This document shows, piece by piece, positions 1-64,000 of a DNA stretch of 64,000 nt. Source of the stretch: Arenicella xantha. GTDB lineage: Bacteria > Pseudomonadota > Gammaproteobacteria > Arenicellales > Arenicellaceae. The position numbers were made by a program, and so were the translations under genes. Positions within the stretch are counted from its first letter, which is position 1. Each line of letters starts with the position of its first letter. Under the pieces are notes generated by a model. The model did no database searches. It worked only from the letters and a program-made list of their open reading frames with translations, and had not been told where the DNA came from. The stretch covers positions 914,206 through 978,205 of the forward strand of contig NZ_QNRT01000002.1 of NCBI RefSeq assembly GCF_003315245.1, in the 5' to 3' direction.

Positions 1-228
1 AGTAGTCGGATACTGGAAGTTATCTAAACGGTACATACTCAACTGACTCGATATACTACTGATATCGTTCTTCGCTTTAATAACAAACGCTTTGTGTTGT
101 TGACCGAACAAGTTTGGCACAATCATCGCCGACAATAGCCCAATAATAATAACCACCACCATGATTTCAATCAGCGTAAAACCAGATTGAGCTCGAGCGC
201 CAGTTGCCCCTTGTTTAATTTTCATCAT
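1..228 (-). CDS. gspG: Type II secretion major pseudopilin GspG (3' end outside window)
   Basis: This is the N-terminal 76 residues of a type II secretion pseudopilin; the gene continues past the left edge. A short basic leader ends in G16, followed by FTLIEIMVVVIIIGLLSAMIVPNL, split here as the class 3 signal FTLIE with Glu at mature position 5 and then one hydrophobic helix. PilD-type peptidase cuts such signals after the Gly. GspG polymerises into the periplasmic pseudopilus that pushes substrates through the GspD channel. Two adjacent ATG codons (226-228 and 223-225) follow an AAGGTGAG ribosome site. It lies 34 bases downstream of gspF in a D-E-F-G order typical of the system. Confidence 0.93.
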   Translation of the reverse strand, partial: MMKIKQGATGARAQSGFTLIEIMVVVIIIGLLSAMIVPNLFGQQHKAFVIKAKNDISSISSQLSMYRLDNFQYPTT

Positions 229-262
229 TGTAAGACTCACCTTGCGTGTCACTTTAAATCGT

Positions 263-1489
263 TTAAAAGTTAATCATTTCATTTAACTGAAACATCGGCA
301 TTAGTATCGCCAGAATAATCGTCAGCACCATCGAGCCCATCACCAGGATCATCATCGGCCCGAGTAAACTTACCATCATGGTAATGCGAGTTTGCATCTC
401 ATTTTCGGTGGCAGTGGCTGCTTTTTCCAACATGTGCCCCAAGCGACCACTATTCTCACCACTGGTAACCATGTGCACCAGTAACGGTGGAAAATTACCG
501 CCACGGTCCAACGCCCGCCCAATAGACACACCTTGAGAGACTTCCTCAGTGGCTTTTTGCAAGTCGAGCTGCAATACACGATTGGTCATCACGCCTTCGC
601 TTGCGCGCATGGATGACAAAATCGGCACTCCCGAACCCACCATAATCGACAAGGTTCGCGACATCCGTGCCGAATCGACATTCTGCACCATTTTGCGGAT
701 GCCGGCGGTTTTCAGATATAAACGATGCAGCCACAATCGCGGCTTTTCCTTACGAAACAAGGCCCGTAATCCGAAAATCAACAACACAATGCCAATACCA
801 ACCATAACACCGTAATTCACCATGAATTCTGACAACTTGATTACGATCTTAGTAAGGCCAGGTAATTCTTGATTGGTATCTTCATACACACCAACAATTT
901 TGGGAACCACAACTACAATTAGCACCACCAAAATTGCCGAGCAAACAAAGAATAAAAAGATTGGGTACACAATCGCTTGGGTAACCTTTTGCTGCATCGC
1001 ATGCGTGTCTTCGAGGTAGTCAGCTAAGCGTTCGAGAACGCTGTCCATCGTTCCAGACTGCTCTCCAGCTGAAATTGAAGCGCGATAAATTTCGGGGAAA
1101 CTATTAGGGTAATGCGCGATCGCATCAGACAGCGAATAACCTTCAGTCACCATTGAGCGAATATCACTCATCACTGTTTTAATTTTATTGCCTTCAGACT
1201 GCTTTATCACCGCACTGAGCGTTTCTTCAACCGTCATACCAGATTCTAACAAAGTGGCCATCTGACGAGTCAGTATAGACAGATCATTAACGCTGATTTT
1301 TGTACGTCGCGACGGTTTTCCTTTTTTGTCTGACTTGCTGGCCGCGCTTTCGGAAATCGACTTAACGTCAAGTGGAATCAAACCCTGCGCGCGCAGCTCA
1401 CTTCTAACCTGCTTGGCATGATCGCCCGAGGTTACCCCTTTAACCGTTTTTCCTTTCGCGTTTAACGCTTGGTATTCAAAGGTCGCCAT
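263..1489 (-). CDS. gspF: Type II secretion inner-membrane platform protein GspF
   Basis: GspF is the polytopic platform protein that couples the GspE ATPase to pseudopilus assembly. At 408 residues it has the usual family length. Two T2SSF domains are visible, each a cytoplasmic helical bundle ending in membrane segments (about residues 170-195, 222-242 and 375-400). The start MATFEYQALNAKGK is typical of the family. It follows gspE by 12 bases and precedes gspG by 34, so all are probably one transcript. A PilC of a type IV pilus would look similar, but the flanking gspD, gspE and gspG settle the assignment. Confidence 0.95.
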   Translation of the reverse strand: MATFEYQALNAKGKTVKGVTSGDHAKQVRSELRAQGLIPLDVKSISESAASKSDKKGKPSRRTKISVNDLSILTRQMATLLESGMTVEETLSAVIKQSEGNKIKTVMSDIRSMVTEGYSLSDAIAHYPNSFPEIYRASISAGEQSGTMDSVLERLADYLEDTHAMQQKVTQAIVYPIFLFFVCSAILVVLIVVVVPKIVGVYEDTNQELPGLTKIVIKLSEFMVNYGVMVGIGIVLLIFGLRALFRKEKPRLWLHRLYLKTAGIRKMVQNVDSARMSRTLSIMVGSGVPILSSMRASEGVMTNRVLQLDLQKATEEVSQGVSIGRALDRGGNFPPLLVHMVTSGENSGRLGHMLEKAATATENEMQTRITMMVSLLGPMMILVMGSMVLTIILAILMPMFQLNEMINF

Positions 1490-1501
1490 ACTAATAATCC
1501 G

Positions 1502-3037
1502 CTAGGATTGGGTTACTCGAAAAACTTCATCCACCGTCGTTTCACCTTGGAGGACGCGATCAAAACCGTTATGCATCAAACTCCGAGAGGTTTTCCGTGC
1601 GTGCTTGCTGAGAATATCTTCGGATGCTTGGTCGTGAATCAGACGCCGCATGCCTTCATTCATTTCCACCAACTCGTAAATACCCAAACGTCCACGATAA
1701 CCAATTTGCTCACATTTTGGGCAACCTTGCGGTTTAAATAAAGTTACTCCTTGAGTCGAATCATCAATACCCAATAGCTCACATTCAGCCGAATCCGGTT
1801 CGTGCGGTTGCTTACAATCGGGGCAGAGGCGTCGGACTAAGCGCTGAGCTAAGACTCCAACCAGACTCGAGGCAATCAAAAATGGCTCAACGCCCATATC
1901 AACCAAACGCGTCACCGCACCAACCGCCGTATTCGTGTGCAAAGTCGAAAGCACCAAGTGACCGGTTAAACTAGCCTGCACGGAAATCTCAGCGGTTTCT
2001 AAGTCACGAATCTCACCGACCAGTACGACGTCAGGATCTTGTCGTAAGATCGAACGCAAACCACCAGCAAAGGTGAGGCCGATCTTGGAATTCATTTGGG
2101 TCTGACCGACCCCGTCGAGGTCATATTCAACCGGGTCTTCAACCGTTAATATATTTAAGCGCTTGCGATCTAACCGGTGTAGCCCAGAATAAAGAGTAGT
2201 CGTCTTACCCGAACCGGTTGGCCCAGTGACTAATAAAATTCCATTCGGCTTGCGAATTAGGTCTTCAAAGGTCAGTAAAATGTCCTTTGGCATGCCGAGT
2301 TTTTCAAGGTCTAATCGAGCACTTTGCTTATCCAAAAGCCGCAACACCACACGCTCACCATGTTGTGTCGGCAGGGTTGAAACCCGCACATCCACTGGAT
2401 GTTCGGCTACGCGCAACGACATTCGACCGTCTTGTGGTAACCGCTTTTCGGCGATATCTAGCTTAGACATAACCTTGATTCGCGACACCAGAGCACTATG
2501 CATTTCACGTCTTGGACTCAAGATATCGCGTAACACACCATCGACTCGAAAACGCACTACCGATGATTCTTCAAATGCTTCCAAGTGAATATCCGACGCA
2601 TTCTCTCGAATCGCCTGAGTTAATAGCGCATTAATTAATCGAATAATCGGCGCATCGTCATCGGCTTCAAGCAAATCGGTAGTCTGCGGCATTTCCTCCG
2701 CTAAGCGCTCTAAATCGAGATCATCGCCCATGTCATCCATAAGCTTGGTGGCGCGACTACCACCAGTGTCATAAATCGAGCGCAGTTGCACATCAAACTC
2801 TGACGCAATTACCTTGTTAAGTGTTAAACGCGCATTTAAACGACGTTTCAACTCAGACAACACCGCCAATTTCGGCGTCTGCACGCAGGTAACAAGTGCC
2901 ACACCGTCGTCAGACATATTCACCAAAACGTTATGCTTTTTAGCATACGCATACGGAATTAGGGCGGCACTATTCTCAACTTCTTGCGCTTCTATGTCGC
3001 TCGCTTCGGGGCTCACCGCTGTGTCGTTCATAACCAC
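1502..3037 (-). CDS. gspE: Type II secretion ATPase GspE
   Basis: This is the cytoplasmic hexameric ATPase that drives type II secretion. The 511 residues show an N-terminal GspE domain (to about 120), then the ATPase core: Walker A GPTGSGKT at 272-279, Walker B with VVLVGEIRD near 337-345, and a His box (LSTLHTNT, 363-370). Two CxxC pairs (C405/C408 and C439/C442) form the zinc finger of the GspE/PilB family. The first codon of the open frame is GTG at 3037; an ATG two codons later (3031) is an equally good start. It begins 6 bases after gspD ends. Confidence 0.96.
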   Translation of the reverse strand: MVMNDTAVSPEASDIEAQEVENSAALIPYAYAKKHNVLVNMSDDGVALVTCVQTPKLAVLSELKRRLNARLTLNKVIASEFDVQLRSIYDTGGSRATKLMDDMGDDLDLERLAEEMPQTTDLLEADDDAPIIRLINALLTQAIRENASDIHLEAFEESSVVRFRVDGVLRDILSPRREMHSALVSRIKVMSKLDIAEKRLPQDGRMSLRVAEHPVDVRVSTLPTQHGERVVLRLLDKQSARLDLEKLGMPKDILLTFEDLIRKPNGILLVTGPTGSGKTTTLYSGLHRLDRKRLNILTVEDPVEYDLDGVGQTQMNSKIGLTFAGGLRSILRQDPDVVLVGEIRDLETAEISVQASLTGHLVLSTLHTNTAVGAVTRLVDMGVEPFLIASSLVGVLAQRLVRRLCPDCKQPHEPDSAECELLGIDDSTQGVTLFKPQGCPKCEQIGYRGRLGIYELVEMNEGMRRLIHDQASEDILSKHARKTSRSLMHNGFDRVLQGETTVDEVFRVTQS

Positions 3038-3043
3038 TAACGC

Positions 3044-5353
3044 TTAATCCGATCCATTTATCGGTGCCTCAGACGAAGTGCTCTCTAGCTCGTCTACCAT
3101 CTCATCAATCTTAATTTGTTCGAGCTCCGCGTCACTCGGTTGCGGATCAAAACCGGCATCATTCCCTCTGTATGGAGGATCAACTGGTTTCTTCTTACGA
3201 CCAAAGATAATATTTTTTATTCGCGATTTCAGAGGTTTACGTATTTCACCACTTTGCAAACCTTCTAAGCGACTTTCCGTTGTAATCTGGCCATCACCTA
3301 AAGTGGTTTCATACTTAACCAATACTGGTGGTTCCGCTTCTGGAATCAGCAGATCAGATGAATTCAATCGAGATATTTGACCATCACGACGGACCTCGTC
3401 GTACTTTACCTTGCTGTAACTCGCTAACTCATGCGGCGAACGAATAATGCGAGGCTTTAAAAACACCATCAAGTTACGCTTCTCAACCTTCTTCTCTTTG
3501 CTACGGAACAGCACGCCAAGAATTGGAATATCCCCTAAGAACGGAACTTTGTTAACAGTGTCGACCACGTTTTCAGTAATCAGACCACCTAACACCACCA
3601 CTTGACCGTCGTCCACCTGCACCACGGCTTCGATCGAACGTCGATTAGTAATCAAGTCAGACGAACCGGCTACCGCTTGCGTGACTAAGCTCGATGTTTC
3701 TTGCAACACTTCGAGCTGAATTGTGTCGCCATCATTGATTTGCGGCTTGATCTTGAGTTTGATACCGACATCTTTACGCTCGATTGTTTGAAACCCAGTG
3801 CCAAGCGACGAGTTTTGATTCTCACCTTGGTTGACCGAGCTATTGATACCGCTATTAAACGTGCCGGTAACGAACGGAACTTCTTGACCGATAACGATTT
3901 CCGCCTCTTCATTGTCGAGGGTTAAAATAGTTGGCGTGGAAAGTACATCACTGTTGGAGTCCGAGCGGATCGCGTTCAGCACAATATCTAACTGATACTT
4001 ACTAAAATCGAGTAATGAGTAATTGTAACCAGCAGTACCTAGTGCAAAGTTTTGCCCCGTGGTCGCATTACCAATAGTTTGGCCAGGACGAGCCGGATCA
4101 ATAATACCAATCGGGCTGGTCGACACCGATGAACTCGAGTTGCCATCGCCATCAACGGTCGTGCTGGTGGTCTCTTGCGACCCTAAGTTCCAGTTAATAC
4201 CAAGCTTAGCCTGCTGATCAAGCGAAACTTCGGCAATAATTGTTTCGACGTAGACTTGCGCGCGACGTTTATCCAGCTCAGCCACTACTGACTGAACAGT
4301 CCTCAATTGAGTCCCGGACGCTTTAACGATCAATGAGTTAGACGCTTCATCGGCTTGCACGGTAAATTCGCTGACCGCACCATCCGCTTTAGTTGCTGTG
4401 ACGTCCTTAAGAATAGACGCCAAGTCTTCAGCCTTTGCATGCTTCAAACGAATAACGTTAACATCGCCCTCAATTTCACGCTCGATGTCCAACTGGTCAA
4501 TTAACGCCTGAACTTTAGCGAACTGATCATCTGGCGCGCTAATAATTAATGAGTTGATCGTATCAAATGGCTGAATACTCACTTTAGCCGAGCCTGCGGA
4601 GTCTTTAGGATCAGCGGTGGAAGTAATTAGCTGAGTCAACGTGGTTGCCAAGTTACTGGCTTTAGCATGATTAAGGTTGACTACTCTAATATTTGCTCGC
4701 TTATCTGGAATATCAATGCGATTGATAATCTTCAATACCCGCTGAATGTTAGCGGTAGTATCAGTAATCACCACACTATTAGATGGTACATGCGGCGCAA
4801 AATGGCTCGTCGGCGGAATCAGCGGTCGAATAATCGGCACCAAATCTTGCACGCTGGCGTATTCTAATTGGATTATTTGCGTTATCTGGGCGTCGTTAGT
4901 ATCAGTGGTTGGTGTGAACAGCGTTGGTGTTGGCTGTTGCTTTATAACATTGCTCGGTAAGACTTTGATCACGCTGCCAGAATCGACAGTAGCGAAGTTG
5001 TGAACTTCAAGAATAGACAAAAATACATCGTACAGCTGGTCTGGTCCAAGTGGCGCTCCGGATATGACCGACACCTTACCTTTTACACGCGGATCAACAA
5101 TAAAGTTCTTGCCACTCACCTCGGCCACTGTATTAATCAGCACCCGAATGTCTACGTCTTGTAAATTAAGTCGAACGCCCTGTTCACCTTGCTGTGCAGC
5201 CGGCACTACCGGATCAGTACGTTGCGCAGTGGCAACGCCGCTAGAAAAAGTCACTAATGAACAAACTAGCACCAATGTGGAGCGTAAGGTGACACGGGCG
5301 AGCTGAGGCGTCGCCGTTCGGAACAGCCTAGAAGGGTTTAAAACGGTGCTCAT
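3044..5353 (-). CDS. gspD: Type II secretion outer-membrane secretin GspD
   Basis: GspD forms the gated outer-membrane channel for folded exoproteins. The 769 residues start with a hydrophobic signal (about 22-43, ending near VATAQ), then N0 and three N1-N3 repeats rich in VIRL and NSLIV motifs, a Ser/Thr-rich stretch near 390-430, and the secretin core with VPFLGDIPILGVLFRS late in the chain. A charged C-terminal extension of roughly 100 residues might hold the S-domain or pilotin contact. No gspC lies upstream; the preceding gene is thrC, so GspC must be encoded elsewhere or be dispensable. Confidence 0.95.
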   Translation of the reverse strand: MSTVLNPSRLFRTATPQLARVTLRSTLVLVCSLVTFSSGVATAQRTDPVVPAAQQGEQGVRLNLQDVDIRVLINTVAEVSGKNFIVDPRVKGKVSVISGAPLGPDQLYDVFLSILEVHNFATVDSGSVIKVLPSNVIKQQPTPTLFTPTTDTNDAQITQIIQLEYASVQDLVPIIRPLIPPTSHFAPHVPSNSVVITDTTANIQRVLKIINRIDIPDKRANIRVVNLNHAKASNLATTLTQLITSTADPKDSAGSAKVSIQPFDTINSLIISAPDDQFAKVQALIDQLDIEREIEGDVNVIRLKHAKAEDLASILKDVTATKADGAVSEFTVQADEASNSLIVKASGTQLRTVQSVVAELDKRRAQVYVETIIAEVSLDQQAKLGINWNLGSQETTSTTVDGDGNSSSSVSTSPIGIIDPARPGQTIGNATTGQNFALGTAGYNYSLLDFSKYQLDIVLNAIRSDSNSDVLSTPTILTLDNEEAEIVIGQEVPFVTGTFNSGINSSVNQGENQNSSLGTGFQTIERKDVGIKLKIKPQINDGDTIQLEVLQETSSLVTQAVAGSSDLITNRRSIEAVVQVDDGQVVVLGGLITENVVDTVNKVPFLGDIPILGVLFRSKEKKVEKRNLMVFLKPRIIRSPHELASYSKVKYDEVRRDGQISRLNSSDLLIPEAEPPVLVKYETTLGDGQITTESRLEGLQSGEIRKPLKSRIKNIIFGRKKKPVDPPYRGNDAGFDPQPSDAELEQIKIDEMVDELESTSSEAPINGSD

Positions 5354-5515
5354 GAGTATTTAAATCGCTCTCTGTGATTTTATTTTTATATCCTGTACCG
5401 CCGACAAGTGGCTGCAATGAGAATCTTATTCTTATTTTGTCGACATCATACTCAAAAAGCCGCCGACTGACTACGCCTTAGCCAGCTCCTAACCGCGAGT
5501 TAATAGCATGTTAAT

Positions 5516-5533
5516 GTCAGCCAAGTAGCTGAC
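5516..5533 (-). other. Small hairpin between thrC and gspD
   Basis: GTCAGC and GCTGAC are perfect complementary arms around a 6-base loop, just below the thrC stop. No T-run follows on the minus strand, so it is not a classical intrinsic terminator. It could help separate the amino-acid genes from the secretion genes, or mean nothing. Confidence 0.3.
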
Positions 5534-5541
5534 CTCAAACG

Positions 5542-6954
5542 TTAGTCCAACGCTTGGTTGATGAACTCATGAACACTGGCAATATCATTTTCAAGCACAG
5601 TGTAGCGCTCTTCACGCACAAATAAATCATGCATATGACTAGGTAATGCAGGCTCAACAGCGGTGGTTCCATCAACAGATTGTAGAGCCTGAGTGATAGC
5701 ATCAGGAAACTTTGCCGGATGCGCGGTTGCCAAACACACCATCGGGGTATCATGCTGACGCCGGGTAGCACGTGCCGCGGCAACCCCAATGGCGGTGTGC
5801 GGATCTAAAAGATAACCAGACTCTTCATACACTTGACGAATTATCGCCAAAGTATCGGCATCGTCTAAACGATAGCTCGAAAATAAACTGCGGGCATGAC
5901 TCAATACTTTCTCATCGAGGCGCATCGTGCCACTTTCGAATTCGCTCATCAATCGCTGAATTTCAGCTCCTTGTCGACCGTAGAGATCAAACAAAAGACG
6001 CTCGAAGTTGCTCGAAACCATGATATCCATACTTGGCGACAAAGACTGATGCAAAGCATGCTTGCTATGATCATTGGCAGAGATACACCGATGTAGAATA
6101 TCATTGGCATTGGTCGCAATCACCAACTGCTCAATCGGCAAGCCCATTTGCTTAGCCAGATAACCCGCAAAAATATCACCAAAGTTACCGGTTGGCACCG
6201 CAAATGAAACAGGTCTATGAGGGCCGCCCAACGCCAGAGAGGCATAGAAATAGTAGACTATCTGCGCCATAATTCGCGCCCAATTGATCGAGTTAACCGC
6301 GACCAACTGTCTTCCATCAGGCAAAAATGACTGGTCACGAAAACTGGCCTTTACCATGTTCTGACAGTCATCGAAGTTGCCTTGCAGGGCAATATTAAAA
6401 ACGTTATCGGCGAGCACTGTGGTCATTTGACGGCGCTGCACTTCTGACACGCGTTGATCTGGATGCAAGATGAAAATGTCGATATTGTCGCATCGACGAC
6501 AGCCTTCGATCGCCGCTGAGCCAGTATCTCCGGAGGTCGCACCTAACACCGCCACCTTCTGTTGACGCTTGGCTAGAATAAAATCCAACAAATGACCGAG
6601 AAATTGCAGAGCAAAATCTTTAAACGCTAAGGTCGGCCCCTGGAACAGCTCTAATACCCATTCATTATGATCAGTTTGAACTAACGGCGCTATCGCCGGA
6701 TGGCGAAACCCCTCGTAGGCTTTAGCAATAATGTCGGTTAAATCTGCATCACTAATTTCACCATCAACGAACGGCTGAATAACCTTAAACGCCAGATCTT
6801 GATAAGACAAGCCCGCCCAGCTGGCGATTTCAGTCTGACTAAACGATGGCAGCAATTCGGGCACATACAAGCCACCATCGGAAGCCAAGCCCGCCAAAAC
6901 AACCTCTTCGAATGACAAAGCCGGCGCATCGCCACGTGTGCTAATAAATTTCAT
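5542..6954 (-). CDS. thrC: Threonine synthase
   Basis: This PLP enzyme converts O-phosphohomoserine to threonine, the last step of threonine synthesis. It has 470 residues. The N-terminal MKFISTRGDAPALSFEEVVLAGLASDGGLYVP is the family start, and the PLP lysine is K112 in LAFKDFALQ. The phosphate-binding motif ATSGDTGSAA follows. It starts 6 bases after hom ends, so the two are translated from one message with alaC upstream. The gene product is full length with no missing motif. Confidence 0.96.
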   Translation of the reverse strand: MKFISTRGDAPALSFEEVVLAGLASDGGLYVPELLPSFSQTEIASWAGLSYQDLAFKVIQPFVDGEISDADLTDIIAKAYEGFRHPAIAPLVQTDHNEWVLELFQGPTLAFKDFALQFLGHLLDFILAKRQQKVAVLGATSGDTGSAAIEGCRRCDNIDIFILHPDQRVSEVQRRQMTTVLADNVFNIALQGNFDDCQNMVKASFRDQSFLPDGRQLVAVNSINWARIMAQIVYYFYASLALGGPHRPVSFAVPTGNFGDIFAGYLAKQMGLPIEQLVIATNANDILHRCISANDHSKHALHQSLSPSMDIMVSSNFERLLFDLYGRQGAEIQRLMSEFESGTMRLDEKVLSHARSLFSSYRLDDADTLAIIRQVYEESGYLLDPHTAIGVAAARATRRQHDTPMVCLATAHPAKFPDAITQALQSVDGTTAVEPALPSHMHDLFVREERYTVLENDIASVHEFINQALD

Positions 6955-6960
6955 GATTAA

Positions 6961-8271
6961 CTAATTTAAGTGTTCGACACGAATCTTGATGGCTTTTTTA
7001 CGCACGTCGGCCATTGATTCAATTTGCTTAATAGCCCGGTTTACACGCCCTTCAGTGGTGCGCTGCGTAATGAAAATCACCGAAACGAAATCTTCGTCGA
7101 CTTTGGGCTCTTTCTGCGTAATCGCTTCAATGCTGATGTTTTGATCAGCAAATTGCGCCGACAATTGCGACATCACACCGGCCACATCATTAACCTCAAA
7201 CCGCAAATAAAAGGCACATTCAAATGCATCTTGAGATTTAACTGGTAAATCAATTAACGCATCAGGCTGAAATGCCAAGTGCGGTACTCGATTATGTGGG
7301 TCAGCGGTAATCGTGCGCGCCACATCAACAATATCGGCCACCACCGCTGAGGCGGTAGGTTCCGCGCCAGCACCAGCCCCGTAATGCAGAGTGTTACCGA
7401 CGGCATCACCACGCACCATCACGGCATTCATCACGCCATCTACGTTGGCTATTAATCGTTTAGCGGGAATCAAGGTCGGATGCACACGCATCTCGATTCC
7501 GTCTTTGCTAGCCTTAGCTACACCAAGATGTTTGATGCGATAACCGAGTTGCTCAGCATAATCAACGTCGGTGAGGCTCAAGTCAGTAATACCTTCGGTA
7601 TAGACCTTGTCGAACTGCAAAGGAATACCGAACGCTATGGACGCTAAAATAGTTAATTTGTGTGCTGCATCAATTCCTTCGACATCAAAGGTTGGGTCTG
7701 CTTCGGCATAGCCGAGTGCTTGAGCTTCGGCCAACACATCTTCGAATGGGCGTCCTTTGTCGCGCATTTCGGTCAAAATAAAGTTCCCAGTACCGTTAAT
7801 AATACCAGCCACCAATTCAATACGATTGCCGGCTAAGCCCTCACGAATACTCTTGATAATGCTGATACCGCCCGCTACGGCGGACTCAAAAAGCACTGAG
7901 ACACCTTGCTCTTGCGCTGCGGCAAATATTTCATTGCCGTGTAAAGCGATTAAGGCTTTATTGGCAGTCACCACGTGCTTGCCGTTGTCGATCGCGAGCA
8001 ACATAAGTTCTTTGGCCAATGTTTCACCGCCAATCAGCTCCACAACAATGTCGACATCTGGGTTGTTAACCACTTCAAACGGGTCGGTGGTCAATGTCAG
8101 ACTGCTACAGTCACATAAGCGAGGTCGCGCCAAATCTCGAACTGACGCCATTATCACCTCGATATTACGACCGGCTCGGCGAGAGATTTCATCCGCGTTG
8201 CGTTGAAGCACATTGGCAGTTCCACCGCCGACCGTGCCCAAACCTAATATTCCGACTTTTATCGATTTCAT
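6961..8271 (-). CDS. hom: Homoserine dehydrogenase
   Basis: This enzyme reduces aspartate semialdehyde to homoserine, the branch point to threonine and methionine. Its 436 residues comprise an N-terminal NAD(P)-binding fold (GLGTVGGGTANVL near residue 10), a catalytic domain with GIINGTGNFIL and EADPTFDVEGIDAAHK, and a C-terminal ACT domain (about 345-430) that in relatives senses threonine. It is the stand-alone form, without a fused aspartokinase. It sits 24 bases after alaC and 6 before thrC, an operon order seen in many proteobacteria. Confidence 0.96.
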   Translation of the reverse strand: MKSIKVGILGLGTVGGGTANVLQRNADEISRRAGRNIEVIMASVRDLARPRLCDCSSLTLTTDPFEVVNNPDVDIVVELIGGETLAKELMLLAIDNGKHVVTANKALIALHGNEIFAAAQEQGVSVLFESAVAGGISIIKSIREGLAGNRIELVAGIINGTGNFILTEMRDKGRPFEDVLAEAQALGYAEADPTFDVEGIDAAHKLTILASIAFGIPLQFDKVYTEGITDLSLTDVDYAEQLGYRIKHLGVAKASKDGIEMRVHPTLIPAKRLIANVDGVMNAVMVRGDAVGNTLHYGAGAGAEPTASAVVADIVDVARTITADPHNRVPHLAFQPDALIDLPVKSQDAFECAFYLRFEVNDVAGVMSQLSAQFADQNISIEAITQKEPKVDEDFVSVIFITQRTTEGRVNRAIKQIESMADVRKKAIKIRVEHLN

Positions 8272-8295
8272 AATATGGTTTAACTTCGCGTTAAC

Positions 8296-9498
8296 TTACG
8301 TTTTTACGCGTTCAGGATGTAGTAGTAAAGATTTGATATTGCGGATCGCTTGACGCGTCCGCTGTTCGTTTTCGATTAGCCCGAAACGCACGTAGTCATC
8401 ACCATACTCACCAAAACCAATACCTGGTGATACCGCTACTTTCGCCTCTTTTAAGAGAATTTTGCAGAATTCCATCGAACCAAGCTCAAGAAAACGCTCG
8501 GGGATTTTAGCCCATACAAACATTGTGGCTTTCGGCTTATCGACCGGCCAACCCGCAGCGGTTAGTCCATCACAAAGCACGTCACGTCGGCGCTGATACA
8601 TGTCGCGTATCTCACCAATCCATTGCGTTGCTTCCGGTGCTTCAAGCGCGTAAATAGATGCAATCTGGATCGGCGTAAACATACCGTAATCCAAATACGA
8701 TTTCATTCGTGCCAACGCTGAGATTAAGGTGGGGTTGCCAACCAAAAAACCAACTCGCCAACCTGGCATATTATAGCTTTTGGATAAGCTGAATGATTCC
8801 ACCGCAATATCTTTAGCGCCAGGAACTTGCATAATTGACGGAGCGACATAACCATCAAAAACAATGTCCGCGTAGGCTAAATCTTGAATCACCCAAAATT
8901 GATGCTCGATCGCCATTTCCACGATCCGCTCAAAAAAGTCCAACTCAACACATTGCGCAGTCGGGTTACCTGGAAAATTCAGCACCAGCATTTTAGGTTT
9001 CGGAAACATATTGCGAACAGCCGTTTCCAACTCTTCGAAAAAATCAATTCCCGGCCCTATTGGCACGTGACGGATGTCCGCACCAGCGATAATAAACCCA
9101 TACGGATGTATAGGATACGCGGGATTCGGCACCAATACCGAGTCACCACGATCCATCGTCGCCATAGCTAGATGAGCTAAGCCTTCTTTGGAGCCAATGG
9201 TGACAATTGCTTCGGTTTCTGGATCAATATCGACATCAAAGCGTCGACCATACCAATCACAGATGGCACGTCGTAACCTCGGAATACCACGCGACACAGA
9301 ATATCGATGCGTATCGCCACGTTGAGCAGCCTCACACAGCTTGTCAACGATTGGTTGTGGAGTGGGTTGATCTGGATTACCCATCCCGAAATCAATAATG
9401 TCTTCCCCTCGAGCACGCGCGTCGGCCTTGAGTTCGCCGACGATATTGAACACGTAATGAGGGAGGCGCTTAATGCGCGGAAAATCATCCTTTGCCAT
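8296..9498 (-). CDS. alaC: AlaC-type alanine transaminase (class I aminotransferase)
   Basis: This is a fold-type I PLP aminotransferase of 400 residues. AlaC relatives make alanine from pyruvate and glutamate. The PLP lysine is K240 in [12 protein letters not shown]; the motif NFPGNPTAQ (near 174-182) and the N-terminal [11 protein letters not shown] also match the AlaC group. Its position directly before hom is common in gammaproteobacteria, and it probably heads the alaC-hom-thrC operon. The substrate is inferred from family resemblance; a related transaminase specificity cannot be excluded. Confidence 0.88.
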
Positions 9499-9594
9499 GC
9501 TGGACGGAAAGATTGGAGTTAAACGGCTGCTGGTATTGTAGCCAGCCTACGATTTAATGTCGCGGTTAATGTGGTTTAAATTGCCTTAAACTGA

Positions 9595-10575
9595 CTATTT
9601 CTTGATTGCGGAGACATCGTCCCACGTATAACCATTGTTGATTAAGATAGCTCTCAGCTTCTCTAATGCTTGCATCTGAATTTGCCGCACACGCTCACGA
9701 GTCAAACCGACCGCCTCAGCCACCTGGTCCAAGGTTTGCGGCTCACCATAAACAACATCGTCACCATGCAAGCCAAGGCCTTGTAAACCATAGCCTTGTA
9801 AACCATAGCGGCGCTCGATGATATCGCGCGGTCGATCTGCCAAGAAGTCCAACCACTCAACCAAGTGATCATGCACTTCATGTTGCTGCACCACCGCCAT
9901 AGGATTCTCTGAATCCTTATTTTGGTAGGCATCCAACAGCGTGAAATTATTAATGGCATTGCCACCCAGTGGTGCATCTACTGACTGCGAGGAGCGATTC
10001 AAGTTTATTAATCGCCCTAGATCACTCATTGTGTGGTCAGTATAGTCTGATATCTCTCTCAGGTTCGGTTCGTGCTGCAGGGTTTGAACTAGCTCATAAC
10101 TCACGCGTTTATACTTATTCAGCGCGCGAACAATATGTATTGGTAGCCGTACCGTGCGTGACTGATTCATGATAAACCGTTCAATTTCATGACGGATCCA
10201 CCATGCAGCATAAGTCGAAAAACGAAAGCCCTTTTCTGGATCATACTTTTCCACTGCGTGCATCAAGCCAATATTGCCCTCTTCGATTAGATCCATTAAC
10301 GCAACATCCGTGGCAAAATATTTACGTGCAATCTTTACCACCAAACGCAAATTTGACTCAATCATTTGGTCGCGAGCAGCAGCATCGCCTTGCTGTACGC
10401 GTCGACCTAAGTCGAGCTCTTGAGCGGCAGTGAGCAGAGGTACGAACTCTATATCTCGCATATAAAGGAACTCGGCATCATGATTAATCCGACAACGAGA
10501 CACAGCACGAGGTGTCGCCGAATTCTTATGCGGCGATAGTGGAACAGACGGAGATTTGCCGATATGTCGTACCAA
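9595..10575 (-). CDS. rpoS: Stationary-phase sigma factor RpoS with a repeat insertion in region 4
   Basis: RpoS directs RNA polymerase to stress and stationary-phase promoters. The 326 residues show region 1.2-2 (MRDIEFVPLLTAAQELDLGRR; LIEEGNIGLMHAVEKYDPEKGFRFSTYA), region 3, and region 4 ending in LTRERVRQIQMQALEKLR. Placement after nlpD is the classical rpoS context. Between the helices of region 4, where relatives read RRFGLRGH then STLEEV, this protein has three five-residue repeats (YGLQG, YGLQG, LGLHG; 257-271) plus GDDVV, an insertion of about 14 residues. The helix-turn-helix itself is intact. A long N-terminal leader of about 35 residues precedes region 1.2. Confidence 0.94.
   Translation of the reverse strand: MVRHIGKSPSVPLSPHKNSATPRAVSRCRINHDAEFLYMRDIEFVPLLTAAQELDLGRRVQQGDAAARDQMIESNLRLVVKIARKYFATDVALMDLIEEGNIGLMHAVEKYDPEKGFRFSTYAAWWIRHEIERFIMNQSRTVRLPIHIVRALNKYKRVSYELVQTLQHEPNLREISDYTDHTMSDLGRLINLNRSSQSVDAPLGGNAINNFTLLDAYQNKDSENPMAVVQQHEVHDHLVEWLDFLADRPRDIIERRYGLQGYGLQGLGLHGDDVVYGEPQTLDQVAEAVGLTRERVRQIQMQALEKLRAILINNGYTWDDVSAIKK
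9779..9808 (-). repeat. 15-bp tandem duplication inside rpoS
   Basis: The 15-base unit CCTTGTAAACCATAG (plus strand) occurs twice in perfect tandem. On the coding strand it reads TATGGTTTACAAGGC and encodes Y-G-L-Q-G per unit; a degenerate third copy lies next to it at about 9764-9778. The unit keeps the reading frame, so copy-number change would lengthen or shorten region 4 of RpoS by five residues without a frameshift. Confidence 0.95.
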
Positions 10576-10633
10576 GAGAATCCTGCATTAGGTGATTCGT
10601 CACCCTATACTACTCTCGTTTAGCGGTTAAACG

Positions 10634-11500
10634 CTAGCGTGGCGGCAGATGTTTAAGCGGGTCGACCGGCTGGCCTTCTCGACGTATTTGGAAGTGCAGC
10701 GCGGCTATGCGCTGATTATTAACACCAACAGTGGCTATCTTTTGTTGCGACCGAACGGTTTGCCCTTCACGCACATAAATGTCTTGATTGTGCGCATAGG
10801 CACTCAAAAACTCTTCATCGTGCTTAATAATAATAAGATTACCGTAGCCTTTAAGGCTGTTACCCACATACACAATCTCACCTGGCTTGGCCGCCGTCAC
10901 CGACTGCCCTCGTGTCGCACGAATATCAATTCCTTGGTGTCCTCGACCCGCGGTAAATTTACCAACCACCGTGCCAATCGTTGGCCATCGCCAAGCTTGC
11001 CCACCACTCTTAACTACTGCTTTAGGTTGAGAGGTGGTTTTGATGCTAGGTTTGGGTTTGCTCGCTACAGTCTTACTTGCACTCGATGGAGGTGTAGCCA
11101 CTGGTTTAACAGGCTTTTTTTGCGCCGGCTTATCAACCGCGCGCGCGGCTGACCGAGTTACCGGCTTAGCGCTTGCCTTAGGCTTGTTAGCCGCCGCCAC
11201 CGGCCGCGAGGTAAAGCCAATTGGCTCGGTCAGACGAATGCGCTGACCAACCTGCAATTTACTGGTATCTCGGATGCCGTTCCATGCAGCCAATTTATTC
11301 ACATTTAACCCGAGAGCAAATGAGATGCCATGCAGCGTGTCACCTGGCTGCACAATTCGTATCAATTGGCCACCAAGACGCTCGGTCTCTTGTCTCACGG
11401 TCGTCACTTTACGTTCTTCCACCGCCACTTTAGTTGGTGGTTTGCAGGCAGCTAACAGCGCAAATACGATACAGATAGTTAAACTACGGTAGCGCGGCAC
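10634..11500 (-). CDS. nlpD: Lipoprotein NlpD (LysM plus degenerate LytM domain)
   Basis: NlpD is an outer-membrane lipoprotein that in relatives activates the amidase AmiC during cell separation. The 288 residues show a lipobox LAAC with lipidated C19, one LysM peptidoglycan-binding motif (about 45-90), a Lys/Pro/Ala-rich linker, and a C-terminal LytM/M23 domain (about 170-285). GHQGID keeps the HxxxD zinc motif, but the normal HxH pair reads ALH (AALHFQI), so one zinc ligand is lost. That loss is typical of NlpD activators, which lack hydrolase activity. It lies directly upstream of rpoS; in other species the rpoS promoter lies within nlpD. Confidence 0.93.
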   Translation of the reverse strand: MPRYRSLTICIVFALLAACKPPTKVAVEERKVTTVRQETERLGGQLIRIVQPGDTLHGISFALGLNVNKLAAWNGIRDTSKLQVGQRIRLTEPIGFTSRPVAAANKPKASAKPVTRSAARAVDKPAQKKPVKPVATPPSSASKTVASKPKPSIKTTSQPKAVVKSGGQAWRWPTIGTVVGKFTAGRGHQGIDIRATRGQSVTAAKPGEIVYVGNSLKGYGNLIIIKHDEEFLSAYAHNQDIYVREGQTVRSQQKIATVGVNNQRIAALHFQIRREGQPVDPLKHLPPR

Positions 11501-11506
11501 TGGGTT

Positions 11507-12100
11507 TTACGCTAAATGAGTTAAATAATAGACCAAACCACCGGCACCAACGACTAGCAAGGTTCCCCAGCCTAGCCACTCAACCTTCTGAAGCAGCGTC
11601 TCCTCGAGTCGGTCACCGCCCAATCGAACCAAACCAGCAACTAAGAAGAAGCGTGCCCCGCGACCAACCAACGAAAGCAATACAAACGGTAAAAATGCAA
11701 TGCTCATGACGCCCGACGCGATGGTAAATATTTTATAGGGCACAGGCGTAAAACCCGCTAAAAGAATAATCAACACACCATATTGATTGTAATTATGTTT
11801 GATCAGCTCGAACGTTTCATGTGCATCGAAAAACAGCAGAAACTGCTCGCCATACGAATCAAACAAAAACCGCCCAATCATGTAACCCGCCATCCCGCCG
11901 AGCACCGACATGACCGTGGTTATAGCAGCCAAACGCCATGCTTTGGCACGATTCGCTAACACCATTGGTGCAAGCATTACGTCTACCGGTATTGGGAAAA
12001 ATGAAGACTCTGCAAAGCTGACTCCGGCCAAGTATTGTTCAGCATGCGGATGCTTTGCCCATTGCAAAATTTTCGTGTAAATCGGTTCAAATAACTTCAT
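11507..12100 (-). CDS. YqaA-like VTT/DedA-family membrane protein
   Basis: This 197-residue inner-membrane protein belongs to the VTT (DedA/SNARE-associated) superfamily. It has the re-entrant motif region SFAESSFFPIPVDVMLAPMV near the N-terminus and a second ILLAGFTPVPYKIFTIASG segment; both contain the Pro-rich half-helices of the family. About four to five hydrophobic spans are visible. DedA-type proteins have been linked to lipid scrambling and membrane-potential maintenance, but the substrate of the YqaA branch is not established. It is packed between pcm (2-base gap) and nlpD (6-base gap), so it is co-transcribed with them. Confidence 0.85.
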   Translation of the reverse strand: MKLFEPIYTKILQWAKHPHAEQYLAGVSFAESSFFPIPVDVMLAPMVLANRAKAWRLAAITTVMSVLGGMAGYMIGRFLFDSYGEQFLLFFDAHETFELIKHNYNQYGVLIILLAGFTPVPYKIFTIASGVMSIAFLPFVLLSLVGRGARFFLVAGLVRLGGDRLEETLLQKVEWLGWGTLLVVGAGGLVYYLTHLA

Positions 12101-12102
12101 GA

Positions 12103-12780
12103 CTATCCTAGCCCAGCAAGGCGGGGAACAAAACGCACCGCCTCTATTTCTTGTTGCACCAAACCATTGCTGGTTTTGTCAATAACGATTAAATGCTGCC
12201 GCGCATCTCGGCCTACCGGCATTACCACTCGACCACCAATAGCCAATTGATCAATCAGTTCGGGCGGTACATCCTCGGATACAGCGGCAGCCAAAATGCC
12301 GTCGAAGGGAGCGTAATCGGTCATTCCAGCAAACCCATCGCCATGCCGAAAAACCACATTCCGAACGCCCAAATCATACAAACGATCACGTGCGGCGCGA
12401 TGCAACTTAACGATCCGCTCAATACTTACCACTTGTGTACATAATGGTGCCAACACCGCGGTTTGATAGCCACAACCAGTGCCAATCTCCAGCACCTTTG
12501 CGCGCGGCTTATTCAATAAGGTTTGCGTCATTAGCGCAACGGTATAGGGCTGCGATATAGTTTGACCATGCCCGATCGGCAACGCAGTATTTTCGTACGC
12601 TCGACTCGCTAAGGCTTCGTCAACAAACACGTGGCGCGGTAAACTCTGCATCACGTCTAACACGTTAGTGTCGTTGATCCCCATGGTTCTAAGTTGATCA
12701 ATCAAACGCTTGCGGGTACGGTCAGAAGTCATTCCGATACCAGCATATTGAGACTTATGTAATTGGTCGCTGTAGCTCAT
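12103..12780 (-). CDS. pcm: Protein-L-isoaspartate O-methyltransferase
   Basis: This enzyme methylates abnormal L-isoaspartyl residues with S-adenosylmethionine and starts repair of aged proteins. The 225 residues contain the family motif PIGHGQTISQPYTVALM and the SAM-binding motif LEIGTGCGYQTAVLA, followed by VSIERI and GDGFAGMTDYAPFD. Length is normal. Its start lies 3 bases after the surE stop, and the adjacent rpoS operon fits a role in stationary-phase survival. No anomalies are visible. Confidence 0.96.
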   Translation of the reverse strand: MSYSDQLHKSQYAGIGMTSDRTRKRLIDQLRTMGINDTNVLDVMQSLPRHVFVDEALASRAYENTALPIGHGQTISQPYTVALMTQTLLNKPRAKVLEIGTGCGYQTAVLAPLCTQVVSIERIVKLHRAARDRLYDLGVRNVVFRHGDGFAGMTDYAPFDGILAAAVSEDVPPELIDQLAIGGRVVMPVGRDARQHLIVIDKTSNGLVQQEIEAVRFVPRLAGLG

Positions 12781-12783
12781 GAG

Positions 12784-13554
12784 TTACATTTCGTCCAACC
12801 AAACTTGCACATCATCTACATAAGCACTATCAGCAAAGCGTGCACTCAATGGTGTGATCGATGCAAAACCCTGAGCAACCGCTTCAAAATCTTGCATTTT
12901 GGATCGCTTAGTTTTTCGAAATGGCCCTGCCGCGCCCAGTCGGTATACGGCATTATCGCCATCCCCCGATTCACGGCTCGATATCAACGGTGCCTCGCGC
13001 TCACCAAGCACTGTTGCTTTATAGCCGCGCAAATCGGCGGCAGGCACATCGGGCACATTTACATTTAAAACTGAAATCAACGAACGATAGTGCAAATGTG
13101 ACATCGCGTTGACCATTTGCACGGCAAGATACGCGGCTGTTTCATAGTGCTGTACATTACGCTCGGTAACCGACAACGCGATAGCCGGCATCGCCAAAAA
13201 ACGCGCCTCCATGGCACCAGCAAAAGTACCCGAGTAAAACACATCATCGGCTAAATTAGTGCCATTGTTGATACCGCAAATCACCAAGTCAACGGGCTCA
13301 TCGACCAGATTCAACAAGCCCAGATAAACGCAATCGACCGGCGTTCCGTCAACCACATACTGATCCTCAGCGACACGTTCAACCGCGACCGGTTGACGCA
13401 GGCTAATGCCCATGCCGCAGCCACTCCGATCAGACTTAGGCGCGACCACAGTAACGCGGTGATATTGATTCTTTAGGGCTTGATGCAACACCGCTAATCC
13501 GGGAGCATCAAAACCGTCATCATTGCTGATTAAAATATGCAAGGCTGGCAACAA
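12784..13554 (-). CDS. surE: 5'-nucleotidase SurE
   Basis: SurE is a metal-dependent survival nucleotidase acting on nucleoside 5'-monophosphates. The 256 residues contain the N-terminal metal site SNDDGFDAPG, the motif SGCGMGISL, the central GTPVDCVYLGL and the INNGTNLADDVFYSGTFAGAMEA loop. No ATG or GTG lies between the in-frame upstream stop and the conserved core. The start is therefore a TTG: at 13554, 13551 or 13542. The last would give M-HILISNDDG, the usual family start, but no strong ribosome site distinguishes them. It is the first gene of the surE-to-rpoS series. Confidence 0.94.
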   Translation of the reverse strand: MLPALHILISNDDGFDAPGLAVLHQALKNQYHRVTVVAPKSDRSGCGMGISLRQPVAVERVAEDQYVVDGTPVDCVYLGLLNLVDEPVDLVICGINNGTNLADDVFYSGTFAGAMEARFLAMPAIALSVTERNVQHYETAAYLAVQMVNAMSHLHYRSLISVLNVNVPDVPAADLRGYKATVLGEREAPLISSRESGDGDNAVYRLGAAGPFRKTKRSKMQDFEAVAQGFASITPLSARFADSAYVDDVQVWLDEM

Positions 13555-13798
13555 TCTTAGACTGGGTTGAACGAAGACTGATTCTATCTGGTTCTGCTGT
13601 TAACAGGGCTAGTTAACAACAAAAAAACTGCCATTAATTTAGCAACCACACCTTAATCACGCCACTCAGGAACGAATATCGACACCTGCTCACCTTTGGC
13701 GCACCTCGGAACGGTGAAATATCGGCAGAGACTTACTCAGGCAAATTTATTGTTCACCAAGTAACCAGTCAGTAATTGCGCCGCCAAACTATTGATGA

Positions 13799-15955
13799 TC
13801 AATAGCAAGTAAAGCGCTGATGTTCCGAATCGTTACCTATTGTCGGCTGGCTCATTATACGCACTATATTGCTATACTGATCGGTCCAGGTCGGCAAGTC
13901 TTTTACTTGCCCTTTATTGCATGCTTGTGGCGACACAAGTTGATTCAAGAAGTCTTGATTATCAGTCATCAATATCCAGTCAGACGCATAGACGGCGCGC
14001 GATTGATCATCCAGATTACTCGCTTTAACTACAGTCTTACCCATCTCTTTGGCAATTTTAATTATCACTGGAGCAATATCTAAGTGCCGGTTAGATATAT
14101 GCATGGCGAGAATGCCATTGGCGCTGAGGTTTTGCCAATACAGTTCGACTGCCTCGTACGTCAACAAATGTACTGGAATCGCATCGCCACTAAAAGCATC
14201 AATCGCGAGCACATCGAAGTCAAATGGCTCTCCGCCGGCCACTGCCCCACTTAATGATATACGCCCATCGCCCTCAATAACATCCACGCTTACTCCAGCC
14301 GCCCTCGCCTCAGCTATATTTGAAAAATAGCGCTGTTCAATATCGATTACATTTGGGTCAATTTCAAAAAATGTTAATGTACGACACGACTCGCATAAGC
14401 TCGCAATCGTGGCCGCTCCCATACCAAGAACTCCAACTCGCGGGCCAGGTAAGTGCTCTTTGCCAAGCTGATACTCAATCGCTAGCCCTACACCACTCTG
14501 CTCACTGTAATAACTGGTCGGTTGAAATAGCGGTTTGCCGTCAAGCGTTAATTGCGAGCCATGAATAATTGAGCCATTTTTTAATAGTCGAATACGACGC
14601 GGTTCAGGCGAACTCGCTTCATCGAAGAGGTGCTCGCTTAAAGTCAGAACCCCATAAAATCCGCGCGTCTGCTCACTGACATTGGCTTTACGGTTTTCAA
14701 TATGTGCATACAACATGAAGCTCAACACCACACACAACAGGGTCCATGCGACCTGCGCCCCTAAATCCATTAAACGCGATTTAAACTTAGCATTAGCGAA
14801 CAAACACAAACCCACTAACACAAACAGGACAACCCAAACCAAGTGCAGCTCCCAATACCCAGTAAATAACAAGGGCGCTACTAGTGCCACAAAAAAACCG
14901 CCTAGCGCACCACCCAATGATACGGTTAAATAGAACTTTGTCAGCAGCGCTGGATGCGGCCTCTTGGCGTACAACTCACCATGACACACCATGCAACCGA
15001 CAAACAACATGCCGGTGTATGCCAAAATTTGATACCAAAAGCTTGCCGTACTTCCTTTCATTATCGCTATTAAGGCAGCAACCGATGACGCAATCAGCAA
15101 CGGCACCCAAAAGCGCCGTCGATACCAGGTTGGCTTATCAAAGCAGATAATGAATGAGATTAAGTACAGCGCTAACGGCAATATCCAAAGAAACGGCACC
15201 GACGCTATATCCTGTGTAATCTGATTTGTCGTCGCCAACAACAATACCGATGCGGTAGCGGCCAAACCAATCCAAAGCAGTATGGTCGGGAGAGTTGGAC
15301 GCAAGTTTGACTCATGCGTGTTATCTGCGTTGTGGTCTGCTAAGCGCTCATTCGCTCCGCTGACCGGCACCAAGTTTCGTTTGGCGGACCACAAACAAAC
15401 TAGGCAAATAGCAAAATAGACCAGAAAGCCCACGGACCACAAATTAGCCTGCTGCTTTAGATCCAAAAAAGGCTCAAACAGCAATGGATACGATAGCAAC
15501 CCAAGCAACGAACCAGTATTGGAGAGAGCGTACAGACGGTATGTAGCGCCGCTAGGGAAATCATGCTGAAACCAACTTTGAAATAATGGCCCTGATGACG
15601 AGATCAGCGCATACGGCAAACCAATCGTTAACACTAACACTAACAAAATTTCGATCTGCGGGTTATCAGTTAGACCTGACACGGCAGCACCAGAGGGTTC
15701 AATCGGCAGGAACGCCAGCATCGCCAAACCGACCAAGCACACATGAATCAGTGTCTGGTGTTTGATCGATGCTATCTTGCATAACAAATGCGCGTACAAA
15801 TAACCGAGTAACAGAAACACCTGGAAGAAAACTAAGCAAACGGTCCAAACACTCGACGCACCGCCAAACCATGGAAGTAAGTACTTTGCCACTATTGGCT
15901 GGACTTGAAATAGCAAAAATGCTGATAGGAATACCGCTAGCGCGTACTTTAGCAA
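13799..15955 (-). CDS. Membrane-fused spermidine-synthase-like protein
   Basis: This 718-residue protein joins an N-terminal polytopic membrane region (about residues 1-430, a dozen or more hydrophobic spans) to a C-terminal Rossmann domain of the spermidine synthase type. In the latter, GVLGMGAATIASL binds the nucleotide, FFEIDPNVIDIEQRYF is motif II, and VLAIDAFSGDAIPVHLLT is the active-site loop. Proteins of this architecture are often labelled fused MFS/spermidine synthase. Whether they make polyamines is not settled, and no speD lies nearby. It stands alone, with 244 bases to surE and 234 to the next gene upstream. Confidence 0.82.
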   Translation of the reverse strand: MLKYALAVFLSAFLLFQVQPIVAKYLLPWFGGASSVWTVCLVFFQVFLLLGYLYAHLLCKIASIKHQTLIHVCLVGLAMLAFLPIEPSGAAVSGLTDNPQIEILLVLVLTIGLPYALISSSGPLFQSWFQHDFPSGATYRLYALSNTGSLLGLLSYPLLFEPFLDLKQQANLWSVGFLVYFAICLVCLWSAKRNLVPVSGANERLADHNADNTHESNLRPTLPTILLWIGLAATASVLLLATTNQITQDIASVPFLWILPLALYLISFIICFDKPTWYRRRFWVPLLIASSVAALIAIMKGSTASFWYQILAYTGMLFVGCMVCHGELYAKRPHPALLTKFYLTVSLGGALGGFFVALVAPLLFTGYWELHLVWVVLFVLVGLCLFANAKFKSRLMDLGAQVAWTLLCVVLSFMLYAHIENRKANVSEQTRGFYGVLTLSEHLFDEASSPEPRRIRLLKNGSIIHGSQLTLDGKPLFQPTSYYSEQSGVGLAIEYQLGKEHLPGPRVGVLGMGAATIASLCESCRTLTFFEIDPNVIDIEQRYFSNIAEARAAGVSVDVIEGDGRISLSGAVAGGEPFDFDVLAIDAFSGDAIPVHLLTYEAVELYWQNLSANGILAMHISNRHLDIAPVIIKIAKEMGKTVVKASNLDDQSRAVYASDWILMTDNQDFLNQLVSPQACNKGQVKDLPTWTDQYSNIVRIMSQPTIGNDSEHQRFTCY

Positions 15956-16189
15956 TTTGTTAACCCTCAGTTAAACGGTTAGAAACGATTTTTATCGTGA
16001 AAGAAGTTACTCGGCCGCGAACCCGCGTCAAAGGATGAACGTTATTTGACGGCAATGCGGCACAGCATAGAGTTTCTACAAGAATAGAATGCGCACAATA
16101 GGTCAGTGCCGCTTGCTCAGAAAACGGCAGCATTCTAGGCCTCGTGTATCAGATGAAACGAACCAACATAAAACTATCTAGCCACCTAT

Positions 16190-17134
16190 TTAGCCGTCTA
16201 CGCGAAGACGATAAATGTCTACCTTACGAGCTAAAGACGGAGACCTTCCGGCAACGTGAGTCTCACCACCGCCAACATGGAATAGACGTTCCTTATCAAT
16301 ACCGGCTTGCTGCACTAACGCTTCGACTAAGTGTTGCGCGCGCAGTTCTGACAACGTGAAATTAGTTTGCGCGCTCCCTGCCGTGTCAGTAAAACCTACT
16401 ACTAAGAAACGATCCGTTGCGGACGCATCTCGAACTCCTTGAATCAGCGCATCCAGCTTTGTCGTATCAGTGACGTTACTCTGACCAACATCAAAATACA
16501 CACTGCCAAGCTTCTCAGCTGGAGTTTGACCACTGCCTTCCGCTGGAAATGATGCCGCCAGCCCAAGCCCGACCACATTACGCAACGCAAGGTCGTGAAC
16601 TGAGGTCAACACTAAGCGTGGCCGGCTATCAAACTCAGACACATACACCATTGTGGCACTTAAATATTGACTCCCGTTACTGATCGAACTTAATAGAAAG
16701 TACTGATTGTCGCTATTCCCAGCGATATATTTATTCAGATACAAACTCCAACCTTCAACTTCACCACATTCTGCACGCTGGCATTCAAAACTCAGTGATT
16801 TGCCATTTTGAAGGTAAGCAGAACGCAGCGACTGGAACACTGATAATGCGCTCGCTGATTCGTCAAAATCATACACCTCTTGACAAAACGTTCCGGCAAT
16901 ATCATGACTCTGACTCGGTCGATAACCGACGGAAAAGCCGTCCTGCACTGACTCTTGATACTTGATCGGACCTTCAATAATGGTGGTCATTGTGTTGGAC
17001 TTAGCCACTCGACTAAACAGTTCAGCATCAGTGGCCTGGAACCCCGAGCAAGCTATGCTGCTGCTTGAATACACTAGCAACAAACTCAACAGTACGGTGT
17101 ATCGGTCAAAAGAGAGAAAGGTCACACGTTTCAT
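16190..17134 (-). CDS. Secreted OmpA-domain protein, DUF4892-like, distal end of Tad locus
   Basis: The 314 residues begin with a signal sequence ending near SSSSIAC. Cleavage as a lipoprotein is possible, but the lipobox is poor. A central part with FECQRAECGEVEGWSLYLN resembles the two-cysteine region of the DUF4892-OmpA protein at 28582-29520. The C-terminal OmpA peptidoglycan-binding domain (about 205-312) has VVGFTDTAGSAQTN, LSELRAQHL and ARKVDIYRL. It lies 70 bases downstream of tadE on the same strand and is probably the last gene of the Tad unit. A role anchoring the pilus machine to peptidoglycan is inferred from context. Confidence 0.75.
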   Translation of the reverse strand: MKRVTFLSFDRYTVLLSLLLVYSSSSIACSGFQATDAELFSRVAKSNTMTTIIEGPIKYQESVQDGFSVGYRPSQSHDIAGTFCQEVYDFDESASALSVFQSLRSAYLQNGKSLSFECQRAECGEVEGWSLYLNKYIAGNSDNQYFLLSSISNGSQYLSATMVYVSEFDSRPRLVLTSVHDLALRNVVGLGLAASFPAEGSGQTPAEKLGSVYFDVGQSNVTDTTKLDALIQGVRDASATDRFLVVGFTDTAGSAQTNFTLSELRAQHLVEALVQQAGIDKERLFHVGGGETHVAGRSPSLARKVDIYRLRVDG

Positions 17135-17204
17135 AGTTTATGTATCGGTTGGTAAAGATTGATTAAGCCAAATGGCTGATTTTCTGCCTGCTACGTTCAT
17201 ACGA

Positions 17205-17975
17205 CTAATTTTCTAATCCGCCGCGGTATATTGGACTTTGCATGCGAACAATGGAATGCGCGGTGATCGCAACATATACGCTGCCAGTGGCGGCTCCAAG
17301 CGCATTGCACGAGCGTTGTTCAGCGGAACTTCCAAGCCCGAAGAACCCTCTAAGAATCGTGCGATACGCTAGATCTCGCAACCCCGGCACTTTGAGCCTA
17401 TGACACCAAAGTGTCTTTATCTTTAATAGGTTGGCATCTTGAATATTGATATCGAGATTCTGGCTACCTATTCGTATACGACGTGTGCGCGTTTCTCGAA
17501 ATTGCAAATTGTCATTCGGTATGGCGTCCACATACGATACTCGCTGTCGCCGTTCGTCTAACACCGGGATTCGTCTCTTGAACGACTGGAAGACCCGTAG
17601 GTTTGGACTAATAATTTCAACTGTGTCTAAGTCTCCAATCGCCGCCACATTAAGACTGGCCTCAAAGGCACGTGCTTCAACATATGCTCGACCTAGACCC
17701 GCCACCGATTTATCACCGTCAACAAATAGCGGCATCATGCCATTAGCTAACGCTTGTCGCATTTCACCTCGGTCTGCATTCTTCAACGAACCCAAGCGTG
17801 CAGCCTCGAAGGTTGCATTGTTAAGCGTGGCCTTCGAGCGATATACGTAGGACATCTCAACAATGCCAAACAACAAAATGAAAAATAATGGCAGCACATA
17901 AATGAGTTCTACCAACGTTGCCCCAGTCTCAGTAGCTCGGTATCTTTGCTTAGAAGGATGATTATGCATTTTCAT
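17205..17975 (-). CDS. tadE: TadE-like pseudopilin
   Basis: This 256-residue protein has a class 3 prepilin-type signal: a basic leader ending TETG, then ATLVELIYVLPLFFILLFGIVEMSYVY with Glu at mature position 5. The rest is a periplasmic domain of unknown fold with four cysteines near the C-terminus. TadE-family pseudopilins are minor components needed for Flp pilus assembly. The ATG is preceded by GGAG at 7-base spacing. It starts 14 bases after tadD ends. The periplasmic part is longer than many TadE proteins. Confidence 0.85.
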   Translation of the reverse strand: MKMHNHPSKQRYRATETGATLVELIYVLPLFFILLFGIVEMSYVYRSKATLNNATFEAARLGSLKNADRGEMRQALANGMMPLFVDGDKSVAGLGRAYVEARAFEASLNVAAIGDLDTVEIISPNLRVFQSFKRRIPVLDERRQRVSYVDAIPNDNLQFRETRTRRIRIGSQNLDINIQDANLLKIKTLWCHRLKVPGLRDLAYRTILRGFFGLGSSAEQRSCNALGAATGSVYVAITAHSIVRMQSPIYRGGLEN

Positions 17976-17989
17976 GACATGACTCCGCT

Positions 17990-18625
17990 CTATTGCCCAC
18001 TCGTATCGTCTGTAAATCCAGACTTATTATCATCAAGCTGATCGCTTCCAACACGGCTCGCTGGTTCAATCTCTACTGCCTGCGTGTCACTAATTGGCGT
18101 CTCAACCTGCTCAGATTTTTCCGCCACGCGGTTAATCAACCGCTCCTTTAATGCAAGCGCGCGGTCAAAGTAAGGAGAATCATGCGCGATATAGGGCAAT
18201 GCTTGATCAATCACTTCTACCGATTGGCTAACACGCGTCAGCGCTAAGTTATACCAAGCCTGCTCATAAGCACTATCATTAACTAGCACTTGCTCATAGG
18301 CATTAACCGCCGCGGCATAGCGACCAGACCGATAATAGATATTGCCCAGTTTGAACCACGCATCAGCTAGGTTGGGATGATCTGCGACGATATTTAAGAA
18401 CCAGCGCTCGGCTTCTACCAACATGCCGTCTTGATAAGCGCTGTTGGCTTTTTTGAACTTTTCATCCAAACTTAATGCGCCGGGTATACGTGACGACGAA
18501 CTGCTGCCGGCGTCAACTTGAGTGGTTCTCGACGCCGACACACAACCAGCACTAAAGCTCAGCGACACCAATAACAAAGTCGCAAACACGGAACGTGTGG
18601 CGCATGACACTAAATAGTTAAACAT
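17990..18625 (-). CDS. tadD: TadD-like TPR lipoprotein
   Basis: This is a 211-residue TPR protein with a signal sequence ending SFSAGC, a usable if imperfect lipobox. At least three tetratricopeptide units follow (for example AEQAW- and YEQAWYNLALTRVSQS-type helices, with NLADAWFKLGNIYYRSGRYAAA near the middle read as AWFKLGNIYYRSGRYAAA). TadD proteins are outer-membrane-associated lipoproteins that help the secretin assemble in Tad systems. The gene overlaps the DUF192 gene by 8 bases, which implies coupled translation. The C-terminal 40 residues are acidic and low in complexity. Confidence 0.85.
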   Translation of the reverse strand: MFNYLVSCATRSVFATLLLVSLSFSAGCVSASRTTQVDAGSSSSSRIPGALSLDEKFKKANSAYQDGMLVEAERWFLNIVADHPNLADAWFKLGNIYYRSGRYAAAVNAYEQVLVNDSAYEQAWYNLALTRVSQSVEVIDQALPYIAHDSPYFDRALALKERLINRVAEKSEQVETPISDTQAVEIEPASRVGSDQLDDNKSGFTDDTSGQ

Positions 18626-18962
18626 GTTCGATAAACCTCAGTCTTTGTCCTACTGTTATATGTAGCTGATCACTCTGTCCGGCACACACCTCCAACACAG
18701 AATGACCACGCCATGACCACGCCACTTGCCACGGTCGTAGCTCTTTATGCACCTTGACAACCTTAAAATCGCGATCCAAAAAAATGGCATCGATTGAAAA
18801 TGTCATGCCGAACATGTGAACGCTCGAACAGCGATCAAACCAAAAGGCGTCGGATTTACTAATAGAGTTTCGAAACAGCAGCCCTTTGAGGCGCTGGCCA
18901 AACGTATCCATGCTGATAAGCGAAGCAAATAATTCATTACCATGTAGGTCAACGACGCGCAT
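18618..18962 (-). CDS. DUF192 family protein inside the Tad locus
   Basis: The 114 residues match the DUF192 pattern: a GLLFRN motif after the first strand, CSSVHMFGMTFSIDAIFLDRDFKVVKV in the middle (key C-S-V-H-x3-M), a PW motif and a C-terminal GQRLRF strand. Function of the family is unknown. Some members carry a signal peptide; this one has none and should be cytoplasmic. It sits between tadC (6-base gap) and tadD (8-base overlap), so it is made with the pilus proteins. Its job there is not known. Confidence 0.85.
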   Translation of the reverse strand: MRVVDLHGNELFASLISMDTFGQRLKGLLFRNSISKSDAFWFDRCSSVHMFGMTFSIDAIFLDRDFKVVKVHKELRPWQVAWSWRGHSVLEVCAGQSDQLHITVGQRLRFIEHV

Positions 18963-18968
18963 TTCGGC

Positions 18969-19847
18969 TTAGGTTTCCATGATGAATTTGAGCACGATCG
19001 GAAAAAACAACACAACGAAGGTGCACGGAAAAATAAATGCCACAAGCGGAAAGGTGAGTTTTACGGGCGCTTCCATGGCCATTTTTTCGGCTTTTTGAAA
19101 CCGTTCAACACGCCGCTGTGAAGACTGGATACGTAAGGTCTCAGACAGGCTTGCGCCGGTGCTCTCAGCCTGAGCTAGCGCTGCCACCAAACTATTAATC
19201 TCTTTTAGATTGAGTCGCGTCGCCATCAACCGCAGTGCGTCAATTCGACTCATTCCGGCACGCACATCGCGCAATACCGTATTAAACTCAACGCCCATTG
19301 GCCCCGGCGGCCCTTTCTCGACCGCTTGTTGCATAGCACCACTTAAGTTCATGCCGGCCTCAATCGCCATCGTGATGAAATCTAAGTACACCGGCAATGA
19401 TCGTATAAGTTGTTTCTCGCGCTTTTTACGTCGATCATTAGCCGAAATGAGCGGTAGAAAAAAACCCAAAATCGCTGCCATCATGACGTACATCCAGGTG
19501 AACATATCAATCATATTCAAGGCGACACCGGCTAATACACTCGCGATTAATGCTGAGGTAATCTGCAAGCCAAATAGCTGCTCGGGCTCCATTAAGTAAA
19601 TCAATTCAGCTCGTTGCAGCTTGCGTTTACTCTGCTCAATATATTCAATACTTAGAAATCGCCCTATGTAGTGCGCGAAAAAATTCGCTAACGGCCAGAT
19701 CAATTTCATTTTGAACGGCAATGGGTCCTTGTAGCGGCGATCATCTTTGGGAATGGTGTGTCCGATATTGCGGACCGCAAAGATCAACACACACAGCGAC
19801 ACTGAAAACAGTAGCCCAACGACAATAATAAAGAATTGATTAAACAT
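18969..19847 (-). CDS. tadC: Tad pilus inner-membrane platform protein TadC
   Basis: The 292 residues form a type II secretion F-domain protein with hydrophobic segments near residues 5-25, 95-140 and 265-290. The soluble core has GPPGPMGVEFNTVLRDVRAGMS and ALAQAESTGASLSETLRIQS, which is typical of TadC. With TadB it forms the membrane platform on which the ATPase CpaF acts. Its start overlaps the tadB stop by 8 bases (ATGTTTAA), a sign of translational coupling. Confidence 0.93.
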   Translation of the reverse strand: MFNQFFIIVVGLLFSVSLCVLIFAVRNIGHTIPKDDRRYKDPLPFKMKLIWPLANFFAHYIGRFLSIEYIEQSKRKLQRAELIYLMEPEQLFGLQITSALIASVLAGVALNMIDMFTWMYVMMAAILGFFLPLISANDRRKKREKQLIRSLPVYLDFITMAIEAGMNLSGAMQQAVEKGPPGPMGVEFNTVLRDVRAGMSRIDALRLMATRLNLKEINSLVAALAQAESTGASLSETLRIQSSQRRVERFQKAEKMAMEAPVKLTFPLVAFIFPCTFVVLFFPIVLKFIMET

Positions 19848-20691
19848 CGATATTTACAATCTTATGAATGAAGAAATAACCGAGACTTAACATGACCACC
19901 AAAAACGCGATCGTTAACCAGCCATACCACTCGGTAAAGAGTTGCCCCATATAAAGTTTGGTCGACTCCATAAAGAACAAAGCGATTCCAACAAAGATCG
20001 GCAAACACACCATCACAATGCCTTGCATTCGACCTTGCGCGGTCAACGTTTTGACCTTTCCCTCCATCTCGAGTTTGGTACGAATCGTGTCGGATAATCG
20101 ACGTAGAACATCGGACAAATTGCCGCCGACTTCGCGCGAAATCTTCATCGCGGCTACTACCAGCTGTAATTCTTGCGTGTCCATTCGTAGATTCAAATTA
20201 TCCAGTGAATCATCAAAATTCACACCGAGTCGCAATTCATTCAAGAACAGATCAAACTCCTGCTGCAACGGACCGCCTTCTTCGCGCGCACTCACCTCGA
20301 TGGACTGGGTCAAGCCCATACCGACCGCCATGGTGGTCGACACACTCAGTAGGAAATCAGGCAATTGATTAACGAACGCTTCTTTACGACGACTCTTTAA
20401 CACGCGCAAAAGCAGCGTAGGAGCGAAAGACAATAATGACGCCGCCATCGCGGTAAATACAAAGGAGCGTGTCGCAACAAACAAGATCAGCGATACTAAA
20501 AAGATAAGCGCTAGCGATAATATGAATATCTTTTCAGCATCAATAAACAGATACATATCAGCCAAACTCATCTTGGTCTTATCGATAAATTGCATCTTGG
20601 CTCGATTGGCCGAATCAAATAGCGGGACCACCACTAAATACATCAAAATCATGATGGTAATGCTGAACAGTAAGGCGACCAGAAAGCTCAT
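19840..20691 (-). CDS. tadB: Tad pilus inner-membrane platform protein TadB
   Basis: This 283-residue F-domain protein has hydrophobic spans near residues 3-20, 55-100 and 230-280, and the conserved core EEGGPLQQEFDLFLNELRLG followed by AMKISREVGGNLSDVLRRLS-type residues. I place the start at the ATG at 20691 (MSFLVALLF), which follows a GGAGT ribosome site. The open frame extends further upstream, but only by overlapping cpaF out of frame with a non-TadB sequence. The gene begins 10 bases after cpaF and runs into tadC. Confidence 0.92.
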   Translation of the reverse strand: MSFLVALLFSITIMILMYLVVVPLFDSANRAKMQFIDKTKMSLADMYLFIDAEKIFILSLALIFLVSLILFVATRSFVFTAMAASLLSFAPTLLLRVLKSRRKEAFVNQLPDFLLSVSTTMAVGMGLTQSIEVSAREEGGPLQQEFDLFLNELRLGVNFDDSLDNLNLRMDTQELQLVVAAMKISREVGGNLSDVLRRLSDTIRTKLEMEGKVKTLTAQGRMQGIVMVCLPIFVGIALFFMESTKLYMGQLFTEWYGWLTIAFLVVMLSLGYFFIHKIVNIDV

Positions 20692-20701
20692 ATCAACTCC
20701 G

Positions 20702-22429
20702 CTACACCGCTTCCTTTTTGTCATTATTAAAGAGACTGATATCGACCGGCACACCGCTGGCTCGCAGTTCTTCAACCACTCGTGGCACCAGCCCTGATGC
20801 GACAAACTCACCCTTTACTTTGCCATTTGAATCACGCCCAGTTTGCTGAAACTTAAATATTTCACCCAGTTGAACCACACCTTGATCGATACCGGTGACT
20901 TCACAGATGCTGGTTACTTTTCGTGTACCACAAGAGAAACGCGTTTGCTGGATAATAATATCGACGGCCGATGCAAGTTGCTCGCGAATAGCCTGAATAG
21001 GTAAATCCATGCCGGCCATCATGACCATGACCTCGATCCGCGAAATACAATCACGCGGACTATTGGCATGCGCCGTAGTCAACGACCCGTCGTGCCCGGT
21101 ATTCATTGCTTGCAGCATATCCAACGCCTCGCCGCCACGACACTCGCCAACAATAATGCGGTCGGGCCGCATACGCAGGCAGTTTTTTACCAAATCCCGA
21201 ATGTGTACCGCACCTTTACCTTCTTGGTTTGGCGGGCGCGCCTCCAGGCCGACAAGATTCGGTTGATAGAGCTTTAATTCAGCCGCGTCTTCGACGGTAA
21301 TGATTCGTTCGTTATCTGGGATATAGTTTGAACAAACGTTTAGCAACGTCGTTTTACCCGACCCGGTGCCACCAGAAATAACCACATTCTGCTTATGGGT
21401 CACTACCGTCTCAATAAAATCCACCATGCGAGCATCCATTGAACCGAAGCCAACTAAATGTTGCGCGGTCAATTTCTCCTTCATGAATTTCCGTATCGTG
21501 ATGGACGAGCCTTTAAGTGCCAGCGGTGGAATAACGGCATTCACTCGCGAGCCATCTTTGAGTCGAGCGTCAACCATTGGTGAGCCCTCATCAATGCGCC
21601 GACCGAGCGGTGTCACGATTCGTTCGATCGCGTACTGCACAGCACGGTCATTAGTGAAGGTTATCTCCGACTTAAACAACTCGCCTTTCTTTTCATAGAA
21701 AATGTCATCGGCAGAATTGACCATGATTTCACTGATATCATCGTCCGCAATTAAGTCTTCTAGTGGACCTAAGCCAATCGACTCATCCAGCACTTGCTTA
21801 ACCAAACTCTTACGATCTAAAGTCTCGGGAAAGTCAGTGAACCCATTAACAATGTCGGTTAACATTTTTTGTGTCATGTCGAGCACATCGTCGTCGCTCA
21901 TGTCTTTAACATTAACGCGCCGAAGGTCCATTTGACTGAGCAGTGTCTCATGCATTTTGGCACGCCACTCACGACTTAATTCCACCTTTGCCTGATCAAT
22001 TTTTTGCACCGCTGCCTGAGCCGCGTCGGCAGCCACCTTCAACTCGGTAACCACCGCCGTTGGCGACTCTACCCCAGTCGATTTATCGCGTGCTTCCGAT
22101 GTCGGTTTAGACTCATTTTGCTGTGAGCGATCGGTGCGGTCTTTCACCGTTAATAAGTACGATTCAATTTGAATTTGGTCCGATTCAGACAGCGGCCCAT
22201 AGCGTTCAACTTTTTTACCATTAACCAGAACACCGCCAGACGCGCCTTTCATATCAAGCACATGGACGCCGTCATCTTGATTGTAGAACGTTGCATGCTC
22301 CTGACCGATTCGCCAGCCACGAAGTTGTACTTCGCAGCGTTTATCCTTACCAACCAGAACTTTTTTTTCCGACGTCACCAAAGTATCGACATGCGTTCCT
22401 TTGGTTGTCTTTATGCTGATTTCTAACAT
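20702..22429 (-). CDS. cpaF: Tad assembly ATPase CpaF/TadA with an N-terminal FHA domain
   Basis: This ATPase powers Flp pilus assembly. Of its 575 residues, about 1-95 form an FHA phosphothreonine-binding fold (VGKDKRCEV at 26-34, QEHATFY at 43-49, VLVNGKKV at 67-74). A charged linker (95-155) follows, then the secretion ATPase: Walker A GGTGSGKT at 353-360, RIIVGEC at 424-430 and the His box LTTAHAN at 450-456. Classical CpaF/TadA proteins lack FHA; fusions occur in some lineages. The usual SRxHA motif here reads GQEHA, so phosphopeptide binding is uncertain. It lies 3 bases after rcpA. No TadZ/CpaE gene is present beside it. Confidence 0.93.
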   Translation of the reverse strand: MLEISIKTTKGTHVDTLVTSEKKVLVGKDKRCEVQLRGWRIGQEHATFYNQDDGVHVLDMKGASGGVLVNGKKVERYGPLSESDQIQIESYLLTVKDRTDRSQQNESKPTSEARDKSTGVESPTAVVTELKVAADAAQAAVQKIDQAKVELSREWRAKMHETLLSQMDLRRVNVKDMSDDDVLDMTQKMLTDIVNGFTDFPETLDRKSLVKQVLDESIGLGPLEDLIADDDISEIMVNSADDIFYEKKGELFKSEITFTNDRAVQYAIERIVTPLGRRIDEGSPMVDARLKDGSRVNAVIPPLALKGSSITIRKFMKEKLTAQHLVGFGSMDARMVDFIETVVTHKQNVVISGGTGSGKTTLLNVCSNYIPDNERIITVEDAAELKLYQPNLVGLEARPPNQEGKGAVHIRDLVKNCLRMRPDRIIVGECRGGEALDMLQAMNTGHDGSLTTAHANSPRDCISRIEVMVMMAGMDLPIQAIREQLASAVDIIIQQTRFSCGTRKVTSICEVTGIDQGVVQLGEIFKFQQTGRDSNGKVKGEFVASGLVPRVVEELRASGVPVDISLFNNDKKEAV

Positions 22430-22432
22430 AGT

Positions 22433-23746
22433 TTAATCCGCCAGTTGTTCACTAAAAATCCCACCATTGCCGCGTATTTCACGGAGCTCATCCATGTGTT
22501 TTTGCAGCTTTTCACTACGCACCGCTTGCTGCGTCGTATCGACAATTTCGGTGGTCACTAAAAATATAATTTCAGTACGTTGTTCTTGAAAACTTTCAGA
22601 ACGAAACAACGCGCCAATAATGGGCAACTCACCAAGTAGCGGAATGCTATCTATGTTGCGAGTATCATTAGTTGATAACAAGCCAGAGATAGCAATGGTG
22701 TCGCCTGGCTTGATATTGACGGTGCTTTCGGTCTCGCGAATCAATAGACCTGGTACGCCCAAAACCGTAACAGCGGTGTCGATTGAACTCACTTCGGCGG
22801 CAATGGTAGACACAATATTGCCCTGACCATCAGCGGTCGGTAATATTTCTAAACGCACACCATATTCTCTAAATTCGACTACTGTCTGTCCGTCGGAATC
22901 AGTGAATGGAAATGGTATTTCACCGCCCGCTAAAAAGGTAGCTGACTCGCCGCTTCGAGTACTAAGATTGGGCTCTGCAAGAATACGACCAGCGCCATTT
23001 TCCTGCAGAAAATCTAAGCGCGAAGTTAGGGTAGTGGCTAGCCCAGAATAGGGGTAAAAATCTTTGTCACTAATTGGAATTAGGCCTTGAATTTCGCGCC
23101 AATCAACCAAATCATTTTCAGGAAAGATACGATAAACAGGGTTGCTTCTGAATGTACCAATAGTGCCAAATAAGGGACCTTCTGCAGAGTCAACCCAATC
23201 AATTCCTAGGTCCTTACGATAGCGCTTATCAACTTCCAACACCTGTACCTTTAAACGAATCATCTCTTTCGATTCGGGTACGGGTTTCACGAACGAGATA
23301 ACGTTTTCTAAGGAAGCGACTAATTTCTCAAAACCATCTACATCGGTTGGATCGACCATTCCTTCTAGCACGATCTTGTCCACCACGATGCGTGATGACA
23401 CTCGGTCAAAGTTCTGCAAAATTGCATCAACAATAGCCTTTTTATCGCTCATATTGCTGGCCAAGACCTGAACACGGTAACGCTGTTGGCGTTCTCCCGT
23501 TTTCCAAACCACCAATTCGGTATCGCCGGGCTTTAAAGGAATCAACATCATTTTGCCGGTGTCTAAGATAGTGGCGGTAACCACTTCATCGTCTCCCACG
23601 GCTAAACGCACCACCTCACCAACTTCGAGCAACTGAATGTCGCCCATATTAAGTGAGACTTGAGTCAAATCAGACGCAGTTGCATTAGCCGTGAATGCTA
23701 ATATTACAGGCAGAAAGATGCCCAAAAATACAATTTTTCTATTCAT
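22433..23746 (-). CDS. rcpA: Tad pilus secretin RcpA/CpaC
   Basis: This is the outer-membrane secretin of the Tad pilus, 437 residues from the chosen start. A signal sequence (MNRKIVFLGIFLPVILAF to about 24) leads to a BON/N-domain region and a secretin core with AEPNLSTRSGESATFLAGGE and IPLLGELPIIGALFRS. I use the ATG at 23746 because it overlaps the rcpC stop by 8 bases (ATGAATAG) and gives a proper signal peptide; the longer open frame to 24199 overlaps rcpC with unrelated sequence. The protein lacks a long C-terminal S-domain. Confidence 0.93.
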   Translation of the reverse strand: MNRKIVFLGIFLPVILAFTANATASDLTQVSLNMGDIQLLEVGEVVRLAVGDDEVVTATILDTGKMMLIPLKPGDTELVVWKTGERQQRYRVQVLASNMSDKKAIVDAILQNFDRVSSRIVVDKIVLEGMVDPTDVDGFEKLVASLENVISFVKPVPESKEMIRLKVQVLEVDKRYRKDLGIDWVDSAEGPLFGTIGTFRSNPVYRIFPENDLVDWREIQGLIPISDKDFYPYSGLATTLTSRLDFLQENGAGRILAEPNLSTRSGESATFLAGGEIPFPFTDSDGQTVVEFREYGVRLEILPTADGQGNIVSTIAAEVSSIDTAVTVLGVPGLLIRETESTVNIKPGDTIAISGLLSTNDTRNIDSIPLLGELPIIGALFRSESFQEQRTEIIFLVTTEIVDTTQQAVRSEKLQKHMDELREIRGNGGIFSEQLAD

Positions 23747-24830
23747 TTTCAGTTGAACCTTCAGGGTCATTTTCTGGCGAATTTTGCTCTTCGATTTGCT
23801 CGTCTTGTTGTGATCCTTGCTCGATATCTGGGGCGGCATCCGCAGCATCAGGCTCAACGCTCGGAACCTCGGGTTCATTATTGTCAACCGTGCCAACGCG
23901 TAGGCTTTTAATAAACGCTCTACCTTTGTTCTTGGTCGGTAAATTGCTGGCGATAACACTGCGCGATTCGGGCTTAATGCCACCAGCAATTTGATTTCCT
24001 TTTCCGAAAAAGGCGTATGATTTTTTCTGTGTGCCGGAGCTATTCTCCAGAACCGTGGCGCGATCGACAGTAGACCAATTGCGCATCTCAGTATCATTAG
24101 AAGGCCGCAGGAGAAATACGATCTCGCCAAGGCTAGATGCAAACGCCAAGTTGTCTGCGTTATCAGCATGGAGAGCGAGCGTGACAGACGTATAGTCAAA
24201 CGCTTCGTCGTCGTTCAAGTAATCTTGTCGGCGATAGTCTTGCTCGCGGGTTAATAGTGGATGCCGATCAACCGCTACCACTTTGATGCGCTGATACAAT
24301 GGCACCAAAACCTCTTCGTTCGACTTCGCTCCATCTCCATCCGTTTCAGATTCTGCGAAAGGGCCAGATAAGAAAATATCGACATGATCACCTACCGACA
24401 ATAAACCAGCGTTGCTGGTTAAAGTGTCGACCTCAATGGTAACCGCGCGCTGCCCGTCTTCGAGCAGCTCCGAAAACCGTTCTATAAGAACCCCTTCTAG
24501 AAAATGCTCAAGCAAAGGCTCACCTCGCGACATCGGAACTTTAAGCAAGCTACCATCGACTCCGTCAAACATATCGGGCGTCACTACCGCGCCGGACAGG
24601 TTAGCGGTAGACAGTTGCGCCACAGCCAAATTCTGTGAGCTGACAGCATCACCGGGCGCAATGTCTACCGATGCCACCACCACATCGATGGTTTCGCCAT
24701 CAATGCCAGCCAAACTTCGCTTAATGTTTTCTTCAGCGTCCGACAGATAACTGGTCGCAGTAAAAAACGCCAGCACGCCAACCACTAGGGCTACTAGGAG
24801 CATCCCCCAAGACTTCAAAAAATCGCGCAT
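23739..24830 (-). CDS. rcpC: Tad pilus assembly protein RcpC/CpaB
   Basis: RcpC/CpaB is a periplasmic protein with a SAF domain, tied to secretin function and pilus stability. The 363 residues show one N-terminal membrane segment (about 8-28), a SAF-like part (VVVASVDIAPGDAVSSQNLAV-type, about 48-75), then a beta-rich core with VAVDRHPLL and LALHADNADNLAFASSLGEI. The last 45 residues are strongly acidic (Glu/Asp/Gln), longer than I expect for the family. It overlaps rcpA by 8 bases and follows the small pilin gene by 10. Confidence 0.9.
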   Translation of the reverse strand: MRDFLKSWGMLLVALVVGVLAFFTATSYLSDAEENIKRSLAGIDGETIDVVVASVDIAPGDAVSSQNLAVAQLSTANLSGAVVTPDMFDGVDGSLLKVPMSRGEPLLEHFLEGVLIERFSELLEDGQRAVTIEVDTLTSNAGLLSVGDHVDIFLSGPFAESETDGDGAKSNEEVLVPLYQRIKVVAVDRHPLLTREQDYRRQDYLNDDEAFDYTSVTLALHADNADNLAFASSLGEIVFLLRPSNDTEMRNWSTVDRATVLENSSGTQKKSYAFFGKGNQIAGGIKPESRSVIASNLPTKNKGRAFIKSLRVGTVDNNEPEVPSVEPDAADAAPDIEQGSQQDEQIEEQNSPENDPEGSTENE

Positions 24831-24840
24831 AATGGTCCGT

Positions 24841-25065
24841 TTAGTTTTCGGGTGAAGGCAAAGAACTTGCGTATATATATGCTGAGTGCTCTTTCTTGAT
24901 CGCTTCTTCGAGCAACTGAACCACGTTTTTGTTTTTAGTAGGAACCGGCGCCAGCAACACTGTGATTAGCGCTACTAGACCAACTGTGTACTCCACCATG
25001 GTAGCGCCCCGCGATCGCGTCGCAACACACCTCATGGTTGGTTTTGTAGTGGGAATGTTTTTCAT
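24841..25065 (-). CDS. Small Flp/TadE-type prepilin
   Basis: This 74-residue protein has a 20-residue basic leader ending RSRG, then ATMVEYTVGLVALITVLLAPV. Glu and Tyr fall at mature positions 5 and 6, the hallmark of Flp pilins. The hydrophobic helix is followed by only about 30 residues (Lys/Glu-rich, ending SLPSPEN). It could be a minor or second Flp pilin, distinct from the likely major pilin at 29614-29892. It is in line with rcpC (10-base gap). Confidence 0.75.
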   Translation of the reverse strand: MKNIPTTKPTMRCVATRSRGATMVEYTVGLVALITVLLAPVPTKNKNVVQLLEEAIKKEHSAYIYASSLPSPEN

Positions 25066-25091
25066 ATTTTAGTAGGGTAGTGAAAATATTA

Positions 25092-25802
25092 TTATTTTAG
25101 GGTTACGGCGACACCGTAGGTGACGCCTTGATCTCGGACGAAACTCAGGTTCATCTTTTGTTCGCCCTTGTTCAGCGCGAACGCGCCAAGTTCAGCAGCT
25201 TGCTCTGCATTGCTGCCGAGTAACTGCCAACCATCGGACATCATTTTTCTTAGGTAAAAGTTAACGTTTTGACGAATACTTTGTTTATTTGAAAACATTA
25301 AGGTCTGTGAGTCTTGGCCAAGATCTTCAGAGCGAATATCGCTAATCACTTGTGATGAAGGCAGCATCGGAAAATCCTTACCAACTGACTTTTGAAGTTT
25401 CGCCAACTTTCGATCGCTCTGCTCGGCCAATTTGAACGCCGGCGTAATACCCATGGTGCCATGCGTTAACTGATGATCACCTTGCTCAATTTGCACCGTT
25501 AATAAATAGTCGCCATCGCGATGTGACAATATGCGCCAATCACCAAACAACACATCGGTCATTTCCTCGCCCCATTCGCCTTTGTAGAAATCAACAATAT
25601 GCGCTTCGTCTTTGGACGTTTTAAATTGAAATGCACGCATACGTATGCCGTTAACCTGCATGTCATTTGCCACAATTAGCACATCCATTTCCTTGGAATA
25701 AGGAAAGTCAGGAAAACCCTTTGCGGTGACGATTGCACAGCTCATTAGAAGTCCAATTAGACTGAGAAACTTAGTCATTTTTGCTCGCATAAAATAGCTC
25801 AT
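25092..25802 (-). CDS. Secreted protein of unknown function in the Tad locus
   Basis: I do not recognise the family. From the ATG at 25802 it has 236 residues. Alternatives are 25790 and 25778; all three keep the signal MTKFLSLIGLLMSCAIVTAKG. The open frame continues further up, but there it overlaps the previous gene. The mature part seems to be two related modules: one with a QFKTS-, VDFYKGEW- and GDWRILS- series, the other with MFSNKQS, VNFYLRKM and DGWQLLG. Each ends in a strand with Gly (GTMGIT; GVTYGVAVT). A periplasmic role in pilus biogenesis is likely from position only. Confidence 0.7.
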   Translation of the reverse strand: MSYFMRAKMTKFLSLIGLLMSCAIVTAKGFPDFPYSKEMDVLIVANDMQVNGIRMRAFQFKTSKDEAHIVDFYKGEWGEEMTDVLFGDWRILSHRDGDYLLTVQIEQGDHQLTHGTMGITPAFKLAEQSDRKLAKLQKSVGKDFPMLPSSQVISDIRSEDLGQDSQTLMFSNKQSIRQNVNFYLRKMMSDGWQLLGSNAEQAAELGAFALNKGEQKMNLSFVRDQGVTYGVAVTLK

Positions 25803-25812
25803 AGAAAAACAC

Positions 25813-26667
25813 TCATGGTCGATAACGAGTAAGTCGAGAGGCTGGCACCGGCTCAGAATCAACTTTGCCAATCTCTAATGAAGAGGGCCGTAGCGGGGTA
25901 AAAAAGAAGCCAGCGAATTGTTGAATTGAACTGGTAACAGGTCCATTAATCCAATCTTGTGGAAAAAATGGAGTGACCCGAGCTTCGACATCAGATGGAC
26001 CACCGGCATTCCAACCATCAGTTAACAGTGCTGTGTGGGCAGTAAACGTTGGCTTGACGCCATTAAACTCTGGGAACCAATCAAACTCCTTGATCTCAAC
26101 GCTCACGGAACCTGTGTAGTAGCCTTTTTTATTTACATTGAAATCGCCGAGACTGCCTAATGTGTTGATCACACCTGCTCCTGCATTGGCTAAGCGACTT
26201 GGTGGTGCCCGGTCCGTTTGGGTTAACACGACATAGCTGTCTTTGCCACTCACCTCGCCTTTTTTAACCAGCAATGTATCGTAACGGTCTCTACCGCTTT
26301 TATTGCGATTGTGAAAGCGTTGCATTGGGTCATAATCTATATTATTGAGATCGATATGTTGGCGACTATGCACAACACTGTCCGGCTCTGAAAATACCCG
26401 CTGATGGATCTCATTTTGGAGTTGCGCATTGGTCTTCTGCAGGTTGCGATTAGGGTGATAGCTGGGTCGTCGCTGAAACCAAACCGTTCTCTCCCAACCA
26501 GCATATCGACTACTCTGTTCAACCTTTTGCTTGGTGTCGATCATCTTGCCGACCAGCGGAACCAAGGTGAAAACACTGATTAAAACAAACGAAGACACAA
26601 CCACAAACTCCGCCCAGACGGCACCAGATTGTTTACCCGGCAATGAAGCGACTGCAATCATTTTCAT
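25813..26667 (-). CDS. TadE/TadF-like pseudopilin
   Basis: The 284 residues start with a leader ending KQSG, followed by AVWAEFVVVSSFVLISVFTLV: a class 3-type signal with Glu at mature position 5 and an aromatic residue at 6, as in the TadE/TadF group. The long periplasmic part (to 284) is aromatic- and Arg-rich, for example WERTVWFQRRPSYHP, and is not recognised. The start overlaps the tadG stop by 4 bases (ATGA). Its neighbours mark it as a minor pilin or pseudopilin. Confidence 0.75.
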   Translation of the reverse strand: MKMIAVASLPGKQSGAVWAEFVVVSSFVLISVFTLVPLVGKMIDTKQKVEQSSRYAGWERTVWFQRRPSYHPNRNLQKTNAQLQNEIHQRVFSEPDSVVHSRQHIDLNNIDYDPMQRFHNRNKSGRDRYDTLLVKKGEVSGKDSYVVLTQTDRAPPSRLANAGAGVINTLGSLGDFNVNKKGYYTGSVSVEIKEFDWFPEFNGVKPTFTAHTALLTDGWNAGGPSDVEARVTPFFPQDWINGPVTSSIQQFAGFFFTPLRPSSLEIGKVDSEPVPASRLTRYRP

Positions 26668-28091
26668 AGCGAAAACCCCGCTGCGGCCACCATCACTGCC
26701 GCTTTATCACTAGTGCTAGTTTCAATCAAACGAGGCTGCCAAAACGGGTTGTACAGATTACCAAATTCAATATTCCTGTCGCCGCGTGCCCACAAGTCAT
26801 GCGGCCTTGAAAAATAGGGTTCCGCCTTCGAGACGCTCAATATCTGATCTTTGGCAATTCCGCCGTTTTCAGCCACGTCGTAACGCGGTTGTAGATCATA
26901 ATTAGCCGTTGTTTTTGCTACCTCTTTCCAAACTCGAACAGGCTCTAATGGCTTTTTAAGCACTGCGACCATCGCTGGCCCGCGTTCACGTAAGCCATCT
27001 TCTTCTAAATCATAAAATGGCCTGATGCTCTTGGTTCCAGAAAAGTTGTTGCCGCGATCATCCCACCGAGCGATGCTCGCCGCCGAACTATTACGCCAAG
27101 CGCCGCCCCACTTCCGCGTATTCCGACGGTAATTATAATTTCGCCCTTGGTATAAAGCGTGCCCCGCCCCCCAACCTAATGGCGAGCTTAATACACAGCC
27201 GATAAACGGCGGGCATGGGGGAATTCGAACCCGCATGGTGTCCATAGCGGTCCACTCCCAGACATAGCGATTATTAACGATTCGCCGACTATACTCATTG
27301 CCACCAAGCTCACGAATTACGCCAATAAAACTTGCATCTCGGCTTCGTAAAAAACGATCTCTTGAGGCTATCGTTACGTCTGCGAATTCATTAAAACGTT
27401 TCAAATGAAGCCGGTTTTGCGCACTATTGTTATACGGTCGAGGCGCACGATTTCTTTCTAGCGTGTCATTATGCGCATCGATAAATTTTGCGATGGTAAA
27501 GGCTCCGACAATAAACGAGCTCTCGATATCTGGGTCATTGCGACGTGCCACATCGTCGTAGACTTCTTTACTCGCCACCAACATCGCGCCGTGAAATGTC
27601 TGCTGTGCCACCGACAGCACTTGGATGAACCCGTCGTTGATCGGAATAACGATTCTAGCCGCTCTATCAAACGCTTGCTTTAACGCTCGAGCCCCACGTC
27701 GCAATGCGTCGGTGATCCGAGCCACAGCAGTACCAACTCCCGGGATCAGGTTAGCGATCTGACCAATCACATTTATATTAAATGCAGTTTGCTCGATCAT
27801 ATGACCGTACGAACTCAACCCCACCATTTGACCAATGGCGACTTGATTCGCAACCATAGCTCGATTGGTCGTGGCCATAAAATTTAAGTCTCTAGAGACG
27901 ATCACCGCGACGCTGTAAGCTGATGCATCTGCTGCATTTTGCCCGCGTATTTTATGCGTACTCACTTGACCAACGTCATACAGCGAGAAGATAGAAAGCG
28001 CCATGGTGGTCATCAGAATAATGCCCAACGCGGTGGCATAGCCACGCTGCCGTGACGGGGTTTGCTTAAAATGTCGCATTCTATTCATCAT
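26664..28091 (-). CDS. tadG: TadG-like pilus assembly protein
   Basis: This 475-residue protein starts with a basic leader and a single membrane segment (RGYATALGIILMTTMALSIFSLYDVGQ), then HKIRGQNAADASAYSVAVIVSRDLNFMATTNRAMVAN, the N-terminal signature of TadG-like proteins (Ala-rich, with DAxAYS). No Glu-5 prepilin motif is present. A large periplasmic part follows, with a Trp/Arg-rich stretch and four cysteines near the centre (PPCPPFIGC). TadG-type proteins are envelope components of the Tad machine. No von Willebrand domain is obvious. Confidence 0.8.
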   Translation of the reverse strand: MMNRMRHFKQTPSRQRGYATALGIILMTTMALSIFSLYDVGQVSTHKIRGQNAADASAYSVAVIVSRDLNFMATTNRAMVANQVAIGQMVGLSSYGHMIEQTAFNINVIGQIANLIPGVGTAVARITDALRRGARALKQAFDRAARIVIPINDGFIQVLSVAQQTFHGAMLVASKEVYDDVARRNDPDIESSFIVGAFTIAKFIDAHNDTLERNRAPRPYNNSAQNRLHLKRFNEFADVTIASRDRFLRSRDASFIGVIRELGGNEYSRRIVNNRYVWEWTAMDTMRVRIPPCPPFIGCVLSSPLGWGAGHALYQGRNYNYRRNTRKWGGAWRNSSAASIARWDDRGNNFSGTKSIRPFYDLEEDGLRERGPAMVAVLKKPLEPVRVWKEVAKTTANYDLQPRYDVAENGGIAKDQILSVSKAEPYFSRPHDLWARGDRNIEFGNLYNPFWQPRLIETSTSDKAAVMVAAAGFSL

Positions 28092-28123
28092 TACTCCGGA
28101 AAAGTTTTAACAGCCTTCAATCA

Positions 28124-28140
28124 CGCGAAGATTATTCGCG
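28124..28140 (-). other. Hairpin between two Tad genes
   Basis: CGCGAA and TTCGCG arms around a 5-base loop lie just downstream of the 125-residue secreted protein gene and before tadG. No T-run follows, so it may stabilise or attenuate the transcript rather than end it. Confidence 0.35.
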
Positions 28141-28159
28141 GCGGACAATGCTCACGATC

Positions 28160-28537
28160 TCAAAAATTATTTGGATCAAATGAACCCTCTGGATAACCAA
28201 GGCAAATTGCTTTGCCCTTGTTGTAAATTGCATCACGGCCAAGTTTGCCTTCAATCGCAGAGAGAACTTGATCGTAATAAATACGGCCCATTGAACCCTC
28301 TTCGGTGCCGTCATACCCAAGCATCCCCTTGGTACCTGTAGCCGGATCCGTATCACCCATCTCGGCGCGAGCCTCATAGTCATCCAACATAATCAACGCA
28401 AAATCACCCCAGTAGCCGCATTCAGAGTGCGAGTTAGTCATGGTTTTCAATTCGCCAGAAACGGCATTTAGCGGCGCAAGGCAAGCCATCGCTAAAGTGA
28501 CAAACGCAAGATTTTTCAGGTATGTTTTTTTCATCAT
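28160..28537 (-). CDS. Small secreted protein of unknown function
   Basis: This is a 125-residue protein with a clear signal peptide (MKKTYLKNLAFVTLAMACLAPLNAVSG). The mature part is acidic and holds two cysteines (SECGYWGDF and KAICLGYPEG), which could form a disulfide. A central Gly/Asp/Thr-rich stretch (GDTDPATGTKGMLGYDG) separates them. I do not recognise the family. It lies between the DUF4892-OmpA gene and tadG, all on the minus strand, so it is probably co-expressed with the pilus. Confidence 0.7.
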   Translation of the reverse strand: MMKKTYLKNLAFVTLAMACLAPLNAVSGELKTMTNSHSECGYWGDFALIMLDDYEARAEMGDTDPATGTKGMLGYDGTEEGSMGRIYYDQVLSAIEGKLGRDAIYNKGKAICLGYPEGSFDPNNF

Positions 28538-28581
28538 ATTGAATTACTAATTCGATTGTTGTTGTCAAAGAATATGTGTCG

Positions 28582-29520
28582 TTATTTGCTAACCGCGCTA
28601 TCTGCAACTAACTCAACGCGTCGATTCAAGGTTCGGCCAGTATCGGCCAAATTCGACGATTTTGGTGACAGAGGCCCAACGCCGTAGGCGGTTAACTGCT
28701 TACTGGATATGCCATATTTATCAACTAGCGCCGTAATTACCGCAGTAGCGCGACTGGTCGATAGCGCCAAATTATGTTGCAAGGATCCTCGACTATCGGT
28801 GTGTCCTACCACAAAAAAGCTTTGCATCGGGCGTTGCTCTAAAAAGTGTGCAAGTGCCTCTAGCGCGGCATTGGATTCAGCGGTCAACTCAGCGCTATCG
28901 GTCTTGAAGTAGATTCCATCAAGCACAATTTTGCCGCTACCTTCCATCGCGCCAAAGTCTATTTCTTTAATCGAAATAGCCTCAGGCTCGATAACATCCT
29001 GCGCAATAAACAAGCTGTTCCCGCGATATTTATAGAGAAAGTAAATCACGTGCATTACCGCCTCAGCATTGTTTTTCTGCGCAGCGATATAATAAAAATC
29101 GTTATACACTGGGCCTGACTGTCTAACCTCGGTGTAACTCGACTTGAGTGATAAATTTGCAAACAAGGTTTGCACCAAATCACCACCACATTGCTTATTC
29201 GAGCACTGATAAGAGACCGTAAATCCGTCACCGGCCAGCGCTTTCAAAATACTTTCATGTGCAACTAAAATTGATTCGTCTTCACTTCCCTCATAAAGAC
29301 GATGGGCTAACTTGCCGCGCACTCTATTTGTTTTCAGAGCGCCACGCTCATCGATCGCGGCTTGTGCTATTGGATACTCGAGGTATTCTCCATCGAAGCC
29401 GTCAATAAGTTCCGTGTTGGGATAGCGTGGAATAAGTGGATGATCGGATAACGCCGATTGTGCACACGCAACACCGGCCGTAAACATGCAAGCAATCCCG
29501 ATTAAGGTAGTTCGAATCAT
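28582..29520 (-). CDS. DUF4892 and OmpA-domain protein, proximal end of Tad locus
   Basis: The 312 residues start with a signal sequence (to about VACAQ, residue 20), then a DUF4892 domain beginning SDHPLIPRYPNTELI, with the paired cysteines of SYQCSNKQCGG near residue 100 and AVMHVIYFLYKYRG after them. The C-terminal OmpA domain (about 205-310) has FVVGHTDSRGSLQHN, LALSTSRA and NRRVELV, giving the Asp and Arg that bind peptidoglycan. It is a longer relative of the protein at 16190-17134. It follows the Flp gene and probably acts in the periplasm, tethered to the wall. Confidence 0.85.
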   Translation of the reverse strand: MIRTTLIGIACMFTAGVACAQSALSDHPLIPRYPNTELIDGFDGEYLEYPIAQAAIDERGALKTNRVRGKLAHRLYEGSEDESILVAHESILKALAGDGFTVSYQCSNKQCGGDLVQTLFANLSLKSSYTEVRQSGPVYNDFYYIAAQKNNAEAVMHVIYFLYKYRGNSLFIAQDVIEPEAISIKEIDFGAMEGSGKIVLDGIYFKTDSAELTAESNAALEALAHFLEQRPMQSFFVVGHTDSRGSLQHNLALSTSRATAVITALVDKYGISSKQLTAYGVGPLSPKSSNLADTGRTLNRRVELVADSAVSK

Positions 29521-29561
29521 TCTCGTCGCGTTCTACTTATGCCTAATTAGTTATTTGTATT

Positions 29562-29586
29562 GACCAAGCCCAATTCGGACTTGGCC
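29562..29586 (-). other. Strong hairpin after the Flp gene
   Basis: Ten-base-pair arms (GACCAAGCCC and GGACTTGGCC, two G-U pairs) enclose a 5-base loop 28 bases past the flp stop. There is no T-run, so it looks more like an RNA stabiliser or partial attenuator. It would let the pilin message accumulate above the downstream assembly genes. Confidence 0.5.
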
Positions 29587-29613
29587 AACACAACACAAAA
29601 ACAAACCGACAGA

Positions 29614-29892
29614 CTACTGAGTACCAGTGGTCGCAGTTTGATTGTAGTTATCTAGCTTGTTGTTAGCCTTGGCATTAGTTTTCGCGCCTTTGACTGCTTT
29701 ATTCACCTCAGTCATGTCCGCAGACTCACCACCGAGTTCTTGTGTCATTCCTGACATCTGACCACGGATAGCTTTACCAAATTGACTGTACACACCAATT
29801 GCGGCAATCGCGATTAGAGCCACGATGATGATGTATTCGGTCATACCTTGACCATTTTGACGATTTTTTGCTTTTGAAATAAAACGATTCAT
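29614..29892 (-). CDS. flp: Flp-type major pilin (probable)
   Basis: This 92-residue protein has a 14-residue basic leader (MNRFISKAKNRQNG) and then QGMTEYIIIVALIAIAAIGVYSQFG: Glu-5 and Tyr-6 after the cleavage Gly, followed by one hydrophobic helix, the Flp pattern. The tail of about 50 residues is Lys/Asn/Thr-rich and longer than classical Flp pilins. It heads the locus behind a long spacer, with AGGAG 10 bases before the ATG, and a hairpin follows it. That arrangement suits an abundant major pilin. Confidence 0.82.
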   Translation of the reverse strand: MNRFISKAKNRQNGQGMTEYIIIVALIAIAAIGVYSQFGKAIRGQMSGMTQELGGESADMTEVNKAVKGAKTNAKANNKLDNYNQTATTGTQ

Positions 29893-30917
29893 TGTAAATA
29901 AACTCCTAAAATTAATTAATTAATTAGCGTTAGCTTAAAAGTCTAACCAGAGCAATTTGGCCACTCCGGTATTCACGAAACCCCGCGACTTTCACAAGTA
30001 GCCGAGTCTTTTTCACAGTGCGTTTCTTATCATCACGTTTCTCCAGGCAACACTTACCCCGCCCGCCTATCGCGAAATTTTAAAATTGCACCTTATTTAT
30101 TAAGTATTGATTTAATGCGGAATGCGTTAAGCGTAGACAGCAGTGTCTATCGAGTTAACATCGACTAGAAACAATGTGAGAATGATCGTAGCTCTCCCCC
30201 GCAGCAGGACGCTGCCAAGAGAAACCGTGGGTCAAATCAAAAACACAAAGCTAGCCAGAACATTCTGAGCCAACAACATCAAATAACACTTGTGTCTCTC
30301 TAGTCCCCCCGTTAGAACCCACGGACTACAAAGCAAGTCAGACCTAAGTCTGATAAACAAAAATTAACACACATCAGTACAGTAACCAACGATTTTTTTT
30401 GCTAATCAGAAAATCTGTAGGAGGAAATTACCTAATTTTTGTGACAGTGATATTAAAACACTACTTAATTCGCGAAAAATTCGGCCAAATTATTTTAGTC
30501 GCCAATCCATTGATTTTATTACCTGTTTACAGAATAGAGTGCTGACGTAGAGTATTTCTTTTTGAGCCAAAAGGCGCTTAGGTGCTTAGTTTCATCGAAA
30601 ATCTGCCTCGTTTTAATAGACGAATTGTATGATTTTCTCTAGACGCGTGAAATTGCTGAAATTCATGCCAAATAGGCAAAAAAAGTTCGATTAAATCACT
30701 TAGGTCTGAACATATTTAGGACACTAAAACTAACAAGAAAAAATATCTTAAAATTTAGTTTTGGGGAATGAAAAATGTCTTAATTGTCATCAAGTGAACA
30801 AAAAATTGATGGTCGGACTCGGAACATCATTGAATAAGTCGACAGAAAAAGGTTATCGCTGATGCGCGATTAAGACAAAAAATCGATATTGATCGGTCCT
30901 TCAGATCGATTAAAAAT
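29893..30917. other. Gene-free, AT-rich spacer of about 1 kb upstream of the Tad locus
   Basis: No credible gene is visible on either strand. Content seen: TTAA repeats at 29911-29925 next to the flp ribosome site, a small GCAGC/GCTGC stem at 30201-30215, a perfect 6-bp stem TCAGAC-CTAA-GTCTGA at 30338-30353, and the tRNA-Pro terminator near the right end. The region probably carries the flp promoter and control sites. I searched by eye for a -24/-12 sigma-54 pair with correct spacing and found none. Confidence 0.6.
30876..30911 (-). terminator. Intrinsic terminator of tRNA-Pro(GGG)
   Basis: On the minus strand AATCGAT and ATCGATT pair around a 17-base loop and are followed by a run of six T. 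It lies immediately downstream of the tRNA. Confidence 0.7.
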
Positions 30918-30994
30918 TGGTCGGGATGACAGGATTCGAACCTGTGACCACCGCTCCCCCAGAGCGGTGCGCTACCAGACTGCGCTACACCCCG
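30918..30994 (-). tRNA. tRNA-Pro (anticodon GGG)
   Basis: The reverse strand folds as a cloverleaf. Acceptor CGGGGTG pairs with CATCCCG, D-stem GCGC, anticodon stem CCGCT/AGCGG with loop CTGGGGG (anticodon GGG), T-arm ACAGG-TTCGAAT-CCTGT, and encoded CCA. It reads Pro codons CCC and CCU. A sigma-70 promoter lies just upstream and a terminator downstream, so it is a single-tRNA unit. Confidence 0.97.
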
Positions 30995-31008
30995 ATCAAT
31001 GTTAGGGG

Positions 31009-31036
31009 AATATATACTATTTTTTGCGGATGACAA
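31009..31036 (-). promoter_or_regulatory. Sigma-70 promoter of tRNA-Pro(GGG)
   Basis: TTGTCA and TATATT are separated by 16 bases on the minus strand, 15 bases before the tRNA. A CCCC discriminator follows, as in stringently controlled stable-RNA promoters. Confidence 0.65.
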
Positions 31037-31063
31037 CCTTGCAAGCCATCTTAACGGAGAAAA

Positions 31064-31513
31064 TTAGTCTGCCAATAAGCTTGGCCAATTCCTATTTGCC
31101 CTATCAATGAGATTTACTTTATCTGACAACCACTTTTCATTAACCGATTTACTGTAATTTAGGTACAACTTGCCTTCGTGAATAGTGAATAGTTCCGGCT
31201 TAATCGACGCCGTGGTGTTATTTGCCACGGCATAAGCACAATACCCACCAAATTGCGGCGCGTACTGACTGGGGTTAGCGCTAAATAACGCCAAATTCTC
31301 GGCACTTGAAAACAACCAAGTTGCATCATTGTATTTCGCTTGATATGCCTCATCCCCTTTGACTGCTCGCCCGACGGTAAAATACGCTACGGTGTCATAC
31401 CCTCTAATGGCCTTATCCGAGAAAAATTCAGTATAAGTTGGATCAACCGCCTGCGCATTTGCCGAAAGCAATAAGCCGAGGCTAAGCAAAAATATCTGTA
31501 AATTGTGTTTCAT
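31064..31513 (-). CDS. Secreted YHS-domain protein
   Basis: The 149 residues comprise a signal peptide (MKHNLQIFLLSLGLLLSANAQA) and a YHS domain: IRGYDTVAYFTVGRAVKGDEAYQAKYN split as YDTVAYF and KGDEAYQAKYN, then FSSAENLALFSANPSQYAPQFGGYCAYAVAN. YHS domains occur in metal-handling proteins, but this secreted group is not characterised. It is the last gene after the olsA-like gene (17-base gap) in a minus-strand series. Its relation to lipid synthesis is unknown. Confidence 0.82.
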   Translation of the reverse strand: MKHNLQIFLLSLGLLLSANAQAVDPTYTEFFSDKAIRGYDTVAYFTVGRAVKGDEAYQAKYNDATWLFSSAENLALFSANPSQYAPQFGGYCAYAVANNTTASIKPELFTIHEGKLYLNYSKSVNEKWLSDKVNLIDRANRNWPSLLAD

Positions 31514-31530
31514 AATCTAGGTCTCGATTT

Positions 31531-32316
31531 CTATTCAGATGAGATAAACTCATTCAACTTGTCTGCGACGATTTTTTGGCAGTAATCGGCACAGGCTTTG
31601 CGAGTTTCAAACTCGTCGAGATAACAGACCGGATGAAGGTGAACTTTCACACCACATTTTTTCAACGGCATTAAACCGATAAAGTGCGGTGCAAATGGCA
31701 TTCCCGCATACCAGGCATAGTGATCAAGTATTGCCTGGTCATCAATAAGCCGACCATCGTAATGGGTATAAGCGACAGTGATTGGCTGAATACCAACGCG
31801 AACCCCGGCGTGATTTAAACTAGCGGATTCAAACAAGCTGGATTTAAACGGCTCGACGTGTCGGCCTTCAGTACTGGTGCCTTCGGCAAACAAGGTAAGA
31901 CTTTTCCCCTCACTCAAATGTTCCTGCATCTGCGCTAGCTGTTGCTTTGCGCGTCCAGCTTTACGCTCTACGAACAGAGTGTTTTGCAATCCGGCCAGTT
32001 TTCCGAGCACCGGCCATCCGGCGACTTCCGATTTAGCAATAAAATAGGCTGGTAAAAAACCCAACACAAATACATCCAAATAAGAAATGTGATTACTCAC
32101 GTAGAGCGTAGGAGGGGTAGTGCTCAATGTGCCGGAAACTTCGACGCGCAAACCAAAGATACGACACAGACCCGCATGAAAGATCGGAATAAGGCGCAAA
32201 TAGCCAGGTACCCTAAAAAGCCGGGCTAGCACGAACACAATCGGCATAAGCAATATCCACAGCAGCATAATGATGGTGCGGGTTAGCCCTACCAAATAAT
32301 TTTTACGTAATGACAT
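31531..32316 (-). CDS. olsA: PlsC-family acyltransferase, probable lyso-ornithine lipid O-acyltransferase OlsA
   Basis: This is a 261-residue membrane acyltransferase. The catalytic HX4D motif is NHISYLD, followed by VERKAGRAKQQ and the substrate motif FAEGTSTEGRH. The N-terminal hydrophobic segment (about 10-35) anchors it. PlsC-family members add the second acyl chain to a lysolipid. Because the gene follows an OlsB-like gene by 27 bases, ornithine lipid synthesis is more likely than phosphatidic acid synthesis. Length fits either. Confidence 0.82.
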   Translation of the reverse strand: MSLRKNYLVGLTRTIIMLLWILLMPIVFVLARLFRVPGYLRLIPIFHAGLCRIFGLRVEVSGTLSTTPPTLYVSNHISYLDVFVLGFLPAYFIAKSEVAGWPVLGKLAGLQNTLFVERKAGRAKQQLAQMQEHLSEGKSLTLFAEGTSTEGRHVEPFKSSLFESASLNHAGVRVGIQPITVAYTHYDGRLIDDQAILDHYAWYAGMPFAPHFIGLMPLKKCGVKVHLHPVCYLDEFETRKACADYCQKIVADKLNEFISSE

Positions 32317-32343
32317 AAGGGTTAGCCAACGGCCTCGATACGA

Positions 32344-33159
32344 CTAGTGGTGAACAGATTTATTTACCAATGCATGGTTAGAACCAAACATATAACTGGC
32401 ATCTACATAAATAGCAACGAAGGTTGTATTAAACACCGGATCAATCACAGCGTGGTCGCTGATATGTGCCCCAATCTTCAAGTAGCCGCGCAGCATAGTC
32501 GGCACTTTACCGCGCTCCTTGCCCTTGCCTGGCGTCTCAGAGAAACTTTTAATCGACACACTGTGCACGGCTGGCTTAGGAATCGGCATCAGTTCGGGCG
32601 AGGCGAGATGTTTATCGTACAGATAAGACAGTATTTCAGTATGCTCAAGGTAGTCCGTTCCCTTAAAGCTGGCACAACCCAACATTACATCATATTGATT
32701 TTGCTCAATGAACTGCATTGTAAACTTCCAGATCAACATTAAAATCGCGCCCCCGCGACCGTCTGGTGAGACGCAAGCTCGACTCAGCTCAAGAAGCTTG
32801 CCATAGCGCGCACGTAAGCCCGTAATATCAAACGCATGCTCGGTGTAAAACTGCTGTGCATCTTTAAGTGCCGTACTGCTCACCAAGCGCATGGTACCAA
32901 CGACATGATTGTCATTACGCCGGTCGAGCACCACCACGTGATAAGCTATCTCGTCCCATTCATCTTCCTCTTGCTCGCTGTTTAGCATTTGCGGCGTAAC
33001 CGTGCCGCCACTCTCTTTGTAGAGCACTCGGTAACGAAGCTTTTGCGCATCAATAACTTCAGCGTCGCTTTCAGCTAAGCGCACGTCGTAGCGACCCGCT
33101 GACATGCTGCCAGCGATCAACTTGGTCATTTGCTTGAATAGTTTAGGTTTTATCGCCAT
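32344..33159 (-). CDS. olsB: OlsB-like ornithine N-acyltransferase (GNAT fold)
   Basis: The 271 residues match the OlsB/hemolysin-like GNAT group: RLAESDAEVIDAQKLRYRVLY near residue 23, WDEIAYHVVVLD, VVGTMRLVSS, LELSRACVSPDGRGGAILMLIWK and a C-terminal MLRGYLKIGAHISDHAVIDPVFNTTFVAIYVD, quoted in shorter pieces here: LELSRACVSPDGRGG and YLKIGAHISDHAVIDPVFNT. OlsB transfers a 3-hydroxyacyl chain from ACP to ornithine, making lyso-ornithine lipid for OlsA. It starts 12 bases after the ATP-grasp gene. Confidence 0.83.
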   Translation of the reverse strand: MAIKPKLFKQMTKLIAGSMSAGRYDVRLAESDAEVIDAQKLRYRVLYKESGGTVTPQMLNSEQEEDEWDEIAYHVVVLDRRNDNHVVGTMRLVSSTALKDAQQFYTEHAFDITGLRARYGKLLELSRACVSPDGRGGAILMLIWKFTMQFIEQNQYDVMLGCASFKGTDYLEHTEILSYLYDKHLASPELMPIPKPAVHSVSIKSFSETPGKGKERGKVPTMLRGYLKIGAHISDHAVIDPVFNTTFVAIYVDASYMFGSNHALVNKSVHH

Positions 33160-33171
33160 GGTGTTATCTCG

Positions 33172-34275
33172 TTAGCGGTAGGTGCGTTTTAAATGGGTAA
33201 TTAGATGCCCAAGCGAAATTCTTGGTGCACCGAGTTGAATCGCTTGCTGACCAATCTCAAATGCTTGTCGCCATTGTGCAAATAGAATTCTATATGCTTG
33301 AAAAATTGAATAACTTGGGTCGTACATATTGGTGGACTCTGACGTTACCCCATTCACTTCGAGCACCTTAATTTCAGAGCCTGCCTGTAAATCCTCAACA
33401 CTAGGCACACGAATATCATAACGGCCGAAGTTAAACCCATCGATTTGGCGCGACAACCGATCGATCAATGTTGTTAACTCAGGTGTGATGTATCGATTAC
33501 CGTCCAAAAACACCGATCCACGACAATGAGAACCGATTTCAACAACCTGGAATGTCTCGCCCTTGGGGAGTACCCAACTCAATTTATCGGCATGCAAATC
33601 AAGCAAAAATTCAGCCATGTAATGCGTACGCGGATTGTTCATCAGCAGTTGCTCCAGCGACAGCTCCCCGTCACCGATAAGCACCGGAAAGGTTTTCTCT
33701 GTAATAGAAAATACCTGCGATGTATCGGATCCGGGATATCGCATGTAGAAAATACCGAACTCTAAGCCAGACACATGCTCTTGCAACAGTATATCAACGG
33801 TACTGTTCGCCAAATATGTTGCTAACGATGCGGCACTCCGAATGACGGCAACATCTTGGCCGCGCTGCCCAAAATCAGGTTTAAGCACAACCGGCCACGT
33901 CAACGCCAAGTCCTGCATAATACGTTCAGCGGTCTGCACACGCTGCGATACCGACAGCTCAGCGGGTATAACATCAAACCTAGCCAGTTCCGACGCTGGG
34001 TCGAGTTGCGCTAGAGTCTGAGCTTTACGTTCACCAATCAAACCGCTCATTGGCAGTCCAGGATTGACCGACAGAAAACTGAGGCCACGAAACCGAACTA
34101 CCAAGTAAAGGATATAACCGACTACCGGTGTGTAAAAGATTGGCATCGGCCAGAATTCCCAGCGTACGGCACGGCGCAACTTAGATTTTAATATTTGTAT
34201 AGAACGGGTTCGCATTATCGGGTGGCACAAGCCGGTAAATGGGTAGACTGGTTTTGCAAGGGTTAACGGCAGCAA
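33172..34275 (-). CDS. ATP-grasp protein of unknown substrate linked to olsBA
   Basis: This 367-residue protein has an N-terminal hydrophobic region (near residues 40-65) and an ATP-grasp core. PVVLKPDFGQRGQDVAVI is the nucleotide-binding lysine region, LLQEHVSGLEFGIFYMRYP follows, VVEIGSHCRGSVFLDG lies mid-domain, and FGRYDIRVPSVEDL plus KVLEVNGVTSESTNMYDP contain the metal-binding residues (D and E-x-N). It resembles D-Ala-D-Ala-ligase-like ligases, which join a carboxylate to an amine. It precedes olsB by 12 bases, suggesting a link to amino-acyl lipid chemistry. The substrate is not known. Confidence 0.8.
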   Translation of the reverse strand: MLPLTLAKPVYPFTGLCHPIMRTRSIQILKSKLRRAVRWEFWPMPIFYTPVVGYILYLVVRFRGLSFLSVNPGLPMSGLIGERKAQTLAQLDPASELARFDVIPAELSVSQRVQTAERIMQDLALTWPVVLKPDFGQRGQDVAVIRSAASLATYLANSTVDILLQEHVSGLEFGIFYMRYPGSDTSQVFSITEKTFPVLIGDGELSLEQLLMNNPRTHYMAEFLLDLHADKLSWVLPKGETFQVVEIGSHCRGSVFLDGNRYITPELTTLIDRLSRQIDGFNFGRYDIRVPSVEDLQAGSEIKVLEVNGVTSESTNMYDPSYSIFQAYRILFAQWRQAFEIGQQAIQLGAPRISLGHLITHLKRTYR

Positions 34276-34341
34276 CCAAACTGACAGATAGAACTAGACG
34301 TCATCGCAAAGCCAATAAGTGAGGTGCTCAATCGAAGGTCG

Positions 34342-35121
34342 TCAACTGGCGGCAAGCAACTCTTGCACGTCAGAACAACACGCGTCAGTACTGCTGTTGG
34401 GCTGACGTGCAAAACTCATATGAATCGGGTCACTGAGCGCGACTTCGCAAGGTGATCCGTCGGCATACCGAAACTCAATCCCAGACTCTGATACACGCAC
34501 ATGCGACAGACTGACAGTCTTAGCATCATCACGATGCATACAGACCGACTCTTTAGAGCGACTTGGCAAATGACTCGAATGATAATCCACATAGTCAGAA
34601 CTATTCTGTGACTCAGCCAAGTCAAGACGATTAAACAAATCCCTACGCACCGATTTAACGTGTCGTGCGTCTACCGACGAGGATGACTTTGGCGTCCTCA
34701 CATTTTGTTCGACGCGCGGAGTATGACCATCCCAGACACATAGATAGTTGCGCCCACTGCGGTCAACTATAAACATTCTGAAAGCACGAAAATCGTGCAA
34801 ATTGAGCGCGAAAAACCGTTGTTTGATATCGCTAACATCTTCGGTTTCCGCAAAATATCTCACTATTTCGCCACGACTGATCCAATCTTTGTAGGTGGCA
34901 ATTTGTTCAAACTGATAGTGGTTCAGTAAACACACTGTAACCCCATATGCATTGACCGCTATCCACGTGCCCCCAGCATCGGCATCAGTCGGCGAAAGAT
35001 AATGAACCTCGCCGTCGGATTTAACACTTGGTGGCTCGGCGCGTCGACGTGAGAGTCGCTCGTCGCGATTAAAAAACAGTTCATAGCCATCATCAGCAGT
35101 AAACCAAGTCATTGTGCACAT
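34342..35121 (-). CDS. NRDE/TANGO2-family protein
   Basis: The 259 residues begin MCTMTWFTADDGYELFFNRDERLSRR, the N-terminal NRDE motif of the TANGO2 family (Cys-2 is the possible nucleophile of an Ntn-hydrolase fold), followed by AGGTWIAVNAYGVTVCLLNHY. Bacterial members have no established reaction; eukaryotic TANGO2 has been tied to lipid and haem handling. It overlaps the upstream DinB-like gene by 13 bases and is probably the last gene of the rsmJ-rsmE series. Confidence 0.83.
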   Translation of the reverse strand: MCTMTWFTADDGYELFFNRDERLSRRRAEPPSVKSDGEVHYLSPTDADAGGTWIAVNAYGVTVCLLNHYQFEQIATYKDWISRGEIVRYFAETEDVSDIKQRFFALNLHDFRAFRMFIVDRSGRNYLCVWDGHTPRVEQNVRTPKSSSSVDARHVKSVRRDLFNRLDLAESQNSSDYVDYHSSHLPSRSKESVCMHRDDAKTVSLSHVRVSESGIEFRYADGSPCEVALSDPIHMSFARQPNSSTDACCSDVQELLAAS

Positions 35122-35654
35122 GACGACTTACCTCGCAGTAACGGTGCTGGTAAACCGGATTTTTGATGTTCACGAGTGGCTTCCGCAACGCCAAAATCCA
35201 CGTCTGGCCGTTCACCTAAGGTTCGAGAGATTGCACCAATCAGCGCGTAATGATGCACGGTATGAGACTGCAAAAACAACAATTCGCGACCGAGATTAGT
35301 ATCGACCTTACAACCAGACACAAGATCATGCAGTTGAATCGGTCGACTAAACCGGCTGCTATCTAGCGCGTCAAAGGCGGTGATTAGCTCCGCTGCAGTA
35401 CGCTGTGCGTAGTGAATGTCGCGCTCTAGAATTTGATCACGTTCACGTCGCTCATAACAAATGACGCCACTATTCAATTGACCAAAGAAACACCGATAGT
35501 GTTCGAATACGTGCCTAAAGTGAGCACCGATGGTCGATTCAAAAGCCGGGCTTGCGGATTTAGAATAATGGCTAATATGTATTTTCGACAATAAGTCAGC
35601 ACCTTCGCGCAAAACACGAGCATTGGCTTCCACTAAACATTGATTTGACGACAA
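35109..35654 (-). CDS. DinB-like four-helix protein
   Basis: The protein resembles DinB/YfiT-type four-helix metal-binding proteins: GAHFRHVFEHYRCFFGQL near the N-terminal half and ELLFLQSHTVHHYALIGAI near the C-terminal half, both with His residues placed as metal ligands. Reaction unknown. I choose a TTG start at 35654, preceded by AGAGGA at 6-base spacing, giving 181 residues. The open frame also reaches an ATG at 35780 that overlaps the rsmE stop (TAATG). The extra 42 residues are Cys/Ser/Arg-rich and do not look like the family. Confidence 0.7.
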   Translation of the reverse strand: MSSNQCLVEANARVLREGADLLSKIHISHYSKSASPAFESTIGAHFRHVFEHYRCFFGQLNSGVICYERRERDQILERDIHYAQRTAAELITAFDALDSSRFSRPIQLHDLVSGCKVDTNLGRELLFLQSHTVHHYALIGAISRTLGERPDVDFGVAEATREHQKSGLPAPLLRGKSSCAQ

Positions 35655-35779
35655 ACCAGGTCCTCTATTTACCACAGCGCACGAAAACGAACGCGTCGAT
35701 TTATATTGTCTATTGAAAGACCTTGCCACATTTGAATATCTTTCACAACTAACACCGTAAGTACGACAGACAACCCACA

Positions 35780-36487
35780 TTAACCGTTGTGGATGTATTT
35801 AGCCCATTGTGCGAGCGCCGAAACCACGGCTGTTTCAGTGCGTAAAATATACTGGCCAAGCCACAGAGGAGTGACACATTTAGCCTCAAACAACTGAATC
35901 TCAGCCGCTGAGAAGCCCCCTTCAGGACCAATAAACAACGTTGCTGCCGTCTTAGGCGGCGCGCAGTCTAGCATGCTTGTACCACTGGCGTCGCAGTACA
36001 TTGCGGGCTGTTGTAGGGAACCGACGAACTCTTGCAATCGTTGCGAGCTGTCGACCTTCGGTAGCCAAGGATTTTGTGATTGCTTACACGCTTCCAATGC
36101 CGTGCGTTGCCATTTTTCTGTGGTGCTTGAAGTGAATTTCGTTACTGAATAGTCATACTCAATCGGCACGATTCGGTGGACTCCCAGCTGGGTAGCCATG
36201 TCAATCATGGTCTTTTGGCGGTCCCCTTTGGGAATTGCCACAGCAATTGTCAGCGGTGCTCGTTGCGACTCCTGCTGGCTGACTTGGTCGATAGCTACTT
36301 CAAGCTCTGCACGTGCAGCACTAATAATATGGCCGTTTGCAAGCAATCCCTGCCCGTTAATCAAGCGTACTGAATGCCCGACCTTTAACCGCCTAGATTT
36401 GAGTGCATGCAAGGATTCATTACGACTCAGGCACACTTGTTGGTCGTCCGCCATTAGCTCAGTATGAAAAAAAGTTGGTGTCGCCAC
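35780..36487 (-). CDS. rsmE: 16S rRNA (uracil1498-N3)-methyltransferase RsmE
   Basis: RsmE methylates U1498 of 16S rRNA using S-adenosylmethionine. It is a SPOUT-class enzyme of 235 residues. Visible features are the N-terminal PUA-like part (HALKSRRLKVGHSVRLINGQG), VAIPKGDRQKTMIDMATQLGV, and the C-terminal trefoil-knot motif LFIGPEGGFSAAEI followed by LGQYILRTETAVVSAL, all diagnostic for RsmE. It follows rsmJ by 48 bases, a pairing of two 16S methyltransferases. Confidence 0.95.
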   Translation of the reverse strand: MATPTFFHTELMADDQQVCLSRNESLHALKSRRLKVGHSVRLINGQGLLANGHIISAARAELEVAIDQVSQQESQRAPLTIAVAIPKGDRQKTMIDMATQLGVHRIVPIEYDYSVTKFTSSTTEKWQRTALEACKQSQNPWLPKVDSSQRLQEFVGSLQQPAMYCDASGTSMLDCAPPKTAATLFIGPEGGFSAAEIQLFEAKCVTPLWLGQYILRTETAVVSALAQWAKYIHNG

Positions 36488-36535
36488 GTAAATTACTCGC
36501 TTGAGGTTGATTTGCCGTTTACAGATGAACGAAGA

Positions 36536-37309
36536 TTATGCGTTAAGGTAAACATCATAATGAATAAGCTTACTGGAAAACTGTGTTTGGGGCTGACCCA
36601 TCAATGGCTCGGCATAATCCGGCCGCTTGACCGCTATGCGCGGGTACCCGGCCTGAATCGCTGAGGCAACCAGCTCGCTGGCATCTGAGTCAGGGCCAAC
36701 CCACCACTTTAAAAATTGCATAAACTTATTAGTCGCCGCCGACTGCTTTCGCTTGGGCGGAAACATGGGATCTAGATACACACAATCAACGTCATCTAAT
36801 CGACTAGCTAAATATTCGATAGCGTCCGCATGAACCACGGACGGGCACGAAACGCCGTTCTCCAGCGCCCATGAACTCTGCGACAAACGTGCGAATGCAT
36901 CGTCTAGTAAACACGCCATCAAGCGATCGCGCTCCAAAATAGTAACCTGATAGCCTTGCTGACACATCAACAACGCGTCGCCGCCCCAACCACCGGTGGC
37001 ATCTAGCACGTGGCGAGTCTTCTTACCTAATGCTTGATTGAATGCGCCTTGCTTTGGTGCCGGATACGACCGCAGAAGCTGTGTGGTTTTAGCAAAATCA
37101 AGATGAAAACGGAGTGGCTTCGAGCCAGCTTGTGTCCATGCAAAATGCATTCCATCAGCAGCCGACGTGACTATCAAATCGACCTGATCCGCTGAGCTGT
37201 CACCGATATCAAGCTCAGTCGAGTCCCGTACTAGCTGTGACAAAAGGTCATTATCGACCGCGACATCAATCCTTAGCTGAGCGTGCTTTAATTGCCTATG
37301 AAAAATCAA
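36536..37309 (-). CDS. rsmJ: 16S rRNA (guanine1516-N2)-methyltransferase RsmJ
   Basis: RsmJ methylates G1516 of 16S rRNA. The 257 residues hold LRFHLDFAKTTQLLRSYPAP, the SAM-binding stretch VLDATGGWGGDALLMCQQGYQV, and the motif VYLDPMFPPKRKQSA, where DPMFP is the NPPY-like catalytic motif of RsmJ. The C-terminal VKRPDYAEPLMGQPQTQFSSK is also typical. Length is normal. It begins the rsmJ-rsmE-DinB-NRDE series on the minus strand. Confidence 0.95.
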   Translation of the reverse strand: MIFHRQLKHAQLRIDVAVDNDLLSQLVRDSTELDIGDSSADQVDLIVTSAADGMHFAWTQAGSKPLRFHLDFAKTTQLLRSYPAPKQGAFNQALGKKTRHVLDATGGWGGDALLMCQQGYQVTILERDRLMACLLDDAFARLSQSSWALENGVSCPSVVHADAIEYLASRLDDVDCVYLDPMFPPKRKQSAATNKFMQFLKWWVGPDSDASELVASAIQAGYPRIAVKRPDYAEPLMGQPQTQFSSKLIHYDVYLNA

Positions 37310-37401
37310 TTTGGCCTCACTCGAAACTACACACTACTGCCGTCATTCGATGCTCAAGTAACGACAGTATGAGATTAATAGGTCAAATCAACCTAACGCT
37401 A

Positions 37402-38586
37402 TCAGAGAAAGTTAGCTTCGACAATTGGACTAACATCAGCGTCATAGTCGACCCCGTCGATGCCAAAACCAAATAGTCGCAAGAACTCTGCTTTGTAACC
37501 AGCAAAGTCGGTTAATTCATTCAAGTTTTCAGTATCGACGCGCGGCCAAATGGCCTCAACTCGAGCTTGCATTTCTGGAGTCAACTCAAGCTCATCGACA
37601 CGATACCGATTGTCGCTATCAAGGCGCGGAGATGATGAATAAATACACTCCTTAAACAAACGATCTAATTGTTCGATACACCCTTCATGAGTCCCTTCAG
37701 CTTTCATTTCTTTGAACAGAATTGACAGATAAAGAGGCATAACTGGAATCGCCGAACTGGCCTGTGTAACAACCGCTTTAAGAACCGATACATTAGCCTG
37801 AACAGGTAACGCTGCGTTCAACTCAGCTGCAGTGACGTCTAAGTGCTCTTTGGCCTTGCCGATCGTGGCATGGCCGTAAATTGGTTTAGTTAATTTCTCA
37901 CCAATATAGGTATACGCCACAGTGTCAGCGTTGTCTGCCAATACGCCGGCATCATGCAAGGCATGAATCCATAAGGACCAATCTTCGCCACCCATGACTT
38001 TAATGGTGTTGGCGATTTCTTCTTCGGATGCAGGCTCAACAGTCACTTCTCCGACTACTTGCGAATCAGTATTCAAATTCTTAGCTGTATACGATTCGCC
38101 GATCGGCTTCAAGGTCGACATAAACGTCTCACCGCTAATCGGGTCGGTTCGTCGCGGCGACGCCAAACTATAAACAACCAAGTCTATCTTACCCATGTCC
38201 GCCTTAATTGCATCAATGGCCTGTTGCTTCGCTTCCATCGAGAAAGCGTCACCATTAATACTCTTGGCATACAAACCATCGGCGGCCGCCTGAGCCTCAA
38301 AAGCAGCTGAATTATAGTAGCCGGCTGAACCTGTGCGTTTTTCAGTAGGCGGTTTTTCAAAGAACAGTCCCAATGTTTTAGCGCCGTACCCGTAGGCTGC
38401 GGTAATCCGAGACGCTAAACCATAGCCAGTTGAAGCACCAATGATTAGTACGTTCTTCGGCGCGCCATCGGTCGATGCCGGAGCTTGCGATTTTATGTAC
38501 TCAATTTGCTGTGCAACATTTTCAGCACAGCCGACAGGATGTGCATTGGTGCAAATAAATCCACGAACTTTAGGTTGAATAATCAT
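37402..38586 (-). CDS. fabV: Enoyl-ACP reductase FabV
   Basis: FabV reduces trans-2-enoyl-ACP with NADH in the last step of fatty-acid elongation. The 394 residues begin [20 protein letters not shown] and contain the NAD-binding [25 protein letters not shown], and the catalytic Tyr-x8-Lys pair in [10 protein letters not shown]. This is the long SDR-type reductase that, in characterised species, tolerates triclosan, unlike FabI. It lies downstream of ppiD, the place fabI holds in Pseudomonas. A hairpin and short repeats separate it from ppiD. Confidence 0.96.
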
Positions 38587-38624
38587 CGGGGGGTCCTTAC
38601 TCTCTGGCGGTTGTTTTAAGCGAA

Positions 38625-38654
38625 GTTAGCCGGTATTACCTATACCGGACTAAC
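38625..38654 (-). other. Hairpin between ppiD and fabV
   Basis: On the minus strand GTTAG-T-CCGGTAT pairs with ATACCGG-CTAAC, 12 base pairs with one bulged T and a 5-base loop. The bases after it (TTCGCTT) are only mildly T-rich, so it may be an attenuator between ppiD and fabV. Confidence 0.45.
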
Positions 38655-38667
38655 ATCGACAAACTAA

Positions 38668-38703
38668 TTAACTAACAATTTAACTAACATTTTAACTAAC
38701 TAG
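38668..38703. repeat. Three tandem 12-bp repeats between ppiD and fabV
   Basis: The plus strand shows TTAACTAACAAT, TTAACTAACATT and TTAACTAACTAG back to back, differing only in the last three bases. They lie between the ppiD stop (38718) and the hairpin at 38625-38654, in a noncoding gap of 131 bases. Confidence 0.9.
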
Positions 38704-38717
38704 GTATGACTTAGCGC

Positions 38718-40616
38718 TTACAGTAAATCTTCATTAATTTCGAGCGCCAACTCATCGCTTAGGCTCTCGATATACGTTTCGACCAACGATGCGCCATTGC
38801 GTTGTTCAATAAGGCGTCGAGTTGCGTCTTTTACCGCATCACTAACAGACGCCAAATTGCCCGGCGCTATTTGTGTTAATCGCACAATATTAAAGTCACC
38901 ATTAAGTCCGGTAAACGAAAATACCTTAGTCGACTCATCGCCTAGCTGGGCCTTTACCACTTCGCGCATTACATCCGGCGCGACTTTACGCTCGGTATCA
39001 AGCATGGAAATAGTATGGGTTTCAATCGACACCGCTTCGTCTTTGGCCAAGGCAGTCCAGTCAGACTTAGCGCGCGACAACAACTCATCACCTGCATCTT
39101 TAGCCGCCGCGATTGCACGCTCCGTGGTCAACGTTGATTTAATCTGCGCTCGGACTTCATCTAATGGTTTTGCTTGAGCTGGGCTAAAATCAAGTTTTCT
39201 AACAGCGACATACACACCACTACTCGTCTCGATTAGCTCGGAGTTTACACCATCGTCTAATACCGCCTCTGAAAACGCGGCCTCTCGTACAGCATCAGTT
39301 GCTGCCACACCTTGGCCTGCGTCGCGCGCGAAAAAAGCACTCGACTGCACTTCTAAGTTTGCCGCTGCGGCTGCAACCTCTAAGCTGTCGGCATTCTCAA
39401 AAAGTAAGTTACGTAATTGCTCAGCTAACTCAACAACGCGTTCTTCGGCTTGTTGCTGCTGCTCTTCTTCAAGCAGCTCAAAGCGCATTACCGCGAACGG
39501 CTCAGGTTCAGTCGCATTAACCTTCTCAACTTGAATAATATGATAGCCAAACGGCGACTTTACCGGATCTGAAATCTCTTGAACTGGAAGAGCGAACAAA
39601 GCCTCATCAAATTCAGCAACCATTTCGCCACGCTCAACATCACCTAGTGATCCGCCATTACTAGCTGAACCAGGGTCTTGAGAATTAGCTTCCGCCAGCT
39701 CAGCGAAGTCAGCGCCGGCACGAAGCTCTGACACCAAACTCTCAGCTTTAGCTAATTGCTCTTGCTCGTCTTCGTCACCGGTGGTGCTCAATAAGATATG
39801 CCGAGTAGTCCGCGTTTCATTCGATGCGAAACCAGCTTTATAATCTTCGTAAGCCGCCAATAAAACATCTTCTTCAACTTCAATGCCTTCAGCGACCGAC
39901 TGTGTATCTAGCTCAATATAGCTAACCGACACTCGATCGGGATTTTGATACCGGTCAATATTGGCTTGATAGTATTCTTGTACGTCTTGTTCTGACACTG
40001 ACACAGACTCAAGGAAATCAACTTGATTAACGGTGATTAAATCGAAGGTTCGACGCTCGGCCTGAATCTCAAGCAGACTGCGCACCTCACTGGGTAACAC
40101 TAGAGCGGACTCTTGGTAACCTGAAACGACCTGTCCCAATCGTTCGTTACGCTTTAGATCAGCCCGATAAACTTGCGCTCCAGCACGTCCATAACTCGCC
40201 ATCTGCGCGTTAAAAACGGATTGGTCAAATTTGCCATCCACTTGATAAAGTGGGTTCTCAACGATCTGCTTATTGATCTGTTGTTCACTCACTTGATAGT
40301 TATATTCCTCTGCAACATAGGCGACCAATTCTTGGTTGATCATCGACTGCAAGACACTGGTCTTAAATTCCTTAGAATTGAGCACACCGGAATTTGCTAG
40401 CTCAGGATTTTGCGACAAACGTTGATTCTGAATACGCGAGAGGCGATTCTGAAAATCTTCCTGCGTGATTTTAGTGCCGTCGATTTCAACAACAGTTGGT
40501 CGCGCTTGCGTATCGGCGTATTGTTGCACGCCAAAAAAGGCCATCGGAATAATAATAATGCCGGCGATGATCCAAGCAAACCAACCAGAAGAGCGGTCAC
40601 GGATTTCAGTTAACAT
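38718..40616 (-). CDS. ppiD: Periplasmic chaperone PpiD
   Basis: PpiD is a membrane-anchored chaperone beside the SecYEG translocon. The 632 residues show one N-terminal membrane segment (WFAWIIAGIIIIPMAFFGVQ), a SurA_N-like region, a parvulin/PpiC domain (about 265-355, with TRHILLSTTGDEDEQ, ADFAELAEANSQDPGSASNGG and SPFGYHIIQVEKV) and a helical C-terminus. PpiD parvulin domains are often catalytically weak. It usually follows hupB directly; here about 6.4 kb of other genes separate them. Confidence 0.94.
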   Translation of the reverse strand: MLTEIRDRSSGWFAWIIAGIIIIPMAFFGVQQYADTQARPTVVEIDGTKITQEDFQNRLSRIQNQRLSQNPELANSGVLNSKEFKTSVLQSMINQELVAYVAEEYNYQVSEQQINKQIVENPLYQVDGKFDQSVFNAQMASYGRAGAQVYRADLKRNERLGQVVSGYQESALVLPSEVRSLLEIQAERRTFDLITVNQVDFLESVSVSEQDVQEYYQANIDRYQNPDRVSVSYIELDTQSVAEGIEVEEDVLLAAYEDYKAGFASNETRTTRHILLSTTGDEDEQEQLAKAESLVSELRAGADFAELAEANSQDPGSASNGGSLGDVERGEMVAEFDEALFALPVQEISDPVKSPFGYHIIQVEKVNATEPEPFAVMRFELLEEEQQQQAEERVVELAEQLRNLLFENADSLEVAAAAANLEVQSSAFFARDAGQGVAATDAVREAAFSEAVLDDGVNSELIETSSGVYVAVRKLDFSPAQAKPLDEVRAQIKSTLTTERAIAAAKDAGDELLSRAKSDWTALAKDEAVSIETHTISMLDTERKVAPDVMREVVKAQLGDESTKVFSFTGLNGDFNIVRLTQIAPGNLASVSDAVKDATRRLIEQRNGASLVETYIESLSDELALEINEDLL

Positions 40617-40704
40617 AGTGTTTCCTTAAGTAAAGGTTTGTTTGTTCTAATATTTGCAGCGCGCCATTATAGTCTAGCCTGTCGCGACAAAAAAGCCGTA
40701 TTCG

Positions 40705-42555
40705 CTAAGCTGTCGGCTGCGGTTCAGAGGTTTTATCGTCCGAGTCGCCATCTGACTGGCTCTGACGTGCGGCGTCTTCGGCCAACACAGCATTAAGATC
40801 CTCGGCTCGTTGTCGTACAGCACGCCCATAACTTTGGTCATCGCCCCAAAGGTCAGCCAGCTTATACAGCGACTCTTCGTCATGTTCAGCAAATAGGCGA
40901 CTAACCCGCTCCGCCTCAGAACGTTCAACACCCAGTAATGCCAGAGCGTCGACACTCAACTTCAGAGCGGAATAAAATGTTTCACGCTGGAATCCAGTAA
41001 TATCCTCATTAATTAACTCATAGGCGTGGCGACGATCAACCGCACGCGACAATATCCGCAACCTAGGGAAATGTTTTTTAGCTACACGAATTATTTCCAT
41101 CGACTTGTCGGCCGAATCGACGCCAACGACCAGCAATCGAGCATTATCCGCGCCAGCGGCCTCAAGCAAATCAGGTCGCGCCGCATCACCGTAGTAAACT
41201 GTACTACCAAAGCGACGCACCATCTCAATTTGGCTAGCACTATGATCCAAAATCGTCAGCTGATAGCCACGACTTGCTAATAAGCGCCCGACAATCTGTC
41301 CAAATCGGCCATAACCCGCAATAATCACTTGGCAAGTAGGCTGGACCTCGTCGTCTTGTATTTGACTTGCATGCTGACTAATTCGGCTAGAATAAGCTTC
41401 ATGCGCAACAAACAGTAACGGCGCCATCAACATTGAGAGCGCCACAACAATTGTGATCAGACTAGCCGTAGCAGAATCAAATACGGCAAATTGCTGACCA
41501 GCCGACGTCAATACGAACGCAAACTCTCCACCTTGCGCCAGGGCCAATGAGAACAAAATGGCTTGTTTTCGCTCCATCTTAAACAGCACGCTCAGGAACA
41601 ACAAAATACCCGCCTTCAACGCCACTAGCGCAATGACTAAGCAAATAATAAGCCCGAACTGGCTCGCCAGTAACGCGAAATTAATATTGGCGCCGACCGT
41701 GATAAAGAACAACCCAAGCAATAGGCCCTTAAATGGCTCAATATCAACCTCAATCTCGTGCCTGAACTCGCTTTCGGCTAACACCACGCCAGCCAGAAAG
41801 GTGCCGAGCGCCGCAGACAAACCCACCGCCGACATTGCTACCGCAATCGCCACTACCAAACACAACGCCAACACGGTAAATAGCTCCCGAGAACCCGTCT
41901 CAGCAATAAATCGAAATAAGGGTCTCGACACAAACCGACCCGACACGATAATGGCGCCAATGACGCCAACCGTCACTAATACTTGCTGCCAAACGGCTAA
42001 ACCCGCAATCAAACTAGAATTGTGGTCGTCAACTGACTGAACCAACGGCAAGGTAGCCAACAATGGCAACAACGCCAAAATTGGAATAACAGCAATATCT
42101 TGGAACAACAATACCGAAAAAGCATTTTTACCGGCTTGCGTCTCTAACTGCCCGCGCTCGGTTAGTGACTGCAACACAATAGCGGTGGATGACAACGCCA
42201 AACTCAAACCTATTGCGATTGCCATCAACGGATTGATCGGCGACAACAACCAAATTAGCCCACTCAGCGTAGTGGCAGTAATAAGCACCTGCAGTCCGCC
42301 TAGACCCAGTATTGGTTTACGCATACTCCACAAGCGGCTAGGTTGAAGCTCTAGCCCGACTAAAAAGAGCATCATGACGACACCAAACTCGGCCACGTGC
42401 ATGACATCGGTCTGATCTCCGACTAATTGTAAGGCGCTAGGCCCGATGATAATGCCGGCGATCAAATAGCCGAGCACCGACCCGAGACCAAGTCGTTTTG
42501 CAATCGGCACGGCAATCACTGCCGCAAGAAGATAAATAAGCGCTGTTGTTAACAT
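40705..42555 (-). CDS. Kef-type potassium/proton antiporter (CPA2 family with RCK domain)
   Basis: From the ATG at 42555 the protein has 616 residues. It has about 12 membrane spans (LTTALIYLLAAVIAVPIAKRL through the MLMAPLLFVAHEAY segment), including the GYLIAGIIIGP and GLSLALSSTAIVLQ motifs of CPA2. A cytoplasmic RCK/TrkA-N domain follows (VIIAGYGRFGQIVGRLLASRG, with the GYGRFG nucleotide site). I prefer 42555 because Kef proteins start here; the frame extends 21 codons upstream to 42618. No KefF/KefG partner is adjacent, so glutathione gating is not implied. Confidence 0.88.
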   Translation of the reverse strand: MLTTALIYLLAAVIAVPIAKRLGLGSVLGYLIAGIIIGPSALQLVGDQTDVMHVAEFGVVMMLFLVGLELQPSRLWSMRKPILGLGGLQVLITATTLSGLIWLLSPINPLMAIAIGLSLALSSTAIVLQSLTERGQLETQAGKNAFSVLLFQDIAVIPILALLPLLATLPLVQSVDDHNSSLIAGLAVWQQVLVTVGVIGAIIVSGRFVSRPLFRFIAETGSRELFTVLALCLVVAIAVAMSAVGLSAALGTFLAGVVLAESEFRHEIEVDIEPFKGLLLGLFFITVGANINFALLASQFGLIICLVIALVALKAGILLFLSVLFKMERKQAILFSLALAQGGEFAFVLTSAGQQFAVFDSATASLITIVVALSMLMAPLLFVAHEAYSSRISQHASQIQDDEVQPTCQVIIAGYGRFGQIVGRLLASRGYQLTILDHSASQIEMVRRFGSTVYYGDAARPDLLEAAGADNARLLVVGVDSADKSMEIIRVAKKHFPRLRILSRAVDRRHAYELINEDITGFQRETFYSALKLSVDALALLGVERSEAERVSRLFAEHDEESLYKLADLWGDDQSYGRAVRQRAEDLNAVLAEDAARQSQSDGDSDDKTSEPQPTA

Positions 42556-42791
42556 CAAAGAGTGTCCATGACAGTGTTGAGTAATAAGCCGTGATAACCT
42601 TGATAGCAAGTCGGTCATACTAAAGCGGCTAGATTGGCTTACTGAGCACTGTGCCTCGCGATTCAGGCAATCAGTACAGTAATTTAATCAGACCAGCCGT
42701 TGGCATTCGTTACTATTGGAGTAGCATACGCAACGTTTAGATCCGACAACAAGCTACACCGTGATACTACAAGAAAGATAGGACAAACTTA

Positions 42792-45527
42792 ATGAAGAAA
42801 CACACTTGGAATGCGCTGATTTGCGCTTTGTTATTATCAGTCTCGGCTGGCGCTATTTCCGCCGAAGCCGAAATCGACATCCCGTTTGAGAAATTCACTC
42901 TCGACAACGGCTTAACGCTTATTGTACACGAGGACAAGAAGGCACCAATCGTGGCCGTCAATGTTTGGTATCACGTAGGCTCGAAAGATGAAAAAATCGG
43001 TCGCACCGGGTTCGCCCACTTATTTGAACACTTGATGTTTAATGGTTCTGAGAATTACAACGACGATTGGTTCAAACCTTTTGATCGCGTTGGCGCAACC
43101 GGCATGAATGGCACCACCAACCAAGATCGCACCAACTATTATCAAGTTGTACCAAAAAATGCGCTTGAAATGACCTTGTGGATGGAGTCCGATCGTATGG
43201 GCCATTTATTAGGCGCAATCGATCAAGCCAAACTCGATGAACAGCGAGATGTTGTCAAGAACGAAAAACGACAACGTGAAAATCAACCCTATGGTCGGGC
43301 GTTTGGCACTATTTTCGAGAATGTATACCCGCAGGGCCATCCCTACTCTTGGAGTGTTATCGGCTCGATGGAAGACCTTGAAGCAGCAACGGTCGATGAC
43401 GTACATGAATGGTTTAAGACTAAGTACGGCGCGGCTAATGCAACCATCACACTAGCCGGTGATATTGATGCTCAACAAGCCAAATCATTAGTAGAGAAAT
43501 ACTTCGGTCATATTGATGCCGGACCACCGCTGGTGAGACAAACTAACTGGGTTGCAAAACGCACGGGAACCCACGAACAAGTGATGTACGATCGCGTACC
43601 ACAAGCACGGATTTATAAGGTTTGGAATATTCCGGCATGGGGAACCGCCGCCGCTGACTACCTTGATTTGGCCTCCGGCGTATTATCCAATGACAAAAAA
43701 TCACGACTTTATAACCGCCTGGTATACAACGAAAACAAGGCGTCGGATATTCAAGCCTTCTCGTTTAACTCAGAACTCGGTGGCTTATTTGGAATTGTTG
43801 CCACCGCACTGAATGAGCAAGACCTTGACTATATCGATCAGGCGATAGACGAAGAATTGACGAAATTCCTCACTAAGGGCCCGACTCAAGAGGAATTGGC
43901 CAGAGTCAAAGCGAGCGCCAGAGCCGGCTTTGTCAGAACCCTGGAACGAGTAGCAAACAAAGCCGATATTTTGGCTCAGCACGAAGTGTTCTCAGGCACG
44001 CCAGCTACTATTTCGAGTTCCAACCAACGATATCTAGACGCAACAGTACAAGATGTACTGCAAACCTCCCGCGACTGGATCGCTGACGGAGAATATAAAT
44101 TACGCATCCTGCCCTACGCCAAACACCAAGTCAGTGAAAGTACCGTGGACCGCAGCAAAGGAATACCCGAGGTTGGCGCTGCACCAACGGTAAGTTTTGA
44201 CACGCTGCAACGCGCAACGCTGAGCAATGGCTTGCAAGTAATTCTCGCCGAACGAAATGATGTGCCAGTAGTCGGAATGCAATTACTGATTGATGCCGGC
44301 TACGCAGCCGACCAAAGCGTCAAACCAGGCACAGCAAATCTAGCGATGGCAATGCTCGATGAAGGAACTAAGAAATATGATGCGCTCGAAATTAGTTCAA
44401 AATTAGCGCAAATGGGTAGCGCAATCAGCAGCGGCGCGTCGCTCGACTCATCTAGCGTGAACCTCAATAGCTTAAAAGAGTACTTGGAACCAACGCTCGA
44501 TATATTTGCCGACATGGTATTGCATCCAACGTTTCCACAAGATCAGCTTGATCGCTTAAAGAAGCAACAACTAGCGTCTATCTCTCAAGAAAAGAACTCA
44601 CCGTTTGGCGCAGGGCTGCGTTTACTGCCTAAATTGTTATATGGCGACGGGCATGCCTACTCTGCACCGTTCTCAGGCTCAGGCACCGAACAGAGTGTCG
44701 CATCAATGACGGTATCGGACCTGCGCACTTATCACTCGACTTGGTTTAAAGCAAACAATGCGACGCTCATCGTGACCGGCGACGTTAGCCTAACGCAGCT
44801 GGTGCCGATGCTTGAAGCACGCTTATCGAGATTGCCAGCCGGCGAAGTGCCTAGCAAAAACATCGATAAAGTCGAGCCACTTAGCGAGTCTATCGTCTAC
44901 CTTCTTGATCGCCCAGACTCAGAACAATCGGCGATATTGTCTGCAAAAATGCTGCCCAAATACGGCTTCGACGGTGAACTCGCGCTAGAACTCATGAACG
45001 AAGTATTAGGCGCTAGTTTTAATTCGCGAATCAATATGAATCTACGTGAAGACAAAGGCTGGTCGTATGGCGCACGAAGCTTTATTCGTGGCACTGCGTC
45101 AGAACGCCCGTTTATCGCCTACGCGCAAGTTCAAACCGATAAAACCGCAGAGTCTATGTCGGAAATTTACGCAGAGATGAAAGGAATAATGACGGACAAA
45201 CCCGCCGCCGCTGAAGAGCTCGCTCGATCCTTAGACAAACGCACACTGACCTTGCCCGGACGATGGGAAACTGCCGGCGCGGTACAAGCAGACATCGCCA
45301 CCATGGTCAGCTACGGCTTGGAAGACGACTACTGGGACTCCTATGTCACACAGCTGCGAGAAGTAAATTTGGAGCAAGTTAATCAAGCCGCTAAGGAGCA
45401 TTTAACTCCCGATGCAATGCTTTGGGTTGTGGTCGGCGACAAGCGAAAAATTGAATCCGCAGTGCGTGCTGCGAACTTAGGGAAAGTTGTCATCGTGAAC
45501 ACTGAAGGCAGCGCTATTGAGGAGTGA
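42792..45527 (+). CDS. Secreted M16-family zinc metallopeptidase with tandem domains
   Basis: The 911 residues start with a signal peptide (to about AGAISA, residue 24). Two pitrilysin-type halves follow. The first has the inverted zinc motif HLFEH at 76-80, with the third ligand in the NEKRQRENQPYG stretch. The second half (about 475-905) resembles it but lacks HxxEH, as expected for the non-catalytic partner. Such periplasmic proteases degrade peptides; the substrate is unknown. It is transcribed divergently from the Kef-type gene and ends at a bidirectional terminator. Confidence 0.92.
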   Translation: MKKHTWNALICALLLSVSAGAISAEAEIDIPFEKFTLDNGLTLIVHEDKKAPIVAVNVWYHVGSKDEKIGRTGFAHLFEHLMFNGSENYNDDWFKPFDRVGATGMNGTTNQDRTNYYQVVPKNALEMTLWMESDRMGHLLGAIDQAKLDEQRDVVKNEKRQRENQPYGRAFGTIFENVYPQGHPYSWSVIGSMEDLEAATVDDVHEWFKTKYGAANATITLAGDIDAQQAKSLVEKYFGHIDAGPPLVRQTNWVAKRTGTHEQVMYDRVPQARIYKVWNIPAWGTAAADYLDLASGVLSNDKKSRLYNRLVYNENKASDIQAFSFNSELGGLFGIVATALNEQDLDYIDQAIDEELTKFLTKGPTQEELARVKASARAGFVRTLERVANKADILAQHEVFSGTPATISSSNQRYLDATVQDVLQTSRDWIADGEYKLRILPYAKHQVSESTVDRSKGIPEVGAAPTVSFDTLQRATLSNGLQVILAERNDVPVVGMQLLIDAGYAADQSVKPGTANLAMAMLDEGTKKYDALEISSKLAQMGSAISSGASLDSSSVNLNSLKEYLEPTLDIFADMVLHPTFPQDQLDRLKKQQLASISQEKNSPFGAGLRLLPKLLYGDGHAYSAPFSGSGTEQSVASMTVSDLRTYHSTWFKANNATLIVTGDVSLTQLVPMLEARLSRLPAGEVPSKNIDKVEPLSESIVYLLDRPDSEQSAILSAKMLPKYGFDGELALELMNEVLGASFNSRINMNLREDKGWSYGARSFIRGTASERPFIAYAQVQTDKTAESMSEIYAEMKGIMTDKPAAAEELARSLDKRTLTLPGRWETAGAVQADIATMVSYGLEDDYWDSYVTQLREVNLEQVNQAAKEHLTPDAMLWVVVGDKRKIESAVRAANLGKVVIVNTEGSAIEE

Positions 45528-45572
45528 CACTAGCCGCACGAGTACCTAATACGTAATATAGAGCTGCAATAT

Positions 45573-45610
45573 AAAGCCCTGACAAGCAATCTCTGTCAGG
45601 GCTTTATTAT
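45573..45610. terminator. Bidirectional terminator between the M16 peptidase and pirin genes
   Basis: GCCCTGACA and TGTCAGGGC form a perfect 9-bp stem with a 9-base loop, flanked by AAA on the left and TTTATTATTT on the right. It serves the plus-strand peptidase and probably also the minus-strand pirin gene. Confidence 0.9.
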
Positions 45611-45641
45611 TTGTATAATTAATTTTGGCTGCTGACCGCCC

Positions 45642-46499
45642 TTAACTGGCAGGGAAAGGAATCCTTTCATCATCATCACCAATGACTGGCGGAAACTCAC
45701 CACGCTCCCATTGAGCCGCAGCCGCCGCAATTCGATTACGATCAAACGATACAAAATTCCATTCGAGGTGAGGCTTTGACTCCCACTGCTTGCCACCAAG
45801 CAGAATCATGCGCGAAAAACGCAGCACCTCGATGTTGGCGTCGGGCTCAACCAACACAGACGCTCCCGCTTGAATCACCAGTCCATCGACACGCAAACCG
45901 CCCTCCTCTAAGTAAATCAAACACTCTTGATCAGGGTTAGGTCTCGCCAGCTTGACGCCTTGATTAGCAGTCACATCGAGCAGGAACATCGGCGAAAAAG
46001 TTTTAAGCCGCGACTCAAGTCCATACGCTTCGCCAATAACTAAACGCGCACTGACGCCTTCAAATAAATAATGCGGGAGATCAAACCGCGAAACATGCTC
46101 AAAGCTCGGATCGATTTCAGCATACTCCTTTGGTAAAGCTACCCAACACTGCAAACCATTCAAGCTATGCTGCGACGCTAGCGTCTCCAGCGTCTCTCTT
46201 TCTGAATGAGTAATTCCTTTACCAGCCACCATCCAATTAACGTCGCCAGGATGAATCTCAAGGCAATTCCCCAAACTATCGCGGTGCAGAATGCTGCCAG
46301 TAATTAAATAGGTGAGCGTCGCCAAACCAATATGTGGATGTGGTCGCACATTCACGCCTTGACCCGGAGCAAACTCTGCCGGCCCCATATGATCTAAAAA
46401 AACGAAGGGGCCGACCATTCTCTTTTCACTATTAGGCAATATTCGCGCCACAGAAAATTCGCCCAAGTCCGTTACAACCGGCTCTAAGTGCTTAACCAT
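45642..46499 (-). CDS. Pirin-family protein
   Basis: This 285-residue bicupin matches bacterial pirins: FVFLDHMGPAEFAPGQGVNVRPHPHIGLATLTYL, cited here as GPAEFAPG and RPHPHIGLATLTYL, with the His pair as metal ligands; HRDSLGN and GDVNWMVAGKGITHSE complete the N-terminal cupin. Some pirins cleave quercetin, others act as regulators; the role here is open. The C-terminal half includes WNFVSFDRNRI and ends near the terminator. A divergent small reading frame starts 66 bases beyond its start. Confidence 0.92.
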   Translation of the reverse strand: MVKHLEPVVTDLGEFSVARILPNSEKRMVGPFVFLDHMGPAEFAPGQGVNVRPHPHIGLATLTYLITGSILHRDSLGNCLEIHPGDVNWMVAGKGITHSERETLETLASQHSLNGLQCWVALPKEYAEIDPSFEHVSRFDLPHYLFEGVSARLVIGEAYGLESRLKTFSPMFLLDVTANQGVKLARPNPDQECLIYLEEGGLRVDGLVIQAGASVLVEPDANIEVLRFSRMILLGGKQWESKPHLEWNFVSFDRNRIAAAAAQWERGEFPPVIGDDDERIPFPAS

Positions 46500-46565
46500 A
46501 CGCTTTCCCTCTTACAATAATCGATTAGCAAGAGAACTAGATTAACAAAAACCTGGAATAATCTT

Positions 46566-46694
46566 ATGAAGAATCAACGCCCACCTAAATTTATTCGCCA
46601 ACCCAGTGCGTTCCATGAACGAAGAGCATTTAGCGGAATAAAGCACCCTCAGCAAAACCAAACCACCAATACGTTGACGCAAGGATTAGGCTGA
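46566..46694 (+). CDS. Possible small basic protein (42 residues)
   Basis: An ATG at 46566, with GGA 8 bases before it, opens a 42-codon frame encoding a basic, Gln-, Pro- and Arg-rich peptide that begins MKNQRPPKFIRQ and ends at TGA 46692-46694. It has no signal peptide or recognised motif. It is divergent from pirin and convergent toward the tRNA-Asp terminator. Coding status rests only on frame, ribosome site and a plausible composition. Confidence 0.35.
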   Translation: MKNQRPPKFIRQPSAFHERRAFSGIKHPQQNQTTNTLTQGLG

Positions 46695-46727
46695 AACCTT
46701 AGTTTAACGACTCAATGAATATCGTGG

Positions 46728-46760
46728 ACAAAAAAAACGACCGCCTAAGCGATCGTCTTT
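46728..46760 (-). terminator. Intrinsic terminator of the tRNA-Val/tRNA-Asp unit
   Basis: On the minus strand ACGATCGC, loop TTAG and GCGGTCGT form an 8-bp stem (one G-U), followed by a run of T. It lies 27 bases below the tRNA-Asp end. Confidence 0.88.
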
Positions 46761-46786
46761 TAAAGTTCGGACAATTTAAGTAAAAG

Positions 46787-46863
46787 TGGCGGAGCGGACG
46801 GGACTCGAACCCGCGACCCCCGGCGTGACAGGCCGGTATTCTAACCAACTGAACTACCGCTCC
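46787..46863 (-). tRNA. tRNA-Asp (anticodon GTC)
   Basis: Cloverleaf on the minus strand: acceptor GGAGCGG/CCGCTCC, anticodon stem CCGGC/GCCGG with loop CTGTCAC (anticodon GTC), T-arm CGCGGG-TTCGAGT-CCCG and encoded CCA. It follows tRNA-Val by 16 bases, in the same transcript. Confidence 0.97.
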
Positions 46864-46879
46864 GCATTTTACTTAAATC

Positions 46880-46955
46880 TGGTGGGCGCTAGTGGACTTG
46901 AACCACTGACCCTCGCCTTGTAAGGGCGATGCTCTACCAACTGAGCTAAGCGCCC
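46880..46955 (-). tRNA. tRNA-Val (anticodon TAC)
   Basis: Minus-strand cloverleaf: acceptor GGGCGCT/AGCGCCC, D-stem GCTC/GAGC, anticodon stem TCGCC/GGCGA with loop CTTACAA (anticodon TAC), T-arm AGTGG-TTCAAGT-CCACT and CCA. It is the first gene of a two-tRNA unit with a strong promoter. Confidence 0.97.
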
Positions 46956-46979
46956 GAATCTAGCAGATTTGGGAGGGCG

Positions 46980-47007
46980 ATAATAGCAGAAGCTACGTCT
47001 CTTGCAA
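46980..47007 (-). promoter_or_regulatory. Sigma-70 promoter of tRNA-Val/tRNA-Asp
   Basis: TTGCAA and TATTAT are 16 bases apart on the minus strand, 24 bases before tRNA-Val, with a GC-rich discriminator (CGCCCTCCC) typical of stringent stable-RNA promoters. Confidence 0.7.
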
Positions 47008-47055
47008 GCATGTTTTTCAACTTTTTTTGCAAGCCTCAACCCCTCCGAAGCGGCG

Positions 47056-47328
47056 CTAGTTTAATGCATCCTTAAGAGCTTTACCAGCCTTAAATTTAGC
47101 TAATTTTGATGCCGCGATTTTAATCGTTTCACCAGTACGTGGATTACGGCCATCACGTGCCGCACGGTCACTTACAGAGAACGTTCCAAAGCCAACAAAA
47201 GTAACACTATCGCCCTTCTTTAAAGCACCTGTGATCCCTTCTAGAACTGCGTCAAGCGCATCGCCAGCTGAAGATTTAGAAATATCCGCTTTCGCAGCAA
47301 CGATGTCGATAAGTTCTGATTTATTCAC
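47056..47328 (-). CDS. hupB: DNA-binding protein HU-beta
   Basis: HU is a nucleoid protein that bends DNA. The 90 residues follow HupB closely: [41 protein letters not shown] with the DNA-contacting arm, and [16 protein letters not shown] at the end. The start codon is GTG (47326-47328), preceded by GAGGA at 7-base spacing; hupB of Escherichia coli also uses GTG. It lies 420 bases after lon on the same strand. Confidence 0.97.
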
Positions 47329-47748
47329 ACTTAATTCCTCAAGGTAATTTGTTTATATTTATTTTGTGTTTAGGTAGTTGTGTAAGCATCAAAGTAAAAC
47401 TCCAACACCTACGTAAGTTTCTGCTAAAAGACAATCTCGATCTTCAAGCATCTTGGGCTTCGTTAAGACCAAAATCGGCCCCAATGAAACCTGCAGACTT
47501 ACTTACACTATGGTTAAGGTGTAAGGCGTCACAGTGCAAGAAAATTAGGCCTACAATACCGGTAAATAGCCGGTGACCATGAGCACAGCGGGTATCATGT
47601 TCTTTTTGACAACAAAAAACAATATTGACTTATGAATATTTTTTTTGTAAACCCAATAACGACGCGGGTTTCCGGCCATTTGGCCATTATATAGCTTTAA
47701 TCTGGCGTTTCAATAACACGCCAGATCATATTGATTTACAATAGAAAG
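47329..47748. other. Spacer between lon and hupB
   Basis: No gene is visible in this 420-base gap. It contains an AT-rich stretch near 47630-47655 that could hold the hupB promoter and, next to the lon stop, the hairpin listed separately. I could not pick a promoter with confidence. Confidence 0.5.
47700..47726 (-). other. Hairpin after lon
   Basis: ATCTGGCGT and ACGCCAGAT pair perfectly (9 bp, 9-base loop) 23 bases past the lon stop. The following bases are TAAAGC, not a T-run, so it may limit rather than stop read-through into hupB. Confidence 0.5.
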
Positions 47749-50166
47749 TTAGTGGCGAGCCGCTGGTTCTGGCTTTTTTGCCTCATCCGAGCTCGTTACC
47801 GATGTTTCATCGTCTCCACCGCCGGACTTGGCCGCTGGCGCATCCGTGAGTGCAACTTCGAGAACCTCATCCACCCATTTTACCGGCACAATAGTTAAAT
47901 CTGCTTTTATTTCATCGGAGATTTCCACCAGATCTTTTTCATTCTGCTGCGGAATAATGACGGTTTTAATCGCTCCTCGATGTGCTGCCAACAACTTTTC
48001 TTTCAGCCCACCAATCGGCAACACTTCGCCACGCAACGTTATTTCGCCAGTCATCGCTACATCAGCTCGAACCGGTGCGCCAGTCGCTGCCGAAATTAAA
48101 GCCGTGCACATCGCAATTCCGGCGCTAGGACCATCTTTCGGTGTGGCGCCCTCTGGCACATGAATATGAAAATCGTTTTCAGCAAAAAAAGCTTTATCTA
48201 AGCCTAGTGCATGCGAACGCGAACGAACCACGGTAACGGCCGCCTGAATAGATTCCTGCATCACATCGCCAAGCTTACCAGTGTAAGTTTGCTTACCCTT
48301 ACCGGGTACGATCACAGCCTCAATCGACAACAGCTCGCCGCCTACGGAGGTCCAAGCCAAGCCAGTCACCTGACCAACTCGATTTTCTTCCTCGGCTAAA
48401 CCAAAGCTATATTTTCGAACCCCAAGATACTCACCAGCATTGTCGGAATTAACGATAACTTTTTCGAGCTTGGCATTCATTACCAACTGCTTCGTCACTT
48501 TTCGGCAAATTTTAGCGATTTCACGCTCCAAACCACGAACGCCCGCTTCACGAGTGTAGTAGCGAATAATATCGAGAATTGCTGACTTATCAATTTCGAC
48601 CTCAGTTTTGCGCAAACCATTATTCTTAGTCTGCTTAGCCACAAGGTAACGCAGCGCGATATTAAGCTTCTCGTCCTCCGTATAGCCTTCCAAACGGATC
48701 ACTTCCATACGATCTAGAAGCGGCCCCGGAATATCGAGACTATTCGCAGTCGCAACAAACATGACTTCAGACAGATCATAATCGACTTCTAAATAGTGGT
48801 CGGCAAACGTACTGTTTTGCTCAGGATCCAACACCTCCAACATAGCTGAAGCTGGATCACCGCGAAAATCGGCTGCCATTTTATCTATTTCATCTAGCAA
48901 AAACAGTGGATTACGCGTCTTAACCTTAGACATATTTTGCACGATCTTGCCTGGCATCGAACCAATATAGGTTCGACGGTGGCCTCTGATTTCGGCCTCG
49001 TCTCGTACCCCACCTAAGGACATTCTAATGAACTTTCGATTAGTCGCCTTGGCAATAGATTTACCAAGTGACGTCTTACCGACACCTGGAGGGCCAACCA
49101 AGCACAAAATGGGGCCTTTCATCTTTTTGAGACGTTGTTGAACCGCTAAATATTCAAGAATTCGCTCCTTAACTTTCTCTAACCCAAAGTGGTCTTCGTC
49201 GAGAATAACTTGGGCACCTTCGATATCACTTCTCACGCGTGAACGCTTCTTCCAAGGAACTTGAACAATCCAATCGATGTAGTTTCTGACTACAGCCGCC
49301 TCGGCGGACATCGGAGACATCATTTTAAGCTTCTTGATTTCGCCATCAACTTTTTCGCGAGCCTCCTTACTCATGCCCGCGGCTTCGACTTTGGCTTGAA
49401 TTTCTTCAAGCTCACTTTGGCCTTCTTCGGTTTCGCCTAATTCATTCTGAATCGCCTTCATTTGCTCATTCAGATAGTATTCCCGCTGGCTCTTCTCCAT
49501 TTGCTTTTTGACACGACCGCGAATCTTTTTCTCAACGCGATGCATGTCTAGCTCAGATTCCATAAATGACAGGACATGATCCAAACGTTCATTCAGATCA
49601 TCCGCCTCTAGCAAAAACTGCTTATCCTCAAGCTTAAGCTCTAAAAAACCCGCAATGGTATCGACTAAGCGATCAAGATCATCAATAGCTCGCAGCTGAC
49701 CAAGTGCTTCTGGCGCAACCTTAGAATTTATCTTGCTGTAGTTTTCGAACTCCGACGATAACGTCCGAATCGCAACTTCAGCTTCATTCTTATCGATTTC
49801 ATTTGTGTATAAAGGCTCGACCAACGCAGAAAAACACTCAGCTTCGACAACTTTTTGGAGATGCACACGCTGCTTACCTTCGACTAATACTTTGACCGTA
49901 CCGTCGGGTAACTTGAGCAGCTGAAGTATGTTTGCTAGCACACCGACTTCATAAATTTCTTGTTCGCCAGGCTCCTCGGTCGACGCATCGTGCTGAGCGA
50001 CAAGCGCGATCTGCTTACCGTTTTCCATGGCTTGCTCAAGCGCAATTATCGACTTCTCCCGACCGACGAACAATGGAATAACCATATGCGGAAAAACCAC
50101 CACATCGCGTAACGGAAGCAGTGGGAACGGCGTGGCGTAATCTATAGCTGTGGATTCTTCTGACAT
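47749..50166 (-). CDS. lon: ATP-dependent protease Lon
   Basis: Lon is a hexameric AAA+ protease for misfolded and regulatory proteins. The 805 residues show the N-terminal LAN domain (PLLPLRDVVVFPHMVIPLFVGR), the AAA+ core with GPPGVGKTSLGKSIA (Walker A) and FLLDEIDKM (Walker B), and the Ser-Lys protease domain with PKDGPSAGIAM (catalytic Ser) and GLKEKLLAAHRGAIK (catalytic Lys). The tail after about 780 is Ser/Asp-rich. A near-consensus sigma-32 promoter lies about 75 bases upstream, so heat induction is expected. Confidence 0.98.
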   Translation of the reverse strand: MSEESTAIDYATPFPLLPLRDVVVFPHMVIPLFVGREKSIIALEQAMENGKQIALVAQHDASTEEPGEQEIYEVGVLANILQLLKLPDGTVKVLVEGKQRVHLQKVVEAECFSALVEPLYTNEIDKNEAEVAIRTLSSEFENYSKINSKVAPEALGQLRAIDDLDRLVDTIAGFLELKLEDKQFLLEADDLNERLDHVLSFMESELDMHRVEKKIRGRVKKQMEKSQREYYLNEQMKAIQNELGETEEGQSELEEIQAKVEAAGMSKEAREKVDGEIKKLKMMSPMSAEAAVVRNYIDWIVQVPWKKRSRVRSDIEGAQVILDEDHFGLEKVKERILEYLAVQQRLKKMKGPILCLVGPPGVGKTSLGKSIAKATNRKFIRMSLGGVRDEAEIRGHRRTYIGSMPGKIVQNMSKVKTRNPLFLLDEIDKMAADFRGDPASAMLEVLDPEQNSTFADHYLEVDYDLSEVMFVATANSLDIPGPLLDRMEVIRLEGYTEDEKLNIALRYLVAKQTKNNGLRKTEVEIDKSAILDIIRYYTREAGVRGLEREIAKICRKVTKQLVMNAKLEKVIVNSDNAGEYLGVRKYSFGLAEEENRVGQVTGLAWTSVGGELLSIEAVIVPGKGKQTYTGKLGDVMQESIQAAVTVVRSRSHALGLDKAFFAENDFHIHVPEGATPKDGPSAGIAMCTALISAATGAPVRADVAMTGEITLRGEVLPIGGLKEKLLAAHRGAIKTVIIPQQNEKDLVEISDEIKADLTIVPVKWVDEVLEVALTDAPAAKSGGGDDETSVTSSDEAKKPEPAARH

Positions 50167-50240
50167 AAATGAAACCTATATTTGGTGATACTGGCCACGC
50201 CCTACAACGGGGTCGACCGTACGCATTAGTCTTGGGCTAG

Positions 50241-50268
50241 TTATGGGATCGCAAACCGACGTTTCAAG
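50241..50268 (-). promoter_or_regulatory. Sigma-32 (heat-shock) promoter of lon
   Basis: On the minus strand CTTGAAA is followed, after 14 bases, by CCCATAA, close to the sigma-32 consensus CTTGAAA then CCCCATNT. It ends 74 bases before the lon start codon. Heat-shock control of lon is known in Escherichia coli. Confidence 0.8.
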
Positions 50269-50344
50269 TAGGCCATCACTTATGCTAGCGTCGCGTCACA
50301 AACTTCGACGGAAATATTGACATCAGTGTCAGTTCGACTAGTGA

Positions 50345-50364
50345 TGGCGCGCAGTAGCGCGCCA
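50345..50364 (-). other. GC-rich hairpin after clpX
   Basis: TGGCGCGC and GCGCGCCA pair over 8 bp around an AGTA loop, 68 bases past the clpX stop. No T-run on either side. It may be a partial terminator or RNA-stability element between clpX and lon. Confidence 0.45.
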
Positions 50365-50431
50365 CACACCCGAACATAATGATCTTCCGCCTACTAAAGT
50401 TGGCTTAACAGTAATTGTCGGCAAGCGCTGA

Positions 50432-51703
50432 CTATGCAGTTTTTTCAGCGTCTGCTTCTTCGTAAATAAACAACGGACGAGCGCCCTCTAAAATCGTGCT
50501 CGCATCCACCGAAACCTTCTGAACGCCTTCTTTAGATGGCAATTCATACATTGTTTCAAGTAACGCGTTCTCGAGTATTGATCGCAGGCCGCGCGCACCG
50601 GTTTTTCGTTTCAGTGCTTTTTTAGCCACAGCACGCAACGCATCCTCGCGAATTTCCAACTCAATATTGTCGAGTTTCATGAGCCGTTGATACTGCTTAA
50701 CCAGCGCATTCTTAGGTTGCGTCAAAATCGTCATCAAGGCTTCTTCATCGAGTTCTTCGAGCGTTGCGATGATCGGTAAGCGGCCAATAAATTCAGGAAT
50801 CAGACCGTAGCGAACCAAATCTTCTGGCTCTAATTTTTTGAGGTGCTCAGAAAGAAACGGGTTATCAGTCTTGCTGTGCACTTCGGCACCAAAACCAATA
50901 CCACTTTTCTCAGATCGATCACGGATTATTTGATCAAGACCGGAGAAAGCACCACCGCAAATAAACAAAATATTGCGCGTATTAACCTGCAAAAATTCTT
51001 GCTGAGGATGCTTGCGGCCACCTTGTGGTGGCACTGACGCGGTAGTACCTTCAATCAATTTTAGTAGCGCCTGCTGAACGCCCTCGCCGGAAACATCACG
51101 AGTAATCGATGGATTATCAGACTTACGAGAAATCTTATCGATCTCATCAATATAGACGATACCAGTTTGTGCTTTGTCGACATCGTAATCGCACTTCTGC
51201 AACAATTTTTGAATAATGTTCTCGACATCTTCACCAACATAACCGGCCTCTGTTAAGGTCGTTGCGTCGGCAATGGTAAACGGCACATTGAGCTGTCGAG
51301 CAAGCGTTTCGGCTAGCAGTGTTTTCCCCGAGCCAGTCGGGCCGATCAGCATAATATTACTTTTAGCAATATCGACATCGTCCTCAAGCTGCTGACTGCG
51401 AATACGTTTATAGTGGTTATAAACAGCAACTGACAGTACTTTCTTAGCGTCTTCTTGCGAGATTACATAGTCGTTCAACCCAGCATGAATTTCCTCTGGC
51501 GTTGGAAATACTTCCTTCTCCTCCGCCTTAGAAACATCATCAATAGCTTCTTCACGAATGATATCCTCACATAGGTCCACACATTCGTCGCAAATAAACA
51601 CCGATGGTCCGGCAATCAGCTTGCGTACCTCATGTTGGCTTTTGCCACAAAATGAACAATAAAGTAGCTTATTATCGTCGTTACTTTTATTGTCGTCACT
51701 CAT
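50432..51703 (-). CDS. clpX: ATP-dependent unfoldase ClpX
   Basis: ClpX unfolds substrates and feeds them to ClpP. The 423 residues have the zinc-binding domain with C16, C19, C38 and C41, Walker A GPTGSGKT at 121-128, [11 protein letters not shown] (Walker B), and the IGF loop in [10 protein letters not shown] that docks on ClpP. A strong ribosome site (AGGGG) precedes the ATG. In most relatives clpX follows clpP directly; here a rhodanese gene and a 335-base gap intervene. Confidence 0.98.
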
Positions 51704-52038
51704 AAAGACCCCTTAGGTAAAATCCACGAAATTCTATAGGCTCAAAGTCGTGTAAAACTTGTCATCTGAAATACAACCGACTTTGAGCGGTAAATTGGCG
51801 GTGACGAGCGTGTAAGCCGTTCACCTTAAAAGCCATCCTGCTAAATATCTGTCTAGTCAGGAATGACATGAAATTGATGCTTTGAGCCTTCATTTTTGTA
51901 GCTGTCACTAAATTGTAACCCAATTGAAGACCTGATTACATCGTCAAAACCTACACTTATGGCAATCTAACTGTTAACCGACAACGCCAATCAGGCTGCG
52001 TTAATCAGCAAGTTAAGTCGGTTATTAGCCACAAAACC
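51704..52038. other. Gene-free leader region upstream of clpX
   Basis: No gene is seen in these 335 bases. The main structure is a perfect 11-bp inverted repeat at 51740-51750 and 51778-51788. A related CTTTGAGC lies near 51880. The region should carry the clpX promoter and leader RNA; no sigma-32 site is visible. Confidence 0.55.
51740..51788. repeat. Inverted repeat in the clpX leader
   Basis: GCTCAAAGTCG (51740-51750) is matched by CGACTTTGAGC (51778-51788), a perfect 11-bp inverted repeat with 27 bases between arms. It ends 37 bases before the clpX start. It could form an RNA stem in the leader or be a protein-binding site. Confidence 0.85.
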
Positions 52039-52374
52039 TTACTCTTCTGCGAGCTGCCTGATCGCCCGCGCGTCATCAATACCGCCGACACTGGTCACAT
52101 CCGTGTAGCCAACGCTCCGGAGCTGCTGCGCCGCTTTAGACGCTCTACCACCAACAGCACAGTACAGTCGAATAGGCGTAGCCTTATCGGGGAACTTCTG
52201 CTGAATACCGGAAACAACGTCGCTCATTGGAATGCGAAGATCACCATCGATACTGTCAAGCTGGTGCTCAGCCCAACTACGCACATCCACGTACTCGGGC
52301 GACTGCTGCGCAGCAACATTGCCCGAGATTAAGAGAGCTACGGCGATTAATACAATTTTTTGAGTAATATTCAT
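52039..52374 (-). CDS. Small periplasmic rhodanese
   Basis: The 111 residues comprise a signal peptide (MNITQKIVLIAVALLISGNVAA) and a single rhodanese domain with YVDVRSWAEH near the N-terminus and the active-site loop YCAVGGRAS, catalytic C72. It resembles PspE-type single-domain sulfurtransferases, which carry sulfur as a persulfide. It lies between clpP (77-base gap) and clpX on the same strand. No functional link to the protease is known. Confidence 0.9.
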   Translation of the reverse strand: MNITQKIVLIAVALLISGNVAAQQSPEYVDVRSWAEHQLDSIDGDLRIPMSDVVSGIQQKFPDKATPIRLYCAVGGRASKAAQQLRSVGYTDVTSVGGIDDARAIRQLAEE

Positions 52375-52451
52375 AGCGCTAAGTATAGCGAGCGATTATT
52401 TAATCAATGTGAGCAATGTCAGACAGAGCGCTTTAACGGAAAATTCTTAGC

Positions 52452-53129
52452 TTACTCAGGTCGTTGCGCAATGACGTCATCAATTAAGCCGTACTCCTTC
52501 GCTTGCTCGGCACTCATGAAGTTGTCACGCTCAGTATCGTGCTCTATACGCTCAAGATCTTGGCCTGTGTGTTTAGCTAAAATCAAATTCAACTCCTCGC
52601 GAACTCGAAGTATCTCACGCGCATGAATGTCAATGTCAGTCGCCTGACCTTGAAAGCCACCTAAAGGCTGGTGAATCATGATACGCGAATGCGGCAACGC
52701 ATATCGACCACCAGTCGCACCAGCGGTTAACAACAATGAACCCATGCTGGCGGCTTGACCAATACAAACGGTATTCACCTTAGGCTTAATGAATTGCATA
52801 GTGTCATAAATCGCCATACCAGCAGTCACCGCACCGCCGGGACTATTAATGTATAGACTTATATCTTTATCTGGATTTTCTGATTCCAAGAATAGTAACT
52901 GAGCCACAATCAGATTGGCCATATAGTCTTCAACCTGACCGACCAAAAACACCACACGCTCTTTTAATAGCCGTGAGTAGATGTCATATGCTCGTTCGCC
53001 ACGCCCAGAGCTTTCCACCACCATCGGAACCAGCCCTCCCGCTGCTTGCGGATCAAGACTATTTCCAAGCCGCGGATCGGCTGAATTTGCATGGATAATA
53101 TGGTTTAAAGGCAAATTAGTGTTTGTCAT
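52452..53129 (-). CDS. clpP: ATP-dependent Clp protease proteolytic subunit
   Basis: ClpP is the barrel-shaped serine peptidase served by ClpX. The triad is S128 (QAASMGS), H153 (MIHQPLGG) and D202 (TERDNFM). At 225 residues it has about 20 more N-terminal residues than the Escherichia coli protein (before [20 protein letters not shown], cited as [16 protein letters not shown]); a longer propeptide or a later start is possible. It follows tig after a terminator. Confidence 0.97.
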
Positions 53130-53236
53130 ACGTATATGTCGTTCAAATAGGATAGCTCGAGTATACCCCGTTCAGGTGTTTAATGGATGTAGTACCGGAT
53201 TTGAATATCACAAGCCCTTATATAAAAAAGCCACAA

Positions 53237-53268
53237 TAAAAAAATGGGCGCTCAATCTGAACGCCCAT
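53237..53268 (-). terminator. Intrinsic terminator of tig
   Basis: On the minus strand ATGGGCG and CGCCCAT pair over 7 bp (with further inner pairs) and lead into TTTTTT. It is 73 bases past the tig stop and before clpP, so the two are probably separate units or only partly linked. Confidence 0.85.
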
Positions 53269-53340
53269 TACTAATCACTCTATATACTACAAGCTAGGCA
53301 GATCTAACATACCGATATGACCCAGCCCTTATGTCGGATA

Positions 53341-54657
53341 TTAACCCTGCATATTCAGCAGAGTCGACGCCTCAATTTTTTCTACTTCCACGTCAGCATT
53401 CTTGATCAAAAAGTCAACAACCTGCTCTTCAAGAACAATAGATTGAACTTGCGCAAGCGCTTCTTGATTGCTCTTGTAGTACTGAACAAATTCTTCCGGC
53501 TGCTCATACGAAGAGGCCATTTTTTCGATTCGTGCGTTAACCTTCTCTTCGTCCGGCTTTAGCTCTTGCTTACGAATAATTTCCATCATAAGCAGTCCTA
53601 GCGCGACACGCTTCTCAGCTTGCGGGCGAAGCACTTCGAACTCAGGATCTGGGAAATTTTCCAGCATCTTGGCATCAATACCTTGCTGAATCATTTGATT
53701 TTTCTGCTCTTTAATCATGCGGCCAGCTTCTTCGCGAACCATCTTAACTGGCACATCTGTCTTATTCTGCTCAACTAGCGCATCAAATGCTCGCTGACGA
53801 AGCTGTGAACTAAGCTGTGACTCCAAATTAGTCTCTAGATTGCTTCGAACTTCGGCGCGCAACTCATCGACATCGCCGCTTTCAATACCAAAGCTCTTAA
53901 CGAATTCTTCGTCTACTTCGGGTAGCACTGGCTCAGAAACAGTTTTAGCATCAATAGTGAAAACCGCAGTCTTACCGCCCAACTCTTCGTTATAGTCGTC
54001 AGGGAAAACCACATCAATGTCTTTGCTCTCACCGGCTTTCATGCCCTTTATACCAGCTTCGAAATCAGCCAACATCTGCCCTTCACCGAGTACTACCGGG
54101 TAATCAGAAGCCTTGCCACCGTCGAATTCTTCACCGTCAATTTTGCCAACAAAATCAACAATAACGCGATCACCTTTCTTAGATTTACGCTTCAATTCCT
54201 TCCACGTTAACTGCTGTTTACGCATGTTATCGACCACACGATCAATATCAGCATCTACCACTTCACTCTCAGGCTTAACGACTTTTATGCCTTCAAGATC
54301 CAACTTTTCAAACTCGGGATACACGTCAAAACTAGCCGTGTAAGTGAAATCTTTACCCTTTTCGACCGGCGCATCAGGCGTAATGTCTGGCTGTACCGCC
54401 GGCACTTCGTCCTGACCACTTAATGCTTCTTGCAAACTTGATTGAATCAAGTCACCCAATACATCGTTAGTGGCGGAACCACGGTATTGCTGCTCGACAA
54501 TTTTCATCGGCACTTTGCCAGGGCGGAAGCCTTGGATCTTAACTCGCTTTGACAGCTGCTTCAATCGAGCCTGAACCGCTGTTTCAATTTTGTCGGCCGG
54601 CACGACCACACTAAGTTTGCGGCCTATGGTACTGGTTTTTTCAACGGAAGCTTGCAT
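53341..54657 (-). CDS. tig: Trigger factor
   Basis: Trigger factor is the ribosome-bound chaperone and prolyl isomerase that meets nascent chains. The 438 residues show the ribosome-binding signature GFRPGKVPMKIVEQQYRG near residue 45, the central FKBP-like domain (KKGDRVIVDFVGKIDGEEFDGG, cited in part as DRVIVDFVGKIDGEEFDGG) and the C-terminal helical arms. Length is normal. It is the first gene of the tig-clpP-clpX-lon-hupB series. Confidence 0.97.
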   Translation of the reverse strand: MQASVEKTSTIGRKLSVVVPADKIETAVQARLKQLSKRVKIQGFRPGKVPMKIVEQQYRGSATNDVLGDLIQSSLQEALSGQDEVPAVQPDITPDAPVEKGKDFTYTASFDVYPEFEKLDLEGIKVVKPESEVVDADIDRVVDNMRKQQLTWKELKRKSKKGDRVIVDFVGKIDGEEFDGGKASDYPVVLGEGQMLADFEAGIKGMKAGESKDIDVVFPDDYNEELGGKTAVFTIDAKTVSEPVLPEVDEEFVKSFGIESGDVDELRAEVRSNLETNLESQLSSQLRQRAFDALVEQNKTDVPVKMVREEAGRMIKEQKNQMIQQGIDAKMLENFPDPEFEVLRPQAEKRVALGLLMMEIIRKQELKPDEEKVNARIEKMASSYEQPEEFVQYYKSNQEALAQVQSIVLEEQVVDFLIKNADVEVEKIEASTLLNMQG

Positions 54658-54874
54658 CAGTTACTCGCAGTCAATAATAAGTTAGTAAATAAAGGTGTTT
54701 TGTCGCATGTTTTCACACACCTTAAGCAATATGCTCAAGATAAATCAGGGGCGGGATTCTACCACCAGATAGGTCGCGATAAAATGTCTCTAAGTGGAAA
54801 AAGTACACGGATACCGACTCAGTTCGCTTACAAGCCCGCTGTGGACCTTAAAATCCAGTACTGAGCTCGCTCTT
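54658..54874. other. Spacer upstream of tig
   Basis: No gene is visible. It should contain the tig promoter on the minus strand; I could not assign one with confidence. The adjacent tRNA terminator starts at about 54880. Confidence 0.5.
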
Positions 54875-54879
54875 AAAAC

Positions 54880-54906
54880 ACAAAAAGCGCCCAAAAGGCG
54901 CCTTGT
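54880..54906 (-). terminator. Intrinsic terminator of the four-tRNA unit
   Basis: Minus-strand AAGGCGCC and GGCGCTTT form an 8-bp stem (one G-U), followed by TTTGTGTTTT. It lies about 100 bases past tRNA-Leu. Confidence 0.75.
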
Positions 54907-55003
54907 GTATGAGACCTAAGCACCCCGCTAACGCAGGAAGTCTTGGTTACCATATTGGGCCACTTAGCCCTTCGCTGCATGATAGCTAAATCAATTTCGT
55001 GAA

Positions 55004-55088
<85 letters not shown>

Positions 55089-55148
55089 ATTCACGGTTTA
55101 CAACGATCGCTACTCAATTTGAATAGCACCCTCTCGGGTTAATAAAAC

Positions 55149-55225
55149 TGGGGTGACTGATGGGGCTCGAACCCACGACCACCGGAATCACAATCCGGGG
55201 CTCTACCAACTGAGCTACAATCACC
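55149..55225 (-). tRNA. tRNA-His (anticodon GTG)
   Basis: Minus-strand cloverleaf: acceptor GTGATTG/CAGTCAC with the extra 5' G typical of tRNA-His opposite a C discriminator, anticodon stem CCGGA/TCCGG with loop TTGTGAT (anticodon GTG), and encoded CCA. Confidence 0.96.
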
Positions 55226-55358
55226 ATATAGCTTTTTCAGAAGCCAATCTAGAACTTATTCAGCTCTTAACCCTCAGTGTCACAACCTCTTAAATAACGA
55301 GGTTAAAACAGCAGAAAGCACAACGCATTATAGAGCACTACCACTAGCCAAAAGGTTA

Positions 55359-55435
55359 TGGCGCGCCCGACAGGACTCGAACCTGTAACCTACGGCTTAG
55401 AAGGCCGTTGCTCTATCCAGTTGAGCTACGGGCAC
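55359..55435 (-). tRNA. tRNA-Arg (anticodon TCT)
   Basis: Minus-strand cloverleaf: acceptor GTGCCCG/CGGGCGC (one T-G pair), anticodon stem ACGGC/GCCGT with loop CTTCTAA (anticodon TCT), T-arm ACAGG-TTCGAGT-CCTGT and CCA. It reads the AGA and AGG codons. Confidence 0.96.
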
Positions 55436-55588
55436 TCAACTTAAAAGCATTGAGCCCATCAAACACTACATAGACTCTTTGCATATAACAAACAGCATTC
55501 TAAAAGCACATCAAGATCATTGCTGCCTTTCAAAATACAGACTAGCTCGACACTGCGCACTATTCCGTCAACACTATTTATCAAAAAA

Positions 55589-55666
<78 letters not shown>

Positions 55667-55773
55667 ACGGTGTGTGATCAATATTCAGGTCTACGCGCTA
55701 CGCGCTTGGGAAAATTAGACCGAACATTCCCTGCCGAAGCAGAAAAGATCACGCTGTAATGCGTTGAGGCGCG

Positions 55774-55802
55774 ACTATACTCAGAGATTCCGAAACCGTC
55801 AA
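55774..55802 (-). promoter_or_regulatory. Sigma-70 promoter of the Pro-Arg-His-Leu tRNA unit
   Basis: TTGACG and TATAGT are exactly 17 bases apart on the minus strand, followed by a GC-rich CGCGCC discriminator, about 100 bases before tRNA-Pro. This is close to the ideal stable-RNA promoter form. Confidence 0.8.
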
Positions 55803-55901
55803 CAAAAAGCGCAAAAAAAAGTCATTAAGTAGCAAATTTATTTTAACCACGCAAATTAATAGCGTTAGCTCGCAACGCACCTTGGTGAGTTTGAAGAAAA
55901 A

Positions 55902-55928
55902 CTTGAAAATACTTGAGCAAACCCCATG
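55902..55928 (+). promoter_or_regulatory. Sigma-32 (heat-shock) promoter of htpG
   Basis: CTTGAAA at 55902-55908, a 13-base spacer and CCCCATGA form a nearly perfect sigma-32 promoter, 46 bases before the htpG start codon. Heat-shock control of htpG is well known in enterobacteria. Confidence 0.88.
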
Positions 55929-55974
55929 AACTGAGACATCAATGATTGTATTAACCTGACACATTAGAACTACT

Positions 55975-57852
55975 ATGAGCAAACCACAAACTCACGCGTT
56001 TCAGACCGAAATAAGTCAACTTCTAGACCTAATGATCAACTCACTCTACAGTCAGAAAGAAATCTTTCTGCGAGAGTTGATTTCAAACAGCTCAGACGCA
56101 ATTGATAAGCGGCGCTTTGAAGCGTTGACTGATGCGTCCTTACTTAATGATGAAGAAGAACTCGCGGTGACAATTACCACCGACGCCGACAACAAAACGC
56201 TAACCATTAGCGATAATGGCATTGGCATGAGTTACGACGAAGTAATCGAGAACATAGGGACCATCGCTCGCTCAGGCACCAAGAAATTCGTTGAAGCGGT
56301 TAAGAACAGCAACAAAGATCAAACCGATGTCAGCCTGATAGGCCAATTCGGAGTTGGGTTTTACTCAGTCTTTATGGTTGCAGATCGAGTTTCCGTTTTA
56401 ACCCGCAAAGCTGGCACCGATAGCGCAACATTGTGGGAGTCTGACGGCAAGGGAGAATTCACCATTAGCGAAGCCGACAAACCAACAATCGGCACGTCAA
56501 TCACCTTACATTTGCGTGATGAAGAAACTGAATACTTAGAAGACTATCGACTCAAGCACATCATCCACACGTACTCGGAACATATTTCACTACCGATAAA
56601 AATGCTTGGCGCCGCACCGCTCGACGATGAGGGCAAACCGATAGAAGATGGTGAACGCGAATTTGAGACGGTTAATTCCGGAACTGCGCTATGGGCCAGA
56701 CCGAAAAATGAGATCACTGAAGAAGAGTACCAAAGCTTTTATCAAGGCTTAAGTTACGACATGCAAGCCCCACTCTCGACCCTACACCACAAAGTCGAAG
56801 GCAATATGGAATACACCTCATTATTGTTTATTCCAAGCAAAGCGCCGTTCGATATGTGGAATCGTGACAACAAAAAAGGTATCAAACTATATGTTCGCCG
56901 CGTATTCATTATGGATGATGCCGAACACTTGATGCCTAACTATCTGCGCTTCGTCAAAGGCGTGATTGACTCTCAAGACCTACCTTTGAACGTATCTCGT
57001 GAAATACTCCAAGGCGACCGAGATATACAGAAAATCAAAAGCAGTTCAGTCAAACGAATTTTAGATGAATTGACAAAACTAGCCAAAAACGAGACCGAGA
57101 AATACCAAGGGTTTTGGAACGAGTTTGGTCAGGTCATCAAAGAAGGTGTTGTTGAAGACCACGCCAACAAAGACAAAATCACTTCTTTATTACGATTTGC
57201 TAGCACTCATAACAGCGATGACGAGCAGAATGTCTCACTCGAGCAATACATCTCTCGCATGCAGGACGACCAAGATGCAATCTACTACATCACTGGTGAA
57301 AGCTACAAAGCAGTTAAGGGCTCACCTCACTTAGAGATGTTTACCAAGAAAGGCGTCGAAGTGCTGCTATTGACGGACCCAGTCGATGAGTGGTTAGTGA
57401 ATAGCTTAGGCGAGATCCAAGAAAAGTCATTAAAGTCAGTTGCTAAAGGCGACTTGTCAATGAGTGAAGAGGAAAAGCAAGCTCAAGAAGCCAAGAAGGA
57501 AGAGCTATCCTCAGTGACCGACAAGCTACAAGAAGTCTTATCCGAATGGGTAAAAGAAGTCCGCTTAACTAATCGACTTACCGAGTCTCCGGCCTGTCTT
57601 GTTGCAGACGAAAATGACCCAGGAGCGAACCTAGAACGAATCATGAAAGCGATGGGACAAGATGCACCGAGCTCTAAACCGATCCTCGAGATCAATCCAG
57701 AGCATGCGTTAATCAAGCAGCTTGATGCGTCCAACGACTCGTTCGCGGATTGGGCTCAAGTATTGTTCGACCAAGCCGCATTGAGTGAAGGCGCACAAAT
57801 CAAGGATCCAGCCAACTACGTGAAATTAGTCAACAAGCTACTCGTAGCGTAA
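55975..57852 (+). CDS. htpG: Molecular chaperone HtpG (Hsp90)
   Basis: HtpG is the bacterial Hsp90 ATPase chaperone. The 625 residues show the GHKL nucleotide-binding domain (ELISNSSDAIDKRRFEAL, ISDNGIGMS and IGQFGVGFYSVFMVAD), the middle domain with LYVRRVFIMDD and LPLNVSREILQ, and the C-terminal dimerisation domain. Length is normal. It is a single-gene unit on the plus strand with its own sigma-32 promoter and terminator. Confidence 0.98.
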   Translation: MSKPQTHAFQTEISQLLDLMINSLYSQKEIFLRELISNSSDAIDKRRFEALTDASLLNDEEELAVTITTDADNKTLTISDNGIGMSYDEVIENIGTIARSGTKKFVEAVKNSNKDQTDVSLIGQFGVGFYSVFMVADRVSVLTRKAGTDSATLWESDGKGEFTISEADKPTIGTSITLHLRDEETEYLEDYRLKHIIHTYSEHISLPIKMLGAAPLDDEGKPIEDGEREFETVNSGTALWARPKNEITEEEYQSFYQGLSYDMQAPLSTLHHKVEGNMEYTSLLFIPSKAPFDMWNRDNKKGIKLYVRRVFIMDDAEHLMPNYLRFVKGVIDSQDLPLNVSREILQGDRDIQKIKSSSVKRILDELTKLAKNETEKYQGFWNEFGQVIKEGVVEDHANKDKITSLLRFASTHNSDDEQNVSLEQYISRMQDDQDAIYYITGESYKAVKGSPHLEMFTKKGVEVLLLTDPVDEWLVNSLGEIQEKSLKSVAKGDLSMSEEEKQAQEAKKEELSSVTDKLQEVLSEWVKEVRLTNRLTESPACLVADENDPGANLERIMKAMGQDAPSSKPILEINPEHALIKQLDASNDSFADWAQVLFDQAALSEGAQIKDPANYVKLVNKLLVA

Positions 57853-57865
57853 AACGCCTAATCAG

Positions 57866-57900
57866 ATGCCGGCGGACTAAGCAGTACCGCCGGCATTTTG
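57866..57900 (+). terminator. Intrinsic terminator of htpG
   Basis: ATGCCGGCGG and CCGCCGGCAT form a perfect 10-bp GC-rich stem with an 11-base loop, followed by TTTTGGCTTT. It starts 14 bases past the htpG stop. Confidence 0.88.
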
Positions 57901-57958
57901 GCTTTAATCGCGGAATAATTTGAAGCAGCAAACGCAGGACCAATAAAGCTAAGACCGC

Positions 57959-58447
57959 TTACGAAGCCAAGCCAACAAAGCGGTTAGCTTCAACATCTTT
58001 GCGAACCTTATCGCCATCAAAAACTTCGCCGTTCATCACGATATAAACTCCAGCAGGCTTAGATTGAGCCGCGGCCAAGGCGCCACCAACATTAAAGGCC
58101 GCGTCGCTGTCACGGAAGATTGCCGGCGCCAAAGCGCCAGTCAACACGATAGTCTTTCCATCGATACCTAATAGCGCTCTAGCCGTTTCCGGCATAGTAT
58201 CCGTACCATGCGTGATCAATATTCGGTCAGAACTAGAATTCATCACGGCTTCACGAATCAAACGCCGATCTTCATCTGTCATTTCCAGTGAATCCTTGGC
58301 CATCAGCGAATCCACTTTATAACTAAAGTGAATCGATAACTCAGCAAGTAATTTACCGATTGCCGGCGACCCAACTTCGTATTTACTCTTGGCGTCGAAA
58401 TAAATTTTATCGATGGTGCCGCCGACACAAAATATCTGAATTTTCAT
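57959..58447 (-). CDS. Short asparaginase-domain protein
   Basis: The 162 residues cover only the N-terminal domain of type I/II asparaginases. CVGGTIDKIYF holds the first catalytic Thr, and LITHGTDTMPETARAL the second Thr-Asp pair, followed by KTIVLTGALAP. The usual C-terminal domain (another 150 or so residues) is missing, yet the gene has a clean start and stop and no remnant downstream. Such short forms occur in some proteobacteria. Asparaginase activity should not be assumed, because the full enzymes build their active site at a dimer interface that includes the C-terminal domain. Confidence 0.82.
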   Translation of the reverse strand: MKIQIFCVGGTIDKIYFDAKSKYEVGSPAIGKLLAELSIHFSYKVDSLMAKDSLEMTDEDRRLIREAVMNSSSDRILITHGTDTMPETARALLGIDGKTIVLTGALAPAIFRDSDAAFNVGGALAAAQSKPAGVYIVMNGEVFDGDKVRKDVEANRFVGLAS

Positions 58448-58519
58448 AGGCTTACATTAAACTATATTGGTGTTGTCATACTAAGCAGCTGCAATCATCA
58501 ACCGCTCACCTTATGCACT

Positions 58520-59245
58520 CTAATTAACGGTGCAGATATATACTGAGTTTGTCGAAACTCCCCCAGAATAAGGATTATCAAAGGTAATTAAATGCGCATC
58601 GGTATACGCAAACACTTGGTTTAGACGATCAATAAATGCTTGATCAGGAACGTCGTTAGACCAAAGACCAAACACACCACCGGATAAAATTTTATTAGCA
58701 ACTTTTTGCAACGACTCTTCTGTGTAAAAAGCCGCATTGCTATCGTTCAACCAGTGCTGCGGCGAATGATCAATATCCAGCAACACAGCATGCACTTGCA
58801 GATCGTCTTGAAATCCAACATGTTGATCGGTGGCAATCTCAAAAAAATCGCCTAACACTAATTCACAGCGAGCATGCGCCGCCAACACGTCACCAATTGG
58901 CAAAACGGCATCTCGATGCCACTGTATAACTGGTGCCATAACATCTATCACTCTGAGCTTGCCAACCGAGTCATCTTGCAGCGCTTTCAGCGCGGTATAA
59001 CCGAGCCCAAGCCCACCAACAATAATATCCAATGGATCGTCGTGGCCATTTTCATGCAACTTGGCTAAACCCAATTCAGACAACTGTTCCTCGGCCTCAA
59101 CGAAGAGGCTCGACATCAAAAACTCCTCACCTAACTTAACCTCATAGATTAGCTTATTATCCAATCTCGGCTCGGTGCGGCGACGCAGACTAATGTCACC
59201 CAGCGGCGTCTTTTGAAAGTCTATTTCTTCGAATATCAGCGACAT
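58520..59245 (-). CDS. Spermidine-synthase-like SAM-fold protein
   Basis: The 241 residues resemble the Rossmann domain of spermidine synthases: DIIVGGLGLGYTALKAL is the nucleotide site, LRVIDVMAPVIQWHRD motif II, and AVLLDIDHSPQHWLN sits where the catalytic DxxxP loop would be. The C-terminal part ends with STNSVYICTVN. The N-terminal beta-hairpin (PLGDISLRRRTEPRL) is also similar. Key polyamine-site residues are not clear, so it is likely a methyltransferase-like relative of unknown substrate. Confidence 0.75.
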   Translation of the reverse strand: MSLIFEEIDFQKTPLGDISLRRRTEPRLDNKLIYEVKLGEEFLMSSLFVEAEEQLSELGLAKLHENGHDDPLDIIVGGLGLGYTALKALQDDSVGKLRVIDVMAPVIQWHRDAVLPIGDVLAAHARCELVLGDFFEIATDQHVGFQDDLQVHAVLLDIDHSPQHWLNDSNAAFYTEESLQKVANKILSGGVFGLWSNDVPDQAFIDRLNQVFAYTDAHLITFDNPYSGGVSTNSVYICTVN

Positions 59246-59430
59246 AACAGTTTTGCTTTACACATTGAGAATGCTTGCACTATACCCGTCAAACATGAGA
59301 ATCCAAGCATTTTTATACGCAACCATCGCAATGTCAGCGACCATTCAAACCCACGACAAACTTGACAGGCGAGCCAGCTAAAGAGACAAGTCACTGGCAG
59401 CCAGAAGCCCTCCCAGTAAACAACCCCCCA

Positions 59431-59466
59431 TAAAAAAGCTGGATTACCTTTCGGCAACCCAGCTTT
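59431..59466 (-). terminator. Intrinsic terminator of sucCD
   Basis: On the minus strand AAAGCTGG and CCAGCTTT enclose an inner stem TTGCC-GAAA-GGTAA with a GNRA-type loop, followed by TTTTTTA. It starts 46 bases past the sucD stop. Confidence 0.92.
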
Positions 59467-59511
59467 CCAATAATTACCTCGCAGCGTAACGCTGCACGAT
59501 AAATTAGCTTA

Positions 59512-60396
59512 TTAAGACAGTGCTTTTTTCAACGTTGAGCCCATTTCAGAAGGATTCAATGTAACGTGAACACCAGCTTCCTCAAGCGCATCAATTTTAG
59601 ACTGAGCTGTGCCTTGGCCACCAGAGATGATCGCCCCAGCATGCCCCATACGCTTTCCTGGAGGCGCTGTAATACCGGCGATAAATCCAACTACGGGCTT
59701 AGTCATATTTTCTTTAATCCAAGCCGCGCACTCTTCCTCGTCAGTACCGCCAATCTCACCGCACATTACAACAGCGTCCGTGTTTGGGTCGTCGTTGAAC
59801 ATTTGAATAACATCTTTGTGCTTCAGACCATTGACCGGGTCACCACCAATACCGACGCACGTAGACTGTCCTAGCCCGAGTTGCGTTAACTGATGTACTG
59901 CCTCATAGGTCAATGTGCCAGATCGAGAGACCACACCGATATTACCTTTCTTGTGAATATATCCCGGCATGATACCAATCTTAACTTCATCCGGAGTAAT
60001 CACACCCGGACAGTTAGGACCAACCAGAACAGTTTTGCTATTCATCTTGCGCATACGGTCTCGCGTTCGGATCATATCGGCAACCGGAATACCTTCGGTA
60101 ATACAAATAACTAGGTCTAACTCTGCATCAACCGCTTCATCGATGGCCGCAGCCGCAAAGCGTGGCGGCACATAAATCACTGAGGCGTTCACACCGTGCT
60201 GGGCTTTCGCTTCTGCAACAGTATTCAGTATCGGCACACCCAATACTTCTTGACCGCCTTTTCCTGGTGTTACACCTGCAACAAAACAATCTTTACCATA
60301 AGCATAGTCGAGGCACTGACGAGTATGAAACTCTCCGGTTTTGCCGGTTATACCTTGCGTAACAATGCGAGTATCTTTATTAATTAAAATTGACAT
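59512..60396 (-). CDS. sucD: Succinyl-CoA synthetase alpha subunit
   Basis: SucD carries the CoA-binding site and the phosphohistidine of succinyl-CoA synthetase (succinyl-CoA to succinate with NTP formation, TCA cycle). The 294 residues show [18 protein letters not shown] near the N-terminus, [18 protein letters not shown], and [18 protein letters not shown] with the phosphorylated His. It starts 11 bases after sucC. Length is normal. Confidence 0.98.
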
Positions 60397-60407
60397 ATCT
60401 GTACTCC

Positions 60408-61571
60408 TTACGCTTTAACAGCGGCAGCAATCTTCTCTGCAGCATCGGCCATTGTAGTAGCCGTTTGTAGTTTCACATCTGAGGCGTCAAGAATTTGACG
60501 TCCTTTTTCGACGTTGGTGCCTTCAAGACGCACCACTAACGGCACATTTAGACCCACTTCTTGAGCTGCTGCTACCACGCCTTCGGCGATTACGTCGCAC
60601 TGCATAATACCGCCGAAAATGTTGACAAGAATTCCTTCTACATTTGGATTCTTCAACATGATTTTGAATGCTTCGGTCACCTGCTCTTTATTAGCACCAC
60701 CACCAACGTCCAAAAAGTTAGCCGGCTCACCGCCGTACAACTTAATAATGTCCATGGTTGCCATGGCTAAACCAGCGCCATTTACCAAGCAGCCAATATT
60801 GCCATCTAAAGAAATGTAAGATAGACCCCATTTAGATGCTTCAATCTCATCTGGATCTTCTTCGTCCAAGTCACGATAAGCGACAATTTCAGGTTGACGA
60901 TACAAAGCGTTTGAATCGATATTGAATTTTGCATCCAACGCAATCACACGCTTATCACCAGTCACCACAAGCGGGTTAATCTCAGCTAGAGACGCATCCG
61001 ATTTAACAAACGCTTCATACAAACCAGCCAAAAAGTCAGCACCTTCGGCGACCGCTTCACTAGGAATACCGATCTGAGCACAAACACGCTCAGCTTCAGC
61101 TCGATCCAGACCGTCGGTCGGATCAATATAAATTTTTATGATTTTTTCAGGAGTCTCTTCCGCTACCGTCTCAATGTCCATGCCGCCTTCAGAGCTACAC
61201 ATCAACACTACTTTTTGAGTTTCACGGTCGACCAGTGCACCCACATAAAGCTCATCAGCAATATCGGCACCCTCTTCAATATACAAACGCTTAACCTTGG
61301 TGCCTTCTGGCCCGGTTTGATGCGTAACCAACTGCATACCAAGAATGTCATTAGCGTACTCGCGTACTTTCTCTAAGCTTGTGGCAACTTTCACACCGCC
61401 GCCCTTACCGCGACCGCCAGCATGAATTTGTGCTTTGACTACCCAGACTTTACCACCCAATTCTTCTGCAGCCGCAACCGCTTCATCAACCGTGAAGGCT
61501 GGGATGCCACGTGGAGTAATAACTCCGTATTTCCTCAGGATCTCTTTACCCTGATACTCATGAACATTCAT
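60408..61571 (-). CDS. sucC: Succinyl-CoA synthetase beta subunit
   Basis: SucC holds the ATP-grasp domain and nucleotide site of succinyl-CoA synthetase. The 387 residues begin [17 protein letters not shown], with [20 protein letters not shown] (nucleotide binding), [19 protein letters not shown] and [18 protein letters not shown]. It is complete and heads the sucC-sucD pair, which ends in a strong terminator. The oxoglutarate dehydrogenase genes that often precede it are absent from this window. Confidence 0.98.
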
Positions 61572-61842
61572 TTAGTCTTACCTACTAACTGTGTGAGTTT
61601 AAGTTCGTATTTCGAGGGCCTGCAACTAACTTGCAACTAGGAAGCTGGCTCACAAAAGTGGCGAAATGATACAAGGTTTTACACACTTTCGGTAGGTGCA
61701 AACCGTTAAACAGCCGGGCAAATGGCACGATTCGGCCAAATTTGACGGCGTTCAACGACTCAACGCAATTAATTCTTGGTTTGATTGAGCGATTACGGCA
61801 TGATCGGCTCTACCACTCGCTCCAAACACTCCCCACATACCT
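61572..61842. other. Divergent spacer between sucC and the EamA gene
   Basis: A 271-base gap with no visible gene. It should contain the promoters of sucC (minus) and the EamA transporter (plus); I cannot identify them with confidence. Confidence 0.45.
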
Positions 61843-62748
61843 ATGGACTCGCACAAAGCGATTTCCCCGACCACTATCGGCTTTATATTTGCGATTGCGA
61901 GCGCCGCGCTGTTTGCAATCCGCCCAATTTTCGTCAAGCTTGTTTATGCCGAGGGGGTCGACAGCACCACCCTGATTGCATTCAGAATGCTATTTTCTTT
62001 GCCGATATACGTATTGTTATTAGCGTGGTTTTTACGTGAAACCGAGCTTAAAAACCGACTTAACGCGAAAAACATTCTGGCCATTAGCATAGTAGGTATG
62101 TTCGGGTACTATGCAGCAAGCTTTCTCGACCTACTCGGCTTGCAATATGTAACCGCGCAGCTTGGGCGGATGATTTTGTATATCTACCCAACCTTCGTAG
62201 TGCTACTCGGTGCAGTATTTTTCGGTGAACGCATCACTCTACGCGTAGTGATCTCACTGCTGATAACCTACTCTGGCGTCGCCATAATATTTGGCCATGA
62301 CCTAAATGTGTTCGGCAACGACGTATTCACTGGTGCGCTCTTCATTTTAGGCGCCGCGCTAACTTTTTCGTTCTACTTGCTGTTTAGTAAGTCGCTGATC
62401 GCAGAGGTTGGCAGCCGACTGTTTACTTGCGTCGCGTTAATCGCCGCCAGCACCGGCATACTGATTCACTACGCCCTAACCCGCTCCATTACTCAACCTG
62501 AAGTAACGCCCAACGCCTTGTGGCTGATACTTATTATTGCGATCTTTTGCACGGTAATCCCAACCTTTTTCACCACCTCTGCAGTGGCTCGAATTGGCGC
62601 AGACAAAACCGGCATCGTGGCGATGGCTGGCCCAGCATTCACAAGTATTTTCGCTGTTTCAGTGTTGGCCGAAAGCTTTACTATTTACCACGCCACCGGC
62701 ATTGCGCTGACTATCGCTGGAATCGCCGTTCTCAAGGGAAAACCATAG
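61843..62748 (+). CDS. EamA/DMT-family transporter
   Basis: This is an inner-membrane permease of 301 residues with about ten membrane spans in two EamA repeats. The first runs from TIGFIFAIASAALFAIRPIFVKL to about residue 140, with LGRMILYIYPTFVVLLGAVFFGE (cited as MILYIYPTFVVLLGAVFFGE) as the conserved end. The second has VIPTFFTTSAVARIGADKTGI and AGPAFTSIFAVSVLAE. Drug/metabolite transporters of this type move amino acids, nucleosides or other small molecules; the substrate is not deducible. Confidence 0.9.
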   Translation: MDSHKAISPTTIGFIFAIASAALFAIRPIFVKLVYAEGVDSTTLIAFRMLFSLPIYVLLLAWFLRETELKNRLNAKNILAISIVGMFGYYAASFLDLLGLQYVTAQLGRMILYIYPTFVVLLGAVFFGERITLRVVISLLITYSGVAIIFGHDLNVFGNDVFTGALFILGAALTFSFYLLFSKSLIAEVGSRLFTCVALIAASTGILIHYALTRSITQPEVTPNALWLILIIAIFCTVIPTFFTTSAVARIGADKTGIVAMAGPAFTSIFAVSVLAESFTIYHATGIALTIAGIAVLKGKP

Positions 62749-62759
62749 ACCTCGACGCA

Positions 62760-62787
62760 TAGACGATGATCATACGCGAATCGTCTA
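62760..62787. other. Inverted repeat between convergent genes
   Basis: TAGACGAT and ATCGTCTA (8 bp, 12-base loop) lie between the convergent EamA and lipoprotein genes and overlap the latter's stop codon. Neither side has a T-run, so a terminator role is uncertain. Confidence 0.4.
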
Positions 62788-63213
62788 TTCAACGTCCTCT
62801 AACGGGGAGTGCTCAATAGCTTTGATCCGCTCCAATGTCTCGGCCATATCATCAGCCTGATCATCTAAGCGTGTTGTAGAGTCTTGCAAGGTATTATCGA
62901 TCAAAGCCTGACGCTCGCCATCGGTTTGCGTAACTAACTCGTCACCAATTTCCTCATCGAGTGCGCGACTTTGCTTTTCACCCAACTCAACCGCAAGCCC
63001 CATTAACGACGACTCCAGCGCACTAGTCCCTGCAGTATCAACGGACTCGTCTACAACAGCTGACCGTTCGTTTGATTGTGACGTGACCTCCTGGTCAACC
63101 ACTGCTTCACTTGACGACTCATGCTCGCCTACTGGCGCATCACCAGATTGTGAGCAGCCAGATAGCAGCATCAGAGCCAGCAGAACTTGTGTAATTTGAC
63201 GAGAAACTAGCAT
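62785..63213 (-). CDS. Small lipoprotein of unknown function
   Basis: The 142 residues carry a lipoprotein signal (LALMLLSGC, lipobox LSGC) followed by a Ser/Glu/Asp-rich, probably disordered part to about residue 65 and then helical, acidic stretches (LESSLMGLAVELGEKQSRAL and LDDQADDMAETLERI). I do not recognise a domain. It is convergent with the EamA gene and follows the hexapeptide-repeat gene by 54 bases. Confidence 0.75.
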   Translation of the reverse strand: MLVSRQITQVLLALMLLSGCSQSGDAPVGEHESSSEAVVDQEVTSQSNERSAVVDESVDTAGTSALESSLMGLAVELGEKQSRALDEEIGDELVTQTDGERQALIDNTLQDSTTRLDDQADDMAETLERIKAIEHSPLEDVE

Positions 63214-63267
63214 TACATATCTTAATAAATAACCTTAACCGAAGTTTCGTGGCCAATCGAAATCCGA

Positions 63268-64000
63268 CTAGGAAACTTGATAGACCACACCCTTATTAAC
63301 AATGGCCCCGTGAATTGGACGCAAAGTTGACACAATCGAGTTTGGCATAACAATCGTATCGGTTAAAGAGACATTAGGTCCAATCAACACATCACGATTT
63401 AGTATGACAGTGTCCAGCGACGCATTTTTGGCAATACGACAACGCCGCTCGATCATAACCTCTTTGGGCACCAATACCGCACGCCGATGCACATATGCCT
63501 CCCAATGCTGTCTGCGACCTACGCGGCTATTGTGATGAACACTTGGCAACAGGCCAGCTAGATCACCTGATACCACAGAAAAATTAGCGGCCTTGAAATC
63601 CCCAGCACTACTGAGTGAATTCACCACCACATCGATTAACTCAATTGGCGCTGCATTAACCATAACGTTAGAGGCATGCGGCTTAAGCAAGGTTAATCCC
63701 AATAATTGCCCTTTGGCTGTGGCTGCCAACAGCCTACCTTCAGACCTATTGGCCTCGGTAAGAAATTGGTCAACACAATGACTGCGGAGCCGATCAAGAT
63801 TGATCACCAACAGGCCATTTGGATCACCTAGAGACTGGTACTCGCTGAGCACTTGATCAGTACTAAGTTGGTAGTCCATCACATTAATGCTCATACCCCA
63901 TCGCCGAGTATCGCCAATCAGGGTTTGAATTCGGCGAGCGTCATTTTTGGCTAACACCAAGCATTGATCAAAGCCAAGATCTTCTAGCTCCATCAAAAGG
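63268..64000 (-). CDS. Nucleotidyltransferase-like protein with hexapeptide repeats (5' end outside window)
   Basis: The reading frame is open to the right edge, so the true start lies beyond it. The visible 240 or so residues include an N-terminal part resembling NDP-sugar nucleotidyltransferases (PNGLLVINLDRLRSHCVDQFL; EGRLLAATAKGQLLGLTLLKP) and a C-terminal left-handed beta-helix with hexapeptide repeats (VPKEVMIERRCRIAKNASL, VLIGPNVSLTDTIVMPNSIV). Such fusions occur in mannose-1-phosphate guanylyltransferase-type enzymes. The signature catalytic N-terminus is not in view, so activity is not assigned. Confidence 0.7.
   Translation of the reverse strand, partial: LLMELEDLGFDQCLVLAKNDARRIQTLIGDTRRWGMSINVMDYQLSTDQVLSEYQSLGDPNGLLVINLDRLRSHCVDQFLTEANRSEGRLLAATAKGQLLGLTLLKPHASNVMVNAAPIELIDVVVNSLSSAGDFKAANFSVVSGDLAGLLPSVHHNSRVGRRQHWEAYVHRRAVLVPKEVMIERRCRIAKNASLDTVILNRDVLIGPNVSLTDTIVMPNSIVSTLRPIHGAIVNKGVVYQVS

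Follow-up and report, generated by a model that had tools for sequence, protein, structure and literature searches.

The rpoS gene of Arenicella xantha most probably encodes a functional RpoS in which the loop between sigma regions 4.1 and 4.2 has undergone a lineage-specific, fixed lengthening; from the sequence comparisons we place the probability of this reading at about 0.7. The gene lies within the 64,000-nucleotide stretch of DNA that was analysed (the window), all coordinates below being those of that stretch. The gene and its neighbours were placed as follows.

9595..10575, minus strand: rpoS (RNA polymerase sigma-S), 326 aa with a TTG start, assigned by Pfam, nearest solved relatives and synteny.
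10634..13554, minus strand: nlpD, dedA, pcm and surE, upstream of rpoS.

The upstream neighbours are taken to be surE, pcm, dedA and nlpD; the DedA-like gene occupies window positions 11507-12100, between pcm and nlpD. In relatives from other families of the order, nlpD adjoined rpoS in 7/7 loci (L010-L016; in L016 by an nlpD edge fragment only), and a dedA match was found beside nlpD in six of the seven, some of these matches being edge fragments. Each of the Pfam sigma70 regions 1.2, 2, 3 and 4 scored above cut-off in the A. xantha protein, and the six top distinct PDB sequences were all RpoS chains. The best matches in both sequence and fold were the Escherichia coli and Pseudomonas aeruginosa RpoS proteins (PDB 5ipl, 6omf, 6kj6, 7f0r, 7vf9), which share with it sigma70 regions 1.2 to 4 and the recognition-helix motif LTRERVRQIQ, but which have a 6-residue loop before the helix-turn-helix (21 residues in A. 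xantha) and a Q, rather than an H, at the position of sigma70 Q437. Sigma-S function is most likely for the A. xantha protein, as judged by this conservation.

The protein nonetheless fell below both NCBIfam RpoS cut-offs (343.7 against 394; 332.8 against 378.7), as did each of the five RpoS fragments scanned from the six genus relatives (284-293 aa; L033-L037), these cut-offs being annotation thresholds and no biological feature. Since these proteins score below the cut-offs while that of an order relative (P0002) clears them, automated annotation may under-call rpoS in the Arenicella clade. Seven genomes of another family in the order (f2; G032, G043-G048) each gave two RpoS-like matches; a TGA in one of the G032 copies is probably the stop codon of that copy, and none was seen inside the shorter match.

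The repeat units and the residues that come after them were placed as follows.

9778..9807, minus strand: perfect 15-bp tandem duplication encoding YGLQG YGLQG, residues 257-266 (Tandem Repeats Finder, direct scan).
9763..9777, minus strand: degenerate third unit LGLHG, residues 267-271, which by hand alignment matches the second GL unit of the genus relatives; MAFFT gaps it differently.
9748..9762, minus strand: DDVVY, residues 272-276, likely a second extra 5-residue step, boundaries uncertain.

The initial annotation had described repeats YGLQG, YGLQG and LGLHG at residues 257-271, held in the DNA as a perfect 15-base tandem duplication and followed by GDDVV. The three repeats were read again from the 326-aa frame, and the duplication was recovered both by Tandem Repeats Finder (9778-9809, period 15, 2.1 copies, 100% match; the top score of the 22 rows for the window) and by a direct scan, in which a 17-base run at lag 15 was the longest perfect tandem match in the window for periods of 4-60. 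Runs of at least 17 bases at a lag of at least 12 appeared in 0/40 simulated first-order Markov sequences of equal length. GDDVV is indeed present (271-275), but its G is already the last residue of LGLHG, and the residues that truly come next are DDVVY, a pentapeptide present only in A. xantha among the seven rpoS genes of the genus (comparison with six relatives). The range assigned by that annotation, 9749-9829, takes in the repeat feature plus part of the preceding helix. The two YGLQG copies were identical at 15/15 bases, synonymous positions included; the LGLHG unit has 9/15 bases in common with them (counted by eye), so that there are two perfect copies only.

A contingency-type switch by slippage had also been suggested for this repeat. 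In such a locus, changes in copy number of the 15-bp unit would tune RpoS activity within the population. Contingency loci are many-copy short repeats whose change in length alters frame or promoter; the simple-sequence loci of this kind resemble the rpoS repeat in being tandem repeats within a coding region, and differ from it in that the latter consists of a long in-frame unit present in few copies and offers no on/off frame shift. A perfect tandem duplication does exist here and a one-unit change would stay in frame; against this, 2.1 copies of a long unit permit no switching of frame or promoter, and the loops of the other six rpoS genes of the genus, read by eye, hold no perfect repeat of such kind. 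We regard a contingency locus as very improbable, and as the best reading it was ruled out by the two copies and the in-frame unit. An assembly or sequencing artefact in the A. xantha genome is very unlikely. In its favour, the exact duplication was seen in one genome only; against it, the 32-bp array is in frame and would fit within a normal sequencing read, the assembly is 99.3% complete in 29 contigs, of which this one measures at least 978 kb, and the same site is extended in all six genus relatives that have rpoS.

The position of the extra residues relative to the helices of region 4 was drawn from an AlphaFold model and from alignment.

9805..9837, minus strand: second helix of region 4.1, predicted at residues 247-257 and ending in the RRYGL motif (AlphaFold model).
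9736..9798, minus strand: whole loop from FGL (YGL here) to TL, 21 residues (260-280); the genus relatives have 11 and the class sequences sampled have 6.
9730..9747, minus strand: GEPQTL, residues 277-282, the start of the helix-turn-helix; GExQTL in 7/7 RpoS of the genus.
9637..9732, minus strand: stretch spanning helix 282-289 and the recognition helix 293-313 (AlphaFold model; alignment).

The initial annotation had put the extra residues within sigma region 4, in the loop ahead of the 4.2 helix-turn-helix and where relatives have a short turn, and this placement held: three solved RpoS chains align with a 15-residue gap at the site. In the AlphaFold model of A. xantha RpoS, residues 258-281 were predicted as coil, flanked by helices 247-257 and 282-289, with pLDDT below 50 at residues 263-275 and with the recognition helix 293-313 intact. 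A relative having a loop five residues longer than the class standard (+5) was modelled with the same helices and a 14-residue coil (235-248). The models had low pTM (0.38 and 0.41) and included no holoenzyme; they were used for local helix boundaries only.

The counterpart loop of sigma70, I565-Y571, varies in sequence among known structures and has a reported role in the orientation of the recognition helix and in promoter contact (PMC4236625). The sigma70 residues reported to interact with the -35 box include R562, D570, Y571 and L573, and those reported to bind core include R562, F563 and I565 (PMC4943231). Given these reported roles of the sigma70 loop in helix orientation and promoter contact (PMC4236625), an effect of the lengthened loop on promoter recognition, as the initial annotation had proposed, is plausible.

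We examined the length of this loop across the genus and the class, using one genome per species. Measured from FGL to TL, it was 6 residues in 89/89 RpoS-like class sequences read directly, 11 residues in each of the six other genus genomes bearing rpoS, and 21 residues in A. xantha. The 89 sequences were made up of 60 stepped down a list of 150 rows, 9 with a net gain of at least 2 residues, and 20 that were mostly the weakest matches, the weakest of all being possibly RpoS-like paralogues and not orthologues; a sequence pattern read 19 of the final 20, and L264 (6 residues, with GL replacing TL) was read by eye. The wider class survey, undertaken with a standard RpoS query, took in the best 150 matches together with 80 of 100 lower-scoring genomes picked by eye (leaving out 20 genomes with best E of about 1e-115 to 1e-117) and covered best matches down to 1e-68. 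Among the 238 class matches thus listed (150 + 88), none showed an extended loop outside the genus, as judged by net match length against the standard query; three had a net length gain of more than 3 residues, and all three had the standard loop. A rare, very divergent extended loop could have been missed by this survey. When the A. xantha region 4 was itself used as query, 15/369 class genomes matched at E 1e-10; three were of the genus and carried an insert, and the other 12 had the standard loop. Literature searches turned up no description of this insert, and no publication on RpoS in Arenicella.

The six genus relatives (L004-L009, five of which were also retrieved as L033-L037; the RpoS sequences of L034, L035 and L036 are identical to those in G001, G016 and G008) are like A. 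xantha in having nlpD adjoining rpoS in each, the same histidine at the Q437 position, and GExQTL; their loop is already +5, with the [YF]GLxx pattern. They are unlike A. xantha in having a loop of 11 residues with neither the perfect 15-bp duplication nor DDVVY. The consensus of the genus loop is [YF]GLxx-[YFHS]G[LR]x-RGExQTL, a pattern that suggests a pentapeptide duplication behind the genus +5 step as well. A. xantha grouped with two species that are both +5 (G005 and G015; support 89/88; 0.963) and the remaining four +5 carriers fell outside this group, and for this reason the simplest history would be a +5 state common to the genus and ancestral, followed by +10 on the A. xantha branch. 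The 15-bp copy, being exact, is probably recent and the youngest step, whereas the residues belonging to the second +5 step are uncertain because the gap placement of MAFFT differs somewhat from the hand alignment. Since the other six rpoS genes of the genus are already +5 at this site, the sequences point to the extension being a property of the lineage which grew further in A. xantha, and not a one-off.

A second feature of the protein is found in region 2.4.

10189..10191, minus strand: His129, at the position of sigma70 Gln437, region 2.4 (promoter position -12), from ungapped alignment to solved RpoS.

Around this position A. xantha RpoS reads WWIRHEIER against WWIRQTIER. The histidine is present in 7/7 RpoS of the genus (A. 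xantha and L004-L009); in contrast, of 84 class sequences readable there (5/89 were unreadable), 83 have Q and one has E, and the RpoD of A. xantha itself has Q. In E. coli, the sigma70 change Q437H is reported to suppress a -12 T-to-C promoter change (PMC2613000). Histidine was also found at this position in five more distant sigma factors among 80 loci (L064, L078, L085, L087, L093), all of which have an ordinary loop.

These observations raise the possibility of adaptive retuning, in which the long loop would touch DNA (upstream or at -35), the beta flap or an activator and, together with the histidine at the Q437 position, would set the promoter preference of the clade apart. The retention of the +5 extension and of GExQTL in all seven rpoS genes of the genus is in keeping with this, as are the near exclusive Q of the class at a position where the genus has only H, the behaviour of sigma70 Q437H, and the part reportedly played by the sigma70 loop in orienting the recognition helix and contacting the promoter (PMC2613000, PMC4236625). 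However, the 10 species-specific residues are repetitive and predicted to be disordered, the five distant sigma factors pair the histidine with an ordinary loop, so that the two changes need not occur together, and many clade-specific substitutions could be neutral. We hold retuning to be a tentative reading, possible and the less favoured of the two; it overlaps in part with the explanation by a fixed, lengthened loop.

The gene is not retained throughout the genus. An rpoS match at E 1e-60 was obtained for 7/18 genus genomes (3/11 of the most complete), and none at that threshold for the other 11/18, among them 8 of the 11 most complete; rpoS is thus dispensable in the genus. Completeness is 80-87% for G009, G010 and G017, and for the less complete genomes an assembly gap may explain the lack of a match. 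In each of the five rpoS-less loci that were read (L184-L188, from G002, G006, G012, G013 and G003), alaC came next after nlpD and rpoS was absent from the interval, and all four of nlpD, dedA, pcm and surE were matched in these relatives (5/5). On a tree of 16 rows (without G009, G017 and two outgroup rows) the labels for rpoS presence require two changes, with one change in 6% of 200 bootstrap trees; a single clade of rpoS-less species, or a single loss, was not rejected (AU p 0.367).

The constraint on the retained genes was assessed from dN and dS, computed for five of the ten pairs intended. The only pair with usable dS was that of the sister species G005 and G015 (dN 0.040, dS 1.57), whose values indicate strong purifying selection on rpoS in these two species; dS was saturated in the three pairs computed with the A. 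xantha gene. The dN values for rpoS/rpoD, which are rough, were 0.173/0.049, 0.188/0.049 and 0.249/0.078 for these three pairs, and 0.040/0.017 and 0.213/0.092 for the two pairs without it, i.e., rpoS dN is 3.2-3.8 times that of rpoD in the former and 2.3-2.4 times in the latter. The higher ratio could represent somewhat looser constraint on the A. xantha gene, or it could represent adaptation.

It follows that decay of RpoS has to be weighed as a serious rival, whereby the loop would be one of several changes toward loss of the gene, as in the members of the genus that lack it. The 11/18 genus genomes without an rpoS match, the clean absence of the gene between nlpD and alaC at 5/5 loci, and the raised rpoS/rpoD dN of the pairs that include the A. 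xantha gene all speak for decay; the open frame, with all conserved regions and LTRERVRQIQ intact, and the strong purifying selection on the sister pair G005/G015 speak against it. On balance we consider decay unlikely, and less so than a contingency locus.

We therefore return to a functional RpoS with a fixed, lengthened loop as the preferred explanation, the points counted against it being the higher rpoS/rpoD dN in A. xantha, the 11/18 genus genomes without rpoS, and the low pTM of the models. The +5 extension is common to the seven rpoS genes found in the genus, and on the A. xantha branch 10 further residues were gained, five of these as an exact 15-bp in-frame duplication of the pentapeptide with which the 4.1 helix ends. 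Both sequence and model show intact helices on either side of the loop, and an intact recognition helix. The longer loop would bulge out flexibly next to the -35 DNA, and such a bulge may be affordable because sigma-S, described as tolerant of degenerate -35 elements (PMC6917491), would depend only weakly on the -35 element. The loop would be expected to alter -35 or upstream contacts modestly at most, without acting as a switch. A 9-bp in-frame duplication within rpoS arose during laboratory evolution of E. coli (PMC2973815); its authors consider the majority of their rpoS mutations probably non-functional, and the duplication therefore illustrates the origin of such a change and not its tolerance.

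The extension in A. xantha RpoS is real, lineage-specific and structurally well placed, and the protein is most readily taken for a variant of one already known. A bolder but testable reading is that RpoS of the clade differs in how it reads both ends of the promoter. It would have Arenicella RpoS retuned at -12 by a natural equivalent of Q437H and at the -35 side by a growing 4.1-4.2 loop, the lineages of the genus having either rebuilt RpoS specificity by this route or lost rpoS; we consider this conceivable, with the odds against it. The 4.1-4.2 loop, to which a role in positioning the recognition helix is ascribed, is of one length in all 89 class sequences read, and a clade in which it grew in 5-residue steps is thus a natural experiment; the same clade has, as its normal state, a substitution that in sigma70 suppressor genetics alters how -12 is read. 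Together with the loss of rpoS in other members of the genus, these features make the clade a tractable case of the drift or rebuilding of promoter specificity in an alternative sigma factor.
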